64,000 nucleotides of DNA. Source: Psychrobium sp. MM17-31 (GTDB lineage: Bacteria > Pseudomonadota > Gammaproteobacteria > Enterobacterales > Psychrobiaceae). Below the pieces are notes generated by a model. That model saw only the letters and a program-made list of their open reading frames with translations. It was not told the DNA's origin and did no database searches. Made by a program: the position numbers and the translations under genes. The stretch lies in the NCBI RefSeq assembly GCF_022347785.1, contig NZ_JAKRGA010000001.1:310001-374000 (forward strand), written 5' to 3'. Shown here in pieces: positions 1 to 64,000 of this stretch; the first letter of the stretch is position 1, and every line of letters starts with the position of its first letter.

Positions 1-224
1 TCGCGCGTTTTAGACCGGTAATGCTAACCTCGCTAACGACATTCATTGGCTTGATGCCACTACTATTTGAGAAATCGACACAGGCGCAATTCTTGATCCC
101 AATGGCAGTATCACTGGCATTCGGTATTATCTTTGCGACCTTTATTACGCTCATCTTAGTGCCAATCAACTACGTGTTAGTTGAGAAAACACGCCTCGCC
201 TACACGCGGTTTGTTAGGGCCTGA
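1..224 (+). CDS. RND efflux permease, C-terminal end (partial)
   Basis: This is the last 74 codons of an inner-membrane RND transporter (AcrB/MexB/CusA superfamily), a proton-driven pump that works with a periplasmic adaptor and an outer-membrane channel. The reading frame is open from the left edge; the first full codon is at base 3. The residues [20 protein letters not shown] match the conserved segment at the start of the penultimate transmembrane helices. Two hydrophobic segments follow, and then a short basic cytoplasmic tail. The ATG at base 21 is internal, not a start. Substrate class cannot be told from this fragment. The gene is followed by a long hairpin-rich spacer. Confidence 0.85.
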
Positions 225-252
225 TGATCTTTCGAGGATGAATTTTGTGCAA

Positions 253-440
253 TTGACAAGGCTGTTTCGCAAGGCATGAGGAGCGACGCCTAGTTTACCT
301 AGGCGAGCGACGAGAAACGCGGCGAAAATGTCTTGTCATTGCATCCAAAGGACAGCGTTTGTTCGTGATTTCTACTGCGTTATCGCCTGCTAGCTTAGCC
401 CACTAAGCGTCGCAGGCTCTGCCTTGTATAAAACCCGAAC
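253..440. repeat. Composite palindromic intergenic element
   Basis: The spacer after the RND gene contains two nested hairpins and no credible ORF. The first has outer arms TGACAAG (254-260) and CTTGTCA (332-338) and an inner perfect stem CGCCTAG/CTAGGCG (287-293 and 299-305). The inner stem is flanked on both sides by GAGCGACG. The second has outer arms GTTCG (361-365) and CGAAC (436-440), then GCCTGC/GCAGGC (385-390, 412-417) and CTTAG/CTAAG (394-398, 403-407). The layout resembles a REP- or MITE-like non-coding element. I saw no second copy in this window, so mobility is inference. Confidence 0.5.
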
Positions 441-499
441 AATTCGCTGCAAAAACCTTCTCCAAAGACCAACAGGCCCTATTAGCTGATGAAACAAAA

Positions 500-560
500 A
501 GAGCATTGTCATTAAAACGTAACATAATAACATTATGCTACGCAGCAATGAGAACGCTCT
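500..560. ncRNA. Long near-perfect hairpin, possible small RNA
   Basis: Outer arms at 500-513 and 547-560 pair at 12 of 14 positions, and inner arms CGTAACATAAT (518-528) and ATTATGCTACG (532-542) pair at 10 of 11. The result is a 61-nt stem-loop with a 3-nt apical loop. It lies 27 nt before a strong rho-independent terminator. This could be a short structured RNA ending at that terminator, the 3' end of the RND transcript, or a palindromic element. No promoter was convincingly identified. Confidence 0.35.
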
Positions 561-587
561 CTCTAATGACTGTTAACAGTTAATTGT

Positions 588-617
588 GGCTACCCAATTG
601 GGTAGCCTTTTTTTTTT
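588..617 (+). terminator. Rho-independent terminator
   Basis: A perfect 8-bp stem GGCTACCC/GGGTAGCC with an AATT loop is followed by ten T residues on the plus strand. It would end plus-strand transcription from the RND gene or from the hairpin at 500-560, just before the convergent minus-strand gene. Confidence 0.9.
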
Positions 618-636
618 GCCTGAGCTTTTTAGTTTT

Positions 637-1101
637 TTAAACCTGCTTAAACGTTATATTTTCAAGCTCATCTTTAGATAATATCGAACGTAAATATTGC
701 TCGATTTCGTTACCACTGCCATCGACGAAAAAGTCATAGCCATTGCCGTTACCATCAACAATCACCGACAAATAATCTTCGCGAATGCTAAATACAGATA
801 AGCGCGCCACTTCAAGTTCTACGCCCTGCTCTAATTTATAGCCGCCTTGCGGTTTACTTTTAAATACAACCTTATCGCCCTCCCTGCTAATTAAGACTGG
901 TAGAGCAAAATCTCCTGCACTTAGTTTGGCGTAATGACGTGCCCAATAGAACGAAGACAACGATATAACCAACATGCTGGCAATTCCTAATAATTGCCCG
1001 TCGTCCATGAAGAAATTGTAAGTACGTACTACTGCAACAATCCCTGTTAACGTGCCAAGGGCAATTAATGCATTTTGTCTTAATTTTCTTTTATTACTCA
1101 A
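637..1101 (-). CDS. Hypothetical small membrane protein
   Basis: A 154-residue protein I do not recognise. Residues 11-30 and about 38-56 are hydrophobic, consistent with two membrane helices close together. The remaining 95 residues are hydrophilic and probably form one compact cytoplasmic domain, rich in beta-prone stretches. Translation begins at TTG (1099-1101), with AGGA about 10 nt upstream on the minus strand; no better ATG is available. It is convergent with the RND pump and divergent from the downstream glycoside-hydrolase-like gene. No catalytic motif is visible. Confidence 0.65.
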   Translation of the reverse strand: MSNKRKLRQNALIALGTLTGIVAVVRTYNFFMDDGQLLGIASMLVISLSSFYWARHYAKLSAGDFALPVLISREGDKVVFKSKPQGGYKLEQGVELEVARLSVFSIREDYLSVIVDGNGNGYDFFVDGSGNEIEQYLRSILSKDELENITFKQV

Positions 1102-1245
1102 AACGATATTCCTATTATCTAAATCCAGCTATGTACTTTATGGACAAAAGTTACAAGAGGCAATTAACATTTATCAGATGGGTGAAATTTAAACGCTGCA
1201 CACCCGTTCTAATTCAACACTGTCTCACAAAAAACAATAACAATT

Positions 1246-3021
1246 ATGACAATCTCTCGCTGGCTGTTTTTATCATTCTCACTGCTATTAGTGGGATGTG
1301 GTGGTTCCTCAAGCTCTCAAACCACCACGCCAACACCAGAGCCAACACCGCCTGTATCGCCTGTCGTCGCGCCGCAAATAACTAATGCCGTTAGTGATAA
1401 ACAAACAACGGGGCGTTATCAGAAAATAGAATGGCAGCTTGATATTAACGCCAGCTATGACAACCCCTTTGATCAACGCCAAGTTTCTGTCAATGCTCGC
1501 TTTACCTCACCCGATAGTAAAACCCATGACATCAAAGGATATTGGGATATTAGACGCGGATGGATAGTGCGCTTTGCGCCGAATCAGATTGGCAGCTGGC
1601 GAGTCAATTTCTCCGTTACTACACCTAATCAACAAAGCGCTGAAGTAAATCAGCAGTTTAATGTCACAGCATCAAACGAAAAAGGCATTATCCAAATTGC
1701 TAACCAGATAGATGCTACGTATTCACCCCGCTATTTCATGCATCAAGACGGCAGCGAATTCTACGGCATTGGCCACAGCGACGCCTTTTCAATCTTTAGA
1801 AACTCAGATACCGCCGACAGATTATTTGCTCGTATGAAAACCGCCAATGAAAACTATTTTATGTGGTGGCCGTTCTTCTATTTTTCGATGGTTGAAACCA
1901 ATTACAACAACTTTAATTTGCAAAATACTGAGATGATTGACGAGGTCATTGAAAAAACCGAACAAGCAGGACTGACTTTAGTTTTTACCCTATGGGATCA
2001 CTCACAGCTGAGAGATAACAATCATCCGTGGAGTGATGGCCGCTGGCATCGCAACAATGGATTTAATCTGCTCACCAGCGCCAATGAATTCTTTACCGAT
2101 GAAGAAGCGTGGCAATGGCAACAAAACTTGTACCGCTACATTATCGCCCGCTGGGGCCATAGCTCAGCCATCGCCATGTGGCAAACGGTGAGTGAAATAG
2201 ACGGCACCAATGCCTTTGAAAACAGCAATACGTGGCATCAGAAAATTAACGACTATTTCAAAGAAAACGATCCCTATCGCCATCCAATTACCGCTAGCAT
2301 GGCAGGCGATAAAACATGGCCGGAAGGCCATGCAGTGATGGACGTGCCGCAAGTTCATATCTACCGCGATTTACTCACCGACAAAAACGACGCCCGCTCA
2401 CCCGCAAAAGTCATCGAAAGCGCGTCAATCATCGCAGATTACACATCAAATATGTGGCAAGCACAGGCAAAACCAAATTGGATTGGCGAATTTGGAGTGA
2501 TTAACCATCCAGTCAATCAAGATGAAGACTATTACCCCGAAGTATTTCACAACGCCTTGTGGTCAGCCTTAGCCTCAGGCGCAGCCATGACGCCAGCAGA
2601 ATGGAATGACTTTTCCGACTGGGCACAAGTTACCGCTGAAATGACAACAACCTTGCAGCACTTTTCGACTTTTGTTGATCGGTTATCACTGGCCAAATGG
2701 AATCCGTCCCCACTTAACATCACCTCACCCAATGGCATCAAGGCATGGGGAATCGCCAGTGAGCAAGGCGGAATGATTTGGCTGCAAGATACAACACTGC
2801 AAGGTGAAAGTATTTCTAATATTCGATTACAACGCCAACCTACAGCGCCATTAACAATTGAACTCAACAATATGCCTGCGGGGGATTATCAGATCACGCC
2901 GTATAACACGCAACAAGGTGAGTTTCTCGCGCCAATATCGGTGACATGCCAAAACAGCATACCGTGTTTGATTACTGTGCCAGAGTTTTTGGGGGATTTG
3001 GGGTTATTGGTTACGAGATAA
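1246..3021 (+). CDS. Lipoprotein glycoside hydrolase-like, DUF5060 plus TIM barrel
   Basis: A 591-residue secreted protein. The N-terminus is a lipoprotein signal with lipobox L-V-G-C (Cys18), then a Ser/Thr/Pro linker to about residue 45. Residues 50-150 look like a DUF5060 immunoglobulin-like domain, with YWDIRRGWIVRFAPNQIGSW typical of that family. The rest resembles a cellulase-like (beta/alpha)8 barrel. Candidate catalytic acids are Glu317 in MWQTVSEIDG (acid/base) and Glu415 in WIGEFGV (nucleophile), about 98 residues apart as in clan GH-A enzymes. DUF5060 proteins often act in polysaccharide utilisation, but no polysaccharide cluster surrounds this gene, so the substrate is unknown. 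Exposure on the outer membrane is inferred from the lipobox. Confidence 0.75.
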   Translation: MTISRWLFLSFSLLLVGCGGSSSSQTTTPTPEPTPPVSPVVAPQITNAVSDKQTTGRYQKIEWQLDINASYDNPFDQRQVSVNARFTSPDSKTHDIKGYWDIRRGWIVRFAPNQIGSWRVNFSVTTPNQQSAEVNQQFNVTASNEKGIIQIANQIDATYSPRYFMHQDGSEFYGIGHSDAFSIFRNSDTADRLFARMKTANENYFMWWPFFYFSMVETNYNNFNLQNTEMIDEVIEKTEQAGLTLVFTLWDHSQLRDNNHPWSDGRWHRNNGFNLLTSANEFFTDEEAWQWQQNLYRYIIARWGHSSAIAMWQTVSEIDGTNAFENSNTWHQKINDYFKENDPYRHPITASMAGDKTWPEGHAVMDVPQVHIYRDLLTDKNDARSPAKVIESASIIADYTSNMWQAQAKPNWIGEFGVINHPVNQDEDYYPEVFHNALWSALASGAAMTPAEWNDFSDWAQVTAEMTTTLQHFSTFVDRLSLAKWNPSPLNITSPNGIKAWGIASEQGGMIWLQDTTLQGESISNIRLQRQPTAPLTIELNNMPAGDYQITPYNTQQGEFLAPISVTCQNSIPCLITVPEFLGDLGLLVTR

Positions 3022-3111
3022 AGCAGTGTCATAAAGATGTGGCTTTAAAAGATCATTTCTGAGCCTAGGCAGTAAAATTATGGATATTAAATATCTATAA
3101 CAGAATTTAAT

Positions 3112-3642
3112 TTACTCTTTCTGTGGAAATAAAAAACCATTGCTTGATGTACTAATATAAAGACGCCTTGATAGTTGGTTGTGTGAATTAGTAATGAAGC
3201 CCATTAGTCCATGATCATAAGAATATAGAAATTCATTACTTAGACTGCTCGAAAGAGAATCTTTTTGTGTACTTTCAATAACAAAAACTTCTATATCAAC
3301 TCCTAGAATCTTCAAAAAGGTCTTTTCCTTAGTTTTGTATCTGATATCTTCTTTTTCCCAAACTGCATTGATTTTGGGTGGGATCTTAGGAATAGCGAAC
3401 TGAAGGGCTTCAGCTCTAAAACAAAAAATAAGTTCTGTACTACAAACCTCAATACTTTCAACAACATCATAAGATTCGATGCCCCAGCCGTAACGAAACT
3501 TCTTTAATTTGATGATATCTTTAGAGCCATTCACTACTGAATTCTCTATATTAATATAACTATATGAATCAGTGGTTTTAATTTCGCTAGATAAAGTCAC
3601 TTGTGTAAAAAATAGTATTCCAAGAGCAATAAGTACTTTCAA
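3112..3642 (-). CDS. Hypothetical secreted protein, AT-rich gene
   Basis: The frame is open to a GTG at 3684. A TTG at 3640-3642 has AAGGA about 10 nt upstream and begins MKVLIALGILFF, a good signal peptide with likely cleavage near SSE, so I prefer that start (176 residues). The mature part has no family I recognise; it is rich in Lys, Ser and aromatic residues and has two close Cys (VCSTELIFC) that may pair. Base composition is clearly more AT-rich than the flanking genes, which suggests recent acquisition. It stands alone on the minus strand between two plus-strand genes. Confidence 0.55.
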   Translation of the reverse strand: MKVLIALGILFFTQVTLSSEIKTTDSYSYINIENSVVNGSKDIIKLKKFRYGWGIESYDVVESIEVCSTELIFCFRAEALQFAIPKIPPKINAVWEKEDIRYKTKEKTFLKILGVDIEVFVIESTQKDSLSSSLSNEFLYSYDHGLMGFITNSHNQLSRRLYISTSSNGFLFPQKE

Positions 3643-3957
3643 AATTGTCAGATCCTTTTGGAGCGCTTTGTAAGCATAAAGCACAAATATCTCATTGATT
3701 CAATTCAAGTACAAACAATCCCAATACAATTCAGTAAATAAAGAGAGAAAGACTCTGCTTAGTTTATAAATAGAAAAGATGTGAATTTAGAAACTATCAA
3801 ATCCTAGTCCGCGCCTAGAAGAATTCGTATTGACTCAATATCTAAAAACACACAACAAATTTGCACTTTCAGAATCTTCTAATAGGCTTAAATAAGAACA
3901 AATTATTAGTGTGTGTTTGATACTAGGTATCAAGTTGGTCAAATGCGGAGGTGGAAT
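3643..3957. other. AT-rich spacer without recognised genes
   Basis: About 315 bases between two divergent genes. The stretch is AT-rich and holds no ORF I would defend, no strong hairpin and no recognisable operator. Its only clear signal is the GGAGG at 3947-3951 that serves the pilin gene. Confidence 0.5.
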
Positions 3958-4503
3958 ATGTACACCAAAGCTAAGGGATATACGCTTATTGAACTCATCA
4001 TTGTCATTATTGTATTAGCAATAATTGCAGTATCGGCCTACTCACGCTATGTCGATATTACAACCGAAGCGCGAATTGCGACAAATCAGGGTATAGCGCA
4101 GAGCTTTGATTCTGCAGTGTCATCTGCCAACATTCGCTGGCGCATAGAAGGCTCTCCGGGACGTATCCAAAACCTTGGTGTATTTGGTGAAGAGGTTCTA
4201 GATTTCAACAGCTCTGGCTGGCCTATCGGCGTTAATAAAGGCTCTCGCAACGATAATATTGGACGCGGAACATTGGGATGTACTTCGGTTTGGAACTACA
4301 TCATGAATGACTCACCGCTGTCATCAGAATCAGCAGACACCGATTATCAATCATATCGACATAGTGGTAATTCCCAATGTTCCTACATTCTACGTACCAA
4401 TGGCGACACCGCGGGACGTACCGCTGCAGAATTAGGCATTCGATATAATTCCACCGACGGCAGTGTTACTGCTTGTGGGCAGTTAGTTGGGTCAAATTGC
4501 TAG
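3958..4503 (+). CDS. Type IV pilin-like protein (prepilin)
   Basis: The start is ATG at 3958, since GGAGG at 3947-3951 sits 6 nt upstream; the frame is open from 3913 but an earlier start would put 15 extra residues before the leader. The short basic leader MYTKAKG ends in the prepilin peptidase site, followed by YTLIELIIVIIVLAIIAV, with Glu at mature position +5 and a hydrophobic N-terminal helix. The 181-residue length and the Cys pairs near the C-terminus (CTSVW, QCSY, TACG, SNC) fit MSHA-type or general pilins. No other pilus gene is nearby, so it is an orphan relying on a secretion or assembly machine elsewhere. It is cleaved and N-methylated at the inner membrane, by family precedent. 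Confidence 0.8.
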   Translation: MYTKAKGYTLIELIIVIIVLAIIAVSAYSRYVDITTEARIATNQGIAQSFDSAVSSANIRWRIEGSPGRIQNLGVFGEEVLDFNSSGWPIGVNKGSRNDNIGRGTLGCTSVWNYIMNDSPLSSESADTDYQSYRHSGNSQCSYILRTNGDTAGRTAAELGIRYNSTDGSVTACGQLVGSNC

Positions 4504-4682
4504 AGACTAGCGAAATCAAAGACAACACAGATGATAGGCACAAAGAGCCTAATGAGTAAAAGGCATCCTATAACAATTATTGCTGGTGTAGATGAGTTAT
4601 TTTACACGTTAGCCTAATGCACTAATTATGAAACTTATGCTTTAATTCCTCATACTCAACATGACTAAACAAGAAAATCTCT

Positions 4683-5345
4683 ATGGAATACTTCGGCGTC
4701 ATTAACTACGTTACTTATGTCATCGGCGCGATACTTATCGTATTATTACCCGGTCCTAATTCGCTTTATGTCTTGTCACTCGCCGCACAGCATGGGCAGA
4801 AGGTAAGTTGGTCAGCGGTTGCTGGTGTCTTTTTAGGTGATTCATTACTCATGTTAGCAACGGCGCTGGGAGCCGTGACATTATTAACCACCTATCCTGC
4901 CCTATTTATGATTATCAAATATGCCGGCGCAGCCTATCTTGTTTATATCGGCTATAACCTATTAACAAATGCGCTAAAAACATGGCGTCAGAGCAACTCA
5001 TCTATCGACATCCATGTACAGAATACTAATCACATTTCAGGCAAAAAAGCCTTTAACAAAGCATTGTTGATGAGCCTACTTAATCCGAAAGCGATTCTAT
5101 TTTTCCTGTCTTTCTTCGTGCAATTTGTTGATCCGCAATATTCACAACCAATAGTACCTTTCTTGATCCTCGCACTTACGTTGCAAGTTTTTAGTTTGCT
5201 CTATTTAGCAACACTGATTTATGCAGGCTCGACCCTAGCCCATTTATTTAGAAAACATAAAAAAGTCTCAGCGCTATCTGGTGCTGGAGCAGGCAGTGGC
5301 TTTATTGCCTTTGCGGCTAAGTTAGCATTTGCAAATGCTAACTAA
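4683..5345 (+). CDS. leuE: Leucine efflux protein LeuE (LysE/RhtB family)
   Basis: A 220-residue inner-membrane exporter with about six hydrophobic segments. It aligns along its full length, from memory, with E. coli LeuE: GVxNYxTYxxGAIxIVLxPGPN at the N-terminus, GVFxGDxxLM in the middle, and LLNPKAILFFLSFFVQFVD in the second half. LysE/RhtB proteins export amino acids by proton exchange; LeuE handles leucine and related amino acids. It stands alone, 164 bases upstream of metH, and is not covered by the MetJ operator. Substrate is inferred from similarity. Confidence 0.85.
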   Translation: MEYFGVINYVTYVIGAILIVLLPGPNSLYVLSLAAQHGQKVSWSAVAGVFLGDSLLMLATALGAVTLLTTYPALFMIIKYAGAAYLVYIGYNLLTNALKTWRQSNSSIDIHVQNTNHISGKKAFNKALLMSLLNPKAILFFLSFFVQFVDPQYSQPIVPFLILALTLQVFSLLYLATLIYAGSTLAHLFRKHKKVSALSGAGAGSGFIAFAAKLAFANAN

Positions 5346-5433
5346 CCCAAGCCCCACTTAATTAATCCACCAAATTTGCTAAGTTATAACAAATAACACT
5401 CGTCATATTGCAATAACCGTTGTAGTATGACGA

Positions 5434-5457
5434 AAACGTCTAGACGTCCAAACGTCT
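5434..5457 (+). promoter_or_regulatory. Three tandem MetJ boxes upstream of metH
   Basis: Three contiguous 8-bp boxes AAACGTCT, AGACGTCC and AAACGTCT each match the met-box consensus AGACGTCT at 6-7 of 8 positions. MetJ binds cooperatively to at least two adjacent boxes with S-adenosylmethionine as corepressor. The array ends 52 bases before the metH ATG, suitable for promoter occlusion. Confidence 0.88.
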
Positions 5458-5509
5458 AATACGTGTAAATCTTTACCATTTCAATGTATAGCAGTTAGGG
5501 TTATTTGTT

Positions 5510-8500
5510 ATGAGCCGTCAATCTAGTACTAACACAAAGAGTCATTTAAAAAGTCAGTTACAAGAGATACTTCAAGATCGCATTATGATCTTAGACGGCG
5601 CTATGGGTACCATGATTCAAGCGCATGATTTTAATGAAGAAGACTTTCGCGGCGAACGCTTTAAAGATTGGCCCTGTGCGATCAAAGGCAACAATGACCT
5701 ATTATCGATAACTCAAAGCGAAGCGATTAAAGACATTCACCGTCAATATTTCGCGGCTGGCGCTGACATCGTTGAAACCAACACCTTTAACGCCACCACT
5801 ATTGCGATGGCGGATTATGAGATGGAATCTATTTCGCGTGAAATCAATTATGTTTCCGCGAAAATAGCCCGTGAAGTGGCGGATGAATTTGCGATTAGCG
5901 AGCCTGAGAAACCGCGTTTTGTGGCAGGTGTACTTGGCCCAACCAACCGTACTTGTAGTATTTCGCCGGATGTCAATGACCCCGGCTTTCGTAACATTAC
6001 CTTCAATCAGCTAGTTGAGGCCTATCGCGAATCAGCGCTTGCACTAATTGAAGGCGGCAGTGACATTTTGATGGTAGAAACCATCTTCGACACGCTAAAC
6101 GCCAAGGCCTGTTTGTTTGCCATTGAAAGCGTGTTTGACGACATTGGTTTTAAATTGCCAGTGATGATTTCTGGCACCATTACCGATGCCTCAGGCCGTA
6201 CCCTCACCGGACAAACGACCGAAGCATTCTACAACTCACTACGTCACGTTGAACCAATCTCGATTGGCCTTAACTGTGCCCTTGGCCCAGCGGAATTACG
6301 CCAATATGTAGAAGAATTATCACGTATCAGTGAATTTCCAGTAAGTGCCCATCCCAATGCTGGCCTGCCGAACGAATTTGGCGGCTATGATCTCGATGCT
6401 ATTGAAATGGCGGGCTACATTAACGAATGGGCGCAAAGCGGCTTTTTAAATATCGTTGGTGGTTGTTGTGGTACCACGCCATTGCACATTCAAAAAATCA
6501 GTGAAGCATTAAACAGCACCGCGCCGCGTCAGCTGCCAGAAGTCAATGTAGCTTGTCGCCTGTCAGGGCTTGAGCCATATAATATCTTTGAAGATTCGCT
6601 TTATACCAACGTGGGTGAACGTACTAACGTTACTGGCTCGGCGCGCTTTTTACGTCTTATTAAAGAAGAAGATTACACCACGGCATTAGAAGTAGCGCTA
6701 CACCAAGTAGAAGCTGGAGCGCAAATCATCGATATCAACATGGATGAAGGCATGCTCGATGCCAAAGCAGCCATGACGCGCTTCTTAAACCTCATTGCCT
6801 CAGAGCCTGAGATTTCTCGCGTACCTATTATGATTGATTCGTCTAAATGGGACGTTATCGAAGCCGGCCTGCAATGCGTGCAAGGTAAATGCGTAGTGAA
6901 CTCGATTTCTCTTAAAGAAGGCGAAGAAGAGTTTATTAAACAAGCCACGCTTATTAAGCGTTACGGCGCAGCCACAATCGTGATGGCGTTTGATGAAGAC
7001 GGCCAAGCCGATACTTATGAGCGCAAAGTAGAAATTTGTCAGCGCGCTTATGACGTACTGACCCAAAAAGTAGACTTCCCACCAGAAGACATTATTTTCG
7101 ATCCTAATATTTTCGCGATTGCCACTGGTATCGAAGAGCACAATAATTATGCGGTAGACTTTATTGAGGCTACCCGTTTTATACGCGAAAACTTGCCTCA
7201 CGCGGGTGTGTCAGGCGGTGTGTCTAACGTCTCATTCTCTTTCCGTGGCAATAATCCAGTGCGTGAAGCCATCCACGGCGTATTTTTATATCACGCCATT
7301 AAAGCTGGCATGAACATGGGGATTGTAAATGCCGCGCAACTGGCAATTTACGATGATATCCCAGCCGATTTAAAAGACGCGGTGGAATATGCAGTGCTTA
7401 ATCACGGCGAAGATGCCACCGAGAAACTGCTCGAAGTCGCCGAAGAATATCGCAACGCGGGCAGCAAATCGAAAACCCATGTTCAAGATTTATCGTGGCG
7501 CGAACTGCCAGTTAACGAGCGACTAGCCCACTCGTTAGTTAAAGGCATTACAGAATATATCGACGAAGATACCGAAGCGGCGCGCGTGATGTTCGACAAA
7601 CCGATTGAGGTTATCGAAGGGCCATTAATGGATGGCATGAACATCGTTGGCGACCTTTTTGGCTCTGGCAAAATGTTCTTACCGCAAGTAGTAAAATCAG
7701 CCCGTGTAATGAAACAAGCGGTGGCCTACCTCAACCCATTTATCGAGGCAGAAAAAACACCCGGCCAATCCAACGGCAAAGTGGTGATGGCAACCGTTAA
7801 AGGTGATGTGCACGACATCGGCAAAAATATCGTTGGCATCGTATTGCAATGTAACGGCTACGAAGTGTTTGATTTAGGGGTGATGGTAAGCGTTGAAGAC
7901 ATTATTAAATGCGTTAAAGAAAACGATGCTGACGTTATCGGCTTATCAGGCCTGATCACGCCATCGCTGGATGAAATGGTGCACAACGTAAAAGCCTTTA
8001 CTCGTGAAGGCATTGATGTGCCAGTACTGATTGGCGGTGCGACCTGTTCGAAAATTCACACCGCCGTGAAAATTGCGCCTCACTATGAATACGGCGCACT
8101 TTATGTGGCGGATGCCTCACGCAGCGTACCAATTGTAACGCGTTTAATTAGCGATAAAACGCGCAAAGCCTGCATTGATGAGCATTATCAAGAATACGAT
8201 GTAATGCGTGAAAAACGTCTCGCGCAAGGGAATCGCAAAACACTTGTGAGCATCGAACAAGCGCGTGAGAATCGCTGCACTTTTGATTATGAAAACAATC
8301 CACCAGCTAAACCTAATGTACTTGGCAAACAGGTATTTGACGATTATCCATTAGAGAATTTACTCGATCGCATTGACTGGACACCGTTTTTCCGCTCGTG
8401 GGAGCTACACGGTAAATTCCCGAAAATTCTAGAGGATAAAGTTGTTGGTGAAGAAGCCACTAAACTCTTTGCCGATGCACAGGAAATGCTTAAAAAGATC

Positions 8501-9229
8501 GTCGATGAGAAATGGTTAACAGCACGCGGTGTAATTGGCTTATACCCTGCTAATAGCGTTAATTACGACGATATCGAAATTTACAGTGATGAGTCACGCT
8601 CAGAAGTTTTAATGACTACCCATCACTTGCGTCAGCAATTAGAGCGTGTAGGTGGCAATCACAACTATGCCCTTTCCGATTTTGTTGCCCCGAAAGATTC
8701 CGGTGTGCCTGATTACATGGGTGGCTTTGCGGTCACCGCAGGTATTGGTATCGACGAGCACGTTGAACGCTTTGAGGCCGCCAACGATGATTACAGTGCT
8801 ATTATGCTTAAATCCCTTGCAGATCGCCTCGCCGAAGCCTTTGCAGAGCACATGCATGAGCGCGTACGTAAAGAGTTCTGGGGCTATGCCAGCGATGAAA
8901 CGCTCGATAACGAAGCGCTTATCAAGGAGAAGTACAAAGGTATTCGCCCTGCGCCGGGTTATCCCGCCTGTCCAGATCACACTGAAAAAGCGCTGTTGTG
9001 GGAGTTATTAACGCCAGATCAAGATATCGACCTTAATATCACCGAAAGCTTTGCCATGTTCCCAACAGCAGCTGTATCGGGTTGGTACTTTGCTCACCCA
9101 GAATCACGTTACTTTGGAGTTAGCGATATTAAAAAAGATCAGGTAGAAGATTACGCCAAACGCAAAGGCATGAGTTTGCAAGAAGCTGAACGTTGGTTAG
9201 CGCCTAATCTGAGTTACGATCCAGAGTAA
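5510..9229 (+). CDS. metH: Cobalamin-dependent methionine synthase MetH
   Basis: A 1239-residue full-length MetH (E. coli 1227) that transfers the methyl group of 5-methyltetrahydrofolate to homocysteine through methylcobalamin in the cytoplasm. Domains in order: homocysteine-binding with zinc ligands Cys256, Cys319 and Cys320; pterin-binding from about 360 (GERTNVTGS); B12 cap near 655-745; cobalamin-binding with DVHDIGKN, the lower ligand being His768; and the AdoMet reactivation domain from about 910, with [12 protein letters not shown]. All key residues are present and offset by +9 from E. coli. It is monocistronic, preceded by three MetJ boxes and followed by a strong hairpin, so repression by methionine/AdoMet is expected. 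Confidence 0.98.
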
Positions 9230-9232
9230 TCG

Positions 9233-9260
9233 ATATTCCCCCTAAGTGAAGGGGGAATAT
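9233..9260 (+). terminator. metH terminator hairpin
   Basis: A perfect 10-bp stem ATATTCCCCC/GGGGGAATAT with an 8-nt loop begins 3 bases after the metH stop. It is followed by a short AT-rich run (AAATTTATTT), so the U-tract is weak but the stem is strong. Confidence 0.7.
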
Positions 9261-9305
9261 AAATTTATTTAAACATTAACGATGCTATTGATATGTGAAG
9301 AACCA

Positions 9306-9555
9306 TTTGGTGTGCTAAAAAATTATTCGATTAATTTGAATTTTGTGCGAGCACACCAGTTACTTTTCTTTGCGTCGCCAAAGAAAAGTAACCAAAAGAA
9401 AGGCGACCCGTAAATTTCGCGTTGATTCTTAAATAATTAATTGCCTTATCAATACCGTATTTGATCCGCATCCATGCGGCAAATACTCAAAAATCATCCC
9501 TGATTTTTGCATTGGGCAATTTCTGATTTAAGACGCGAAATGACGGGACTTAGCC
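9306..9555. repeat. Dispersed hairpin-rich repeat, long copy 1
   Basis: This element fills most of the 417-base gap between metH and the TauE-like gene; there is no ORF in it. Modules in order: TGGTGTGCT/AGCACACCA arms (9308-9316, 9350-9358); a perfect 14-bp hairpin GTTACTTTTCTTTG with CGTCGC loop (9359-9392); a large closing stem ATTTCGCGT/ACGCGAAAT (9414-9422, 9533-9541); and within it the small hairpins CCGCAT-CC-ATGCGG and AAAAATCA-TCCC-TGATTTTT. A second long copy is at 42917-43170, and the first module recurs at 25098-25149. The element looks like a REP/MITE-type repeat. Its origin and function are unknown. Confidence 0.8.
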
Positions 9556-9646
9556 GCGCTTCATCTCTAGCGAAAATATGAACAGCTCAGTATTACATAA
9601 TCAACGGCGTTTTTACTTCTTTTAACCATTAACCATAGATAACATC

Positions 9647-10471
9647 ATGCTTGAATTTATCACCAGTAATTTATCAACCCTGTTCGCGCTAGTCGCCACT
9701 GGCATATTCGCGGGCATTCTAGCGGGCCTACTTGGCGTTGGCGGCGGCATCGTAATAGTGCCCGTATTATTCTTTTTGTTTCAAAGCTTTGGCGTATCGC
9801 CAGAGTCAGCCATGGTCATTGCTACTGCAACATCACTAGCGACAATTATTCCCACCTCAATTAGCTCAATACGCGCTCACAAGAGCAAAGGCAATGTCGA
9901 TGTTGAGCTCTTAAAACGTTGGGGCGTATTTATCTTTATCGGCGTGTTGGCGGGAAGTTATCTGGTGACTCGTGTTGATGGCACTTACCTCACAGCACTA
10001 TTTGGCACAATCGCGAGTTTATCGGCGCTTAATATGCTATTTCGCACTGGTAAATCCGCGCTATTTGAGCGTCTGCCAAATGCTGCAGGTCAAGGGGTAA
10101 TGGCAAGTGGCACAGGTTTTTTCAGCGCCATGGTCGGCATTGGCGGCGGCACTATTTCGGTGCCACTGTTAACAGTATTTAACTACCCTGCCCATAAAGC
10201 TGTTGGCACTGCTGCTGCGATTGGTTTACTGATTTCATTGCCCGGCGCAGCAACGATGTTGCTACTAGGTGAAACTCCGGCCGATGCGCCTGCTGGCACC
10301 TTTGGTCTGGTCAATATTGTCGGTTTCGCCTGTATTGTGCCGCTTACCGTGTTATTTGCTCCTGTTGGCGCGGCACTGGCGGCAAAGCTCGATGCCAATA
10401 AGCTTAAAAAGATTTTTGCTGTAGTGTTACTTATCACTGGCGCGCGTATGTTGGCGCAATTGATTTTATAG
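9647..10471 (+). CDS. TauE/SafE family anion exporter
   Basis: A 274-residue integral membrane protein with about eight hydrophobic segments and the two internal glycine-rich repeats typical of TauE/SafE: GLLGVGGGIVIVPVLFFL near residue 28 and AMVGIGGGTISVPLLTVF near residue 163. The family includes proteins linked to export of sulfite, sulfoacetate and other small sulfonates or organic anions. Lying between metH and the mesXD pair, a role in sulfur metabolism is tempting, but it is on the opposite strand to mesXD and has its own terminator. Substrate unassigned. Confidence 0.85.
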   Translation: MLEFITSNLSTLFALVATGIFAGILAGLLGVGGGIVIVPVLFFLFQSFGVSPESAMVIATATSLATIIPTSISSIRAHKSKGNVDVELLKRWGVFIFIGVLAGSYLVTRVDGTYLTALFGTIASLSALNMLFRTGKSALFERLPNAAGQGVMASGTGFFSAMVGIGGGTISVPLLTVFNYPAHKAVGTAAAIGLLISLPGAATMLLLGETPADAPAGTFGLVNIVGFACIVPLTVLFAPVGAALAAKLDANKLKKIFAVVLLITGARMLAQLIL

Positions 10472-10485
10472 TTGAGTGTTCAAAC

Positions 10486-10526
10486 AAAAAGGCCGCTGCG
10501 GAATTCTCGTCTGCAGCGGCCTTTTT
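10486..10526. terminator. Bidirectional terminator
   Basis: AAAAA is followed by a 9-bp stem GGCCGCTGC/GCAGCGGCC (10491-10499 and 10513-10521) and then TTTTT. It serves both the plus-strand TauE-like gene and the convergent minus-strand mesD. Confidence 0.9.
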
Positions 10527-10549
10527 ACTTTTTAGGTAACCGAGTTCAA

Positions 10550-11581
10550 TTAACCTACTAATTCCTGTCTCACAATCTGTGCACCAGCGCTTAATGCCGC
10601 TAGTTTAGCGTTAGCTATATCGCTAGCCAGTGGCGCCATACCACAATTGGTACAAGGATAAAGCTTATCACTGTCGACGTATTTAAGCGCTTTACGTAGC
10701 GTCTTTGCCACTTGCTCTGCAGTTTCAACCGTATCGGTGGCGACATCAATCGCCCCCACCATTATTTTCTTACCACGAACCAATTCAAGCAGTTCAATTG
10801 GCACGCGAGAGTTGTGACACTCTAACGAGATAATATCGATATTCGATTGCTGTAGTTTCGGGAAGACTTCTTCGTATTGACGCCATTCGCTGCCCAAGGT
10901 TTTCTTCCAATCGGTATTGGCTTTAATGCCGTAGCCATAGCAAATATGTACTGCGGTTTCACATTTTAAGCCTTCGATAGCACGCTCTAAGCACTTAATA
11001 CCCCATTCGTTTACATCATCAAAAAAGACGTTAAACGCTGGCTCGTCAAACTGAATGATATCGACCCCAGCCGCTTCTAGCTCTTTCGCTTCTTGATTGA
11101 GGATTTTGGCAAATTCCCACGCCAACTGCTCACGGCTTTGATAATGGGCATCATACAAGGTGTCGATCATCGTCATCGGCCCCGGCAACGCCCATTTGAT
11201 CGGCTTGTCAGTTTGTTGGCGTAAAAACTTAGCATCTTCCACAAATACTGGCTTGATGCGAGATACTGGGCCAACCACGCTAGGTACGCTGGCCTCATAG
11301 CGATTGCGAATAGTCACGGTTTTGCGGTTTTCAAAATCAACGCCTGCCAAATGCTCGATAAATGTCGTCACAAAATGCTGACGGGTTTGCTCGCCATCAC
11401 TAACAATATCAACGCCAGCGTTAATTTGATCTTGCAATGACAAGCGCAATGCATCGCGCTTGCCGTCCGCTAATTCTTTATCTTGCAATTTCCACGGCGA
11501 CCACAGTTTTTCAGGTTCAGCTAACCAGCTTGGTTTCGGCAAACTGCCAGCGGTTGATGTTGGTAATACTTTTTTAGTCAT
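10550..11581 (-). CDS. mesD: Folate-independent methionine synthase MesD (core MetE)
   Basis: A 343-residue protein corresponding only to the catalytic C-terminal barrel of MetE; the N-terminal folate-associated half is absent. Zinc ligands expected for this family are visible: His212 and Cys214 in VHICYGYG, Glu254 in SLECHN, and Cys313 in CTNCGM. From published work on short MetE homologues as I recall it, the bacterial form paired with a DUF1852 protein (MesX) is MesD, which makes methionine from homocysteine without 5-methyltetrahydrofolate and needs oxygen; its methyl donor was unresolved. The upstream gene here is exactly DUF1852, 25 bases away, so the assignment rests on both sequence and context. 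GAGAG lies 5 nt before the ATG. Confidence 0.88.
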   Translation of the reverse strand: MTKKVLPTSTAGSLPKPSWLAEPEKLWSPWKLQDKELADGKRDALRLSLQDQINAGVDIVSDGEQTRQHFVTTFIEHLAGVDFENRKTVTIRNRYEASVPSVVGPVSRIKPVFVEDAKFLRQQTDKPIKWALPGPMTMIDTLYDAHYQSREQLAWEFAKILNQEAKELEAAGVDIIQFDEPAFNVFFDDVNEWGIKCLERAIEGLKCETAVHICYGYGIKANTDWKKTLGSEWRQYEEVFPKLQQSNIDIISLECHNSRVPIELLELVRGKKIMVGAIDVATDTVETAEQVAKTLRKALKYVDSDKLYPCTNCGMAPLASDIANAKLAALSAGAQIVRQELVG

Positions 11582-11606
11582 CTTAATCTCTCACAATAAG
11601 GCGCGT

Positions 11607-12584
11607 TTAGGCACAGTAGTTAGCCGACCATTGATTCAGCAGCTGCTGATACGGCTTAATGAAGTTATCGCGGGCAAATTGTCCTTGCTCTATCGCCAAA
11701 CGGCTGCGCTCTTCTCGGTCATAAACAATTTGCGTTAGCGAATGATCGCCATTTTTCAAATTCGGCTGATAGCGGTTGCCTGCTACTGCATTGGCATTGT
11801 AGATCTCTGGACGATAGATTTTTTGGAAAGTCTCCATCGTACTAATGGTGCTAATTAACTCAAGGTTACTGTAGTCGTTAAGCAAGTCACCGAAGAAGTA
11901 AAATGCCAAAGGTGCAACACTGTGTTTTGGCATAAAGTAGCGTACCGACAGCCCCATTTTTTGGAAGTATTGCTCTGTAAGTGAAGACTCGTTTGGCGTG
12001 TATTCAAACCCTAATACTGGATGCTGATTCTCGGTGCGTTGATACACTTTGTTGTCAGACACCGACAAACAGATCACTGGCGGCTTTTTAAAGTGCGCTT
12101 TGTAAGTTGATGAGTTAACAAAGCATTTGAATAAATTGCCATGTAAATCACCAAAGTCGTCAGGCACACTAAACCCTGCGCGATCTTTATTGTGATCGAG
12201 CAGCAAAACGCTAAAGTCATAATCGCGTACATACGACGAGAAGTTATTGCCAACAATGCCTTCGATACGTTCGCCCGTTTGACGATCTAGAATATTAGTT
12301 TTAAGGATTTCAATCGAAGGGAAGGCATCACCGCTGCCCTCAATGTCGATGTCTACCGATACGATATCTAGTTCTAACGCATAGCGATCACCATGGGGAT
12401 TATCCCAATGGGCTAACGCGTTAAAGCTGTTATCGATCATGGTTAACGCGCTGCGCAGGTTACTCCGACGGCTTTCGCCACGGGCCAAGTTAGCAAAATT
12501 GGTAGTGATGCGTGTGTTATCAGACGGTTGATAGTTTTCATCAAACTTAATGCGTTTGATAGTAAAGTTAAATTCGTTACTCAT
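11607..12584 (-). CDS. mesX: MesX, DUF1852 partner of MesD
   Basis: A 325-residue cytoplasmic protein recognised as DUF1852 (features such as HWDNPHGDRYALELDIVSVDIDIEGSG and the C-terminal RNGDHSLTQ-like region). DUF1852 proteins are co-conserved with MesD, and genetic work reported that both are needed for methionine synthesis; the biochemical role of MesX is not established to my knowledge. No signal peptide, membrane helix or standard cofactor motif is visible. It starts at ATG with AAGG 9 nt upstream and is the first gene of a two-gene operon with mesD. The promoter region carries MetR-like boxes, suggesting induction under homocysteine accumulation or methionine shortage. Confidence 0.87.
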   Translation of the reverse strand: MSNEFNFTIKRIKFDENYQPSDNTRITTNFANLARGESRRSNLRSALTMIDNSFNALAHWDNPHGDRYALELDIVSVDIDIEGSGDAFPSIEILKTNILDRQTGERIEGIVGNNFSSYVRDYDFSVLLLDHNKDRAGFSVPDDFGDLHGNLFKCFVNSSTYKAHFKKPPVICLSVSDNKVYQRTENQHPVLGFEYTPNESSLTEQYFQKMGLSVRYFMPKHSVAPLAFYFFGDLLNDYSNLELISTISTMETFQKIYRPEIYNANAVAGNRYQPNLKNGDHSLTQIVYDREERSRLAIEQGQFARDNFIKPYQQLLNQWSANYCA

Positions 12585-12645
12585 TAGATAAAGCCTTAAT
12601 GTGGAGAGCTAATTCAATGAGTGTATTTTTACCTACAACCTATCA

Positions 12646-12689
12646 TGAATAAAATTGATTTAATTTCATCAAACCATGAATTTTGTTCA
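12646..12689 (-). promoter_or_regulatory. Candidate MetR boxes upstream of mesX
   Basis: TGAATTTTGTTCA at 12677-12689 matches the MetR consensus TGAA-N5-TTCA exactly. TGAATAAAATTGA at 12646-12658 matches at 7 of 8 consensus positions. Their centres are 31 bases apart, about three helical turns, as expected for adjacent LysR-type dimers. They lie 62 to 105 bases upstream of the mesX start, within the only promoter region of the operon. Confidence 0.6.
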
Positions 12690-12706
12690 ACTTATGTCTT
12701 CCAGTG

Positions 12707-13774
12707 TTACAAATCAACAAACGTGGGTGTCATCAATACCGTTTGATTGCGCCCTTGTCGCTTCGCTCGATATAACCCTTGATCCGCGAGCTTTAAGATA
12801 TCGCATTCACTCAGGTCAAACTGCTCGATATGAGCAACACCGATACTTAAGGTTAGATCAACTAGCACTCCTTGATGTTGTGCTACGCGTTGACGAATTC
12901 GGCAGGCGATATCTTGCGCCTGTTTTGCGTTGGTGTTGGACATTAACAGCATAAACTCGTCGCCACCAAAGCGGATACAAAAGTCGGTATCCCGTGACTC
13001 TTGTTTAAGTAAATTTGCTATAGCGATCAAAGCCAAATCACCCGTGGCATGACCCTGAGAGTCATTGAGCTGTTTGAAGTTATCAACATCCATCATCAAT
13101 AATGAAAACTCGCCGCCATAACGCTTACTGCGTTTGAGCTCACGACTCAACTCTCTATCGAGAACACGGCGGTTGAATAAATTAGTCAATTCGTCGGTTT
13201 GACTGAGGGCCTTTAACTGACGATTTTGTTCAGTAACTCGTTTTTCTAAATGCTGACTGATGGCCAAGGCTTTTCTGAGCTCTAACAATGCCATGGTTTG
13301 ACGAGCTAACGCTTGCAATGCTTGCTGCTGATATTGCGTCAACGAGTTGGGTTTAGTGTCGATAACACACAAGGTGCCAAGGGCATGTCCTGCTTCGTTT
13401 ATTAGCGGCACGCCAGCATAGAACCTAACGTAAGGTGGATTATTAACGATACCAATGTGCTTAAATACATCGTGCTTATGGGTATCTTCGACAATGAGCA
13501 TCTTGTCGTCACAAATGGTGTGGGAGCAAATGGCAAAATCGCGGGGAACGTATTCTTTATCTAAGCCGTATTTGGCTTTATGCCATTTTCGGGATTCGTC
13601 AACGATGGCAACTGTCGACATTGGGGTGTTACAAATTTGCGCCGACAACAAAGCAATATCGTCATACTCTTGCTCTGGCAATGTATCTAGGATCTCGTAA
13701 GATTCTATTTCTTGTAATCGTGCCAACTCATTATCGAGCTGAGCCAAGTCCCTTTGCGAATACGTATTACTCAT
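12707..13774 (-). CDS. GAF-GGDEF diguanylate cyclase
   Basis: A soluble protein of about 355 residues that should make c-di-GMP from two GTP. Residues about 25-165 form a GAF sensor of the type starting L-x-x-Y-x-I-L-D-T-L-P-E-x-E-Y-D; then a short coiled linker (about 165-190) and a GGDEF domain. The active site is intact (GGDEF in FCIRFGGDEFMLL), and RDTD five residues before it is an RxxD product-inhibition site. The frame extends to a TTG at 13789, but the ATG at 13774 (MSNTYSQ) is the likelier start. It is followed by mesX in the same direction with a 122-base gap that has its own regulatory boxes, so co-transcription is doubtful. Confidence 0.88.
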   Translation of the reverse strand: MSNTYSQRDLAQLDNELARLQEIESYEILDTLPEQEYDDIALLSAQICNTPMSTVAIVDESRKWHKAKYGLDKEYVPRDFAICSHTICDDKMLIVEDTHKHDVFKHIGIVNNPPYVRFYAGVPLINEAGHALGTLCVIDTKPNSLTQYQQQALQALARQTMALLELRKALAISQHLEKRVTEQNRQLKALSQTDELTNLFNRRVLDRELSRELKRSKRYGGEFSLLMMDVDNFKQLNDSQGHATGDLALIAIANLLKQESRDTDFCIRFGGDEFMLLMSNTNAKQAQDIACRIRQRVAQHQGVLVDLTLSIGVAHIEQFDLSECDILKLADQGLYRAKRQGRNQTVLMTPTFVDL

Positions 13775-13866
13775 GGCGTTAACTCGCAAAATAAGAATTT
13801 ATAACTAGACTATAACACGGTTCCTACGATTGGGTTAGATACATTTATTCTGACGATATTCGCCGC

Positions 13867-14853
13867 TCAATGGACGATCTGGTTTTTACCGTTGTCTTTA
13901 GCCGTGTACAACAAATTATCAGCTGATTTTATCCATGAGTTGGTATCGAAATGGCCTTTACACGGCGTAATACCACCGGAAATAGTGATAGGTCTTTCAA
14001 CGGCAAAGTCATAAGCCTCAATAGTAGCGCGAACTTTCTCTGCCACTCGCAATGCCGCAGTGATTTCTGTTGCGCTAAGAATAATAGCGAACTCCTCACC
14101 ACCGTAGCGAAATAGGCGGTCGCTTTCGCGAATATTATTAGTGACTAATTCAACGGTTTCAATTAATACACGATCACCGACATCATGGCCAAAGCTATCA
14201 TTAATTGTTTTAAAATCATCTAAATCAAACATCAATAAGGCCGCTGACTGCTTATCGCATTTTGATAATTCAAGTGCCTTTTTAATTTCTTTATCAAAAG
14301 CCAACCGATTTCCCGCACCTGTTAATGCATCGATTTGTGCTTGGCGTTTAAGTTTATTTTCGATCTCTCGATAGGATCTAAAAATAAAATAGGTACATAA
14401 ATAACTCACCATCATAGTGATAACAATAGTAGCAGTGCGAGCGAGATAATCGGGATCGTAAATAATTGCAGATATAGTGAGAATAAGCAGTCCGCTGATG
14501 ATAAGCGCGGTGTTCAAGGGCACTAAAAAGAAGCTAATGGCGATAGTTGGATACATCCAATAAATTGAATTTACTCCATTGGCCGCAGTGACTGAAGCTG
14601 CTGCAGCCGCGAGCGAAATAGACACAATCAAATGTAGGAAATCGCTAGTACCACGGCGATAAATTTGCACCATGCAATAACTGGCTAGAATTAAGACATA
14701 GGTATCGACAAAGGCTTGAAACCAATGGCCTAGCATAAAACGGTAAACGGTGAAGGGACCAACAAATAAACAGGCGACAATAGAAAAGTAAAACAGACCA
14801 GATTCCAGTGGCTGCAATTCCTTTAAGCGTGCGATTCCGTGTCGATGAGGCAT
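13867..14853 (-). CDS. Membrane-bound GGDEF diguanylate cyclase
   Basis: A 328-residue inner-membrane protein. About six hydrophobic segments occupy residues 20-165, forming an uncharacterised membrane sensor module; the cytoplasmic GGDEF domain follows from about 175 (LTGAGNRLAF). The catalytic motif is GGEEF in RLFRYGGEEFAII, and RESD upstream is an RxxD inhibitory site, so an active, feedback-inhibited cyclase is predicted. AGGAG sits 6 nt before the ATG. It neighbours another cyclase on the same strand with a 92-base gap; they may share readthrough but have different sensor domains. Confidence 0.88.
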   Translation of the reverse strand: MPHRHGIARLKELQPLESGLFYFSIVACLFVGPFTVYRFMLGHWFQAFVDTYVLILASYCMVQIYRRGTSDFLHLIVSISLAAAAASVTAANGVNSIYWMYPTIAISFFLVPLNTALIISGLLILTISAIIYDPDYLARTATIVITMMVSYLCTYFIFRSYREIENKLKRQAQIDALTGAGNRLAFDKEIKKALELSKCDKQSAALLMFDLDDFKTINDSFGHDVGDRVLIETVELVTNNIRESDRLFRYGGEEFAIILSATEITAALRVAEKVRATIEAYDFAVERPITISGGITPCKGHFDTNSWIKSADNLLYTAKDNGKNQIVH

Positions 14854-14981
14854 CTAATACTCCTAGTCCCTCGGTTCCTTTGAAGGTAATTTCTTATACT
14901 AACTAACCATGAATGGCACTATTTTACAAATAAATGCGTAACTAATGAATTCGACAATCTGCCTAATACTAATGCCGAGAT

Positions 14982-15006
14982 AAAAAAAGCCCGCTAATAG
15001 CGGGCT
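14982..15006 (-). terminator. Terminator of the deoxynucleoside kinase gene
   Basis: A perfect 8-bp stem AGCCCGCT/AGCGGGCT with an AAT loop (14988-15006) is followed, reading the minus strand, by a run of T residues (complement of 14982-14988). It lies 27 bases after the kinase stop codon. Confidence 0.88.
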
Positions 15007-15033
15007 AAAATGTCTATAGTGCTAAAGAAGTCT

Positions 15034-15708
15034 TTAAGCAAGCTCAGTCTCTAATTCTTTTGCCAGTTGTGGGCAAACGTCGCTAAGAATGCGTTGTGCT
15101 AATTGCTCATGACAACCAAAATCCGTCCACTCTTGCACGATTAATTGTGTGTTATAACGACGACAAATGTGCGGTAGGAAAGTATCGTGACAATCTGAAA
15201 TTAACTGCAAATACTCTTGTGATGTGCCCGCTTCAGCGTCACGTGCACGCTCTAGCATGCGTTTGTACGAAATAACAGGATCAGATTTTAAGTAGATTAC
15301 CGCACTCACTTGTGGGTAGTCTTTTAGTTTTTCTTGAATGTCGTAGTAGTAATCTAAATCTTTGCCATCTGGACGACAGGCTTCTGCTAAGTTTGCTTGA
15401 CAAAACACCAGATCAGAAAATAGTGAACGCTCGATGACGTAGTTGTAATTTGGATCTAAGTTTTGGCAAATATCAGCACGCTTGTTAGTGATGTAGCGTT
15501 GGAATTCAATACGTTTAGTAGGATCTACTGTGAACGCTTTTAGTAAACGTTGAAATTCTGGATCAGTATCCACATCTTCAATAATCAGCTGCCATTGCTC
15601 GCTGCTGTGCTCGTTAAGTTCGCTAATAAGTTTAGGTAGTAGAGTCGATTTGCCGACGCCAATATTCCCTTCGATTGCGATAAGATTAAACTGTTGCTGT
15701 GTAGACAT
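15034..15708 (-). CDS. Deoxynucleoside kinase family protein
   Basis: A 224-residue cytoplasmic kinase of the dNK family. The P-loop is IEGNIGVGKST near residues 12-22; ERSLFSD near residues 90-96 corresponds to the family ERS motif, and RARDAEAG near 153-160 to the lid region. Such enzymes phosphorylate deoxynucleosides to monophosphates for nucleotide salvage; which base is preferred (dA/dG or dC/dT) cannot be read from sequence alone. It is monocistronic, with its own downstream terminator. It is typical in size for the bacterial dGK/dAK group. Confidence 0.87.
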   Translation of the reverse strand: MSTQQQFNLIAIEGNIGVGKSTLLPKLISELNEHSSEQWQLIIEDVDTDPEFQRLLKAFTVDPTKRIEFQRYITNKRADICQNLDPNYNYVIERSLFSDLVFCQANLAEACRPDGKDLDYYYDIQEKLKDYPQVSAVIYLKSDPVISYKRMLERARDAEAGTSQEYLQLISDCHDTFLPHICRRYNTQLIVQEWTDFGCHEQLAQRILSDVCPQLAKELETELA

Positions 15709-15838
15709 AAGACGCCGCTTGTTATCGTTGTAATTAAAATAGCTGGCAACGATAACACAACGATTATTGAAAACGGTGAACTAAATCATGCTTTGACTCA
15801 GCCCCCGTTTAAGTGATTAATATACAAACAAAGTAAGT

Positions 15839-16900
15839 CTATTTTTTAATCTTACTGATATATTCAGATGCGAGTTGATACAGTTTAAACTGATTGGCGG
15901 CACGGTCTAAATTTTGCCCCTCACGCGATACCGAGAAGTAACAATCGCCGTTAAGATAATCCGTTAAAAATCTCACGCCAATAATAAACGGCATCAAACG
16001 TGCGCCAACGAGTAGCGACTGCTTTTCAGCATCAGAAATGCTGTCATCTAATCCCGCTAAATAGCCATCCATTAACTGCTCAAAAATCTCAGTCTTAAAT
16101 TCCATCGCGTCAACATTCGCATCATCTTCCGCCAATGAGCTGCAACAAGTTCGCACCATATCGCCAAAATCATGCAATAAATAGCCAGGCATACAGGTAT
16201 CGAGATCAATAACGGCTTTTGGCTTCATCGATTGGCGATCGAACAATAGGTTATTAATCTTGGTGTCGTTGTGAGTAACGCGCTGCGGCAATTCATTCAC
16301 TAAGGCTGTCACCTGCTCAATAAAAAGCGTTTCGCCAAGAAAAGCGTCGAGTAGCGTGCTTGCATTGCTAATTCGATTACTGTCAGCACTCTCTTGCGCG
16401 GTTGCTAATTGCTGCATACGAGTGGTGAGATCGTGAAAATTAACAATAATGGGTTTGATTGTCTGAATATCGAGATCGGCTAACGCCATGCTAAATTTAG
16501 CAAAGGCATTAGCTGCAAGCCACGCTTGTTTAGGCGTATCCATTTGCTCGAGCGAAATGCTGCCATCGATAAACTCTAACGCACGCCACGTAGTCTGCTC
16601 TTCACTCTCACGGCACTCGATAAGATATGAGCCATCATTAGATGCGCGCGGTTTCATGATTTCAAACGGATAATCCGCTTGTTTTTGCGACAGGTGTGTA
16701 GCTATGGTCAAACTATTTTCGACAATATTGCGCGGGTGAGGAAACACATGATGATTAATAGCTTGCAATACAAAGCGCTGCTCTTGTTCTTCTACTAGAT
16801 AAGTAGCATTAATCAAACCACTCCCTAAAGGTTTCACTGTAGCGGTTTGTAGGTCGTTAACGTAATGATTTATTATTTTACTGCTTGGCGCCTTGCTCAT
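15839..16900 (-). CDS. APH-fold kinase, N-acetylhexosamine kinase-like
   Basis: A 353-residue protein with an aminoglycoside-phosphotransferase fold. The catalytic loop is VTHNDTKINNLLFD, and the metal-binding motif is AVIDLDTCMPGYLLHDFGD. This form (HNDTKxNN plus DLDT-MPG) is characteristic of the subgroup containing bifidobacterial N-acetylhexosamine 1-kinase NahK, rather than antibiotic-resistance kinases. The likely role is phosphorylation of an amino sugar or other small metabolite in the cytoplasm, but no sugar-pathway genes flank it. AGGAAA lies 4 nt before the ATG. Function is assigned only at subfamily level. Confidence 0.75.
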   Translation of the reverse strand: MSKAPSSKIINHYVNDLQTATVKPLGSGLINATYLVEEQEQRFVLQAINHHVFPHPRNIVENSLTIATHLSQKQADYPFEIMKPRASNDGSYLIECRESEEQTTWRALEFIDGSISLEQMDTPKQAWLAANAFAKFSMALADLDIQTIKPIIVNFHDLTTRMQQLATAQESADSNRISNASTLLDAFLGETLFIEQVTALVNELPQRVTHNDTKINNLLFDRQSMKPKAVIDLDTCMPGYLLHDFGDMVRTCCSSLAEDDANVDAMEFKTEIFEQLMDGYLAGLDDSISDAEKQSLLVGARLMPFIIGVRFLTDYLNGDCYFSVSREGQNLDRAANQFKLYQLASEYISKIKK

Positions 16901-17005
16901 TGATTTTCCTGATCACTTATACTCTTTGCTATTGGCTTAGCAATTTTGCAGCTACCCTATCACAAGTTATCCGTCAATAAACAGCGCCAAAGCACAACTA
17001 AAGCA

Positions 17006-17518
17006 TTAATAAATTGCGCCGAAAAACTCGATTTGCGTTAAATAAAGGCGAGTATCTAGCTCTAACTGAAAGTAATCAGGCTCGATGTGCTGGCACAGTT
17101 TGTAAAAGGCTTTGTTATGGGCCTTTTCTTTAATGTGCGCCAATTCATGAGCCACAATCATCGACAAAAATGGCAATGGCGCAACTTTAAACATACGAGC
17201 GATACGGATTTCATTTTTCGCTTTAAGCTTGTTGCCTTGCACCCGACTCACAAAGGAGTGGGTTCCCAACGCGTGATTGACGGCGTGAATTTTGTCATCA
17301 AATATCACTTTAGATAACGGTGAAGACTTTTTGATAAAAGTGTTTTTAAGCTCCAGCGTATACTGGTAAAGCGCTTTATCACTGGTGATATCGTGACATG
17401 TCGGATAACGGCTAAGGAGATAACCTTTCAGCTTATTACTTGCAATAAGTCGCTCTACTTGCGCTACAATATTCGGCGGATAACCCGAGATGTATTTTAA
17501 TTGTGGTGCCAACGTCAT
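17006..17518 (-). CDS. DUF45/YgjP-like zinc metallopeptidase
   Basis: A protein of about 170 residues with an HExxH zinc site in SMIVAHELAHIKEKAHNKAFYKLCQHIEPDY, the arrangement of the YgjP-like (DUF45, WLM-type) gluzincin family. The frame opens at 17545, but the ATG at 17518 (MTLAPQ) has GGGGAG 8 nt upstream and is preferred. There is no signal peptide, so it is probably cytoplasmic. Substrates of this family are mostly unknown. It is divergent from the 92-residue conserved protein, sharing a gap of only 36 bases. Confidence 0.78.
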   Translation of the reverse strand: MTLAPQLKYISGYPPNIVAQVERLIASNKLKGYLLSRYPTCHDITSDKALYQYTLELKNTFIKKSSPLSKVIFDDKIHAVNHALGTHSFVSRVQGNKLKAKNEIRIARMFKVAPLPFLSMIVAHELAHIKEKAHNKAFYKLCQHIEPDYFQLELDTRLYLTQIEFFGAIY

Positions 17519-17554
17519 ACAATGCTCTCCCCAATTATCTGACATTAATCCGTT

Positions 17555-17833
17555 ATGCCCAAATCACCTGTCAACAGCATGCTTGCTAAGCATCCAAACT
17601 TAACTCACTCAACGGATGTTAAAGTACAATCTCACGTACAACGAGAAGAAGATGATTGGTATGTTAACACCATCATGATTGACAATGTCTCAGTGCCCTT
17701 CATCTATAAGCGCAAACAACCCTATCGTTCGTTAACTGGTGCACGCGTTAATGTCACTTATTATCCAAGTGTGAAACAAGTTGCGGGATTTGAGGTGGAA
17801 ATTATGAAAGTGGTGCGATTGCGTATTGCTTAA
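17555..17833 (+). CDS. Small conserved hypothetical protein
   Basis: A 92-residue protein, mostly beta-prone, with no signal peptide or membrane segment. The central part (WYVNTIMIDNVSVPFIYKRKQPYRSLTGARVNVTYY is the region at residues 35-70) looks like a small OB- or SH3-like barrel, which is a guess from the hydrophobic pattern. I do not recognise a named family. It is arranged head to head with the DUF45 peptidase and convergent with the DUF3010 gene. Codon use looks like that of its neighbours, which supports a real gene. Confidence 0.6.
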   Translation: MPKSPVNSMLAKHPNLTHSTDVKVQSHVQREEDDWYVNTIMIDNVSVPFIYKRKQPYRSLTGARVNVTYYPSVKQVAGFEVEIMKVVRLRIA

Positions 17834-17862
17834 CCGCACCACTCTTTAACCAAAAATTTGGA

Positions 17863-18285
17863 TTAGTTACTAAGGTAAGCGTAAGCCGTCATAAATGGCT
17901 TTTCTTGGAATGGACGCAAACCAGTGTGCTTAAACTCAACCGGTGGTGGGCTGTGCTTTAACCATTGCTTTTCAACCGTCATTGGTACGATTTCAACATG
18001 CAAATCTGCACAAGTTTGCAGCGCCGCTTCTAGTTTAAAGGTCGACATCTTTGCTGCATGTTTACCGTTGGCAATACGCTCGGTGATTACCACGCGATCT
18101 ACCTTGTAGTCTTCCATCAATTTCTTAAAGGCAAATTGGAAGTCACGTAGTTGTTCAGTGTCATTAACCTGTTGCACGGTTAATCGATGCTGACGACAAT
18201 CTGGAATATCGAACACATCATTTTCTTTGTGTAATAAACAAATATTAGCGTGATTGTCTTTAAAATCTACGGCACATACTCTCAT
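17863..18285 (-). CDS. DUF3010 family protein
   Basis: A 140-residue cytoplasmic protein I recognise as DUF3010, found in Alteromonadales and Vibrionales. The N-terminus MRVCAVDFKDNHANICLL resembles the first strand of an RNase H/actin-like fold, with an early Asp, and VVITERIANGKHAAKMSTFKLEA is the most family-like segment. No function is known. It is monocistronic, with AGGT about 7 nt before the ATG. Confidence 0.75.
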   Translation of the reverse strand: MRVCAVDFKDNHANICLLHKENDVFDIPDCRQHRLTVQQVNDTEQLRDFQFAFKKLMEDYKVDRVVITERIANGKHAAKMSTFKLEAALQTCADLHVEIVPMTVEKQWLKHSPPPVEFKHTGLRPFQEKPFMTAYAYLSN

Positions 18286-18554
18286 TAAATTTACCTTTTA
18301 GGCGCTGAAATATAAATTGGCGCTCATTATACCCAAGCGGTGAGAATAAACATCATTGTTGGCAAGAAAAAACCTGTTTTATGCCGCAGGTAGCATAAAA
18401 ACTCATATTTTCCAGCGATAAACACTAAACGCTAGTAGTAATAAGCAAGAACTTTCGTTAAAGTTTAAAAATATGCCGTCCATTCAATCTCAAATAAGGA
18501 TGTTTTAACGATTGAGTGTGTTATTCAAGATCAAAGCAAGGTAAAGGAAACGAG

Positions 18555-19493
18555 ATGTCAACTATAATGGATTCTGTTAACCAACGAACGCAACTCGTTG
18601 GTGAAAATCGCTTAGAGCTACTGTTGTTTAGCCTTAGCTCAATGCAAACCTTCGCGATAAATGTTTTTAAAGTGCAAGAGGTTGTTAGTTTACCTCGCTT
18701 GTCGGCACTACCTGGCTCTCACCCGTCAGTTGTTGGTGTGGTTAATATGCGTGGCAATACCATTCCGGTGATTAATCTACCGCAAGCCATAGGTATGCGA
18801 CCGCTGGAAATTAACGACAAATGTAATTTGATCATCACCGAATACAACCGCACTATCCAAGCGTTTTTAGTGGGACAAATCGACCAAATCGTAAATACCA
18901 CATGGGAAAGTATTCAGCCGCCGCCAAAGACAGCCGGACGTGGTCATTACTTAACAGCAATTACTCAGATTGAACGTGATAATCGCAACAACATCGTCGA
19001 AATCATCGATGTAGAAAAAGTGTTAGCTGAGATTATCTCTTATGATACCGCTATTTCAGATGACGTATTAGATCAAGAAATTGCCGATCATTTGCACGGC
19101 CAGAAAGTATTGATTGTCGATGACTCCTCTACCGCCCGTAATCTAGTTCGAGAAACCTTATCTGCCGTAGGTATTGAAGTTATTGAAACCTACGATGGCT
19201 TAAAAGCGTTAGAGCTACTTAAAGGATGGGCGGATGAAGGCAAAAACGTGACGGATGAAATCTTGATGATGATCACCGATGCCGAAATGCCTGAAATGGA
19301 TGGTTACAAGCTCACTTATGAGATCCGCAACGACCCACGCATGAAAGACTTATTCATTGCTTTAAACACATCGTTAAGTGGCAAGTTCAACGATGCGATG
19401 GTAGAAAAAGTGGGTTGCGACCGCTTTATTTCTAAGTTCCAGCCAGACAAACTGGTTGAAGTGGTGCAAGAGCGAATGCGCCAGTTAGTATAA
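18555..19493 (+). CDS. cheV: Chemotaxis coupling protein CheV
   Basis: A 312-residue protein with a CheW-like domain (about residues 12-160) fused to a receiver domain (about 175-305). The start is ATG 18555 because AAGGAAA precedes it; the frame is open from a GTG at 18516. The receiver has VLIVDDSSTARN, phospho-acceptor Asp242 in ITDAEMPEMDG, Thr in ALNTSLSG, and Lys in FISKFQ, all intact. CheV couples chemoreceptors to CheA at the inner-membrane arrays and its phosphorylation tunes adaptation. The gene stands alone, away from any che cluster, and ends at a clear terminator. Confidence 0.93.
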   Translation: MSTIMDSVNQRTQLVGENRLELLLFSLSSMQTFAINVFKVQEVVSLPRLSALPGSHPSVVGVVNMRGNTIPVINLPQAIGMRPLEINDKCNLIITEYNRTIQAFLVGQIDQIVNTTWESIQPPPKTAGRGHYLTAITQIERDNRNNIVEIIDVEKVLAEIISYDTAISDDVLDQEIADHLHGQKVLIVDDSSTARNLVRETLSAVGIEVIETYDGLKALELLKGWADEGKNVTDEILMMITDAEMPEMDGYKLTYEIRNDPRMKDLFIALNTSLSGKFNDAMVEKVGCDRFISKFQPDKLVEVVQERMRQLV

Positions 19494-19523
19494 AGCACCA
19501 AAAGTTAATTTTTGTTAATTATC

Positions 19524-19551
19524 AAAGCCCCGTCAAAATCGGGGCTTTTTT
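19524..19551 (+). terminator. cheV terminator
   Basis: A 9-bp stem AAAGCCCCG/CGGGGCTTT (19524-19532 and 19540-19548) is followed by T residues on the plus strand. The A-rich left arm may also serve the convergent minus-strand DsbA-like gene, which ends at 19556. Confidence 0.88.
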
Positions 19552-19555
19552 ATCG

Positions 19556-20224
19556 CTATTTTTCCATGGCCGCCACTTGCTGCAAAATATCTAAATACCC
19601 AGCCTCTCCTTGCGCTCCTGCAATTGCATATTGATTATTCACAATAAGCGTCGGCACGCTGGTGACACCTGCAGATCTAATTTGCTGCATCACAACACGC
19701 ACGTCTTGTCGCAACTGCTCATCGTTAAATGCCTTAGCTATTGCATCGCTTGGCAAACCAACGTCGATTGCAGCATTTGATAACAACTCTCGATCACTAA
19801 TATCACCACCACGTTGAAAATAAAGCGATAGTAGCGCGAGCTTTAGTGGTGTTTGTAGGTCGTATTCTTTGGCGATGTGAAGTAAACAATGACAATCGAA
19901 GCTGTTATAAACATGGCGATCTTTCATTGGCTTAAATTCAAAACCAGCCGCGTGCCCTCGAGATTCAATCATCGCCATATTTTGCTGTTGCTGCTCAGAT
20001 GTCATGCCGTATTTTTGCGATAAATAACTGGTGACATCCTGTCCTTCCTTACTCATATCCGGATTAATCTCAAGCGGCAACCAAGCTATGTCTACCTCGC
20101 CTTCAAATTGCGAAATGGCGTTGTTAAGCTCGTTATAGCCAACGGCACACCAAGGACAAGATACATCAGACACGATGTCGATCTTGATTGCACTATCGTT
20201 ACTTCTCTTTATAAAACTAGTCAT
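19556..20224 (-). CDS. DsbA-family oxidoreductase (FrnE-like)
   Basis: A 222-residue protein with a thioredoxin fold and active site CPWC (Cys23, Cys26) in SDVSCPWCAVGYNEL, then the DsbA-type helical insertion and a cis-Pro in VTSVPTLIV. There is no signal peptide, so unlike DsbA it is cytoplasmic; FrnE-like proteins of this form act in polyketide biosynthesis or redox stress in other bacteria. Here the substrate is unknown. GAGAAA lies just before the ATG. It is divergent from the exported amidohydrolase. Confidence 0.88.
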   Translation of the reverse strand: MTSFIKRSNDSAIKIDIVSDVSCPWCAVGYNELNNAISQFEGEVDIAWLPLEINPDMSKEGQDVTSYLSQKYGMTSEQQQQNMAMIESRGHAAGFEFKPMKDRHVYNSFDCHCLLHIAKEYDLQTPLKLALLSLYFQRGGDISDRELLSNAAIDVGLPSDAIAKAFNDEQLRQDVRVVMQQIRSAGVTSVPTLIVNNQYAIAGAQGEAGYLDILQQVAAMEK

Positions 20225-20322
20225 ACTTTTCTCTATCGATTATTCCTTGCACTAACGGGCTAATTTACCTAAGCTGCATTTCTTATAACTCAATGCTATA
20301 TCCATATATCTGGTTAATTACA

Positions 20323-21981
20323 ATGATAAAAACAATAATAACAGCGCTAGGATTAGGCGCTACCCTCGCCTTGCCACTTCACGCGGCAGAGCTTTACAAG
20401 AATTTCGAAGGCTATCATACGCCAAACCGCCAGCTCAGCCAATTTAGTGCCATGGTGGTTGATAACAACAAAGTGGTTGCCACAGGTGATTTTGCAACAT
20501 TACAAGCTAAATACCCTAAAGCACAAATTATCGATTTAAACGGCAAAACACTGTTACCAGGACTGATTGATGGACACGGCCATGTCACAGGATTGGGGCT
20601 TAATTTACAACGCATTTCGCTCCGTGAAGTTGGCAGTGAAGGCGCCAGCGTCGATAAAGTAGTGGCCTTTGCTAAAAACAACCCTCAACTTTCTTGGATC
20701 CGCGGCCGTGGTTGGAATCAAGAATTGTGGCCAACTAAAGCCTTCCCAACTAAAAAGTCACTCGATGAGAAAATTGCCACCAAGCCAGTATGGCTACGCC
20801 GTATCGATGGCCACGCTGGTTGGGCTAACAGCAAAGCCTTAGCCCTAGCAGGCATCACTCGTGATAGCGTATCACCACCGGGCGGTGAGATTATTAAAGA
20901 TGAAAACGGCGAGCCAACGGGCGTGCTTATCGACAACGCCATGGATTTGTTAGAAGCCAAAATTCCATCAAGCTCTCATAGCGAAATCAAAAATGCGATT
21001 TCCCTCGCCAGCGATCACTTAGCAAGTATCGGGATTACCAGCGTTCACGATGCAGGCATTGGCGGTCAAGTTTATCGCGCGCTCGGCGAAATGGCTAAAG
21101 ACAAGCAATTACCAATTCGCGTCTACGGCATGTTATCTGTTGTTGCAAACGATTACCCGCAAATGCTAAAAACAGGCATTATTAATACCAAGGATGACCA
21201 ACTGGTGATCCGCAGCGTCAAAATATCTGCCGACGGCGCTTTAGGCTCACGTGGTGCGGCTATGTTAGAGCCCTATACAGATGATGCCGATAACACGGGT
21301 TTATTGCTTCATACCCCTAAATCGTTAAAAGACAACATGAAAAAAGCCATTGATGCAGGATTTCAGGTTAATGTTCACGCGATTGGCGACAAAGCTAACC
21401 ACCTAGCACTAAATTACTTTGAAGAATTTAATAAAGACAAAAAGTCGCGCGATTTACGTCATCGCATCGAGCATGCTCAGGTCGTTAAACCAAGTGATTT
21501 ACCGCGCTTTAAACCCCTTGGCGTGTTGCCATCGATGCAACCCACTCACGCCACAAGTGACATGAATATGGCAGAAAATCGCGTTGGTCATGCACGTATT
21601 AAAGGCGCTTACGCTTGGCGTACCTTGCTCGATGACGGTGTCCGCGTTGTTTCAGGCTCTGACTTTCCAATCGAATACGCTAACCCGTTTTATGGCCTTC
21701 ATGCAGCGGTAACCCGTCAAGACAGAAACAATCAACCGCCGCTTGGCTGGTTGTCTCATGAGTCGATGACATTGGCCCAAGCCCTTAACTCCTTTACACT
21801 AGATGCCGCTTATGGCGCCCATCAAGACAAGGTGCTAGGAACACTTGAGCCAGGAAAATGGGCAGATTTTATCGTCATTGATAAAAACATCTTCAAAAGC
21901 CCGATATCTGATATTTGGCAACCTAAGGTCATAGGCACTTGGGTCGGCGGTAAGCAAATTTATTCCGCGCAACAAAAATAG
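20323..21981 (+). CDS. Exported amidohydrolase (YtcJ-like)
   Basis: A protein of about 552 residues. The start at ATG 20323 gives a signal peptide MIKTIITALGLGATLALPLHAA, cleaved before ELYKN; the frame extends 10 codons further upstream. It belongs to the metal-dependent amidohydrolase superfamily, YtcJ/LAF3 subgroup. The metal ligands are HGH in LIDGHGHVTG, His in VNVHAIGD, His in RIEHAQ, and Asp in SGSDFPIE; KADFIVID-like DFIVID closes the composite beta-sandwich domain. Such enzymes hydrolyse C-N bonds in varied substrates. Periplasmic location is inferred from the signal peptide. No operon partner suggests the substrate. Confidence 0.85.
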   Translation: MIKTIITALGLGATLALPLHAAELYKNFEGYHTPNRQLSQFSAMVVDNNKVVATGDFATLQAKYPKAQIIDLNGKTLLPGLIDGHGHVTGLGLNLQRISLREVGSEGASVDKVVAFAKNNPQLSWIRGRGWNQELWPTKAFPTKKSLDEKIATKPVWLRRIDGHAGWANSKALALAGITRDSVSPPGGEIIKDENGEPTGVLIDNAMDLLEAKIPSSSHSEIKNAISLASDHLASIGITSVHDAGIGGQVYRALGEMAKDKQLPIRVYGMLSVVANDYPQMLKTGIINTKDDQLVIRSVKISADGALGSRGAAMLEPYTDDADNTGLLLHTPKSLKDNMKKAIDAGFQVNVHAIGDKANHLALNYFEEFNKDKKSRDLRHRIEHAQVVKPSDLPRFKPLGVLPSMQPTHATSDMNMAENRVGHARIKGAYAWRTLLDDGVRVVSGSDFPIEYANPFYGLHAAVTRQDRNNQPPLGWLSHESMTLAQALNSFTLDAAYGAHQDKVLGTLEPGKWADFIVIDKNIFKSPISDIWQPKVIGTWVGGKQIYSAQQK

Positions 21982-22058
21982 TCTGTTTGCCCTCACCAAG
22001 CTAGCAATACACTCTCATTTCCAATATAGTCACGCCATTGGAAATGAGAGAACACGCA

Positions 22059-24026
22059 ATGTTTAAAGACAACGCGCTATTAGCACAACTAAAACAAAAT
22101 ATTCAAGAATCACTCCCTAAAGCCGAAGGACGCGTCAAAACCACTGACAAAAGCTTTGGCTTCTTAGAAACCGAAGATGGAAAAAGCTACTTTATCGCCC
22201 CGCCCAACATGAAAAAAGTCATGCATGGCGACATCGTTAGTGCGACTATTTCAAGCGATAAAGGCAAAGAGCAAGCAACCCCAGTTGCGCTAGTTTCAAG
22301 TGCATTAGCCTCTTTTATCGGCCGTGTAAATCTCAACAAATCCAAACTAACAGTAACACCACCTGCGCCTTATAAGGGCAGTGCTATTAGTGCGATTCTA
22401 GACGGCGAACTCTATGTCGATCACGGCGATTACATCATCGGCGAACTTACAGGCCATCCTCTTAACGAAGCGCCAAATAATGTGTTAAAAGTTAAAATCG
22501 TTGATGTTGTCGCCGCCAGTAACGATCCTTTTTTGCCATGGCTAGTAACACTGGCTAAACACAACATGAATAATGATGTTGTGCCAATTGAGCCACCAGC
22601 CGATAAAGAACAATGGCCTCTGCGTAAACCAGAACTGGCACGTAGCGATCTTAACGACGAGTTATTTTTCACTATCGACGGTGAAACCACTCAGGATATG
22701 GATGATGCCATTAGTATTATCGCACTAGACAATGGCGACTGGGCTCTTAAGGTTGCGGTAGCAGATCCATCTGCGTATGTCACCGCTGGCGATGACACTG
22801 ACATCGCGGCGAAAGCACGTGGCTATACCCATTATCTTCCAGCACGCACCACCACCATGTTGCCTGATTCACTGAGTCACGATATTTGTTCACTACGCCC
22901 CGATGTCACTCGTCCAGCATTGGTATGTAGCATGGAAATTAACGCCCGTGGCCAACTGCAATCTGATGCACAATTTGAACTGGCGTGGATTACCTCTAAA
23001 GCGAAACTAAGCTATCAGCAAGTAACAAATTTCGTCAACGGTGAGCAAGCACAGTTGCCAGCTATTGATGGTTTAGCCCAAGCACTCACCACACTAAACG
23101 CGTTTGCCTTTGCGCGCAGTATGTGGCGTGGAAAAAACACCCAGCTATTTGATAATCAGCCAGATTATCGATTAAAACTCGATTTTGAGAACAAAATCAG
23201 CGGCATTGATATTCGCCATCACGATGTTGCCAATTCAATGGTGGAAGAAGCTATGCTTTGTGCCAACATTTCTGGCGCAGCACTACTCGCCAAGCATGAA
23301 AACGGCGGTATTTTTAATACCCATCCGGGATTTGACGGCGATAAGGTCAAAAAACTTGCTGAATTGCTGGGCGATCAAGGTTACATTTACCATCCAGAGC
23401 ACCTACTAACGAGCGGCGGCTTTTGTCAATTGCAGCGTGAATTAACATCACGCAGTGATAACTACTTCGCAGCAAGACTACGTAAATTTCAGCTTTATGC
23501 CAATATTGCCCATCAACCACAACCACACCACGGTTTGGGCGCTGAGCAATACGCCACTTGGACATCACCAATTCGCAAATATGGCGATTTAACCAATCAT
23601 CGTTTAATCAAAGCAGCAGTTTGCGGTGATGATATGCCGCCGTTACCAACGGCAGAAGATGCACTCCAATTAAAAACTCAGCGCGACAATCAGCGCACCA
23701 TTGAGCGCGATTTATGCGCTTGGCTGTATATTGATTTTCTGCATCATGCAGCTAAGAATAAGCAAAAGTTTAAGGCGCAAATCTTTAACGTTAACCGCGG
23801 CGGCGTATTAGCACGCCTTGTAAAAAATGGCGCTACCGTATTCATTCCTTTTAGCAATATTCACAAAGATCGCAAAGCATTAAAGAGTGATAGCGAAGCA
23901 GGCACGGTAAGCGTTAACGATGAAGTAGTTTATAAGATCACCGACGAAGTGACCTTAGCCATTACCGATCTCAATAAAAACAAACTCAATATTACCGGCA
24001 GCCTACTCGCTAGCGATTTAGCTTAA
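22059..24026 (+). CDS. rnb: Exoribonuclease II (RNase II)
   Basis: A 655-residue 3'-to-5' processive exoribonuclease, cytoplasmic, that degrades single-stranded RNA and trims structured 3' ends. The start at ATG 22059 (MFKDNALLAQLKQ) matches E. coli RNase II (MFQDNPLLAQLKQ); the longer frame from 22038 has no support. Order: two cold-shock domains (to about 170), the RNB catalytic domain with DGETTQDMDDA carrying the metal-binding aspartates and SPIRKYGD near residue 510, and an S1 domain at the C-terminus. Length and motifs are complete. Confidence 0.95.
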   Translation: MFKDNALLAQLKQNIQESLPKAEGRVKTTDKSFGFLETEDGKSYFIAPPNMKKVMHGDIVSATISSDKGKEQATPVALVSSALASFIGRVNLNKSKLTVTPPAPYKGSAISAILDGELYVDHGDYIIGELTGHPLNEAPNNVLKVKIVDVVAASNDPFLPWLVTLAKHNMNNDVVPIEPPADKEQWPLRKPELARSDLNDELFFTIDGETTQDMDDAISIIALDNGDWALKVAVADPSAYVTAGDDTDIAAKARGYTHYLPARTTTMLPDSLSHDICSLRPDVTRPALVCSMEINARGQLQSDAQFELAWITSKAKLSYQQVTNFVNGEQAQLPAIDGLAQALTTLNAFAFARSMWRGKNTQLFDNQPDYRLKLDFENKISGIDIRHHDVANSMVEEAMLCANISGAALLAKHENGGIFNTHPGFDGDKVKKLAELLGDQGYIYHPEHLLTSGGFCQLQRELTSRSDNYFAARLRKFQLYANIAHQPQPHHGLGAEQYATWTSPIRKYGDLTNHRLIKAAVCGDDMPPLPTAEDALQLKTQRDNQRTIERDLCAWLYIDFLHHAAKNKQKFKAQIFNVNRGGVLARLVKNGATVFIPFSNIHKDRKALKSDSEAGTVSVNDEVVYKITDEVTLAITDLNKNKLNITGSLLASDLA

Positions 24027-24041
24027 CTGGCTCTTTTCTCA

Positions 24042-24067
24042 CAAGTGGCGAAGACTCTCGCCACTTG
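24042..24067 (+). terminator. Hairpin after rnb, terminator-like
   Basis: A perfect 10-bp stem CAAGTGGCGA/TCGCCACTTG begins 15 bases after the rnb stop. There is no U-tract, so it could be a 3'-end stabiliser rather than an intrinsic terminator. Confidence 0.5.
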
Positions 24068-24123
24068 CTAAGGCCCACAAAATACCGCAAGATTAATTTA
24101 TTCCTTTAAATTGAGAGCGATTT

Positions 24124-25050
24124 ATGGATAAAGCAGCGGATGTAAATGCGGTAAATGATTCGGCATGGCAAGATGGAACGTTAGGCCAATTACCTGACGC
24201 CAAAGAACGATTAGGTGAGCGGGCACGTAGTGGTCAACCGATGGAAAACTTCGCGCTAGCAAACGGTGATTATAGTCACGTCAACCTCGTCAATCGCGCC
24301 TCAAAAACAGGCTATCAGCTCCACAACGCCGATTGCTATCACAGCGACTTTAATCACGCCCATTGCTTTAAACTCGATTAATCCGGCAGCTCGCTGATGA
24401 AAGCTGACTTTTCGTTTGCCAATCTGCACTGTGCCAACCTCACCAATTGCAATTTGCTAGGCACCAATTTCAAAGGCGCCAAGCTAGAGCATGTTATTTG
24501 GGGAGACTATGCGCTACAAGAGCAACAAGCCAATGTCGCTAAATCTACTGAAGAAAAACTCGATTTATACCAGCAAGCTGAAGAAGTCTATCGCAACCTG
24601 CGCTTGGTGTCGGAAAAACAGGGACTATTTGAAACCGCCGGAAATTTCTTTCAACGTGAAATGATCATGCGCCGCAAACAAATGCCGCTGTGGTCTGTTA
24701 ATCGCATTGTCTCTAAAATCGTCGATATGTTTTGTGGTTATGGCGAACAACCAATGCGCGTGGTCGGCTTCACGTGGTCGGTAATCATTATCTTTTCAGT
24801 GTTATTCTTCTTTAGCGGCGTGATGTATAACGGCAATATGATTAACTATGACAGCACGCTAAGTGGTCAGCAGAACATTGAAAACTTTTTATCTTGCCTC
24901 TACTACAGCATTGTGACCTTTACCACGCTCGGCTATGGCGATATCACCCCCACCGGCTTATCGCGAGTATTAGCCGCTATCGAAGCCTTATTCGGCAGCT
25001 TCACCCTCGCCTTATTCGTGGTGGTTTTCGTTAAGAAAATGACGCGTTAG
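24124..25050 (+). pseudogene. Pentapeptide-repeat K+ channel, in-frame stop
   Basis: One reading frame is interrupted by TAA at 24379-24381. Before it lie 85 codons ending in pentapeptide repeats; after it, in the same frame, the repeats continue (SSLMK ADFSF ANLHC ANLTN) and lead to a linker helix and a two-helix potassium-channel pore with selectivity filter TTLGYGD. The repeats keep perfect 5-residue phase across the stop, which falls exactly on the central Leu/Phe position of a repeat, so a single T-to-A change in a leucine codon (TTA to TAA) explains it. Alternatives are a sequencing error, or re-initiation at ATG 24397, which would give a 217-residue channel with a shortened repeat domain. 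Family proteins sit in the inner membrane. Confidence 0.8.
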
Positions 25051-25097
25051 CGGACTCTTACTCTATCAATCACACATTTCAATATCTGAGTATATTT

Positions 25098-25149
25098 TGG
25101 TGTACTTGTGAGATATGAATGCTTAATTGAAATTCGCGAAAGCACACCA
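25098..25149. repeat. Fragment of the dispersed repeat (first module only)
   Basis: TGGTGTACT (25098-25106) and AGCACACCA (25141-25149) form the outer arms of the first hairpin of the repeat seen at 9306 and 42917, with a similar AT-rich interior including TTAATTGAA. The downstream modules are absent. It lies between the converging channel pseudogene and the HEGYPGHH protein. Confidence 0.6.
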
Positions 25150-25190
25150 TGTTATTCCCATTACTAAAAATTCGCACCTATATGAGAAAA

Positions 25191-26510
25191 TTAAGTCCCC
25201 TCCATCATAGATGCTGTTTTTGGCTCAGCTAATAAATCGGTAAAGGCTTGCCAAAGTGCATCATGGGAATCATCAGCAACTTGCTTTGCGAGGTATTGTT
25301 TTACCAAATCTTGGCCGTAGTTGTAATTCATCACATAGGCGCGATTGTGTTTAATAAAGGCTAAGCGTTGTTTAGCGCGCTCTGGGCTATTTAGGGCATA
25401 TTTAACCAACATATCGCAGGCTTTATCGTCATCGATATCACCGTTAATCCAGCGCTGAGCTATTAGGTTGTCGACATAGGACAAGCGATGAAGTTGACGC
25501 TGAATACCGTAATATTGCTCGACTTGCTCAGGATCTAATCCAGCAAGTGGAAATAACACACCACGTTCGAACGCTAGGCGCTCATCCCACGGAAATGCCA
25601 CTTCAATGCCGTAATTAGCACTGCCCTCAGCCAGCAGCGATACTGGGCTGTAGAGGTTATAAATGCTGTATTCAAGCCAACCGCGCTCATTGACTAAATG
25701 TTTTTCGATTAGCGCATTAAACACATGATGTCCCGGATAGCCTTCATGCGCGGCTAAATCAATGACCCGTTCAATATATATAGGGTGGTCAGTATTAAGC
25801 TCAATTAAGCTATAGCTGTTGCCTTTATACCAATTGTAAGCACTCCACACCTGATTATTAGTTAGCTCAACCCTAAAGTTCTCATTCGTTGGCAAGTCAA
25901 TGCGGGCTAAGGTGCGTTTACGCGCTTCTTCTATGGCCGCATCAAACACTGTGCTTAGTTTGCTAGGCGAAACAATAAACTGTTGTCGATAGTTAGCGAA
26001 GCGCTTATTGAGCTCGCCTTCGCCAGGAATTAGTGTATCAAGTGAGCGTAAAACATCATCAAAATAGACTTCATCAAAAAATGGCACTTTGGCGTCATAA
26101 AGTAGCTCACATTCACGCTCATAACTTGCGGTTTGGCCAGCCAGTTGTTGTGCGTAAAACAGCAATGCTTTTGATTGAATGAGTAAGAATTGATGGCGTT
26201 GATATAGAAAAGAATCTGCAGCAATGTCACCGCCTGTTAATAATTCACAAAGCGTTTTTATATCTTGTGTCAGAGAGGTTAGAGACTGCGCATCGCCTGT
26301 TGGTCGCCATTCCTCTGGACCATAATAGGCATCGACGAAATATTCACTGTGCTCACCAACGCCAAGCGATAATGTCACGTAATCTTTGGCAAATTGATTA
26401 AGCTGATGATTGTGAGCGTGCTCTTGGGAATTAAGACTGGCTAAAAACTCAGATTGCTGCTGGGTAGGATTTGAATCTGTCACTGGGTAACCACATTGAA
26501 TACTTAACAA
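25191..26510 (-). CDS. HExxH metallopeptidase-like protein (DUF885-related)
   Basis: A 439-residue protein with the motif AAHEGYPGHH near residue 254, which resembles the zinc site HExxPGHH of DUF885 and related carboxypeptidase-like proteins; LAEGSANYG about 50 residues later can supply the third ligand (Glu). No signal peptide is seen. The open frame begins at TTG (26508-26510) with no clear ribosome site; a GTG at 26483 is an alternative. It lies downstream of an M14 peptidase on the same strand, and both could act in peptide use. Activity is inferred from the motif only. Confidence 0.7.
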   Translation of the reverse strand: MLSIQCGYPVTDSNPTQQQSEFLASLNSQEHAHNHQLNQFAKDYVTLSLGVGEHSEYFVDAYYGPEEWRPTGDAQSLTSLTQDIKTLCELLTGGDIAADSFLYQRHQFLLIQSKALLFYAQQLAGQTASYERECELLYDAKVPFFDEVYFDDVLRSLDTLIPGEGELNKRFANYRQQFIVSPSKLSTVFDAAIEEARKRTLARIDLPTNENFRVELTNNQVWSAYNWYKGNSYSLIELNTDHPIYIERVIDLAAHEGYPGHHVFNALIEKHLVNERGWLEYSIYNLYSPVSLLAEGSANYGIEVAFPWDERLAFERGVLFPLAGLDPEQVEQYYGIQRQLHRLSYVDNLIAQRWINGDIDDDKACDMLVKYALNSPERAKQRLAFIKHNRAYVMNYNYGQDLVKQYLAKQVADDSHDALWQAFTDLLAEPKTASMMEGT

Positions 26511-26545
26511 TGTGGTTTAGTGTATCCAACCACAAGATTGGATAC
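26491..26545 (-). promoter_or_regulatory. Two perfect inverted repeats before the HEGYPGHH gene
   Basis: CCACATTG/CAATGTGG (26491-26498 and 26508-26515) spans the TTG start, and GTATCCAA/TTGGATAC (26522-26529 and 26538-26545) lies just upstream. They may be operators, a terminator of the preceding M14 gene without a U-tract, or leader structure that hides the start codon. No regulator family is indicated. Confidence 0.4.
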
Positions 26546-26558
26546 AATATTCAATTTA

Positions 26559-27506
26559 TTAATTATTTTTAATCACATAATCTAACGCACCAACAACGGC
26601 GGCAACTTGTGCATCGATGCAGTTTTTATCATCGACTAATGGGCTGTCTGGATACACTTCGGTGGTTGTACAATAAGTTGCATTACTAAAACCCGCACAT
26701 AGCCCCAGTTCAACTGTTGCGTAGTTAATTACACCAAACTGCTCTAATGGCGCACCAATTAAGCAATTATTATCATCACTAGGTGCAATGTGCGTCACCT
26801 TTTCAACATGCTCGATAACATGGCGTTGAAACGCTGGCTCTGGTTTTAATGTATCGCCGACCAAATAGAAGCCATCAGGAATATTCCAATTGGTGTGCTC
26901 CAGGCCATCACGCGCCGCCAATGCAGGTCGAAACTCGCTGTTATCTGTATCTGTGGTTTCATGTAAATCGACATGAACATCAATTATGATAGCTAAGGAT
27001 TTTACAAATGCCATCAACTGAGCCGATTCAGGCGCAGGACTATCTTGATAAAAAGAGCGATTGGGATCAATCGCTTGAGGGTTCCAGCGGTTAATCGTTT
27101 CGTAACCCCAAGGGCTAACGCAAAACGCCACTAGAATATTAAATTGCGGGTAGTTATGAGCTAACTCAACAAAGGCTAATGCCCCTTGCACACCGCTGGT
27201 TTCGTAACCGTGAACACCACCTGTCACCAAGAGTGTTTTTTTCGCGTTATCCCATTGTTTAGATTTAAACGCTAATAGCGGGTAGTTGCTACTGCCTGAA
27301 ATCACTTCGCTATAGTTGAGCTCACCATACTGAACCAACTCCAGTGTCTCGCTGACTGTACTTAGCTCATTCAATTGATTTGCTTTCGTTAGCACTTCAT
27401 CGAAAAAACTGCGCTTGATTTGCTGATTAGCGAGCCACTTCGCTTTGTGAACTTGTTGCCAAGCTTCGCCCGGTGTGCCTATGGCATATGGCGTTTGCTG
27501 GTTCAT
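26559..27506 (-). CDS. M14-family zinc carboxypeptidase-like protein
   Basis: A 315-residue protein with the M14/succinylglutamate-desuccinylase fold. GGVHGYETSG carries the HxxE zinc pair, and IDVHVDLHETTDTDN supplies the second His; VELGL near the C-terminus may hold the catalytic Glu. There is no signal peptide, so a cytoplasmic peptidase or amidohydrolase is likely. GAGGT sits 6 nt before the ATG. A TGTATACA palindrome 16-25 bases upstream matches the one in the hydroxyproline cluster, suggesting a common GntR regulator and perhaps a role in releasing proline or hydroxyproline from peptides. That role is inference. Confidence 0.75.
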   Translation of the reverse strand: MNQQTPYAIGTPGEAWQQVHKAKWLANQQIKRSFFDEVLTKANQLNELSTVSETLELVQYGELNYSEVISGSSNYPLLAFKSKQWDNAKKTLLVTGGVHGYETSGVQGALAFVELAHNYPQFNILVAFCVSPWGYETINRWNPQAIDPNRSFYQDSPAPESAQLMAFVKSLAIIIDVHVDLHETTDTDNSEFRPALAARDGLEHTNWNIPDGFYLVGDTLKPEPAFQRHVIEHVEKVTHIAPSDDNNCLIGAPLEQFGVINYATVELGLCAGFSNATYCTTTEVYPDSPLVDDKNCIDAQVAAVVGALDYVIKNN

Positions 27507-27521
27507 ATATCGACCTCAAAA

Positions 27522-27531
27522 CTGTATACAA
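27522..27531. promoter_or_regulatory. Candidate GntR operator (M14 gene)
   Basis: CTGTATACAA matches 9 of 10 bases of the perfect palindrome TTGTATACAA at 31651-31660 and shares the preceding CAAAA/CAAAA-like context. It lies just upstream of the M14 start, where binding would block initiation or early elongation. Confidence 0.55.
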
Positions 27532-27584
27532 AATTTTGGCGTGAAGCATAACACGCCGCGCTCGTGATACAAGATGTAGCCAAT

Positions 27585-27618
27585 AAAAAACCCCACTGGC
27601 TTCGCAGCCAACGGGGTT
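27585..27618 (-). terminator. Rho-independent terminator
   Basis: On the minus strand, AACCCC and GGGGTT arms enclose an inner TGGCT/AGCCA stem and are followed by six T residues (complement of 27585-27590). It ends transcription of the membrane-protein gene at 27645-28319. Confidence 0.9.
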
Positions 27619-27644
27619 CTTAACCTGCATAATTTTAGTTCAAA

Positions 27645-28319
27645 TTAAGCAAGTTGTTTGTTTACGATGTCATCAAACGCAACAGCGATAGCACACACAG
27701 TGAACGGCAGTGTGAACAATAGGCCTAGACCTAATAACATCACACCGATGATGTTGATGATCATGATAACTAGAGCGAAACCGAAGAATGCGAACCACTT
27801 CTTAGTGATCAATTTACGGCTCATTTCCATTGCTTCAAAGAAACCTAGGTCGCGATTAATTACCATCAGTGATGTGAACATGTAACCGATCGCCAAGTAG
27901 ATACCTGGAATAAGTAATAAGAACATACCGATCATAATGAAAATGCTAGATACTAAGTAAGCAAGAAATAACGGTAGGAAGTGATCAAAACCACCGAAGA
28001 AATCACCAAATGATGTTTCTTCACCGTTCATTACTTTACGCGCTACAACGTAGTAACCGGCCATTAATGGTGCACTAATAACGAGATTAGCAATTTGACC
28101 GATAATTGGAATTAAGCTTAGTACAACACTGATAAGCAGCATTACTACGGTAAAACCGATGAAGCCACCCATGTTTTTAGCAAAAACACTCCAGCCATTG
28201 CTGAGGTATTCGCCGAATTTAAATTCATAACTATCTAAGGCAACTGGACCCTTTGCACTAACTGCTGCTTCCGTTGGGCCTTGTGTTGCTTCTTGGTGTT
28301 CTTGTTCCCAATCTGCCAT
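27645..28319 (-). CDS. Multi-pass membrane protein of unknown function
   Basis: A 224-residue inner-membrane protein. A hydrophilic N-terminus of about 45 residues is followed by roughly five to six hydrophobic segments arranged in pairs, with a soluble loop NGEETSFGDFFGGF after the second. The pattern resembles the DUF975/YciC-like group of small membrane proteins, but I do not assign a family with confidence. GGAG lies 9 nt before the ATG, and the gene has its own terminator. No neighbour suggests a function. Confidence 0.65.
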   Translation of the reverse strand: MADWEQEHQEATQGPTEAAVSAKGPVALDSYEFKFGEYLSNGWSVFAKNMGGFIGFTVVMLLISVVLSLIPIIGQIANLVISAPLMAGYYVVARKVMNGEETSFGDFFGGFDHFLPLFLAYLVSSIFIMIGMFLLLIPGIYLAIGYMFTSLMVINRDLGFFEAMEMSRKLITKKWFAFFGFALVIMIINIIGVMLLGLGLLFTLPFTVCAIAVAFDDIVNKQLA

Positions 28320-28580
28320 TGTATGTTACTCCGTGTTTGGGGAATTAAAATTGAGCGGAATATCCACCCGTAAAATACAGTTTTTAACTGCAAACCTATT
28401 AGTCGCTGTTCGACGATAGCATCAAAGCGCGATATTTTTATGACAATAACTTAAAGGAGTCTGCAGATAGCAGTAAATTCAACGAAAATACGTTGGAATG
28501 ACGAGTCACATCCTTGTAAGAAATTGGTGGTGTTTTTAAATAAGAATACTTCTCAAAAAATAACGGCGATAGATTAGCGT

Positions 28581-28619
28581 AAAATCGCTGTCGCTACAAT
28601 TTTAAACAGCGATTTTTTT
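28581..28619 (+). terminator. Strong terminator with no plus-strand gene before it
   Basis: The arms AAAATCGCTG (28581-28590) and CAGCGATTTT (28607-28616) form a 10-bp stem followed by a seven-T run on the plus strand. No plus-strand gene is upstream for several kilobases, so it either ends the convergent minus-strand gene at 28670 in reverse, or marks a small RNA within the 350-base gap 28320-28669. That gap has no credible ORF. Confidence 0.6.
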
Positions 28620-28669
28620 GATATTTTTTTACATCTCAATCTCTTGCTCAATTTACCCAGCGCTATCAA

Positions 28670-29149
28670 TTAAGAAGAAATTTTGTGAGTGATAAAATCG
28701 ACAACCTCTGGCGTGAGACATTGCTTGGAAATATAACTGACACCCGCAGAATGAGTGAGCAGGAGGCCAACATCACTCTGTTTTAGCTTGGACACATCAC
28801 TGAAGTTCAGCTTGCTGTTGACGTGAAATGACTTAGTGGTAATACCCTGCTCATCAATAATCAAATCCACTTGATGATTATAAGCTTTCGATAGCATTTG
28901 ACGCCATAACCACCAAGTGCGTTTGTAATAAACACTCAACGCCTCAAGCGCAGCAACTGCAACCACAAAAAACGCCGCATATTGGTTAGTGCCTACGACA
29001 AAAATAAGCAATAGGCCAACGACTGTTAAAATCATCGCATTGCGATATTTTTGCATCATCGGTCGTTCGACGACGGATTGGTCAAAGCACTCAGCAAAGT
29101 GAGCTTTATCGAGTTTGAATGATGTTTTAAATTCAAATGGCGTAGACAT
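28670..29149 (-). CDS. YcxB-like membrane protein
   Basis: A 159-residue protein. Residues 38-75 contain two adjacent hydrophobic segments, and the C-terminal half (VDLIIDEQGITTKSFHVNSKLNFSDV and following) matches the YcxB-like domain, a small beta-rich cytoplasmic module with a conserved W-rich stretch between (YYKRTWWLWRQ). The function is unknown. It is monocistronic. Confidence 0.6.
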   Translation of the reverse strand: MSTPFEFKTSFKLDKAHFAECFDQSVVERPMMQKYRNAMILTVVGLLLIFVVGTNQYAAFFVVAVAALEALSVYYKRTWWLWRQMLSKAYNHQVDLIIDEQGITTKSFHVNSKLNFSDVSKLKQSDVGLLLTHSAGVSYISKQCLTPEVVDFITHKISS

Positions 29150-29236
29150 ATAATTACCCGTAAACGCTAGCTTATTAATAGCGCGCAGTGTACGCGTAAT
29201 TACAGTCTATTTCACCTATTCAGACCACAATTTTGG

Positions 29237-30502
29237 CTAAAAACGTGTGATGCGATATGGCGTTAAATCAATGTTCGTTGCTTGGTTACTTACTAGCTGC
29301 GCCATTAATTCACCACAAGCAGCGCCCCATGTCAGTCCCAAGTGTTGATGGCCAAAATTGAAAAAGACACTGGGATTATGTGGGCTGCGATCCATCACAG
29401 GCAGTGAGTCTGGTAGCGATGGTCGGCGCCCCATCCATCGTGCATCCTGTGGTAAATCATCTAGAGTTAGTTGATGTAACTCAGGGCATTGCTCAGCACT
29501 TATCATCGCTTTAGCATGAGTTAATAGCATATCGCTACGCTGATAATCAGGTGTTGCTTCATTACCGCCAAATTCCACAGTGCCCGCCAGTCTCAAACCC
29601 TGCGCCATAGGCGTCATAATAAACTTTCTATCATTTGAAGCTATTGGCAGCGTTAAACTGGTTTGCAGCGGCAGCATCAAATGGTAGCCGCGTTCAGTTT
29701 CTAACGGCACCCGATAACCTAAGGACTTTGCTAACGGCTTAGAATAGGCCCCTGCACAGACCATCACTTTGTCAAAGGCAGTATCGTTTTGCTCTGTGGT
29801 GACTATGGGTCTAGGTTCATCGGTGACATTAAGCACCTGTTGTGATTCAACTTTTCCACCAAGGCTTACAAACTTATCGGCGATTGCTGCGACAAGTGTC
29901 TGTGGATTTGCCGTGTGGCCAACATCAGTGAAATACAGTGCACCTTGAATGTTACCCTCAAGAATTGCCGTTAGCTCAGCCAACCGAGCCCCCTGAACGA
30001 ATTCGACGCCTACGCCTTGCTCTCGATAGAGCGACAGCAATTGCTCAACTTCTTCTGGGGTAATAGATTCAAACGTGAGCAAAGAGCCATTGAGAGAAAA
30101 CAATTCGCTGGCTTCCACCTCGTGAACAATCCGTTGCCACGCCTCAATAGCTACTTCATTGAGGGCTTTAATATGAGTGCTATTAGTCTGACGCTTTCCC
30201 GCAGTCATTTGACACAGAAAGCGAGTAAACCACGGCAGTGCCTTAGGAAAATAGCTTGTTTTAATGCGAAAAGGCCCCAGCGGATCTGATAACATTTTTG
30301 GCACCTGTAGCAAAAGAGCAGGATCAGCCAACGGAAATACTTGCTCTGTTGCAAAATGTCCAGCGTTGCCAAACGATGCACCACCTGCAATGTCGTTCGG
30401 CTCAAACACAGTCACGTCATAACCAATCTTCTGCAATTGATAGGCGCTATTAATGCCAATAACACCGCCACCAATCACCGCAACACGTTGGTTTAACATC
30501 AT
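29237..30502 (-). CDS. DadA-like FAD oxidoreductase, hydroxyproline cluster
   Basis: A 421-residue flavoprotein of the D-amino-acid dehydrogenase/DadA group. The dinucleotide-binding motif is VAVIGGGVIGINSAYQL at the N-terminus, and the C-terminal FNFGHQHLGLTWGAACGELMA is the second FAD-contact region. The frame extends to a TTG at 30517, but ATG 30502 is preceded by GAGG and is likelier. It follows the 3-hydroxyproline dehydratase gene by 15 bases, so they form an operon. In hydroxyproline pathways this enzyme oxidises cis-4-hydroxy-D-proline, the epimerase product, to pyrroline-4-hydroxy-2-carboxylate; D-proline is another possible substrate. Confidence 0.82.
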   Translation of the reverse strand: MMLNQRVAVIGGGVIGINSAYQLQKIGYDVTVFEPNDIAGGASFGNAGHFATEQVFPLADPALLLQVPKMLSDPLGPFRIKTSYFPKALPWFTRFLCQMTAGKRQTNSTHIKALNEVAIEAWQRIVHEVEASELFSLNGSLLTFESITPEEVEQLLSLYREQGVGVEFVQGARLAELTAILEGNIQGALYFTDVGHTANPQTLVAAIADKFVSLGGKVESQQVLNVTDEPRPIVTTEQNDTAFDKVMVCAGAYSKPLAKSLGYRVPLETERGYHLMLPLQTSLTLPIASNDRKFIMTPMAQGLRLAGTVEFGGNEATPDYQRSDMLLTHAKAMISAEQCPELHQLTLDDLPQDARWMGRRPSLPDSLPVMDRSPHNPSVFFNFGHQHLGLTWGAACGELMAQLVSNQATNIDLTPYRITRF

Positions 30503-30517
30503 CTTATCAGTCCTCAA

Positions 30518-31549
30518 CTATCGTAAGATAAAGCCGTTTTGAAAAATATCCGTTGGATCGAGCATAAACTGATGCACACCAGTGATCCACGCCCTACCAT
30601 GTACTTTTGGCTTAACCGCAGGATACTGATAAAAATCATCACAAGCCATTGCTGACACTTTCATTTGACCGTCAACAATACTCTCAATAGTAATTTGCTC
30701 ATCGTGCGCGACTTCACCTTTGGCATGCAGCAGCGCAATGCGCCCAGCTACACCAGTGCCCGTCGGGCTGCGATCGACTTCGCCCTCTGCGAAAATACAC
30801 ACATGACGAGAATGAGACGTTTCCTGTGTTGTCTTCGCTGAATGAAAAATAGTGCCATATAAAAAGCCCAAATCTTCATCGCGAGGATGTTCAATCGGAT
30901 GAGCTTCCATCACAGCATGTTTAATGCGACGTCCCATATCAATTAGCTGATTGACATTGTCTTGACTGCAACTAATGCCATGTGCGTCGGCATCAACATA
31001 GGCATAATACGCCCCGCCAAAACCAATGTCGTATTTCACTGTGCCGAATCCCTCTACCTCAACACTACAGTCGAGAGCGTGAGCATAAGAGGCAACATTT
31101 TCGAACCACACGGTAAGTTCCCCGTCGTCATTTTTATCGACCCAAGACGAAATAAGACCAGCAGGACTATCGATTTTTAAGTTATGTGGGAAAGATGTTG
31201 GCTTAACATGACCAATTTCTACGGCGATTTTGGAAACCGCAATAATCGCATGGCCACACATGCTGCTATAACCTTCGTTATGCAGGAACAAAATGCCAAA
31301 GTCGCTGCCTTGCGTAACAGGTTCGGTAATTAGCGCCCCATACATATCAGCATGACCGCGCGGCTCGAACATCAGCACTTGACGATATTGATCAAGGTTA
31401 TCCAACAAATAGCGGCGCTTTTCCAGAATTGTCTTACCGGGGATTTCAGGATAACCCCCAGTAATAATCCGTAAAGGCTCACCTTCAGTGTGGGCATCTA
31501 TCGTGTGAAAGTGCTTAAAGTGATCAAAGGTTGCTACATCAATTTTCAT
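30518..31549 (-). CDS. Trans-3-hydroxy-L-proline dehydratase (Cys/Thr type)
   Basis: A 343-residue member of the proline racemase family. The first catalytic position is Cys98 (SSMCGHA), and the second is Thr263 (DRSPTGTG) rather than Cys. By family rules, Cys/Cys enzymes are racemases or epimerases while Cys/Thr enzymes are trans-3-hydroxy-L-proline dehydratases, which make pyrroline-2-carboxylate. ATG 31549 has GGAAG 7 nt upstream; an in-frame TTG sits just before it. It is divergent from the Cys/Cys paralogue across a gap holding a TTGTATACAA palindrome, and it is the first gene of an operon with the FAD oxidoreductase. The pyrroline-2-carboxylate reductase is not in this window. Confidence 0.87.
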
Positions 31550-31650
31550 CAAATATCTTCCTATTACTCATCGGCTTAGCGCGAGAAATTTCGCTATCTA
31601 AGCCAGTGCTTTAGCCTGTCTTATATTTTATACTTGGCAAGCGATCAAAA

Positions 31651-31660
31651 TTGTATACAA
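31651..31660. promoter_or_regulatory. GntR-type operator between divergent genes
   Basis: A perfect 10-bp palindrome TTGTATACAA, extended by A/T on each side, in the shared promoter region of the dehydratase operon (minus) and the epimerase operon (plus). NTGTATACAN is typical of FadR/FCD-type GntR regulators, and such a regulator is encoded at 34601-35287. A near copy lies before the M14 gene. Confidence 0.7.
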
Positions 31661-31835
31661 TATACTTGAGTCATAAAGTAAATACAATCCGAAAATCCGC
31701 GATTCACCGTTGATTATTGCTGAGCAAATGTTGCTCTCCACGTAGCAATTTAGATTGGTTTACTTGTTATAAGAAAAATAAAATTTACGCAGCTCTTATT
31801 TAGTTGTCCTGCGTTAGTTGTGTAGGAAATTACCC

Positions 31836-32837
31836 ATGAAAAAAGGCACATTTTTTTGTGTTGATGCCCATACCTGTGGCAATCCGGTTCGCTTAGTTAC
31901 CAGTGGTCACCCAAATTTAAAGGGTGAAAACATGAGCGAAAAACGCCAAGATTTCTTGGCACACCATGACTGGATCAGACAATCGTTAATGTTTGAACCA
32001 CGTGGCCACGATATGATGTCAGGATCGTTCTTATACCCCCCGTGCAGTGACAACAGCGACGCTAGTATCCTGTTTATTGAAACTAGCGGCTGTTTACCAA
32101 TGTGTGGTCACGGCACTATTGGCACTATTACCAGTGCGATCGAGCAAGGATTATTAACGCCAAAAACGCCGGGCCAATTAATTATTGATGTGCCTGCTGG
32201 TCAAATTCGCATCGAATATCAGCAAACAGACAATAAAGTCGATTGGGTAAAAATCTATAATATTGCCAGTTACCTCGCCCACCGCGATAAAGTTATCGAC
32301 GTACCGGGCCTGGGTGAGCTTACTGTCGATATTAGCTACGGCGGTAACTATTACTGTATCGTTGAACCACAAGAAAACTTCCCAGGCATTGAGCACTGGA
32401 GTGCCAGTGAGATCATTCACTGGAGTAACATTGTACGCAAAGCCGCTAACGAACAACTAACCTGTGTTCATCCAGACGATGAAACCGTTAATGGTATTAG
32501 TCATTTACTGTGGACAGGTACGCCACAAACTGACGGCAGTGATGGCGCAAACGCCGTGTTCTACGGTGATAAGGCGATTGACCGCTCTCCTTGTGGTACT
32601 GGTACTAGTGCTCGAATGGCGCAGCGCTTTGCCAAAGGATTACTCGCAGAAGGTGATACTTATGTTCATGAAAGCTATATTGGTAGCCAATTTATAGGCA
32701 AAGTTGAATCAGTTACTAAAGTCGGCGACTATGACGCCATTATGCCAAGCATTCAAGGCTGGGCCAAAATAACCGGCTACAACCAGATTATTGTTGACGA
32801 TGAAGATCCATACGCCATGGGTTTTCAAGTTAAATAA
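31836..32837 (+). CDS. 4-hydroxyproline 2-epimerase (Cys/Cys type)
   Basis: A 333-residue proline racemase family enzyme with both catalytic cysteines: Cys90 in PMCGHG and Cys253 in DRSPCGTG. With the downstream ketoglutarate semialdehyde dehydrogenase, conversion of trans-4-hydroxy-L-proline to cis-4-hydroxy-D-proline is the best assignment; proline racemase is the alternative. ATG 31836 is chosen because AGGAAA lies 7 nt upstream; the frame is open 6 codons earlier. The gap to the next gene is 36 bases. The GntR operator lies about 180 bases upstream. Confidence 0.87.
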   Translation: MKKGTFFCVDAHTCGNPVRLVTSGHPNLKGENMSEKRQDFLAHHDWIRQSLMFEPRGHDMMSGSFLYPPCSDNSDASILFIETSGCLPMCGHGTIGTITSAIEQGLLTPKTPGQLIIDVPAGQIRIEYQQTDNKVDWVKIYNIASYLAHRDKVIDVPGLGELTVDISYGGNYYCIVEPQENFPGIEHWSASEIIHWSNIVRKAANEQLTCVHPDDETVNGISHLLWTGTPQTDGSDGANAVFYGDKAIDRSPCGTGTSARMAQRFAKGLLAEGDTYVHESYIGSQFIGKVESVTKVGDYDAIMPSIQGWAKITGYNQIIVDDEDPYAMGFQVK

Positions 32838-32873
32838 CGCATTTATTCCTCCAAGACACGAGAGAAAAATTAC

Positions 32874-34430
32874 ATGATAGAGATTACAGGAAAGCATCTA
32901 ATCGATGGCCAATGGGTAAGTAGCACTGCAACTTCATTTGAAAGCGCAAACCCAGCAACAGACGGCGTTAATCCGTGGTCATTTTTTGACGCTAGCGAAA
33001 CCGATGCCAATGACGCAGTAACTAGTGCCAATAGGGCGTTTCGCGTTTACCGCCGCAAAAGCGCAGCTGAGCGCGCTGAATTTTTAAATACTATTGCTGC
33101 TGAAATTGAAAACCTAGGTGAGCAACTTGTTGAAGCAGCGATGAGCGAGACAGCACTACCACAAATGCGCATCGAAGGTGAGCGCGGCCGTACTTGTGGC
33201 CAGTTACGCGCCTTTGCTAACAACCTATTAAACCCAATTTCGCCAGTGTTTATCGACCACGCTCAGCCTGAGCGTCAGCCATTACCTAAAGGTGACAGCC
33301 GTTTAACTAATGTGCCATTAGGTCCAGTCGTTGTGTTTGGTGCTAGTAACTTCCCGCTCGCATTTTCGACTGCTGGTGGTGATACCGCATCGGCATTAGC
33401 AGCTGGTTGTAGCGTGATTGTAAAAGGTCATCCAGCGCATCCGGCAACAACAGAATTAGTGGCCCATGCCATTAATCGCGCAATTGAAAAGTGTAATATG
33501 CCAAGCGGTGTATTTAACATGGTGCAATCGACAACGCCGCAAGTTGCCCAGTGTCTAGTACAACATCCACAAGTAAAAGCCGTTGGTTTTACCGGTTCAC
33601 AAAAGGTTGGCGATATCCTTAATAAACTAGCGCAAGAGCGACCTGTACCAATTCCATTCTTTGGCGAGCTAGGTAGTACAAACCCACAATTCGTATTGCC
33701 ACAAAAACTTGCTAGCGACGCACAAGCGCTTGCTAACAATCAAGTCGCCTCAATGCTAATGGGCCACGGTCAATTTTGTACTTCACCTGGTTTAGTCATT
33801 ATTCAGCGCGGTGAAGGTTTTGACGGTTACATGACGGCACTTGGCGATGCAATTAGCAACGCGCCAGCGGGCACTATGCTGACCAAAGGCATTGCGCAAA
33901 CCTACAACAGCCAAGTTGATAAACTAAGCTCAAACCCAGCACTAAGTATAATTGCGAGTGGCGACGCCGGTAATGGCGGCTGTCAAAGTGGCGCAATTGC
34001 ATTTAGCGTGTCAGCCAGTGACTTTATCGCTCAACCTGAATTACATGAAGAAGTATTTGGCCCATGTGCACTTGTTGTTGTGTGTGACAACGACGAGCAA
34101 ATGAATGAAATCGCACTGTCATTATCTGGCCAGTTAACAGCAAGTGTATTTGGTACGGATGACGAGTTACTCGATTACATCGATTTAGTTGATGATATTG
34201 CACAAAGCGTTGGTCGCTTGATGTTTAATCAATTACCAACTGGTGTTGAAGTATGCCACTCGATGCAACACGGTGGTCCTTACCCAGCATCGACAGCGCC
34301 GCAAACGACTTCAGTTGGTAGCCAAGCAATCCATCGCTTTACCCGCCCACTGTGTTTGCAAAACATGCCTGTGTCTATTCAGCCAGAAGAAATCAAAGAC
34401 GGCTCATCACACCCGCAAGTTATCGTTTAA
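32874..34430 (+). CDS. 2-Oxoglutarate semialdehyde dehydrogenase
   Basis: A 518-residue NADP-type aldehyde dehydrogenase. Catalytic Cys302 is in GQFCTSPG and the general base Glu265 is in FGELGSTNP; the FGASNFPLAF nucleotide-site motif is near residue 156. These variants are typical of the KGSADH group, which oxidises 2-oxoglutarate (2,5-dioxopentanoate) semialdehyde to 2-oxoglutarate in hydroxyproline and some sugar-acid pathways. Cytoplasmic. It is downstream of the epimerase in one operon and ends at a clear terminator. The deaminase that would feed it (a DapA-like protein) is not in this window. Confidence 0.9.
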   Translation: MIEITGKHLIDGQWVSSTATSFESANPATDGVNPWSFFDASETDANDAVTSANRAFRVYRRKSAAERAEFLNTIAAEIENLGEQLVEAAMSETALPQMRIEGERGRTCGQLRAFANNLLNPISPVFIDHAQPERQPLPKGDSRLTNVPLGPVVVFGASNFPLAFSTAGGDTASALAAGCSVIVKGHPAHPATTELVAHAINRAIEKCNMPSGVFNMVQSTTPQVAQCLVQHPQVKAVGFTGSQKVGDILNKLAQERPVPIPFFGELGSTNPQFVLPQKLASDAQALANNQVASMLMGHGQFCTSPGLVIIQRGEGFDGYMTALGDAISNAPAGTMLTKGIAQTYNSQVDKLSSNPALSIIASGDAGNGGCQSGAIAFSVSASDFIAQPELHEEVFGPCALVVVCDNDEQMNEIALSLSGQLTASVFGTDDELLDYIDLVDDIAQSVGRLMFNQLPTGVEVCHSMQHGGPYPASTAPQTTSVGSQAIHRFTRPLCLQNMPVSIQPEEIKDGSSHPQVIV

Positions 34431-34488
34431 CTAATTCACTCTTAGTATTTTTAGCGACCTATTCGCTGGATTTATAAACGATATTAGT

Positions 34489-34515
34489 AAAAAGAGGCAT
34501 TATATGCCTCTTTTT
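34489..34515. terminator. Terminator after the semialdehyde dehydrogenase
   Basis: A 12-bp palindromic stem AAAAAGAGGCAT/ATGCCTCTTTTT with a 3-nt loop. It ends the epimerase operon, so the GntR gene that follows has its own promoter. Confidence 0.9.
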
Positions 34516-34600
34516 CACTATCTTATCCTTATCTTTTGCACGAAAAACGTCTACTATGAAGAGTAACCGTAAAAATTTTTGCAATTGACTGATAACTATA

Positions 34601-35287
34601 ATGAATAACAATTCTCAAATCGTCCATAAAACCCGCACTCAGGTTGTTGTGGAAGTGCTTCGTGAGCGCATTCTCTCAGGCGACATCAAAGCGGGAACCC
34701 CACTGCGTCAAAGTGCCCTAGCCGCCGAACTCAACGTAAGCCGGATCCCAATTCGAGAAGCATTATTGCAATTAGAAGGTGAAGGGTTAGTAAAATTTGA
34801 AGCTCACAAAGGCGCGACTGCGGCACAACTGTCGAGTCTTCAAGTGCAAGAGTTATTTGAATTACGCGCCCTACTCGAAACCGATTTACTTGCAAAATCA
34901 ATTGCTAAGATGACAGATCAAGATATTGAGAATTCGCGAGAAATGCTACAGCAGTTAGAAGAGTCGTTTCATCACGCCAACTCAAGTAACTTGTGGAGTG
35001 ATTTAAATACGCAATTTCACACTAGCCTATACATCGCAGCAGATCGTCCAAACACCATGGAAATCGTGCAAAACCTCAATTCAAATTGCGACCGTTATAT
35101 TCGCCTTCATCTAATGCAAAAAGGCGGCATCCCACGTGCGGAGCAACAACATCAAGAGTTATTATCGCTGTGTGAAAAACGTGATATTGACGGCGCATGT
35201 CGCGTGTTAAAAGAGCATATTCTTGGCAGTGCGCAAGATCTTATTGAACTGGTTGAAGCACATAATGCACAGCAAGAAAACAAATAG
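34601..35287 (+). CDS. GntR/FadR-family (FCD) transcriptional regulator
   Basis: A 228-residue regulator. The N-terminal winged helix has LRERILSGDIKAGTPLRQSALAAELNVSRIPIREALLQLEGEGLV, and the C-terminal all-helical FCD ligand domain spans about residues 85-220, with metal-type residues in DLNTQFHTSLY and following His. Members often bind a small acid or amino acid and release DNA. Lying directly after the hydroxyproline operon, it is the probable regulator of the TGTATACA sites at 27522 and 31651. No such site was seen before its own start. A short secreted protein follows 9 bases later. Confidence 0.88.
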   Translation: MNNNSQIVHKTRTQVVVEVLRERILSGDIKAGTPLRQSALAAELNVSRIPIREALLQLEGEGLVKFEAHKGATAAQLSSLQVQELFELRALLETDLLAKSIAKMTDQDIENSREMLQQLEESFHHANSSNLWSDLNTQFHTSLYIAADRPNTMEIVQNLNSNCDRYIRLHLMQKGGIPRAEQQHQELLSLCEKRDIDGACRVLKEHILGSAQDLIELVEAHNAQQENK

Positions 35288-35296
35288 GCTATTTTA

Positions 35297-35698
35297 ATGA
35301 AATTGATTATTACATCACTGTTACTCTTAATTTCTACTTCTAGTGCTGCGGCACTCAATACAAATCAACGAGAACTAGCTAAGAATCTCCATTTAGCTGT
35401 CAATCAAATAAATAGCGCTGGTCCTAAGATGCTCGATGACGAAACGCGTCTCGATTCAGCGGCTACTATGTCCAATTACATTATCTATAATAACACCCTA
35501 GTCAATTACACCGTTGAGCAATTAGATACTCAATTATTAGATAAAACACTCACCGAGAATGTGATCGATAAACTGTGTGCTAACGCAGGCTTAACAGCTT
35601 TTTCAGATCTCGGTGTCGTGATGGTTTATCGTTACATCGATAAGAACAATGTCTTCGTGACAGAATTGTCCAAAGATATGGCAAGCTGCAAAAGCTAG
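35297..35698 (+). CDS. Hypothetical exported protein
   Basis: A 133-residue protein with a clear signal peptide (MKLIITSLLLLISTSSAAA, cleaved before LNTNQ). The mature part is mostly helical with two Cys (LCANAG and the C-terminal SCKS), which could form a disulfide in the periplasm. I do not recognise a family. It starts 9 bases after the GntR stop, with AGG upstream, so it is probably co-transcribed with the regulator, but a link to hydroxyproline use is not evident. Confidence 0.6.
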   Translation: MKLIITSLLLLISTSSAAALNTNQRELAKNLHLAVNQINSAGPKMLDDETRLDSAATMSNYIIYNNTLVNYTVEQLDTQLLDKTLTENVIDKLCANAGLTAFSDLGVVMVYRYIDKNNVFVTELSKDMASCKS

Positions 35699-35713
35699 AA
35701 TTCGTATGATGCT

Positions 35714-35742
35714 TTTAGGTGTGCGACACGTGCACACCTAAA
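35714..35742. terminator. Bidirectional terminator-like hairpin
   Basis: An 11-bp perfect stem TTTAGGTGTGC/GCACACCTAAA with a 7-nt loop lies between two converging genes, 15 bases after one stop and 7 before the other. The flanks are AT-rich rather than a pure U-tract. Confidence 0.7.
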
Positions 35743-35749
35743 TATTATT

Positions 35750-36607
35750 TCAACTAAACATCTCCCCTTGCCCTTTGGCTCTAAACCACTTAGTAATAAT
35801 TATTTTTTCGCCTTCTTCCACTGGCATACCATGATGCAGTGTGTAAGGGTTTGGATAGCCGTTTTCATCGAGATTATTCCACAGCACCGCTTGACCTGCT
35901 TTGGGGTAGAACGTGTGACGTAAATCCACAAACTTAGTGCCACCGCCTTTTGGCGTGTCCTGCAGGTAAATCATAAAGGTCCAAGTGCGCTGGCCTTGAC
36001 GCTGAGCAAATTGCAAATACTCGTTGGTGTGTGGTTCAAAATAATCGGTATGTGCCTTAAACTCCTGTCCCACCTGATAACGCTGCGCTTGAATGCCTTC
36101 TGAAAACGAAGGATTGATGCCGATAGCCTTGGCAAGTTTTTCGTCGATTTCTTTAATAAAGGGGTCATCAAGAAAAGATAAGTCGCACGTTGAACTGGTT
36201 CGAAAAGCATCATCGCCATTAAATTGGGTGACTGTCGACGGCCGCAGATTATCACCGATAATCGCTAGCATTTTTTCGCATTCTTGTGCTGATAAAAAAT
36301 CGTCCCAGACGAACAATTGGATCAAGTCGTTTTTAAATGGCGTGATCTGCGGATGTTCTTGGACAACAATGGGTAAATTCGCTAGCGCATTATAGTCAGC
36401 GCCATCATAACGGTCGGCGAGCTCTTGCTTGGGAATATCTTTTTTCTTGTAAGGATTTAAAAAGTGTTGCGGCGCTATGGCTTTATCCACTTGCTCTTGA
36501 CTAAAGCCTTCTTTAAATAAAATGTCCCGTAATTCACTTTTATCACATCCACGCGCTAGGTTATCGGCCACCCACACATGCCATGCTGCATCAAATACTT
36601 TTGTCAT
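35750..36607 (-). CDS. Prolyl 4-hydroxylase-like 2OG-Fe(II) oxygenase
   Basis: A protein of about 285 residues. The C-terminal two thirds is a P4Hc-type double-stranded beta-helix: iron ligands His186 and Asp188 (AHTDYF), distal His258 (TLHHGMPV), and the 2-oxoglutarate-binding Lys268 in the GEKIIITKWF stretch. The N-terminal 80 residues form a small helical region (RDILFKEGFSQEQVDKAI) resembling a UBA-like helix bundle that precedes some bacterial P4H domains. ATG 36607 is preferred over the GTG at 36622, since GGAAGAG lies upstream. No signal peptide, so cytoplasmic. Substrate unknown; it may hydroxylate a protein proline or a free amino acid. Confidence 0.82.
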   Translation of the reverse strand: MTKVFDAAWHVWVADNLARGCDKSELRDILFKEGFSQEQVDKAIAPQHFLNPYKKKDIPKQELADRYDGADYNALANLPIVVQEHPQITPFKNDLIQLFVWDDFLSAQECEKMLAIIGDNLRPSTVTQFNGDDAFRTSSTCDLSFLDDPFIKEIDEKLAKAIGINPSFSEGIQAQRYQVGQEFKAHTDYFEPHTNEYLQFAQRQGQRTWTFMIYLQDTPKGGGTKFVDLRHTFYPKAGQAVLWNNLDENGYPNPYTLHHGMPVEEGEKIIITKWFRAKGQGEMFS

Positions 36608-36698
36608 TATTATCTCTTCCACAAACTATCGGAAAACAATAACAATTTTTATTTATAAATTGTATAAAAAATTCAATAGACTCAAAGAAAATGAAACG

Positions 36699-37385
36699 TT
36701 AATGACTAAATTTCAAAAGCTGCTTAAGCGTTAACGGCGGCGGACCGATAGAAGCGACTTGCGCCAATAACAACTGCGCTGTAGTTAGCGCATCGCCCAG
36801 CGCATTATGAGCATCACCGCTTGGAAAGCCATAACGCTCGGCGCTGTTATTTAAACGCAATAACTGCTTATCAAAGTGCTCCCCTTGGCGCGATAAACGC
36901 GCAGCTTCGATATGCAAGGTATCAATTACACTAAAAGGCAGTGTGTGCTGATAGATATGGGTGGCTGCTTGGCGCAGAAAGGCAACATCTAAACTGACGT
37001 GATGGCCAACCATGACCCGCCCTTTTAACGCATGTAACAATTCTTCTAACGCTTGCTTCAGCGTTAAGGCGTCAGTGAGATCGCGATCGTGAATGCCATG
37101 GATAGTCGCACTATCCCCGACGCTTTTACTTGGGGTAATTAGCAAATTTCTCGCTTGTGCGAGCTTAATTTCACCATTAATAATGGGCACCCACCCCATG
37201 CTAATAATTTCGTGTTGTTTGGCGTTAAGACCTGTCATTTCTAAATCTACCGCCAACAGCTCAGTTTGATCAAACGGCAAAGATAAGTCCGGTTTAGCGC
37301 GAATAAAATCAATCGCCGTTTGCTCACGTGCCTTGCGCGCTAATCTTTTGCGAGTAACGCTATCGACAATGTCTTTTAAGCTCAA
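36699..37385 (-). CDS. DnaQ-like 3'-5' exonuclease
   Basis: A 228-residue DEDDh exonuclease. Motif I is LLAVDLEMTGL, motif II is VGHHVSLDVAFL, and the final motif has GDAHNALGDALTTAQLLL, giving all four acidic residues plus His. It resembles the epsilon subunit of DNA polymerase III but is a separate paralogue. It overlaps the upstream gene by 4 bases (ATGA), so the two are translationally coupled. In related marine gammaproteobacteria this exonuclease commonly follows the CBS/nucleotidyltransferase gene near an acetate-type symporter; no symporter is present here. Confidence 0.87.
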   Translation of the reverse strand: MSLKDIVDSVTRKRLARKAREQTAIDFIRAKPDLSLPFDQTELLAVDLEMTGLNAKQHEIISMGWVPIINGEIKLAQARNLLITPSKSVGDSATIHGIHDRDLTDALTLKQALEELLHALKGRVMVGHHVSLDVAFLRQAATHIYQHTLPFSVIDTLHIEAARLSRQGEHFDKQLLRLNNSAERYGFPSGDAHNALGDALTTAQLLLAQVASIGPPPLTLKQLLKFSH

Positions 37386-39235
37386 AACATACCTCGAGTA
37401 AATTTAGACTGCAGGCCTTTTTGAGCTCCATGTACCACTTCAAAGGCTTCTTTGAGTTGATGCTGCAATAAACGCGACACCGCTTTAGGCTTTAGATAAT
37501 TAGTCGTTGGTTTGTTGGCTTGATATTGTTGACCTTGATTTTTAAGGCGTAAATCGGCGATAAATTCCAATGCATCCTTGAGACTTTTTACGTCGCTCCT
37601 ATTTAGGATTTTACGCCCTAATAATTGATTTAAGCGCTGCTGAGTATTAGCTTCAGACAACCCCTCATGCAACGCGTAAACCCGCACAACATCGTTGATT
37701 AACGCCACACCACGATGCTTTAAATCTAACACTTTGTTTTCTTCGCCATCGCGCTCTAACACAAACTTCCCGAAAAAGCCTAATGGCGGCGTACTCGACA
37801 CAGCTAAACCAGCCATTGAAGCAATAAAGATTTGATTGCCCTTGGTCGCGCTATTTACAAAAGTTTGTAGTTCATCAAATAACGCTTTATCGCCTGCCAG
37901 TAATCGCATATCAAAGAAGATTGAAGCATTGAGCAACGCTTCAGGTGATGGCGTATTAACCCACTGATTAAAATAACTTTTCCACGCAGCCACATCGACA
38001 CGCCATTTATCGGTTTGCGCCATAATTTCACCGGGACAATAGACATAACCACAAGCATCTAATGCACCACATACATATTCGGTCAGCGCTTTAAAATAGC
38101 TGGCTTCTTGCTCATTTGGCGTGCGCGCTAAGATCATGCCGTTATCTTGGTCACTTCCCGCCGTTTGGTCCATCCGCCCCTGAGAGCCAAAGACAATCCA
38201 ACTGTACGCAATTGGCGCAGCGCCGAATTTTTCTTCGCCAAGCACTAGCAATCGACGCGTCAATGAATCAGACACCAAAGTCAGTACACGACCAATCTCT
38301 TCCGCGCGAGCGTCTGAAGCAATCATACTTTGCAATAATTCAGGAATTTTCTTACTAACCGCCACCAAACCATCAACGTCTTTCACGCGATTAATTTCTC
38401 CGATTAAGAAGATCGGCTGATTATTTTGGCTACGAATTATGTCGGTCGTGGTTATCATCCCAGCAACCTTGCCATTCTCCAGTACGGGTAAATGGTGAAT
38501 GTTGTGGGTAGACATCAGTAATGACGCTTCAAATGCCATCGCATTAATATCAATGCAAAATGGCGAGCGCGTCATAACATCATTAATCAGCGCACTACCA
38601 TCGAGGCCCTGCGCCAAAACGCGCGAACGTAAATCCCTGTCGGTTAATACCCCTGTTAACTCATCATTATCTATGATCAGCAACGACGAAATGCGGTGGT
38701 CGCTCATCAAGACGGCCGCTTGGGCTACCGTGTTATCTGAGGTCATAGAAATAACATTGTGATGCACCAAGTGTTTAATAGTAAGGTTTACTGGCGATTG
38801 CTCACCTGTTGACGTCGGCGCATTAGTTAAGCGTTTAGCATGGGCGCGATTGAAAAATCGTTCAAACTCGACACTATCATTACACAAGTCACTAAAGAGT
38901 TGCTGCTCAATTTGATAGACCAAACCGTCTTGCAAAATAGGCACTTGATTATCGACACTTTGTCCTGTCAATAATGACTGGAACCCAAAATAGTCTCCCT
39001 CTCCTAAGCGGTCAACCAGCTCCTGGCGACTATTGCGGATCTCAAATGCGCCAGTACGCACAATATAAAGTTTTGGATTGGTGTAATCGATTTCAACATG
39101 TTTCGACTGACTGCTGAAATATTTGATAGTTAACCCGGTTGCAGCTTTACTCAACGCCGCTGGCGATAAGCTGTCAAACGGGATATGTGCTTGCAAAAAG
39201 CGCTTTATTTCTTTGATTTCGATATCTTCAGTCAT
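37382..39235 (-). CDS. cNMP-CBS-DUF294 nucleotidyltransferase-like protein
   Basis: A 617-residue cytoplasmic protein. A cyclic-nucleotide-binding-like domain covers about residues 10-125, a CBS pair about 155-280, a DUF294 nucleotidyltransferase-like domain has FGSQGRMDQTAGSDQDNGM, and a substrate-binding-type helical domain ends the protein. The G-S-x(9)-D-x-D pattern matches the nucleotidyltransferase metal site seen in GlnD-type enzymes. ATG 39235 (MTEDIE) has GGAA upstream and is preferred over the longer frame to 39277. It is probably a regulatory sensor of adenylates or cyclic nucleotides; the target is unknown. Coupled by overlap to the exonuclease. Confidence 0.87.
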   Translation of the reverse strand: MTEDIEIKEIKRFLQAHIPFDSLSPAALSKAATGLTIKYFSSQSKHVEIDYTNPKLYIVRTGAFEIRNSRQELVDRLGEGDYFGFQSLLTGQSVDNQVPILQDGLVYQIEQQLFSDLCNDSVEFERFFNRAHAKRLTNAPTSTGEQSPVNLTIKHLVHHNVISMTSDNTVAQAAVLMSDHRISSLLIIDNDELTGVLTDRDLRSRVLAQGLDGSALINDVMTRSPFCIDINAMAFEASLLMSTHNIHHLPVLENGKVAGMITTTDIIRSQNNQPIFLIGEINRVKDVDGLVAVSKKIPELLQSMIASDARAEEIGRVLTLVSDSLTRRLLVLGEEKFGAAPIAYSWIVFGSQGRMDQTAGSDQDNGMILARTPNEQEASYFKALTEYVCGALDACGYVYCPGEIMAQTDKWRVDVAAWKSYFNQWVNTPSPEALLNASIFFDMRLLAGDKALFDELQTFVNSATKGNQIFIASMAGLAVSSTPPLGFFGKFVLERDGEENKVLDLKHRGVALINDVVRVYALHEGLSEANTQQRLNQLLGRKILNRSDVKSLKDALEFIADLRLKNQGQQYQANKPTTNYLKPKAVSRLLQHQLKEAFEVVHGAQKGLQSKFTRGMF

Positions 39236-39408
39236 AGTGTTTCCATGCCACGTTAGTCGTAGTTCATCCACGATCAAATTACGATATAGTCGGAAATATC
39301 TCCGTAATCAATGAAGACACGTGTTTCCAATGACGACGGCTATAGGACGAGTTAGTTCTCGATAATTATTTTTATAAACCTATTTTAAAACCTTGAGAGT
39401 TCTATTTT

Positions 39409-39657
39409 ATGATGACATTTTTCGGCTACTTAGAGCCTGCCGCATTCACCACAGGACTAGTATTAGTACTTATCGCATTATTCAAATACACCCAACGCAC
39501 CAAAGACTATGGCAGTGTATGGCGGGTGATGATCAACAAGTTGAAAGACGGCTTTACCCTTGATGAATTCAAATTTTACCGACTAGGTATTGTCATCTTA
39601 GTTTTCGGATTGATCATTCGACTAGTCAACCAAATTTTCTTTCCATCTTACTGGTAA
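39409..39657 (+). CDS. Small two-helix membrane protein
   Basis: An 82-residue protein with hydrophobic segments at about 11-27 and 58-77 and a basic loop between them (KDGFTLDEFKFYRLG). It looks like a small inner-membrane protein with both ends on the same side. I do not recognise a family. It is divergent from the CBS/nucleotidyltransferase gene, and the start is either of two adjacent ATG codons (39409, 39412). Confidence 0.6.
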   Translation: MMTFFGYLEPAAFTTGLVLVLIALFKYTQRTKDYGSVWRVMINKLKDGFTLDEFKFYRLGIVILVFGLIIRLVNQIFFPSYW

Positions 39658-39773
39658 ACCATCAACTTAATAGTCCGACATTAGTCTACCCCTAAGCGCT
39701 ACATACTGGCTGTTGCAAATATCGCTCATTGCGATAAGTTAAGGATTAGGAAAGGTGTACGAGAGGTTAAGAA

Positions 39774-40523
39774 ATGAATCGGACTATTGTTACTTTAGTT
39801 TGCAGTTTATTGTGCGCTTCGCCGCTTTTCGCTAAACAACTTCCGAAAGTGTTGGTGATGACAGAAATGAACCCTGTCACCCAAAGTCAACATCCGATGT
39901 TTAAAAATGGTTTAGACATCATCAAGCAGACTGGATTAGATTATCAAGTAAGTTCGATGCCGTGGAATCGCGCCTATATCACAGCAAAAGCCACTCCTAA
40001 TGCCGTTCTTTTCCCAATTTATAAAATGCCAAATCGCTTTAAGTCATTTTATTGGGTATGCCCTATTGCAGCGGCGCGTAATATGTATTTGTTTCGCTTA
40101 ACTAAACGCAAAGATCTTCATTTAAAAAAACTTGAAGAAACCAAAGGCAAAGTCATTGGTGTCGTTAAAGACAGCATGCTTCATCAATACATTGTCAAAA
40201 ATTATCAAGGCAATAACTTCAGCTTAGATTCAACGGTGTACGACTCTACCAACATTGACAAACTGCTCAATGGCCGTCTCGATTACGTAGCGCAATCGGA
40301 AGAGCAACTAACTGAGCACTTTGCTCGCAATAATTTACCCTTTGATTTAGTGACTAAGGAGCTACTCATCTACGACCATACCCAGTATCCAATGTGTTTA
40401 GCCATTGCCAAGGGGACAGACAAACGACTACTCTCAAAAATAAAACACGCCTATCAGCAGTTATTTTCAACAACGGATTTTTCACCTGTTCCCTTAGAAC
40501 AAGGTGTTAAAGATTGTCATTGA
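39774..40523 (+). CDS. Periplasmic solute-binding protein (family 3-like), orphan
   Basis: A 249-residue protein with a signal peptide (MNRTIVTLVCSLLCASPLFA, then KQLPK). The mature part resembles an amino-acid-type bacterial solute-binding fold (VLVMTEMNPVTQ, PNRFKSFYW, GKVIGVVKDS). No permease or ATPase gene is adjacent. Many Alteromonadales have such stand-alone binding proteins whose role is unknown. GAGGT lies before the ATG. Its last 17 bases overlap the 3' end of the converging SulP gene. Confidence 0.75.
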   Translation: MNRTIVTLVCSLLCASPLFAKQLPKVLVMTEMNPVTQSQHPMFKNGLDIIKQTGLDYQVSSMPWNRAYITAKATPNAVLFPIYKMPNRFKSFYWVCPIAAARNMYLFRLTKRKDLHLKKLEETKGKVIGVVKDSMLHQYIVKNYQGNNFSLDSTVYDSTNIDKLLNGRLDYVAQSEEQLTEHFARNNLPFDLVTKELLIYDHTQYPMCLAIAKGTDKRLLSKIKHAYQQLFSTTDFSPVPLEQGVKDCH

Positions 40524-42105
40524 TGTATTCAAGCGCTTGAAGGCGAGTTACAAAAACATGCTCGTTTGAAATCTTATCCATCAATTTAAGCTTGTTAAAA
40601 TCCTTTCTAACACGCTCACAAACACCACTAATCAATACTTTTTGCCCGAGTTGCGCCGAGTCAGTGATGATTTCTTCAATGGCAATGGTACTGGTGATGC
40701 CAACAAAACGCGCTGAACTCAGGTTGATTAGTAGTACTTGATGCTCGCTATCTGAAACACATTGCTTTAAGCCACGGGCGACACCAAAGCCAATTGGGCC
40801 TGAGATGTCTAACACTGTCGCCTTATCAGCAATATTGGTCATTAACGTTTGTTCTGGCGCAGATAAGCTATCATCGTTAGTGCTGAGCAAATTTAAGTTG
40901 TCTAACTGAATTTCAGACAGACGGCGAATGGTAACTAGATTAGCGACGAACACACCAATAAGCACAGCGGTTACCAAGTCAAACACCACCGACATCACCA
41001 TGGTTGAAACCATTAAACCCGCGCTAAATAATGGCACTTGATGCAAGCGTTTCAAAAAGCGCCAATCGATAATATTAAGGCCGACATTCATCAAAATTGC
41101 TGCCAACACCGCCGATGGAATAAACGCTGTATATTCGCCGCCCCAGTTTACGATAAGTAAAATAAAAATCGCATGCAGCATCCCAGATAACGGCGTAGTA
41201 CCGCCAGCGCGAAGGTTACTGACCGTTCTCATGGTGGCTCCACCACCTGGCAGCGCGCCGAAAAGACCTGCGATAGTATTGCCGATCCCTTGGCCGACTA
41301 GCTCTTGATCAGAGTCGTGAAAATCTTTAGTAATGCTGTCTACGGTTAGCGATGTCATTAATGAATCAAGGGTTGATAATGTGGCGATAAGCAGCGCTGA
41401 TTTAATCATCTCACTGGCTAATTCATTGTCCCACACTGGCATCGAAAAACTCGGTAGCCCGGTTGAAATAGCGCCAACAACCGGAATATCGGCATTGCTC
41501 GCCACAAAATAGACTGTGGCAACAATTAACGCGGCAATGCTGCCGGGCACATATTTACTGAGTGATGCTGGCCAAAAATAGACTAGCGCTAAACAGAGCA
41601 GTCCTAAGACGATATTAGTTTGATTAAGCTGCGCCGCCTGTGACCAGATATCGCTTAGCGGAACGCCAAACAGCGGCTCGATTTGTGACAACAAAATCAA
41701 GATGCCAATACCGGAGGTAAAACCAGAAATCACCGGATAAGACACTAGGGTAAAATATTTGCCTAATTTAAGCAGACCAAAGGCCATTTGAAATAGGCCT
41801 GCTAGACTGACTACGGTAAAGGCCGCCATCAATCCATTATCAGGTGACTGGGCCACAAAACTCGTTAGAATTGCCGCCATGGCGACTGTAAGTCCAGTGT
41901 TTGGTCCCGATACTTGAACATTAGTACCGCCAAATAGTGACGCAAAAAAGCCAGTAATAATGGCACAATAAATGCCTGCACTAGCACCAGCGCCAGAAGT
42001 GATACCAAAAGCTAGCGCAAACGGCAGTGCAACAACCGTAGAAGTGAGCGCGCCAAAGATATCGCCTTTAATGGTTTGCTTATTAAAATGAGATAAACGA
42101 AGCAT
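40507..42105 (-). CDS. SulP-family anion transporter with STAS domain
   Basis: A 532-residue protein with about 10-14 membrane segments in the SulP pattern (SGPNTGLTVAMAAILTSF near the N-terminus, GALPGGGATMRTVSNLRAGG in the second half), and a C-terminal STAS domain (DISGPIGFGVARG, from about residue 425). The family includes sulfate and sodium-bicarbonate transporters; the substrate cannot be called. AAGG lies 5 nt before the ATG. The gene converges on the solute-binding protein and overlaps it at the 3' ends by 17 bases. Confidence 0.88.
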   Translation of the reverse strand: MLRLSHFNKQTIKGDIFGALTSTVVALPFALAFGITSGAGASAGIYCAIITGFFASLFGGTNVQVSGPNTGLTVAMAAILTSFVAQSPDNGLMAAFTVVSLAGLFQMAFGLLKLGKYFTLVSYPVISGFTSGIGILILLSQIEPLFGVPLSDIWSQAAQLNQTNIVLGLLCLALVYFWPASLSKYVPGSIAALIVATVYFVASNADIPVVGAISTGLPSFSMPVWDNELASEMIKSALLIATLSTLDSLMTSLTVDSITKDFHDSDQELVGQGIGNTIAGLFGALPGGGATMRTVSNLRAGGTTPLSGMLHAIFILLIVNWGGEYTAFIPSAVLAAILMNVGLNIIDWRFLKRLHQVPLFSAGLMVSTMVMSVVFDLVTAVLIGVFVANLVTIRRLSEIQLDNLNLLSTNDDSLSAPEQTLMTNIADKATVLDISGPIGFGVARGLKQCVSDSEHQVLLINLSSARFVGITSTIAIEEIITDSAQLGQKVLISGVCERVRKDFNKLKLMDKISNEHVFVTRLQALEYINDNL

Positions 42106-42234
42106 TGTTGCCTTACAAAAAATAGACAGGGAAAATTTCTTGGCACTTATGATAATAAATTATCAGTGACATTGCCTTAGCAATCGTTAAAACTAGGAAT
42201 TGCCTCGCATAAAATTTAGGATCATTTAACAAAA

Positions 42235-42855
42235 ATGAATCGCGTTTTAGACAATAATTCAAAACTAGTGCTTACCCTATTAGCTATCATCGCCTTACCG
42301 AAGCATGTCGCAGCCAGTGATGAAGTCTATAAATATCGCCGCGCCGATGGCAGCGTGGTATTTAGCGATATCAAACCTAAAGTCAATAATTTTCAAACCC
42401 TAAAGTTCGATTGTTATGCCTGTAATACTAGCTCGTTAGTCAACTGGCAAAAAATACCGCTATCGCAAAAATACCAGATGCAAGTCAAAAACGCCGCGAA
42501 GAAATACGGCGTAGATTCGGCGTTAATTCGCGCAGTAATCCATGCCGAATCAGCCTTTAAACCCAATGCTATTTCCAAAGTTGGCGCGCAAGGATTGATG
42601 CAGCTGATGCCGGAAACGGCAAGTTACTTAGGGGTTAAAAATCCATTCGATGTGACCCAAAACATCAATGGCGGTGCTCACTATCTACAGAAGATGCTCA
42701 AACAATTTAAAGGAGATATTAGCCTTGCCACAGCCGCCTATAATGCAGGGCCGACTGCGGTAAAAAAATATAAAGGCATTCCACCCTACAAAGAAACCAA
42801 GGCCTATGTTGAGCGAGTGGCGATTTTGTATAAGCGTTATCAGACAGGAATATAA
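42235..42855 (+). CDS. Lytic transglycosylase (Slt-type) with DUF4124-like head
   Basis: A 206-residue protein. A signal peptide precedes about residue 28 (HVAASDE), a DUF4124-like strand region has VYKYRRADGSVVFSDIKP, and an SLT domain follows from about residue 85. Catalytic Glu105 is in IHAESAFKPNAISKVGAQG, and GLMQLMP and AYNAGPTAV are the later SLT motifs. It cleaves peptidoglycan glycan strands in the periplasm. Two Cys in DCYAC could form a disulfide. No operon partner; a repeat element follows it. Confidence 0.88.
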   Translation: MNRVLDNNSKLVLTLLAIIALPKHVAASDEVYKYRRADGSVVFSDIKPKVNNFQTLKFDCYACNTSSLVNWQKIPLSQKYQMQVKNAAKKYGVDSALIRAVIHAESAFKPNAISKVGAQGLMQLMPETASYLGVKNPFDVTQNINGGAHYLQKMLKQFKGDISLATAAYNAGPTAVKKYKGIPPYKETKAYVERVAILYKRYQTGI

Positions 42856-42916
42856 AATTAAGCCTCCCGGCTCTATTTCAGTCAGTTAAGCGAAAACTTC
42901 TATATTGAGGCATGAT

Positions 42917-43170
42917 TTGGTGTGCTGGTGAAAGTAGGATTGATTAATTGAATTAATCGCTAGCACACCAGTTACTTTTCTTTGCGTCGCCAAAGAAAAG
43001 TAACCAAAAGAAAGGCGACCCGTGATTTAGCGTCTATTCTTAAATGATAAATTGCCTTTTCAATACCGTATTTGATCCGCATCCCTGCGGCAAATACTCA
43101 AAAATCATCCCTGATTTTTGCATTGGTCAATTTCTAATTTAAGACGCTAAATGGCGGGAGCAGACCGCGC
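42917..43170. repeat. Dispersed hairpin-rich repeat, long copy 2
   Basis: The second long copy of the element at 9306-9555 fills most of the 381-base gap between the converging lytic transglycosylase and TonB-receptor genes. The module from AGCACACCA through CAAAGAAAAGTAACC and GGCGACCCGT is identical to copy 1 over about 60 bases. The closing stem here is ATTTAGCGTC (43025-43034) with GACGCTAAAT (43143-43152), changed on both arms relative to copy 1 so that pairing is kept. Inner hairpins CCGCA/TGCGG and AAAAATCA/TGATTTTT are present. Confidence 0.8.
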
Positions 43171-43236
43171 AATAAGCCTATAAAAATCCTCAACTAATCA
43201 GTATTAGTCCTGCGGCTCCCTTTAGTAAATTACGAT

Positions 43237-45312
43237 TTAGAAAGTACCCCAAATCGATAATTTGTACTCAGGCTCGCGGCGGCGGTTTGATACTTCATAG
43301 CCGGTGTATTCACCGCTGCGGTCACCGTCATAAAACTCGCGAGTTCGGGTGTACTTAGCCACGTTCACGCTGTTAACTTCTAACTGGATTTTGTAGTTAT
43401 CAAAATAAGTCGTTTCAACGAATACCAATCCGCGGTTATTACCTTCAAAACGGGCGATTTCATTAACGCGGAACGCCGTATCTTCAAACTCACTCCAGTA
43501 TCTAAAGCCCCACGCAAATTTGTGCTCGACTAAATCCTGACGGAACTTCACATTTACCTCATGTGGCACATCACCACTGGTGTTGCGATAGCGTTTGATG
43601 ATTTTATCGTGAAACTCTGAGTCTTCGTGCTCGTAAGAAATTTCTAGTAAACCGTTGTCTAAGAAGCCATCCGTTGGAATGTTTAGCGAGACATCAACAC
43701 CCCATACTTTTGATTCACCAGCGTTTCCTAAACCAGAACCACCATCTGCTAAAATAATTTCTTCTAGCTCATCGTCGCGCCATGTATGAGAAGCTTTAAC
43801 CTTAAAGCTGCCCTTTTCACTGAAATTCCAGTCATATGAGAAAGATAGCGCCGTATTTTGTTCTGGCTTAAGCTTCGAATTACCCGATGTATTGCGATCA
43901 TCTTCCGCTGAATTACTCGCTGCAAAGTCATTAAAGTTAAGTTGACCAACCGAATGTTCAGCGGTAACCACTAGATTCATATCGTCATTAAGCTTGTAGT
44001 TAGCCGACAAACGCGGTTTCATGAAATCAAAATCTTGTTTGTTTTCATTACCACCGGTAACTTCGATTTGCGAGAACTCTGCGGTTAAGCCACCGTCGAT
44101 AGTTAGCTTATCGCTGTAAGAGTAAACAAAACTAGCAAAAATTTCGGCACGATTTTCCGTCACTTGAATAGTGGCATTTGATAATTCCACCGCTTCGCCA
44201 TTTTCAGTATAGGTTTGATCGGTATCTAAATAGTTACGCGCCACTTCAATACCAAATTCTGGCTTAAACTTATTGCTACCGCTATAACCATAGGTGTTGC
44301 GAATAATGTATTCGCTTTCATAGCGATCACTTTCATAAACGCTCGAATAGGTCTCACTACCATCTTCTTTTTCACTAGCAGCACTGTGATTGTCTCGTTG
44401 CTCAACTTTACCTATCGCTAAGCTATGCCACTTCCAATCATCAAATTTCTGTACCCAATCAACACCAAACTCAGCAGTCTGGAACCGATTGAGTTGATCT
44501 AAAAACCATTGTTTATCAGGTGCGCTACCGTCATAGGCTCGACCATCGTAAATATCGCGAAACTGATCGTTGGTCCATTTGTCGCTACCAAGACGTCCAT
44601 TAAGGGTTAATTTACCCGCATCGAATGCTCGAGAAAGTTGACCATTGGTAAATGAAAAACGACCTAAATTTTCACGCTCTTCATACGCTGAGTCCACCAG
44701 CTTATCATCAGCGTCATATTCGTTGATCACAGCCTTTCGAAAACCAGGGCCAAAACCAATGTCAATATCGGCTACTGCTTCCCACTCACCTAAATTAGTA
44801 TTAACAGCCGCTTCAATATTTGGCTTAGGATCGCCATAAGGCGCACGGCGGAATTTTAACGCCCAAGTGCCAGAGGTAATATCCTTGCGTTTGATAACAT
44901 TGGCCACTATTGATTGGCCTGCAGCATCACCTGCGCCAACACCGCCACGAATGATTTCGATGCGTTCTACCTGTTCAGCAGGAATACGTTTAAGTGCCCC
45001 AACAAGACCGCCAGATTTAGACGTTGGGCGCACGCCATCGATTAATACATTTCCCGCATTACCACCAAAACCACGTGCATTATCACCGCGATCGAAGCTA
45101 AACCCTGGCAAGCGTTCAATCATGTTAAACGCATTTTGTGGCTGATATTGTTTAAAGAATGATGCAGGGTAATTAGAATGGTCTTGAGATACTTGAGTCG
45201 TTACCTTGGCAACTTCAGAGGCTAGCGTGGTCATTGGAAAGGCTAGCGGAAGAACACTCAAACACCCTACAACAAGTAACTTGTTGCTTGAGAATACGGA
45301 AGAATTTGTCAT
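43237..45312 (-). CDS. TonB-dependent outer-membrane receptor
   Basis: A 691-residue protein with a signal peptide (cleavage near TLASE), a plug domain at about 45-150 (NAFNMIERLPGFSFDRGD, NVLIDGVRP, VERIEIIRGG), and a 22-strand-type barrel ending in Phe (IWGTF), as usual for outer-membrane barrels. It imports a ligand using TonB energy; the ligand is unknown, and no siderophore, vitamin or polysaccharide genes are adjacent. No Fur-type operator was recognised upstream. The plug is short and a canonical TonB box is not obvious, which is common in alteromonad receptors. Confidence 0.87.
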   Translation of the reverse strand: MTNSSVFSSNKLLVVGCLSVLPLAFPMTTLASEVAKVTTQVSQDHSNYPASFFKQYQPQNAFNMIERLPGFSFDRGDNARGFGGNAGNVLIDGVRPTSKSGGLVGALKRIPAEQVERIEIIRGGVGAGDAAGQSIVANVIKRKDITSGTWALKFRRAPYGDPKPNIEAAVNTNLGEWEAVADIDIGFGPGFRKAVINEYDADDKLVDSAYEERENLGRFSFTNGQLSRAFDAGKLTLNGRLGSDKWTNDQFRDIYDGRAYDGSAPDKQWFLDQLNRFQTAEFGVDWVQKFDDWKWHSLAIGKVEQRDNHSAASEKEDGSETYSSVYESDRYESEYIIRNTYGYSGSNKFKPEFGIEVARNYLDTDQTYTENGEAVELSNATIQVTENRAEIFASFVYSYSDKLTIDGGLTAEFSQIEVTGGNENKQDFDFMKPRLSANYKLNDDMNLVVTAEHSVGQLNFNDFAASNSAEDDRNTSGNSKLKPEQNTALSFSYDWNFSEKGSFKVKASHTWRDDELEEIILADGGSGLGNAGESKVWGVDVSLNIPTDGFLDNGLLEISYEHEDSEFHDKIIKRYRNTSGDVPHEVNVKFRQDLVEHKFAWGFRYWSEFEDTAFRVNEIARFEGNNRGLVFVETTYFDNYKIQLEVNSVNVAKYTRTREFYDGDRSGEYTGYEVSNRRREPEYKLSIWGTF

Positions 45313-45422
45313 TGTTATAATATTGCGAATTCATGGGAAAATGTGAACTCATTGTAACGTAAAGCACAGTAAATGCAGGGAAGAAACTGTGACTAAATAT
45401 TTCTACTCCGCAAAGATTTAAC

Positions 45423-46469
45423 TTAATTTTTACTCATCTGACCAGGGACGCCAATCGACTTACAAGGCAACACTTGATAGTGATAGCCATATTGCGCATC
45501 TTGGCTCGGAGTTACAGTCAGCATTTCATAGTCATTGAGTTCGACCACTCTAGTTGGATCATTAAAGTGACAGCGAGAAAAATTATCAGCTTCGAGTGCG
45601 TATATAAATTTATTTAATCCAAGCAACACTATATTGCGATAAGAGTAATAAATAGAACGCTGTTTCTCTTTATCATCTGTATTAAAACGAATGCCAAATG
45701 CTTGAGTTTCAAAATCATCTTCATCATTTTTATTATTATTGTTAACGACAGGCTCTTCTTGCTGCACTTTAAGCGCAGCCAATTCATCTGGTTTAAGCTC
45801 CGCCTCACGCTCTTTAACCACATTTTCAATCGCTTGATTCAATTCGTCACTCATCTCTATAACATTCTTTTCATTAAGCGCCATTAATTGCACTAAGAGA
45901 ACAAGGGACAAAATCATTCGCACTATAGTGGTTAATACGGGAAAACGAGACTGACTTAGTATTTTTACGGCGCGAATTCCAAACGGTCGCAGAAGTATGA
46001 TGGCCAAAATATAGATTGGCGAGAGGACTTGTAAGATTAACAAGCCAAGCAATGTAAAGCCGATTATCCACACCGGAAGATACATTAAAATGACAAAATT
46101 ATGCGTATAAGGCAGATGATCCGCTGCTACACCTGACACTTCATTAACAATCGAAGCAGCACTCGCTAGCGCAAAGTTGGCAATGATGGCGTAAAAAAAT
46201 AGTAAAAAGGATTTGCCGAGTAATGAATGCCATATTTTGGTAAAACGCGGCCAAAACTCAAGCCCCAACGCTGTGGACGTGAACAGACATACCAACACCC
46301 AATTAGTATCAGGAATAGTCAAAAGCGCCAGCGCAATGATGTAGAGTTTTTGCGCGGTATTTAGCGTATTAATATGACGCCAAAACCCTCGGTGAATGGC
46401 TTTCACCACATCAATGACAGAACGTGCGTGTGACCTTGGTTGTTTTAAAAGATTAGTTAGGCGTTGCAC
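45423..46469 (-). CDS. Hypothetical membrane protein
   Basis: A 348-residue protein with about five to six hydrophobic segments in residues 40-205. A charged region with an acidic, Asn-rich low-complexity stretch (around 235-255, NNNNKNDEDD) follows, and then a soluble C-terminal domain with two Cys (SRCHF, LPCKS). The start is GTG with AGGGA upstream. I do not recognise a family. The two flanking genes on the same strand are a solute-binding protein upstream (28-base gap) and a TonB receptor downstream; operon membership with the former is likely from spacing. Confidence 0.65.
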   Translation of the reverse strand: MQRLTNLLKQPRSHARSVIDVVKAIHRGFWRHINTLNTAQKLYIIALALLTIPDTNWVLVCLFTSTALGLEFWPRFTKIWHSLLGKSFLLFFYAIIANFALASAASIVNEVSGVAADHLPYTHNFVILMYLPVWIIGFTLLGLLILQVLSPIYILAIILLRPFGIRAVKILSQSRFPVLTTIVRMILSLVLLVQLMALNEKNVIEMSDELNQAIENVVKEREAELKPDELAALKVQQEEPVVNNNNKNDEDDFETQAFGIRFNTDDKEKQRSIYYSYRNIVLLGLNKFIYALEADNFSRCHFNDPTRVVELNDYEMLTVTPSQDAQYGYHYQVLPCKSIGVPGQMSKN

Positions 46470-46497
46470 GTACTGATTTCCCTATCAATTGAATAAG

Positions 46498-47301
46498 TTA
46501 TTTGTGGCAATGTTCGTCAAAGGTTTTCCCGTGACGACGATAGATTTGGCGAATGGTACTGTTTTTAGTCAGCTTTTCCAGCGATAGATTCAGTTTATCA
46601 GTTAACTGAGCCTCTTGAGCCAATACACTATTTTTTGAGACAAGAATATACATTGCCAAGCTATTGGCAGACGGCAGCGGTAATCCAACGATTTGGTGTT
46701 GTAAGTCAAGTTTTCTTGCAGCTGATTTAAAGGCATCACTGCTAGCGACAACGCCATCGAATCGACCTTTATCCAGCATTTTGACCAACATGTCGTAATT
46801 AGCAACGTCAGTGCGGCTAACTTGATGTTCGGAAAATACATTTGCAAGTTCCTCCCCCCAATTAGCACCGCGTAGCATGCCAATGCGCTTTTGAGCTAGA
46901 GAGTTAGGATCGGCAGTAACACTTGTATTGTCTTGTGCTACAAACATATTGGCACAGACCCAGCCAATTGGAATCGACAAAAAGTCGGCATAAACCTCTC
47001 TATCGTCGCGTTTAAATAGTCCAATTACTACATCGACTTGACCAGTTTCAAGCGATTTTAACAACCGTTTTATCGGCATGGCTTGTAGTTTTATGCCGTG
47101 GTTAATATCGCTGACAGTAGCGCGAATTACATCGGGTAAAGGTCCTACATACTCTCCTTCGTGCACGCGCTTTATAGAGCTCATAAAGCCCACTTTAATT
47201 GGCGCCTTTAACGAAGCTGCTGATTGTGATGACACACTATTTGATAATAGCAGTGACACAATCACCACACATCCGACGATAACACGACCTACATTTACCA
47301 T
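46498..47301 (-). CDS. Periplasmic solute-binding protein (family 3-like), orphan
   Basis: A 267-residue exported protein: signal peptide to about residue 28 (SNSVSSQSA), then an amino-acid-type binding fold (VGFMSSIKRVHEGEYVGPLPDVI, VDVVIGLFKRDDREVYADF, KRIGMLRGANWGEEL). The second orphan of this kind in the window. AAGGAG sits 4 nt before the ATG. It lies between the histidine kinase gene, which is upstream on the same strand with a 113-base gap, and the 348-residue membrane protein. No ABC permease is nearby, so a sensing or unknown role is as likely as transport. Confidence 0.75.
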   Translation of the reverse strand: MVNVGRVIVGCVVIVSLLLSNSVSSQSAASLKAPIKVGFMSSIKRVHEGEYVGPLPDVIRATVSDINHGIKLQAMPIKRLLKSLETGQVDVVIGLFKRDDREVYADFLSIPIGWVCANMFVAQDNTSVTADPNSLAQKRIGMLRGANWGEELANVFSEHQVSRTDVANYDMLVKMLDKGRFDGVVASSDAFKSAARKLDLQHQIVGLPLPSANSLAMYILVSKNSVLAQEAQLTDKLNLSLEKLTKNSTIRQIYRRHGKTFDEHCHK

Positions 47302-47414
47302 ACGACTCCTTTGCTACCAAACCCTAAACGTTTTATCAGAGCTAATAATAACGGCTTACTACTAATAGCTAGAGGTTATCAATAGTGTGCTTAAGAGGCA
47401 ACTTTAGATTGTAA

Positions 47415-48749
47415 CTAAACTGATTTAAAACAACTCGGTAGCATCATTTTTACGGCTAATCCTCGAATTCCAGCATCGCTTTCCATATTACTGATCGTTA
47501 AATTACCGGAATGAGCTACGACGATGTCATTACACAACGCAAGCCCTAATCCACTGCCGTTATTCTTTGTAGTATAAAAAGGTAAAAGCGCTTGTTGTAA
47601 TTGTTGCTGAGTCATTCCTTTACCGCCATCACTGACGCAAATCTGAACATGCATCGGCGTCATAGTCAGGGTTATTTTTATATCCGCTAACGCAGAGCCT
47701 GATTCTTTAGCGTTCTTCACAAGATTAAGCAGCGCCTGCTCGATCTGCGCTTTATCGGCCTCCACTTCAATGGGTTGATGCGGTAAATCAACGACAACAT
47801 TGGTCATTGCGCCAATTTTTTCCAACAACTCGTTGAGATTAATCATCGCTAATGATGGTGCAGGAAGCCTCGCATAAGTTGCATATTGCGTTAAAAAAAT
47901 ATGAAGGTTTTCAATTCTCTCACTAATGGTATCGAAAATATCTGGCAACATGTGTAAGTGCTCGGGCGCATCAATAATCTTCTTTGCCGAGCTAGTGAGT
48001 GATTTAAGTGGGGCCAATGAGTTATTGAGCTCATGACTAATCAAACGAATCGCCTTTTTCCAAATATCACTCTCTTTGCGCGAAATATCACGGGTTAAAT
48101 TTTTATATAAAAACAAGTGATGTTGCTGACTATTTAATTCAATGTGGTGGCAGGTCAGGCTATAACTTATCTTTTGGTGCTCCAACATTTCACTAAACAA
48201 GCCACTTTGCTTTTGCAATGTGGCTTGTTGCAACGCACTTGGCATACCTTGAATTAGCGGTGGTAGTAATTCGCCATCGAGGCGCTGGTGATAATCCAGC
48301 AGGTTTTTAGCGGCGAGATTACTCAGCATAATACGATTGTTACTATCAGTCAGTATTAAGGCAACGGGGGTTTCTTGTATGACTCGATTGAGTAATTGCT
48401 CACGCTGAAACAACGATACTCGTTGCTGCCTTAGTACCGTTGCTAATTCGTTAAAGGTATCTAACAGTCGCCCAAGCTCTTCGTACTCTTTGTTGTGAAT
48501 AGTGATACTAAAATCATTATTTTTAAAACTGCGCACGCCAACATCAAGCGCATCAATAGTCTCGACTAAAGGTGTCAGACAATATTTGATTAGCAAGGCT
48601 GCTATACCAATCGTTATCACGGTGACAGCAATGATAAAGACCGTTGTCGCGTTTAACGCCAATAGCCCATAAATCGCGCCGCCATAGGCGACAATTAACA
48701 AACTAAAATAGCCGAGTAAGCGACGAAACAAACTGCGCGATGAACTCAT
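47415..48749 (-). CDS. NtrY-like sensor histidine kinase
   Basis: A 444-residue inner-membrane sensor. Two transmembrane helices at about 12-32 and 34-54 are separated by almost no periplasmic loop, followed by HAMP (about 55-110), PAS (about 118-215), a phospho-acceptor region with His239 in LISHELNNSLAPLKS, and a HATPase domain with NLVKNAKESG and GSGLGLALC. The tiny external loop suggests it senses the membrane or an internal signal rather than a periplasmic ligand. It is translationally coupled to the response regulator by a 1-base overlap. It probably phosphorylates that regulator. Confidence 0.92.
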   Translation of the reverse strand: MSSSRSLFRRLLGYFSLLIVAYGGAIYGLLALNATTVFIIAVTVITIGIAALLIKYCLTPLVETIDALDVGVRSFKNNDFSITIHNKEYEELGRLLDTFNELATVLRQQRVSLFQREQLLNRVIQETPVALILTDSNNRIMLSNLAAKNLLDYHQRLDGELLPPLIQGMPSALQQATLQKQSGLFSEMLEHQKISYSLTCHHIELNSQQHHLFLYKNLTRDISRKESDIWKKAIRLISHELNNSLAPLKSLTSSAKKIIDAPEHLHMLPDIFDTISERIENLHIFLTQYATYARLPAPSLAMINLNELLEKIGAMTNVVVDLPHQPIEVEADKAQIEQALLNLVKNAKESGSALADIKITLTMTPMHVQICVSDGGKGMTQQQLQQALLPFYTTKNNGSGLGLALCNDIVVAHSGNLTISNMESDAGIRGLAVKMMLPSCFKSV

Positions 48750-50095
48750 TAATGATTGCTCTCTATGCCAAATTTCTTCATCCGACGATACAGCGCTGAG
48801 CGGCTTAAGCCAAGTTGTTTTGCTGCGGCAGAAACCACACCATTGTGTGCTTGCAGCGTTTCATTGATGGTTTGTAAATCTGGCTCGACAATGGATTTTG
48901 ACTGCATTTTGTCAACAACTTTTACGTCGATATCTTTAGCATCGATTACCGAGCCATCGCTAATAAGCATTGCTCGCTTAATGATATTTTGTAGTTCGCG
49001 AACATTACCCGGCCAGTGATATTGATTGAGTTTTTCTACTGCTGCGACTGTTAAAGTATGTGATTGTTGCAAGAAAAAATTAGCCAACGGCACAATATCG
49101 TCTTGGCGCTGATTAAGCGGCATTAGCTCTAACTCGATAACGTTAAGGCGATAAAATAAATCCTCACGAAAATCACCATCGATAATCGCTTGCGGTAAAT
49201 CTGCATTGGTGGCGCTAACAACTCGTACATTTACATTAATGGTTTCACAACCACCGATACGCTCTAATTCGCCTGTTTCCAGCACCCGTAATAGTTTGGC
49301 TTGACCATCTAGCGATAAATTACCAATTTCATCGAGAAATAAGGTGCCGCCGTTTGCCCGCTCAAATCGGCCGATGCGGGTTTTAGTCGCGCCAGTAAAC
49401 GCCCCTGCTTCCGCACCAAACAGCTCAGCTTCCATCAAATCTTTCGGCAATGCGCCGACATTCACTTTAACAAATGGTCCCTCGGCAACCGACGAGTTAC
49501 GCTGAATAATCTGCGCAATTTTCTCCTTACCAGCGCCATTTGGCCCGGTAATTAGCACAGGTACGTCGGCATGAGCTACTTTAGTCGTTAGCTCTAACAG
49601 GGATAGCATTTCATCACTCTGAAACTGCATATCGCAAAGATCAAACTTCTCATTAAGGGCGTTAATGCGCGTTTGGCGCTTGGAAGCCGATTTGCGTTGT
49701 GCGTTGCTAAGCTCCCCTAACTCCAACAGGTTATTGATGGAATTAAGCATCTTGTCGTCGTCCCAAGGTTTCGCTAAATAATCGGCAAAACCACAGCGCA
49801 CTAAATCAACAGCTGTTTCTAAATTGGTCCAAGCGGTTATCACAATAATAGGTATGTCACTAACAATTTCGCGGATCTGATGAAACAGCGCGATGCCTTC
49901 ATCGCCAGAGGTCATGTCGCTGCTAAAGTTCATATCTTGAATGACTAAATCAAAAGATTGCTGTTTGAGCTTTTCCAATCCCTCTGCGGGAGACAACACA
50001 CTAGTACATTGTATGTTAGCTAGAGTACACAGCACCGATAATGCCGTGCCAATATCCGGATTATCGTCGATAACCAAAATTGATTTACTGTTCAA
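48749..50095 (-). CDS. Sigma-54-dependent response regulator (NtrC family)
   Basis: A 448-residue activator with a receiver domain (phospho-acceptor Asp54 in VIQDMNF), a AAA+ domain ([12 protein letters not shown] Walker A, GAFTGATK sigma-54 contact loop, [12 protein letters not shown] Walker B), and a Fis-type helix-turn-helix at the end ([23 protein letters not shown]). The start is TTG (50093-50095), supported by GGAG 6 nt upstream. The intact GAFTGA loop means it should activate sigma-54 promoters; a candidate lies before the exporter operon at 54826. It is encoded just after the ABC exporter genes. Confidence 0.94.
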
Positions 50096-50108
50096 TTAAT
50101 TCTCCTAG

Positions 50109-50169
50109 CGTTATGTATAAAAGATGACATAACGAAAACAACACCTGACAAGTAAAAGCTTGGCAGGTG
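50109..50169 (-). promoter_or_regulatory. Two hairpins between exporter and regulator genes
   Basis: In the 98-base gap there is CACCTG-CAAG with CTTG-CAGGTG (50142-50169, one mismatch). On the minus strand it is followed by TTGTTTT, so it may attenuate readthrough from the permease gene. Nearer the regulator start, CGTTATGT/ACATAACG (50109-50116 and 50127-50134) is a perfect inverted repeat that could be an operator. Roles are inferred. Confidence 0.45.
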
Positions 50170-50193
50170 CTCCATAATATACGCATATTAAGA

Positions 50194-51408
50194 TTATGCG
50201 CCGCGAGTTACAATCGCAGGCGACACTTTTGCTGCGCGGCGTGCAGGCAACCATACAGCAATAATATTGACCAACCAGACGAACAACAGACAGCCAAATA
50301 CCACATCGAACTGCAAGAAAGAGTCGCCGATATTTTGCGCCATCATATAGGCCAACGTTAGGGTCAAGATGCCACCAGCCAACAAACCAAATAGCGTGAT
50401 AATCGAATTTTCCACTAAGAAGTAACGTACCACCGACCATTTCGTACCACCAAGGGCGCGGCGAATACCAATTTGTTTTTGACGTTGCGTAATTAAGAAA
50501 GATACCAAACCCGCGATACCAAAACTGGCGATAAACACTAATACTAGACTGACCACCAGCAGAATAGCCCCCTGACTACCACGACCATCATACATCCGTT
50601 TTTGAGTACGTTTTAGACGTTCGATGCCGAAGATATAGCGACCAGGAATTTGATACAGCGCCTCTTGGATTGGATCGAATAATCTAGGTCCTTGGCCCTG
50701 CTCAACGCTAATCAAATAGTTTGGATTGGCGCTGTGCGCCCAAGTAACCGTTGGACGCAATACAGTGTGATAAGATTTGCCGCGACCATTTAAACGCTCG
50801 CCATTCATAAAGTTAGAATATACGCCAATAATTTGCGCTGGCTGACCGCCTTTCGTCAGGAATAGCGTTTTCCCTAATGGGCTTTCATCACCAAACAGCT
50901 CCTTTGACATATCTTCACTGATCATAATCACTGACGGTGAACCAGCTTCGTCGCTATGACCACGAACCACTTCATCGGCACGATAAAAACGACCAGCAAT
51001 CAGTTTAAGGCCTAACACTTTAGGGCCGTTTTCATCCATATCAAAGAAGTTAGTGTTGTGCCCTTGAGCCTCTTCACCGCTTTCTAAATAGACGCGAGAC
51101 GGACGACCAGCATCAAACGGAATTTCCTTATTCGGCGTTACTTCAATCACACCGGGAATTTGTTTAATGCGATTAACATCGTTAATTATCGCCTGCTCCA
51201 AGTTCACCGTTGGATCGAAAAACTGGGTACGCACTGAAACTATGTTGTCGTGATCTAAGCCAGACGGCATATTCCACTGCGATAGCGTTTGTGTGGTAAT
51301 CGACACTGCTAAACTCAATACAGTCACTGTAAACATCACCTGTAGTGCGATAACCATCGATAGAAACTTATTGCGTTTCATGCTCAATAATATTGGTCTA
51401 ATTTCCAT
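50194..51408 (-). CDS. MacB/FtsX-type ABC permease (second)
   Basis: A 404-residue inner-membrane protein. One N-terminal helix (about 18-38), a large periplasmic MacB-type domain (about 45-270), and three C-terminal helices in an FtsX domain (about 280-400, ending AVWLPARRAAKVSPAIVTRGA, a signature C-terminus of the family). With the upstream paralogue and ATPase it should form a mechanotransmission-type complex that drives export or periplasmic work rather than classic transport across the inner membrane. It is 13 bases downstream of the first permease gene. Confidence 0.9.
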   Translation of the reverse strand: MEIRPILLSMKRNKFLSMVIALQVMFTVTVLSLAVSITTQTLSQWNMPSGLDHDNIVSVRTQFFDPTVNLEQAIINDVNRIKQIPGVIEVTPNKEIPFDAGRPSRVYLESGEEAQGHNTNFFDMDENGPKVLGLKLIAGRFYRADEVVRGHSDEAGSPSVIMISEDMSKELFGDESPLGKTLFLTKGGQPAQIIGVYSNFMNGERLNGRGKSYHTVLRPTVTWAHSANPNYLISVEQGQGPRLFDPIQEALYQIPGRYIFGIERLKRTQKRMYDGRGSQGAILLVVSLVLVFIASFGIAGLVSFLITQRQKQIGIRRALGGTKWSVVRYFLVENSIITLFGLLAGGILTLTLAYMMAQNIGDSFLQFDVVFGCLLFVWLVNIIAVWLPARRAAKVSPAIVTRGA

Positions 51409-51421
51409 AACAGATCCCGCC

Positions 51422-52786
51422 CTACTGTGATTTTAATTGACTGGCTGGGGCAACATTAACGATGCGCCAGATTGGATAAAGGCCGACGATAATGGTGCTA
51501 ACAACGGCAATTGCAAAGGCTTTGCCCACCATCCACAAATCGAGCGCAAAGGCGTGGCGCAGATTTTCGATAGTCACCGAATAATCCGATTGATACACAT
51601 TGACGCGCATCATGCCTTGCAGTCCTAGATAAGCAAAGATACAACCAACAATGCCTCCCATTACGCCGATCAAGATAACTTCGAGTAAATATTGATTCAT
51701 TAAGGTCAATTTATTTGCGCCCAAAGCGCGGCGCAGACTAACTTCACCGGTTTTGCGCATAAATTTAGCCAGTAAAATACCAATGGCATTTAACAAACAT
51801 ACTGCAAAGAATAACGGCGCAATGAACGATAGCGGGTCATTACCACTGCGTAGCTCATTTGCTAGCGTGACCATGGTAAACAGTGATGTCACATAGTTGT
51901 TCATCTCACGTGGGAAACGCCCTAATTCTTTCTGTGAATTGACATAGTCGGTAAGGTATTGCTCGTAATCACTCGCTTTTGACTCGTCATCAATTTGTGC
52001 CCACAGGCGAACAAAACTACACTCAGAGTTAATCAGGCCTTGAATATCATTGGTGCGCCAGAAACCACGTTTATTGCGATCTTGTGGCAAACAATAAATA
52101 CGTTCGTTACGCATAATATTGTTCTTTACGGCAAATGAATCAGGAATAAAGGCCGTGTCTTTACGCGATGTTGAGTAACTTTCATCGTAAAAACGGCGTT
52201 TTAAGTCCCAGTTATCAAGGACACCGACAACAGTTACCGTATGCTCGTTTATGCGCAATTGTTTACCAACACTATTCTCACCACCAAACAGCAATTCATT
52301 ACTTTCTTTGGTCAGTATAATTACTGGCGCCGCATTAGTATCACTGTCTTTGTCCCAAGGCGCGCCGTAAAGAAATGGCACATCAAACATGCTAAAGAAT
52401 GAACTATTAGTCACTGTAGTCGCCGAGCGAAACGGGCGAACTTCTTGCGAAAACGAATTTAAAATAATATCACTCTTCCATACAGTGGTATGCGCGCTAG
52501 CCGGCGAGTTACCTTGTATTAAATTAGTGGCATCGCGATGGGTGAGATAAATCATATACGGCTGTCTAACAATAGGATCTGCACCAAGATCGCGATTATC
52601 CGCCTGAATGAAATAAATATCATTGGCTTTATGAGCGAGCGGCATTTTTTGATTGTGATACGCCATTGTTTGCACGGTAATAAGCAAACCAATACCAATG
52701 CCGATGGCTAATACCATCAAAATAGTTAAATAACTACGCTGTTTGATGCTGCGTAGGGCGAGTTGAAAATTATATCCAAGCATCAT
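51422..52786 (-). CDS. MacB/FtsX-type ABC permease (first)
   Basis: A 454-residue paralogue of the next gene, with the same plan: N-terminal helix (about 20-42), long periplasmic domain, and three C-terminal helices with VSLRRALGANKLTLMNQYLLE and a PIWRIVNVAPASQLKSQ ending. The periplasmic domain is larger than in its partner. The two permeases probably form a heterodimer. AGGAG lies 3 nt before the ATG and the gap to the ATPase gene is 6 bases. Confidence 0.9.
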   Translation of the reverse strand: MMLGYNFQLALRSIKQRSYLTILMVLAIGIGIGLLITVQTMAYHNQKMPLAHKANDIYFIQADNRDLGADPIVRQPYMIYLTHRDATNLIQGNSPASAHTTVWKSDIILNSFSQEVRPFRSATTVTNSSFFSMFDVPFLYGAPWDKDSDTNAAPVIILTKESNELLFGGENSVGKQLRINEHTVTVVGVLDNWDLKRRFYDESYSTSRKDTAFIPDSFAVKNNIMRNERIYCLPQDRNKRGFWRTNDIQGLINSECSFVRLWAQIDDESKASDYEQYLTDYVNSQKELGRFPREMNNYVTSLFTMVTLANELRSGNDPLSFIAPLFFAVCLLNAIGILLAKFMRKTGEVSLRRALGANKLTLMNQYLLEVILIGVMGGIVGCIFAYLGLQGMMRVNVYQSDYSVTIENLRHAFALDLWMVGKAFAIAVVSTIIVGLYPIWRIVNVAPASQLKSQ

Positions 52787-52792
52787 TAGCTC

Positions 52793-53494
52793 CTATGCAC
52801 GTTTTACTAGCACGTCTGACGAATCAAGATTGATATCACTTACCTGACCATCGAAGATCTGAATATTGCGACTGGCGCGTTTAGCTAATTGATCATCATG
52901 GGTCACCATAATAATGGTGGTACCTTTTTGATTAATTTCTTCCAGTAGCTCCATCACCGAATGCGCCATCATCGAATCGAGGTTACCCGTTGGCTCATCG
53001 GCAAGTAAGAATGCTGGATCGCCAGCGATAGCTCGCGCAATGGCGACACGTTGCTGCTGACCACCTGAAAGCTGGGTTGGTAAGTGCTGCATACGCGCCG
53101 ATAAACCAACAGTTTCCAAGGCGTGTTCAATTCGCTCTTTGCGCTCTTTACGGTTAAAGCCGCGATAGCGCAATGGCACGTCGACGTTATCGAATAAAGG
53201 AAGATCGGGAATCAAATTAAAACTTTGGAATACAAAACCAATTTTTTCGTTGCGTAGCGCCGAAATTTGATTGTCATTCATGCCCTTAACGTTAACGCCG
53301 TCGAGAAAGTAATCCCCTTGTTCGAAGGTTTCTAATAAACCCGCGAGGTTAAGAAAAGTGGTTTTACCCGAGCCTGATGGCCCGGTAATTGATACAAACT
53401 CACCTTTTTTGATGTGCAAGTTAACATCGCGTAGAGCGTGTGTTTCGATGAGTTCTGTTCTAAATATTTTGCTGACATTTTGCATTTTTAACAT
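52793..53494 (-). CDS. ABC transporter ATPase (MacB/LolD type)
   Basis: A 233-residue ATPase. Walker A is GPSGSGKTT, the Q-loop is in FVFQSFNLIPDLPLFDNV, the signature is LSGGQQQR, Walker B is FLLADEPTGNLD, and the H-loop His is in MVTHDDQLA. Lengths and motifs match the LolD/MacB-type ATPases that pair with FtsX-like permeases. It drives the exporter from the cytoplasmic face. AGGAAA lies upstream, and the gap to the adaptor gene is 11 bases. Confidence 0.95.
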   Translation of the reverse strand: MLKMQNVSKIFRTELIETHALRDVNLHIKKGEFVSITGPSGSGKTTFLNLAGLLETFEQGDYFLDGVNVKGMNDNQISALRNEKIGFVFQSFNLIPDLPLFDNVDVPLRYRGFNRKERKERIEHALETVGLSARMQHLPTQLSGGQQQRVAIARAIAGDPAFLLADEPTGNLDSMMAHSVMELLEEINQKGTTIIMVTHDDQLAKRASRNIQIFDGQVSDINLDSSDVLVKRA

Positions 53495-53505
53495 GAGATT
53501 CTTTC

Positions 53506-54777
53506 CTAATTAGCAATAAATACACTTTGGTTACCGTTGAAAGCATCGGTACTTGAAATCACCACCCGATCCCCTTCACGCAACCCTGAAACGATTTCCA
53601 CTTCACTTAAACTACGGGCGCCCACCACAATATTGGTTTTATTGGCGCTGTTGTTGTTAACGACGTAAGCAATGCGACCACCACCAGTTTCAATAAACTG
53701 ACCACGGCGCACTTTTAAAACATTGGTGCGAGTTTCAATCAGCACGCGAGCGTTGATGCGTTGGTTTTGACGTAAACCAGACGGAGAGCCATCAACAAAG
53801 CGCATGCGACCAACCACTTGACCGTTATTAACTTCAGGAGAAATAGCGGTTAGCTCGCCGCGATGCTCCTGACCATTAAGAGAAATTTCGGTAGGTAAAC
53901 CAACGCCTAAATCATCAGCGTAGTTTTCTGGAATATTGACTTCGACTTCAAAGTCCGACAAATCCACCACGGTGATCAGCGGCGCATTAATGGCCACCAA
54001 ATCCTTTTCACGAATGTTTACCAAACCGATAATGCCATCGAGTGGCGAGCGCAGTGTCAACTCATCGATTTGACGTTTGAGATCATCCACTACAAACTGC
54101 TGACGTTCGAGCTGTAACTCTTTGGTTTTTAGTTCAAATGCCAAGGATTCTTTTTGTAGTACCAATCCTTGCTTGGCGTGTGTGTAGGCAAGTTGGGTCT
54201 TCTTAAGCTCAGCTTGGTTTTGCTCAAACTCCTCGCGGCTAATGACCTGATGCTTCATGCTTTGCTTGGCGCGCGACATATTCTTTGATTGCAGCTCGAG
54301 ATTTACCGCCGCCAGCTCGATGGATTGCTGAGCATTTAACAGGGTGGTTTTGTTGTGAATTTGCTGACGCTCAACTGCCAGCTTAAGCTCTTCAAGGCTC
54401 GCTTGCTCTTGATCAAGCCTATTTGTTAAAACCGGACTATCGATTTGTAGAAGCAGCTGATCTTTAGTCACGCGATCCCCCGCTTTAACGTGCAAGCTAA
54501 CATTACCAGATGACGGTGAATACAGCGTTGGGCTATTTGCCGCAACGACCTGCCCTTGCACCGCAATGTCTCGCTGCAAGTCACCGCGAGTCACCACGCC
54601 ATAGCGCAGTTGCTCTGAAGAAATGGACATGTCACTACTAAAAAGCTCATTAAACTGCGGCGCAGCAAAGCCAACGGCGGTTGCGCTCAGCAATACAGCT
54701 ACACCGGCAACAGCCAAGGTGCGTCCGCGCTTACTTCTAGGTTTTAGTACAACATCTTGTCCGGATGTGTCACGCAT
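53506..54777 (-). CDS. HlyD/RND-type periplasmic adaptor of ABC exporter
   Basis: A 423-residue membrane-fusion protein: a short cytoplasmic tail, one helix (about 22-40), a lipoyl half-domain (SPSSGNVSLHVKAGDRVTKDQLL), a long coiled-coil hairpin (about 115-235, rich in Glu, Gln and Leu), the second lipoyl half and beta-barrel (LRSPLDGIIGLV, FEVEVNIPENYADDLGVGLP), and a membrane-proximal domain. It links the inner-membrane complex to an outer-membrane channel, not encoded here. First gene of the operon: AAGGA lies upstream of the ATG, with a candidate sigma-54 promoter and an inverted repeat further up. Confidence 0.92.
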   Translation of the reverse strand: MRDTSGQDVVLKPRSKRGRTLAVAGVAVLLSATAVGFAAPQFNELFSSDMSISSEQLRYGVVTRGDLQRDIAVQGQVVAANSPTLYSPSSGNVSLHVKAGDRVTKDQLLLQIDSPVLTNRLDQEQASLEELKLAVERQQIHNKTTLLNAQQSIELAAVNLELQSKNMSRAKQSMKHQVISREEFEQNQAELKKTQLAYTHAKQGLVLQKESLAFELKTKELQLERQQFVVDDLKRQIDELTLRSPLDGIIGLVNIREKDLVAINAPLITVVDLSDFEVEVNIPENYADDLGVGLPTEISLNGQEHRGELTAISPEVNNGQVVGRMRFVDGSPSGLRQNQRINARVLIETRTNVLKVRRGQFIETGGGRIAYVVNNNSANKTNIVVGARSLSEVEIVSGLREGDRVVISSTDAFNGNQSVFIAN

Positions 54778-54825
54778 AATAATTCCTTTGTGTTTGTGCT
54801 CAAATAACGAGTGTTAGCAAGCTAT

Positions 54826-54843
54826 AAACACAAAGTGTGCCAA
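54826..54843 (-). promoter_or_regulatory. Candidate sigma-54 promoter of the exporter operon
   Basis: On the minus strand, TTGGCACACTTTGTGTTT has a perfect -24 element (TTGGCACA, consensus YTGGCACG) and the right spacing to a poor -12 element (GTGTT instead of TTGCT). The start site would fall about 40 bases before the adaptor ATG. The call rests mainly on the -24 match, the position and the NtrC-type regulator in the operon. Confidence 0.5.
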
Positions 54844-54896
54844 AATTAATATACGTTACTTTTCAATAGGTTGAATAAACAATTTCCTTCAATCCG

Positions 54897-54931
54897 TGTG
54901 TTCGCACAACTGGCGAACAGGTGCGAACACA
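54897..54931. promoter_or_regulatory. Inverted repeat, candidate enhancer for the NtrC-type regulator
   Basis: An 11-bp perfect inverted repeat TGTGTTCGCAC/GTGCGAACACA with a 13-base centre that contains another GCGAAC half-site. Its centre is about 73 bases upstream of the -24 element, a usual distance for a sigma-54 enhancer. No second copy was seen elsewhere in the window. Confidence 0.6.
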
Positions 54932-54969
54932 AGGTTAGGCTGACAGTAAATAGGACTACTTTGGCTGTT

Positions 54970-55473
54970 TTATTGGTGAGCTTTGGCAATCATTGCGATA
55001 TGTGGAATATCGTCTTCTAAATACATTGGAGAGGCTTTTTCAAAGCCAAATTGATTGTAGAACTTTTCAAGCGGCTCTTGCGCTGAAATCTTTACCGGCG
55101 ATGTCGGCCATAATGACTCGACAACAGACATCGAGCGCGTCATTAAATCAAAACCCACCGTGGAACCACGACAACTCTTATCTACAATCACCCGCCCAAT
55201 ACTCGCATGTTCGGGATAGCTCACACCGGGGGCCAATACTCGGGTGTAAGCGACAATTTCTCCTTCCTTATAACCGAGTACATGACGAGTTTGCGGAGCG
55301 TGATCTTTACCGTCTATTTCTTGGTAATAACAGGTTTGCTCGACAACAAACACCGCTACCCGCAGTTGCAGTAGTTGATATAATTGATGCGTTGTTAGCT
55401 CATCAAAGGTCAAGACCTGCCAGTCAATTTCATGAGATGACACAGTCTGAGGTGACATAGTGTGGGATGACAT
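54970..55473 (-). CDS. elaA: GNAT acyltransferase ElaA
   Basis: A protein of about 167 residues in the GNAT superfamily, matching E. coli ElaA across its length (LYQLLQLRVAVFVVEQTCYYQEIDGKD, ASIGRVIVDKSCRGSTVG for acetyl-CoA binding, FYNQFGFEKASPMYLEDDIPHI). The in vivo acceptor is unknown. ATG 55473 is chosen because AAGGAG lies 4 nt upstream; the frame is open to 55521. The start region carries a 15-base tandem triplication with three candidate start codons (ATG 55473, ATG 55458, GTG 55443). Confidence 0.85.
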   Translation of the reverse strand: MSSHTMSPQTVSSHEIDWQVLTFDELTTHQLYQLLQLRVAVFVVEQTCYYQEIDGKDHAPQTRHVLGYKEGEIVAYTRVLAPGVSYPEHASIGRVIVDKSCRGSTVGFDLMTRSMSVVESLWPTSPVKISAQEPLEKFYNQFGFEKASPMYLEDDIPHIAMIAKAHQ

Positions 55474-55734
55474 AGTGCTCCTTATACAAAAGTCTAATAA
55501 CCAATCTGTGTTGGCTTGCAATGTGTGATGCCTTTCAAGGAATCATTATTTAATCCCTAGTTTGTCACATTTGGACGGCATAAGAGGCTACTATAGCGAA
55601 TATTAGATTTTAAACACACATTTTGTGGGTGAATGTTTGTTGGAATAATTGTTTAATCAGTTGCCAACACAACAACTTACATGCATTATCTCGCGTTAAA
55701 TTTATAATAATTAAAAAATCATAGGAAATTTTAA

Positions 55735-56979
55735 ATGAATGTACTTATGGGCATAGTTGGTATTATTACCCTAATCACTATCGCCGTTTTAATGTCGGAA
55801 AACCGCAAAGCGATTAACATTCGCACTGTGGTAGTGGCCTTTTTGATCCAAGCCAGTTTAGGTGCATTTGTACTATACATTCCCGCAGGCCAAAGCGTAT
55901 TAGAAGGAATTTCAGGCGCGGTGCAAGCTGTTATCGACAGCGCGCAAGAAGGTCTAAATTTCTTATTTGGCGGTCTAGTTGGCCCTAAAATGTTTGAAGT
56001 ATTTGGTGATGGCGGTTTTGTTTTTGCACTGCGCGTATTACCAATTATTATCTTCTTCTCTTCATTTATCGCCGTCCTTTACTACCTTGGCATTATGCAG
56101 AAAATTATCGCGGTGCTTGGTGGCTTACTGCAAAAAGCGATGGGAACCAGCCGCACTGAGTCGCTATCGGCGACAGCAAACGTCTTTGTTGGCCAAACGG
56201 AAGCACCTTTAGTGGTTCGTCCATACATCAAAGGCATGACCCGCTCAGAGCTATTTGCGGTGATGGTTGGTGGTTTAGCCTCAGTAGCAGGTTCAGTATT
56301 GGCAGGTTATGCAAGTCTTGGCATCGAGCTTAAATACTTGGTAGCGGCATCATTTATGGCTGCGCCAGGCGGTCTATTGATGGCAAAATTAATGGTGCCA
56401 GAAACCGAAAAGCCAAATAATGAACTAGATGACATTGAAGATGAAAGCGATGAAAAGCCTGCCAATGTGATTGAAGCTGCGGCAAGTGGCGCGAGCTCAG
56501 GTATGCAACTAGCATTAAACGTTGGCGCTATGCTGTTAGCATTCATCGGTTTAATCGCGGTAATGAATGGTTTAGTTGGCTACATCGGCTCACTGGCTGG
56601 TTACGATAACATCACTATCCAGCTTATCTTGGGTTACATTTTCTCACCATTAGCCTTCTTGATCGGTGTTCCGTGGCACGAAGCGATTCAAGCTGGTAGT
56701 TTCATCGGCCAAAAATTAGTCGTTAACGAGTTCGTGGCATACATTGATTTTGTCAATATGAAAGACTCACTATCACCTCATACGCAAGCTATTGTCACCT
56801 TTGCACTATGTGGTTTTGCAAACCTTTCATCGATTGCTATTTTGCTGGGCGGTATCGGTGCTATGGCGCCATCAAGACGTAACGAAATCGCTCGTCTTGG
56901 CTTAAAGGCAGTCGCTGCGGGTAGCCTATCAAATCTTATGAGTGCAACTATTGCAGGTTTATTCCTCTCGTTCACTTAA
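55735..56979 (+). CDS. nupC: Concentrative nucleoside transporter (NupC family)
   Basis: A 414-residue inner-membrane symporter of the CNT family. It has about 8-10 hydrophobic segments, FGDGGFVFALRVLPIIIFFSS, the conserved GQTEAPLVVRPY motif in the substrate site, and the late CGFANLSSIAILLGGIGAM motif. It brings nucleosides in with protons or sodium. An acidic hydrophilic loop (about 225-245, NNELDDIEDESDEK) sits in the middle, a variant of the family. AGGAAA lies before the ATG. Monocistronic; no CytR or CRP site was convincingly recognised. Confidence 0.92.
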   Translation: MNVLMGIVGIITLITIAVLMSENRKAINIRTVVVAFLIQASLGAFVLYIPAGQSVLEGISGAVQAVIDSAQEGLNFLFGGLVGPKMFEVFGDGGFVFALRVLPIIIFFSSFIAVLYYLGIMQKIIAVLGGLLQKAMGTSRTESLSATANVFVGQTEAPLVVRPYIKGMTRSELFAVMVGGLASVAGSVLAGYASLGIELKYLVAASFMAAPGGLLMAKLMVPETEKPNNELDDIEDESDEKPANVIEAAASGASSGMQLALNVGAMLLAFIGLIAVMNGLVGYIGSLAGYDNITIQLILGYIFSPLAFLIGVPWHEAIQAGSFIGQKLVVNEFVAYIDFVNMKDSLSPHTQAIVTFALCGFANLSSIAILLGGIGAMAPSRRNEIARLGLKAVAAGSLSNLMSATIAGLFLSFT

Positions 56980-57246
56980 CAAATTAAGTCATCTGGCTGC
57001 GTCTATCACTGGCGCAGCTACGCTTTATTCTCTGTTTATCTCTTCAAGTAATTCCCCATATTAATAAGGCATCAACGCCAAAAAAGATTGATTAATATCA
57101 GTTTATGTAAGATATTGTCCCAACACGAATTATGACTTACTCAGCGCCATTCAATTCGGTTGCAGAGCCTATTTAACTATCACTGTTTGGATATATGGTG
57201 AATTGGTTCACTGATCCGCAGTCACTAAACTAAGATATACGGATAT

Positions 57247-60200
57247 ATGAGCAAGAATTTAACGAAAGTTAAAATTGTCGGTGCCATCGTTTGTTTTTTG
57301 GTGTTATTTTTTGCCATTAATTTTTGGTCTGATATTTCTCAGAAAATTCTAAACCGTCAAAAGAACTCGTTAATTCAAGAGCTAACCATTGCCAACGCAA
57401 TCCAAGTAGAGAATCTTCTCAATGGTGCGGTAAGCTCGTCTAAGATCATCGAAGCTGAACTCAAACTGCATCCAAATGATTTGCACGATCTATCGGTGTT
57501 AGCCAACGTTATTGTTAACAAATATCCAGAGCTCGATCAGATCCGTCTATCGCCAAACAACATTACCACTCACGTATTTCCCGCCAGTGCCAGTGCTAAG
57601 TATGTAGGCAAGGTTATTGTTTCACCTTTTTTGCAACCAAATGGTAGCGAGCAGTACAACGCATTTTTATCAATACCACAGATTATTAATGGTGATTACG
57701 TCGTCAAGAGCCATATTCCAGTCACCATCAATGATGAGCACTGGGGCTATGTTACTTATCACATTAACCTAACGACATTATTTACTAAAATTCAGCTCAA
57801 TCAGCTCGATACCAGCCAATATAGCTATCAAGTTGTGCATCAAGGCACTTTTAATAAATCAACCGTTCTCGCGGAATCGGAGTCGCCGCTGAGCAAAGAC
57901 TACTACTCTGCGGCTATTCGCGTGCCCAACAATGCGTGGTATCTCAAACTTAGCGCCAATGCCAATAGTGACAATCCACTGTCTATTATTAACCTCGTGT
58001 TTAGCATTATGCTGGCATCTGTTTTTACCTTGATTGGTTTTTTAGGAATTTCAGAGCCTTCACGCCTACGCAATAGTATGAAGCGCTTAATTCAGCGCTT
58101 TGAATATCAGCAACTGATCCTCAATCAAGTGCTCGATAATGTCACCGATGAAGTGTACATCTCAGATCGTAACGGCAAGGTTTATCTCAATAGTGGCAAT
58201 GCTAAAGACAACCATCACATTCCGTCAAACATCTTATTGGAGAATATTCACAAGCGCTCAAATGATAACTGCGTTTTTGAGCCAGATAGCAAAACCCCCA
58301 TTGATCCTAGTCAGCATCCGATTAATCGCGCCCTATTTAACAACGAAACCATCATCAAGAAAGTAAAACTCATGCCAACCAATGAGCCGAGTTACATGAT
58401 GGAGTTGCGATCTCAGCCTATTTTCGATGCTCTATACAATAAGGTAGGCGCTTTGTGTATTGGCCAGCGGCTCGAATCTGAAAGCGAAGCGCCAACACCT
58501 AACACCAGCCGTAATGTTATTTTAGATATGTTAGCTCATGACAAACCGTTAAAGAGTGTGTTTGAACATATTATTAGTGATACTCAAAACAATCTCGACG
58601 ATGTTGTCGCGGCAATTACCCTCATTAACACTAAAACCCAACAAATTAGTGATGTCATTAGTAAAGATCTCCCCACTTTCTATGTTGATTCGCTACTAGG
58701 TATGAAAGTGGAAGACCGGGTAATGTCCAATTGCAGCGCTATCTACCACGATAAATTAACCATAGTGGAAGATATCGAGGTGCATCCATTCTGGGTCGAT
58801 TACAAAGAGCTAGCGCGCCAAGCAAAATTTCGCTCGTGTTGGTCACAACCTATCCACGATACCAATAATAACGTGTTAGGCACCTTAGATATCTACAGTG
58901 CTAAAGTGAATCAAACGGCACCTGCCGATATTATGATCCTCAAAGAAGCGGCAATCTTGTGCTCCTTAACCCTAGAGCGACATCGCGACAGTCATCGATT
59001 ACAGAAGATGTCATTGGCAGTACAACATAGCTCTAATGCGGTAATTATCACCGATAGCGCAGGGATCATTGAATACATTAATCCTCATTACACCAAAGTC
59101 ACTGGCTATGCCCCCGTTGAAAAATTAGGGACATTAATTCCAGTTTTTGACCACAACATTACCCCTAGCCATATCGTCAATGACATCAATCAGCATTTAG
59201 CTGTAAGCAACAAATGGCAAGGGGAATTAAAAGGCCAAACTAAAAAACGTGGCGATTATTGGGCAATGGTCAGTGTGACGCCAATCCTTGGCCCCGATCA
59301 GCGTATCAATCACCTTGTATTCGTTTTGGAAGACATTACCCAAATTAACCAAAGTGTTAGCCGTATTGACTATCACAACTCCCACGATCCGCTAACCAAT
59401 TTATACAACCGTCAGGCGTTTGAACATCGATTACAATTTTTATTTACTCGCGCTCAAGAAGATGTTCGTACACACGCTTTATGCGCCATCAATATCGATC
59501 AATACAATTACTTAGATCAACAATATGGTTATCAGGCCAGTGATGAGTTACTACGCCAAGTGAGTCAAATCTTGAGTCAACAACTCAGACGCCGCGATAC
59601 CCTCGCCCGTCTTGGCAGCGATCAATTTGTGGTACTGATGGAAGATTGTGATAGTACCAGCGCCATGGGCACCGCCAAAGAATTAACCGCACGCATGGAA
59701 GGCTTTAAATTTGATTGGGGCAATCAGTCATTTGATATTTCGCTAAGTGTCGGTATTAGCGAAGTAACTAGTCAAAGTGAGTCACCAGTTCAAGTGTGTC
59801 GCCAAGCAGATATGGCTTGTAATAAGGTCAAAACCTTGCCTAATCAAACTGTACTTATCTTCCAAGAAAGCGGTGAGGCAATGCCATTAAGTGGCGATAT
59901 GTTCTGGGCTGAACAAATAAAACTTGCCCTCAAAGAACAGCAATTCCTGCTTTACGTGCAGCCCATTGTCGCGATTAATCAAAGCGTTTCGCAACGCTAC
60001 GAAGTATTACTGCGCCTTCGTGATAGTAAGGGTAACCTAGTTAACCCCGACATATTTCTACCGGCAGCAGCGCGTTACAATCTCAGTTTGGCGATTGACA
60101 AATGGGTTATCGAACAAACGTTAATCTGGTGTCAAAACAACCCTGAATCGATGGCTAATATCGAAAAAATATCGATTAACCTTAGTAGCGATGCGCTAAC

Positions 60201-60648
60201 AGACGAGTCCTTTACCTTTTATTTGATTGAGCTATCAGCGCTCTATCCTGAGTTATTTAATACATTAATGTTCGAGTTTAGTGAATATCACTTATTGAGT
60301 AATATTGCTCATAGCAAGCGATTCATCGAGGCCTTATCTCACACAGGTTGTGAATTTAGCATCGATAATTTCGGACGCGGTTTATCGTCTTTCAGCCATT
60401 TACGAGAACTTCCTGTCAGCAATATTAAAATCGACGGTGAATTAATAAAATCGCTCATCAGTGATCCGATAGCCGGAGCAACTTTACAATCTATCTTACA
60501 TTTAAGTGAGGCCTTGGCTATTGATATCGTGGCAACAAACGTCGAGAATGACCGCATTGCCAATAAATTGCGCGATTACAATATTAATTACGCGCAAGGC
60601 TTTTTGCTAGGTGAACCCTTCTTACTGACAACAATGAGAAAACAATAA
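57247..60648 (+). CDS. Multidomain GGDEF/EAL protein with degenerate motifs
   Basis: An 1133-residue inner-membrane protein. Helices at about 8-27 and 246-270 enclose a periplasmic sensor of about 215 residues. Then follow a GAF-type region (about 420-575), PAS (about 588-705), GGDEF (about 710-870) and EAL (about 885-1130). The GGDEF site reads GSDQF (790-794), so cyclase activity is unlikely, though an RxxD site remains. The EAL signature is EVL (Glu919) and the DDFG metal motif is DNFG (1040-1043), so phosphodiesterase activity is doubtful. A c-di-GMP-binding or protein-binding role, as in LapD- or CsrD-like proteins, is plausible. The next gene begins 1 base after the stop. Confidence 0.88.
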   Translation: MSKNLTKVKIVGAIVCFLVLFFAINFWSDISQKILNRQKNSLIQELTIANAIQVENLLNGAVSSSKIIEAELKLHPNDLHDLSVLANVIVNKYPELDQIRLSPNNITTHVFPASASAKYVGKVIVSPFLQPNGSEQYNAFLSIPQIINGDYVVKSHIPVTINDEHWGYVTYHINLTTLFTKIQLNQLDTSQYSYQVVHQGTFNKSTVLAESESPLSKDYYSAAIRVPNNAWYLKLSANANSDNPLSIINLVFSIMLASVFTLIGFLGISEPSRLRNSMKRLIQRFEYQQLILNQVLDNVTDEVYISDRNGKVYLNSGNAKDNHHIPSNILLENIHKRSNDNCVFEPDSKTPIDPSQHPINRALFNNETIIKKVKLMPTNEPSYMMELRSQPIFDALYNKVGALCIGQRLESESEAPTPNTSRNVILDMLAHDKPLKSVFEHIISDTQNNLDDVVAAITLINTKTQQISDVISKDLPTFYVDSLLGMKVEDRVMSNCSAIYHDKLTIVEDIEVHPFWVDYKELARQAKFRSCWSQPIHDTNNNVLGTLDIYSAKVNQTAPADIMILKEAAILCSLTLERHRDSHRLQKMSLAVQHSSNAVIITDSAGIIEYINPHYTKVTGYAPVEKLGTLIPVFDHNITPSHIVNDINQHLAVSNKWQGELKGQTKKRGDYWAMVSVTPILGPDQRINHLVFVLEDITQINQSVSRIDYHNSHDPLTNLYNRQAFEHRLQFLFTRAQEDVRTHALCAINIDQYNYLDQQYGYQASDELLRQVSQILSQQLRRRDTLARLGSDQFVVLMEDCDSTSAMGTAKELTARMEGFKFDWGNQSFDISLSVGISEVTSQSESPVQVCRQADMACNKVKTLPNQTVLIFQESGEAMPLSGDMFWAEQIKLALKEQQFLLYVQPIVAINQSVSQRYEVLLRLRDSKGNLVNPDIFLPAAARYNLSLAIDKWVIEQTLIWCQNNPESMANIEKISINLSSDALTDESFTFYLIELSALYPELFNTLMFEFSEYHLLSNIAHSKRFIEALSHTGCEFSIDNFGRGLSSFSHLRELPVSNIKIDGELIKSLISDPIAGATLQSILHLSEALAIDIVATNVENDRIANKLRDYNINYAQGFLLGEPFLLTTMRKQ

Positions 60649-60649
60649 T

Positions 60650-60841
60650 ATGTCAAAATCTATTTTCGCCGCGAGTCTCGCACTCGCCCTAACCGCTTGC
60701 GCGACTACAGCTAATAACACAGCAACTAGCGCTAGTTCGAATACTGACTGCCAGCAACTCAAATCGAAGATAGCAGCTAAAGATACCCCTGCCACCACAA
60801 AATCGACATTAGAAGCCTATTACAATAAGCAATGTCAGTAG
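60650..60841 (+). CDS. Small lipoprotein
   Basis: A 63-residue protein with a lipoprotein signal: hydrophobic segment then LTAC (Cys17 as the lipidated residue), followed by a Thr/Ala/Ser/Asn linker and a short helical tail with two Cys (DCQQLKSKI, NKQCQ) likely to be disulfide-bonded. Its ATG is 1 base after the GGDEF/EAL stop, so the genes are co-transcribed. With Ala after Cys the outer membrane is the likely destination. No family recognised. Confidence 0.8.
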   Translation: MSKSIFAASLALALTACATTANNTATSASSNTDCQQLKSKIAAKDTPATTKSTLEAYYNKQCQ

Positions 60842-60860
60842 TTGCTACCTGAAGTTCAAC

Positions 60861-61568
60861 GTGACTGCTTTTGCCAAACAATTGATCTTAAACGTGCTGT
60901 GGCTAATTACAGCGCTGCTATTAGTTATCGGTTTAACTCAACCGATGTTTACTTTCACCCATTTCTATTTTTTCGACGATACATTTTCACTCGTCGACGG
61001 TATTTTTCATCTTGCTGCGCAAGGCGAATTTATCTTGTTTGGTTTGCTATTTCTGTTCAGCCTTGTAATGCCTGTGGTTAAAATGCTGATGCTGCTTTAC
61101 AACATTAATGCTGGACAATTGCTTTCATCTAAACAGCGACTCCATCTCGATAAAATCTCCAAACTAGGCAAGTGGTCAATGTTGGATGTTTACGTCATCG
61201 CGATTCTTGCAGTGACAGTGAAGCTGGGGATGATAGCGTCAGTAGCCATTCACTTTGGCCTTGTCGCTTTTGCTGTGTCTGTAACGCTGAGTATGCTGTT
61301 GCCACTGGCAATCTCTGCGCTCTATCATCGAAAGTCACCTTTGCAAATTGACCACGACACGGCCATTACTTGGCGCAGTGAAGCTGAGATTATGGCGGAA
61401 GATCATATAATCGATGCCCTCAAGTTATCACAGCCTCTCGCTTTAGAAGCTGGTGAATTTAAAGCGCAACTCATCGACGTATACGACAAACAGGGAGTAT
61501 GGCAGGTAAAGGCTCACATAGCGCAAAATGAAAGCGACTGGCTACTGTTGCCAATAGCCAGCCGTTAA
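60861..61568 (+). CDS. PqiA-domain membrane protein
   Basis: A 235-residue protein starting at GTG (60861). It has about four hydrophobic segments and the PqiA-domain signature KLGKWSMLDVYVIAILAVTVKLG, but only one PqiA unit rather than the tandem pair of E. coli PqiA. PqiA/YebS proteins act with MCE-domain proteins in envelope lipid transport; no MCE gene is adjacent. A soluble C-terminal tail of about 60 residues follows the last helix. It starts 19 bases after the lipoprotein gene, which suggests one operon with the GGDEF/EAL protein. Confidence 0.82.
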   Translation: MTAFAKQLILNVLWLITALLLVIGLTQPMFTFTHFYFFDDTFSLVDGIFHLAAQGEFILFGLLFLFSLVMPVVKMLMLLYNINAGQLLSSKQRLHLDKISKLGKWSMLDVYVIAILAVTVKLGMIASVAIHFGLVAFAVSVTLSMLLPLAISALYHRKSPLQIDHDTAITWRSEAEIMAEDHIIDALKLSQPLALEAGEFKAQLIDVYDKQGVWQVKAHIAQNESDWLLLPIASR

Positions 61569-61585
61569 ACGCTAATCCTACGTAT

Positions 61586-62239
61586 CTAAGAAGCGTCAGC
61601 CTGCTTTTCAGGTACTGCATTTGCAAACGCATCAAGCGCGAGACAGCGCTTTTCTATCGCCGCAATTGTTGGGTAATCATCTAGCGACAATCCAAAGCGG
61701 TGGGCGTTGTAGAGCTGCGGAATTAAGCATACATCGACGAGACTAACCTCATTACCAACACAAAATTTACCCGCAGATTTTGCGAGTTTCTTTTCTAATG
61801 CGCTAAAGCCAGTTGTCATCCAATGGCGCATCCATGTTGCTTTATCTTCCGCTTCAAATGACGCCACATCACCTAAGTGCTGCACCACGCGTAAGTTATT
61901 TAACGGGTGGATATCACAGCAAATATCCTGCGCTAACGAACGAATTAAGGCGCGCTCTAGTGGCGACTTACCTACCAAAGAACTCTCACCAAACACTTCA
62001 TCAAGATATTCAATAATCGCCATTGATTGTGTAATCACCACAGGCTCATAGCGTGTTTTATCTTCCAACGTTGGCACTAAATGACTTGGATTTAGTGCAT
62101 CATAGTCATTTAAGTGCTGCTCTCCGCCGTTTTTAACTAAATGTACACTGCGATGCTCATGTGTTAAATCTAACAGGTTCAATACGATACGGACGCGATA
62201 AGCGGCACTCGAGCGCCAATACCCATGTAAAATCAACAT
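61586..62239 (-). CDS. maiA: Maleylacetoacetate isomerase (GST zeta class)
   Basis: A 217-residue zeta-class glutathione S-transferase. The active-site motif is SSAAYRVRI (typical SSxxxRVRI), the thioredoxin-like half ends near residue 85, and the helical half has the LVDVCLIPQLYNAHRFG signature. It isomerises maleylacetoacetate to fumarylacetoacetate with glutathione, in tyrosine degradation. It begins 2 bases after the tyrR stop, so it is co-transcribed with and probably controlled by TyrR. The partner genes hmgA and fahA are not in this window. Confidence 0.9.
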   Translation of the reverse strand: MLILHGYWRSSAAYRVRIVLNLLDLTHEHRSVHLVKNGGEQHLNDYDALNPSHLVPTLEDKTRYEPVVITQSMAIIEYLDEVFGESSLVGKSPLERALIRSLAQDICCDIHPLNNLRVVQHLGDVASFEAEDKATWMRHWMTTGFSALEKKLAKSAGKFCVGNEVSLVDVCLIPQLYNAHRFGLSLDDYPTIAAIEKRCLALDAFANAVPEKQADAS

Positions 62240-62241
62240 AT

Positions 62242-63822
62242 CTAAGACTCTCCGTTATTTGAATTGTTTAAGGTATTTTTATTAATACCGTAGTCTCGTA
62301 ACTTGTTGGCTATCGCCGTATGGGATACGCCAAGCTTTTTCGCCAACAATCGCGTGCTTGGATAGGCGGGATATAAGCGTTTAAGTAAATTCGCTTCAAA
62401 CTGCTTGGTTGCTTGATCTAGAGTCCCTTCAAACTCACAGTCGTAATAGCCGAAATCTTTACTATAAGATGGCAACTCTAGCTCGGCGACATCAACTTCA
62501 ATTGCATCTAACGATTGGCTGACACCGCGATAAATTGCGTTCTTAAGCTGCCTAATGTTACCCGGCCAACTGTAATCTTGGATATGACGTTTCGCATCGA
62601 TCGATAAACGTTGCGCGCTACTATTGAGCTTAAGGGCATAATAAGCCAGAAAGGTCTCCGCCAGTGGAATAATATCTTGCTTGCGTTGCAACAGCGGCAA
62701 TAAATTAATCTGCAACACATTAATGCGATAATACAAATCCTCTCTGAATTTGCCCGTTTGAATCAGCTGACTTAAGTCTTGCTGTGACGCGCAAATAATT
62801 CGAATATCTACGGTGACTTCTTCATCACCACCAACACGTCTAAACTTATTTGATTCAATCAAACGCACCAATTTGACTTGCATCAGCGGGGTCATTTCAG
62901 CAATTTCATCAAAGAACAAGGTACCGCCTTGCGCTTTTTCAATAAGCCCTTGCTTACCTTCTAAACGCTTAGACACCGAATTCGGCGCATAGCCAAACAG
63001 CTCAGATTCAGCCACTTCATCGGGAATAGCGGCGCAGTTGATTGCAATAAACGGCTTATCGCGACGATCGCTATGCTCATGACAAGCACGTGCCAACACT
63101 TCTTTACCCGTTCCAGTATCACCAGAAATAAGAAGCGGCGCATCCAGTACCGCGTGTTGCTTGGCTGTGGCGACTACCTCTTTCATGGCCGGGGAAAATG
63201 CTAACACGTTAGCAAAGCTATTCTCAGGAGCGGATTTAAGGGCGTTATATTGCTTATCGATGCGCTGTGAAGACTTGAGTAAAATAACCGCACCAGTGAC
63301 AATTTTTTTGTCATCAACGTCAGGCAGATAGACAGGTATAATCTCTGCCAAATACTCGATTTTCTCAACGCTCACCCGTGATGCCAATGGCGAGACATCT
63401 TTGCTAGCTAACCATTTGCTAAATGAAAAGCCTGACACCCAATTATTTAATGGTTCTTTATCGCTTGACGACTCATCTTCGCCAATTAACTTTAACGCCG
63501 CATCATTGGCACGGGTAATTTGCCCTTTTAAGTCAATCGAAAAAATTGGATCAGGCAGATTCTTGAGTAACGTAAGTAAACCGTAATGCTCTTGCTCTGA
63601 AGGCATATGCGATACGGCACGAACGTCATTAACCCCGACAATTTTCCGAATGGATTGCATAAGCTTTTGAAAGTCGGAAAATTCAATTTCGGGAAAATGA
63701 ACGTAGACACGGCCAGTTTGGTCAGCGTCAATACCACGTAGATTAAGATTAAAACTCGCCAGTAATCCCAAAATTTCTTGGGCAATACCTAAACGATTTT
63801 CACAAAGAACTTCTAAACGCAC
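62242..63822 (-). CDS. tyrR: Transcriptional regulator TyrR
   Basis: A protein of about 526 residues resembling E. coli TyrR (513). Order: ACT domain (about 1-75), PAS (about 80-190), AAA+ domain (ISGDTGTGKEV, FFDEIAEM), and a C-terminal helix-turn-helix (STRLLAKKLGVSHTAIANKLRDYG). At the position of the sigma-54 contact loop it reads ELFGYAPNSV, not GAFTGA, as in TyrR, so it acts with sigma-70. GTG 63822 gives MRLEVLCENRLG, matching E. coli MRLEVFCEDRLG, with GAAGAG upstream; a TTG at 63840 is less likely. It senses aromatic amino acids and controls their metabolism. Operon with maiA. Confidence 0.95.
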   Translation of the reverse strand: MRLEVLCENRLGIAQEILGLLASFNLNLRGIDADQTGRVYVHFPEIEFSDFQKLMQSIRKIVGVNDVRAVSHMPSEQEHYGLLTLLKNLPDPIFSIDLKGQITRANDAALKLIGEDESSSDKEPLNNWVSGFSFSKWLASKDVSPLASRVSVEKIEYLAEIIPVYLPDVDDKKIVTGAVILLKSSQRIDKQYNALKSAPENSFANVLAFSPAMKEVVATAKQHAVLDAPLLISGDTGTGKEVLARACHEHSDRRDKPFIAINCAAIPDEVAESELFGYAPNSVSKRLEGKQGLIEKAQGGTLFFDEIAEMTPLMQVKLVRLIESNKFRRVGGDEEVTVDIRIICASQQDLSQLIQTGKFREDLYYRINVLQINLLPLLQRKQDIIPLAETFLAYYALKLNSSAQRLSIDAKRHIQDYSWPGNIRQLKNAIYRGVSQSLDAIEVDVAELELPSYSKDFGYYDCEFEGTLDQATKQFEANLLKRLYPAYPSTRLLAKKLGVSHTAIANKLRDYGINKNTLNNSNNGES

Positions 63823-63855
63823 GATATGCTCTTCTATCAAACAAATAAACGAAAG

Positions 63856-63873
63856 TGTAAACCTTTCTTTACT
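63856..63873. promoter_or_regulatory. TyrR box before tyrR
   Basis: TGTAAACCTTTCTTTACT matches the TyrR box TGTAAA-N6-TTTACA at 11 of 12 fixed positions. It lies 34-51 bases upstream of the tyrR start, which fits autoregulation. Confidence 0.75.
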
Positions 63874-63926
63874 GTTGATGCAAGGGCAAAAATGAAATGT
63901 TACAAAGTGGAAATGAGTGAATAAAC

Positions 63927-63953
63927 AATGGCTAACCAGAGCGGTTAGCCATT
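63927..63953 (-). terminator. Hairpin after the right-edge gene
   Basis: A perfect 11-bp stem AATGGCTAACC/GGTTAGCCATT with a 5-nt loop. It follows, on the minus strand, a possible stop codon at 63967, so it may be the terminator of the gene cut by the right edge. The U-tract is poor. Confidence 0.6.
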
Positions 63954-63966
63954 ATAAACGAGACAG

Positions 63967-64000
63967 TTACAGGTGCATTTCTTCCTGATCTTCGCCTTCT
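63967..64000 (-). CDS. Possible C-terminal end of a gene (partial)
   Basis: Reading the minus strand from the right edge, EGEDQEEMHL is followed by TAA (63967-63969). The strong hairpin 13 bases later supports this being the true end of a gene. Only ten codons are visible, so the product cannot be named, and the reading frame is a guess based on the acidic C-terminal composition and the terminator position. Confidence 0.3.
   Translation of the reverse strand, partial: EGEDQEEMHL

Follow-up and report, generated by a model that had tools for sequence, protein, structure and literature searches.

The window, i.e., the whole 64,000-nucleotide stretch of Psychrobium sp. MM17-31 DNA that we analysed, carries two copies of a long repeat at 9306-9555 (copy 1) and 42917-43170 (copy 2), where an earlier reading made from the letters alone (the sequence-only reading) had placed them. 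Copy 1 is flanked by plus-strand ORFs at 5510-9229, which we take from its translation to be metH, and at 9647-10471, whose translation is presumably TauE-like. Copy 2 lies between convergent ORFs (42235-42855, plus strand, and 43237-45312, minus strand), and the flanking ORFs bear out the earlier statement that both copies sit at 3′ ends of genes. A strong terminator-like hairpin (9233-9260) directly follows the metH stop codon upstream of copy 1; it and the other such hairpin listed near copy 1 (9746-9762) fall outside the element, which itself lacks the G+C-rich hairpin and T run of a Rho-independent terminator at copy 1. The identity described as about 60 bases around a perfect 14-bp hairpin was confirmed, the longest shared run being 62 bases (AGCACACCAGTTAC...GACCCGT, starting at 9350 in copy 1 and 42962 in copy 2) with the hairpin inside it at 9359-9392 and 42971-43004, while identity across the 3′ parts (9414-9595 and 43025-43206) is 82%. 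The compensatory change in the closing stem is likewise present, ATTTCGCGT/ACGCGAAAT in copy 1 against ATTTAGCGTC/GACGCTAAAT in copy 2. Folding of 9306-9560 gave -92.7 kcal/mol, compared with -52.4 ± 4.2 in 200 shuffles (z -9.6), and the minus-strand fold of copy 1 gave z -6.8. The features of the two copies are as follows.

Copy 1, 9308-9316 (TGGTGTGCT) with 9350-9358 (AGCACACCA): hairpin H1, with a sequence-variable loop, from the fold and from pairs 276-283/320-327 of alignment A1.
Copy 1, 9359-9372 (GTTACTTTTCTTTG), loop CGTCGC 9373-9378, and 9379-9392 (CAAAGAAAAGTAAC): stem S1, 99.5% paired over 96 cores, near-complete S1 pairing having been one condition for selecting those cores.
Copy 1, 9394-9401, minus strand: candidate third strand, AAAAGAAA on the plus strand and UUUCUUUU on the minus strand, running parallel to the S1 purine strand AAAGAAAA with T.AT and C.GC triads, from three-strand covariation.
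Copy 1, 9403-9407: candidate pseudoknot strand GCGAC, pairing with loop bases GTCGC (9374-9378), from covariation of the S2 helix.
Copy 1, 9398-9556, minus strand: TwoAYGGAY (RF01731) match over the whole model (1-168), 46.5 bits against a gathering cut-off of 43, E 1.3e-6.
Copy 1, 9407-9547: closing stem, outer part CCCG 9407-9410 with CGGG 9544-9547, inner part ATTTCGCGT 9414-9422 with ACGCGAAAT 9533-9541.
Copy 1, 9466-9479, minus strand: inner hairpin, loop AUGGAU, C-G closed.
Copy 1, 9489-9508, minus strand: inner hairpin, loop AGGGAU, C-G closed.
Copy 2, 42919-42969: hairpin H1, GGTGTGCT 42919-42926 with AGCACACC 42962-42969.
Copy 2, 42971-43004: stem S1, with its loop at 42985-42990.
Copy 2, 43006-43013: candidate third strand, followed by candidate pseudoknot strand GCGAC at 43015-43019.
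Copy 2, 43025-43034 (ATTTAGCGTC) with 43143-43152 (GACGCTAAAT): closing stem, enclosing two inner GGA-loop hairpins.

The covariation that the sequence-only reading had suggested looking for, which we measured by double-change counts against shuffles rather than with R-scape, confirmed a structured dispersed repeat with real compensatory changes. Double changes occurred in 22 of 50 predicted pairs over 27 copies (genus alignment A1, i.e., 27 of 29 candidate copies, L034 and L037 having been left out by us). The A1 candidates exclude truncated copies (L016, L022, L023, L026, L030 and L052) and insertion-bearing ones (L018, L020, L021, L025 and L029); two A1 rows are misaligned in their 5′ part, and the hand count used 25 copies, without L053 and L054. 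By our own sums, A1 holds 72 compensatory cells and 23 one-side cells. Alignment A2, with 96 of 111 listed cores (15 were left out by eye as off-register, short-looped or near-duplicate), held 173 double-change cells compared with 41.5 ± 4.8 in shuffles, and double changes reached 12 of the 14 S1 pairs.

The core runs in the order S1 hairpin, nine-base linker, complement of the hairpin loop. The sequence-only reading had missed that GGCGACCC, which follows the hairpin, is more than a tag: it pairs with the hairpin loop. Loop and complement change together, being GTCGC/GCGAC here, CAGCC/GGCTG in L019, GCAG/CTGC and GCGG/CCGC in Selenomonadales, and TGTG/CACA in Xanthomonas. Over the 96 cores of A2, which by record title come from at least three phyla, this S2 helix held 102 double-change cells compared with 36.6 ± 4.2 in shuffles, a count that none of 500 shuffles reached, and it scored 0.526 where slid versions scored at most 0.129. 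Mean complement over 164 loop/partner combinations, drawn from 173 cores that had been selected on their triplex mirror, with known duplicate loci removed, was 3.94, compared with 2.28 when shuffled and 2.59 in the highest of 200 shuffles. S2 is not universal, all four inner pairs being Watson-Crick in 65 of the 96 cores. A2 was oriented by the purines of the linker, and its triad counts are therefore no independent evidence for a triplex; S2 is independent of that choice.

Linker AAAAGAAA mirrors the S1 purine strand AAAGAAAA. On the minus strand it reads as a pyrimidine loop in parallel orientation to that purine strand, which is the geometry of a Hoogsteen triplex, and together GGCGACCC, the mirror linker and the loop fit a putative triplex pseudoknot. 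Yoon and colleagues reportedly described the third-strand code T.AT, C.GC, T.CG and G.TA in 1992. Our triplex test took 180 of 259 hairpins chosen by S2 alone, blind to the linker and without known duplicate loci, with the register fixed from stem letters only. Ten combinations of core and third strand were non-canonical, and 77 of their 80 triads, the two with G at a T-A inversion among them, fit the pyrimidine code, compared with a shuffle mean of 59.7 and one shuffle in 20,000 as high; the antiparallel reading of these combinations fit only 51 of 80. Of the 180 rows, 139 were canonical with 8/8 triads, six canonical cores had one misfit triad, and six rows had an unrelated third strand, which we take to be the palindrome read from the wrong side. 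An earlier version of the test, in which hairpins were counted in several registers, was unusable (283 of 672 triads in either reading).

Individual variants follow the same pattern. One Selenomonadales genome has three stem types, AAAGAAAA, AAAAGAAA and GAAAGAAA, each with its own mirrored linker (TTTCTTTT, TTTTCTTT and CTTTCTTT, respectively). Elsewhere a AAAGAGAA stem goes with a TTTCTCTT third strand (G139 and G227), AAGAGAAA with TTCTCTTT (L167 and L219), AGAGAAAA with TCTCTTTT (L048) and AAAGGAAA with TTTCCTTT (L282). Two genomes have T-A inversions, at two positions (L203/L234 and L237), and G stands opposite each of them. Opposite a C-G inversion there is U, provided the register is shifted by one (L232), or else C, as in L235 and its relatives, and the latter lies outside the triplex code; eight loci pair AAAGAAAA with CTTCTTTT, giving 7/8 triads. 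Among 20 variant regions, picked from the class-wide core search because most of them differ inside the triplex, L240 and L244 are decayed, changes in L241, L243 and L245 affect one strand only, and the triplex of L247 and L248 is canonical.

The sequence-only reading had missed that TwoAYGGAY, a motif already catalogued, makes up the 3′ half of copy 1 when this is read on the minus strand. Scanning the element against Rfam with permissive settings found RF01731, while a fast scan of the whole window gave none and whole-genome RF01731 scans of G000 gave no match. Copy 1 spans the whole model above cut-off and copy 2 does not score; among 20 other copies in the same genome two scored (42.7 and 41.5 bits, cut-off 43), and 18, copy 2 included, had no RF01731 score at E ≤ 1. 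The match ends inside the linker, at 9398, and both S1 and the loop pairing are thus absent from the model. Directly 3′ of the match on the minus strand lies the core domain, i.e., the 14-bp hairpin, the mirror-symmetric linker and the loop complement. PMC2864571 lists TwoAYGGAY as "probably" RNA and probably not cis-regulatory, with sources in human gut, gammaproteobacteria and Clostridiales; its Rfam type is cis-regulatory.

An order-wide search found TwoAYGGAY in 38 of 148 genomes, above cut-off in 29. We examined one locus per above-cut-off genome (29 loci; 30 were fetched, L308 being judged by eye only), and a hairpin lay within 110 bases of TwoAYGGAY in 21 of the 29. After TwoAYGGAY, S2 was found in 16 loci, the triplex mirror in 17 and both in 13, while 108 control windows further downstream gave 1, 1 and 0; the mirror threshold allows one miss of seven, L279, L286 and L289 are singly weak, and in L301 S2 overlaps its own third strand. 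Eight loci had no hairpin, two of which (L281 and L285) carry the pyrimidine form by eye, and four more (L292, L293, L296 and L297) had a hairpin without the triplex. The 17 mirrors comprise 11 of the pyrimidine type, as here, and 6 of a purine type with the purine strand 5′; in L304, for example, the third strand GGGGAGT precedes CCAGAGGGGCGT. By eye, further copies repeat the purine pattern, and L308 has the purine form with loop pairing GGCCGG/CCGGCC. The two types occupy the same place, so the conserved trait seems to be the triplex knot and not one sequence.

Several observations accompany these loci. Purine-type knots after TwoAYGGAY occur in other families of the order (L286, L294, L300-L302, L304, L308 and L311-L320), and some of their positions change together outside the purine code as we know it (L311 versus L314). 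A short version in L292, L293 and L321 has S2 as AAGAC/GTCTT and a stem of GTGACTTTTG or GTGACTTTGG; a few possible third-strand bases there also seem to co-vary.

The genome that carries the window gave 47 BLAST pieces, many of them the palindrome on the other strand, which resolved to about 28 copies. None of 14 distinct scorable copies (two duplicate rows removed) lies between divergent ORFs, and the neighbouring ORFs show no consistent read-through into the element on the minus strand. These orientation counts come from this genome only, because many spurious ORFs are called in G+C-rich elements (a crude ORF caller gave 67 "inORF" rows for other loci). Nineteen of 58 genomes searched as relatives, this one included, match; the element is present in 7 of 8 other genomes of the genus, and several more distant relatives match in the central core only. 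The 23-base core at up to 3 mismatches was found in 53 of 369 genomes of the class and a reversed control pattern in 17, and part of the 53 is chance (2 of 20 inspected regions, L242 and L246, were chance matches). A scan of named genomes with the hairpin pattern gave at least 120 stretches, and the titles among the matches listed cover five phyla: Xanthomonas, Stenotrophomonas, Lysobacter, Pasteurellaceae, Burkholderia, Methylomonas, Selenomonadales, Clostridia, Desulfobacterales, Desulfuromonadales, Spirochaetia and Mucilaginibacter, several of these carriers being MAGs in which binning errors are possible. The element had been expected to be widespread in gammaproteobacteria; widespread it is, but by record titles its range is wider than that class. 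It had also been expected to be poorly described as a whole, and this holds too.

No match was found in 50,697 phage records, and we thus rejected a phage origin; among viral contigs, 2 stretches contain the exact 23-mer core. Eleven plasmid records match, each longer than 200 kb, and a blastn search of 5,426 E. coli genomes with the 250-base repeat gave no match. The Selenomonadales genome holds about 50 copies (96 matches of the palindromic hairpin). Flanks of copies are unrelated except in one subfamily (L003-L007, L018, L020, L031 and L049, which share flanks by eye). Over 19 copies the flanks paired with their own partner at -19.8 kcal/mol and with others' flanks at -19.4 kcal/mol; flanks thus pair with their own partner no better than with others, and the element does not continue outwards into a longer palindrome. 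A clean empty site was not found among relatives at metH: the core is absent from the downstream DNA in 6 of 6 relatives with the gene end located (289 bases checked in L271, at least 1,081 in the others), and gene order differs there too. Tandem arrays that include flanks occur in L266 and L166 (Selenomonadales), with matches 213 bases apart in L266, and segmental duplication therefore adds to copy number.

Chimeric copies also occur, with junctions at the GGA loops or at the S1 stem. In L018, L020, L025 and L029, from the genome of the window, the half after the inner GCATC loop is replaced by another module (CGGCAACTGCTCCTGCG...), and in L021 a similar hairpin is present as an extra insert; module exchange at GGA loops seems to occur in these copies. 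In a further subfamily (L016, L022, L023, L026, L030 and L052), H1 and the 5′ strand of S1 are missing and the 5′ module is a different one (GTTCCAGACAAATTTGTGCG... with GGACGAGAC), the junction lying near AAAGAAAAGTAACC.

In the major-groove triplex pseudoknots of telomerase RNA and SAM-II, too, a pyrimidine loop runs alongside the purine strand of the neighbouring stem, in parallel orientation. They share this topology, but they are functional RNAs and not dispersed repeats, and the repeat here, unlike them, has purine-type relatives. PIT elements or TM motifs, E. coli BoxC included, are likewise dispersed and multi-copy, with three consecutive same-strand domains able to form a triplex, as described in PMC4666352; in the terms of that account our repeat is class II on the plus strand and class IV on the minus strand. 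Pyrimidine, purine and mirror third domains do lie on one strand here, with 8-nt stems (6-15 nt in that definition), and the third strand matches 8/8 in copies 1 and 2. However, the finder in PMC4666352 uses a loop 1 of 1-6 nt, whereas here it is 8 nt counted from the triplex, and BoxC is described there as G/C-rich with a 3-6 base loop, whereas our repeat is A+T-rich. The BoxC/TM_ECO pattern (CCCTCNCCC N3-6 GGGNGAGGG N3 GGGNGAGGG) is absent from copies 1 and 2, and two MG1655 BoxC copies have, by eye, no TwoAYGGAY-like part. The words pseudoknot and compensat- are absent from the main text of PMC4666352, which recounts that in vivo footprinting of BoxC/PIT did not support a stable triplex. 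When 18 diverse loci were scanned, two small-RNA families, RF02902 (AaHKsRNA22) and RF02421 (Bp1_684), were each placed next to or across the core at a single locus (L075 and L080), covering only a flank or the S1 3′ strand there; we found no text relating them or RF01731 to one another.

The reading we find most probable, though by no means securely so, is that the element is a chromosomal interspersed repeat, about 250 bp long and composed of two linked domains, acting as a DNA triplex lock at gene ends. The evidence for the pairing of S2, for the relation among the three strands and for the tie to TwoAYGGAY is covariation and the control windows, and is not physical. On the minus strand, the 5′ part would be the TwoAYGGAY domain, with a closing stem around two hairpins with ANGGAU loops. 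The 3′ part would be the triplex pseudoknot, in which S2 is formed by the hairpin loop and the strand immediately upstream, and the intervening pyrimidine strand would sit in the S1 major groove, parallel to the purine strand, forming T.AT, C.GC, G.TA and T.CG triads. A strand exposed in replication or repair downstream of genes could fold into this lock, which may stall or recruit replication or repair machinery, and copies would spread via a trans-acting factor. The arrest step rests on the in vitro block of DNA polymerase by PIT elements recounted in PMC4666352; the same account tells of no effect of PIT elements in vivo and of no promoter or terminator activity, and the lack of an in vivo effect counts against the lock mechanism.

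We lean towards an element acting mainly as DNA because pyrimidine and purine types exchange at one position and RNA, according to PMC4666352, cannot form triplexes of the purine motif. That one-side changes are scarce in A1 fits this as well. The chief alternative, which we hold to be possible but clearly less likely than the DNA lock, is a minus-strand small RNA or 3′-UTR module whose 3′ end is protected by a major-groove triple-helix pseudoknot, for which ENE and telomerase-type triplexes are analogues. The pyrimidine code on the minus strand is consistent with such an RNA, as are the "probably" RNA listing of TwoAYGGAY (PMC2864571) and the same-strand placement of the RF02902 and RF02421 models in L075 and L080. 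Support for a small RNA by RT-PCR concerns only the related RF02421, through the positive Burkholderia Bp1_Cand684 on which, by its name, that family is based (PMC3521395). Wobbles divide: G.U exceeded A.C on the minus strand in S1 (14 to 2) and in the genus stems (25 to 10 counted by cells, 16 to 8 by positions), favouring a minus-strand RNA, but S2 points the other way (14 to 24, and 14 to 22 in a second count). Against an RNA also stand the purine-type triplexes after TwoAYGGAY in 6 of 29 genomes, unlikely for RNA, the inconsistent orientation of neighbouring ORFs, and the lack of any minus-strand promoter beyond chance near copy 1 (one promoter-like site versus 2.0 in shuffles).

The remaining explanations fare much worse than the DNA lock. 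If replication switched template from one inverted arm to the other, paired changes could arise even though the structure is not selected, which would account for the few one-side and many double changes; this is very unlikely, because a polymerase cannot copy a mirror-symmetric third strand and yet the third strand follows the stem in the S2-chosen triplex test. Even less credible is a sponge in which ANGGAU hairpin loops titrate CsrA/RsmA. ANGGA(U/C) loops closed by C-G do fit a CsrA site and CsrA is present in the genome of the window, but 9 of 20 genomes that bear the element gave no CsrA match, both tested Mucilaginibacter isolates included (some of the nine are MAGs, where absence is not certain), and CsrA is thus not a general partner of the element. 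Equally improbable is a REP/BIME-like repeat mobilised by a RAYT (TnpA-REP) transposase, even though REP palindromes are likewise intergenic, multi-copy and at gene ends and PF01797 is present in 15 of 20 carriers: PF01797 had no match in the genome of the window, in the Selenomonadales genome with its roughly 50 copies or in three more of the 20. The TnpA-REP (Y1) transposase raised by the sequence-only reading was found neither in this genome nor in the most-hit of 26, so that for this genome the RAYT reading is effectively refuted unless the assembly misses the gene.

Intrastrand triplex repeats are a kind already described (PMC4666352). What appears to be new is an A+T-rich family with a covarying knot, the covariation across three strands, the joining of this family to TwoAYGGAY and the swapping of one triplex type for the other; we found no paper that brings these together, in a search that covered few subscription journals. 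Taken together, and at somewhat better than an even chance in our judgement, these data describe a trans-phylum class of element with a self-locking triplex pseudoknot, in which three strands coevolve and pyrimidine and purine chemistries exchange, and which would unite TwoAYGGAY, AaHKsRNA22, Bp1_684 and PIT-type repeats. Coevolution of the three strands, with inversions met by a matching third base, is evidence that selection or spread depends on the triplex itself. If so, this would be, to our knowledge, the first evolutionary evidence of selection on an intramolecular triplex in bacterial chromosomes. It would explain the catalogued orphan motif TwoAYGGAY as half of a larger element, and it offers a defined 50-nt core whose natural variants are open to direct tests.
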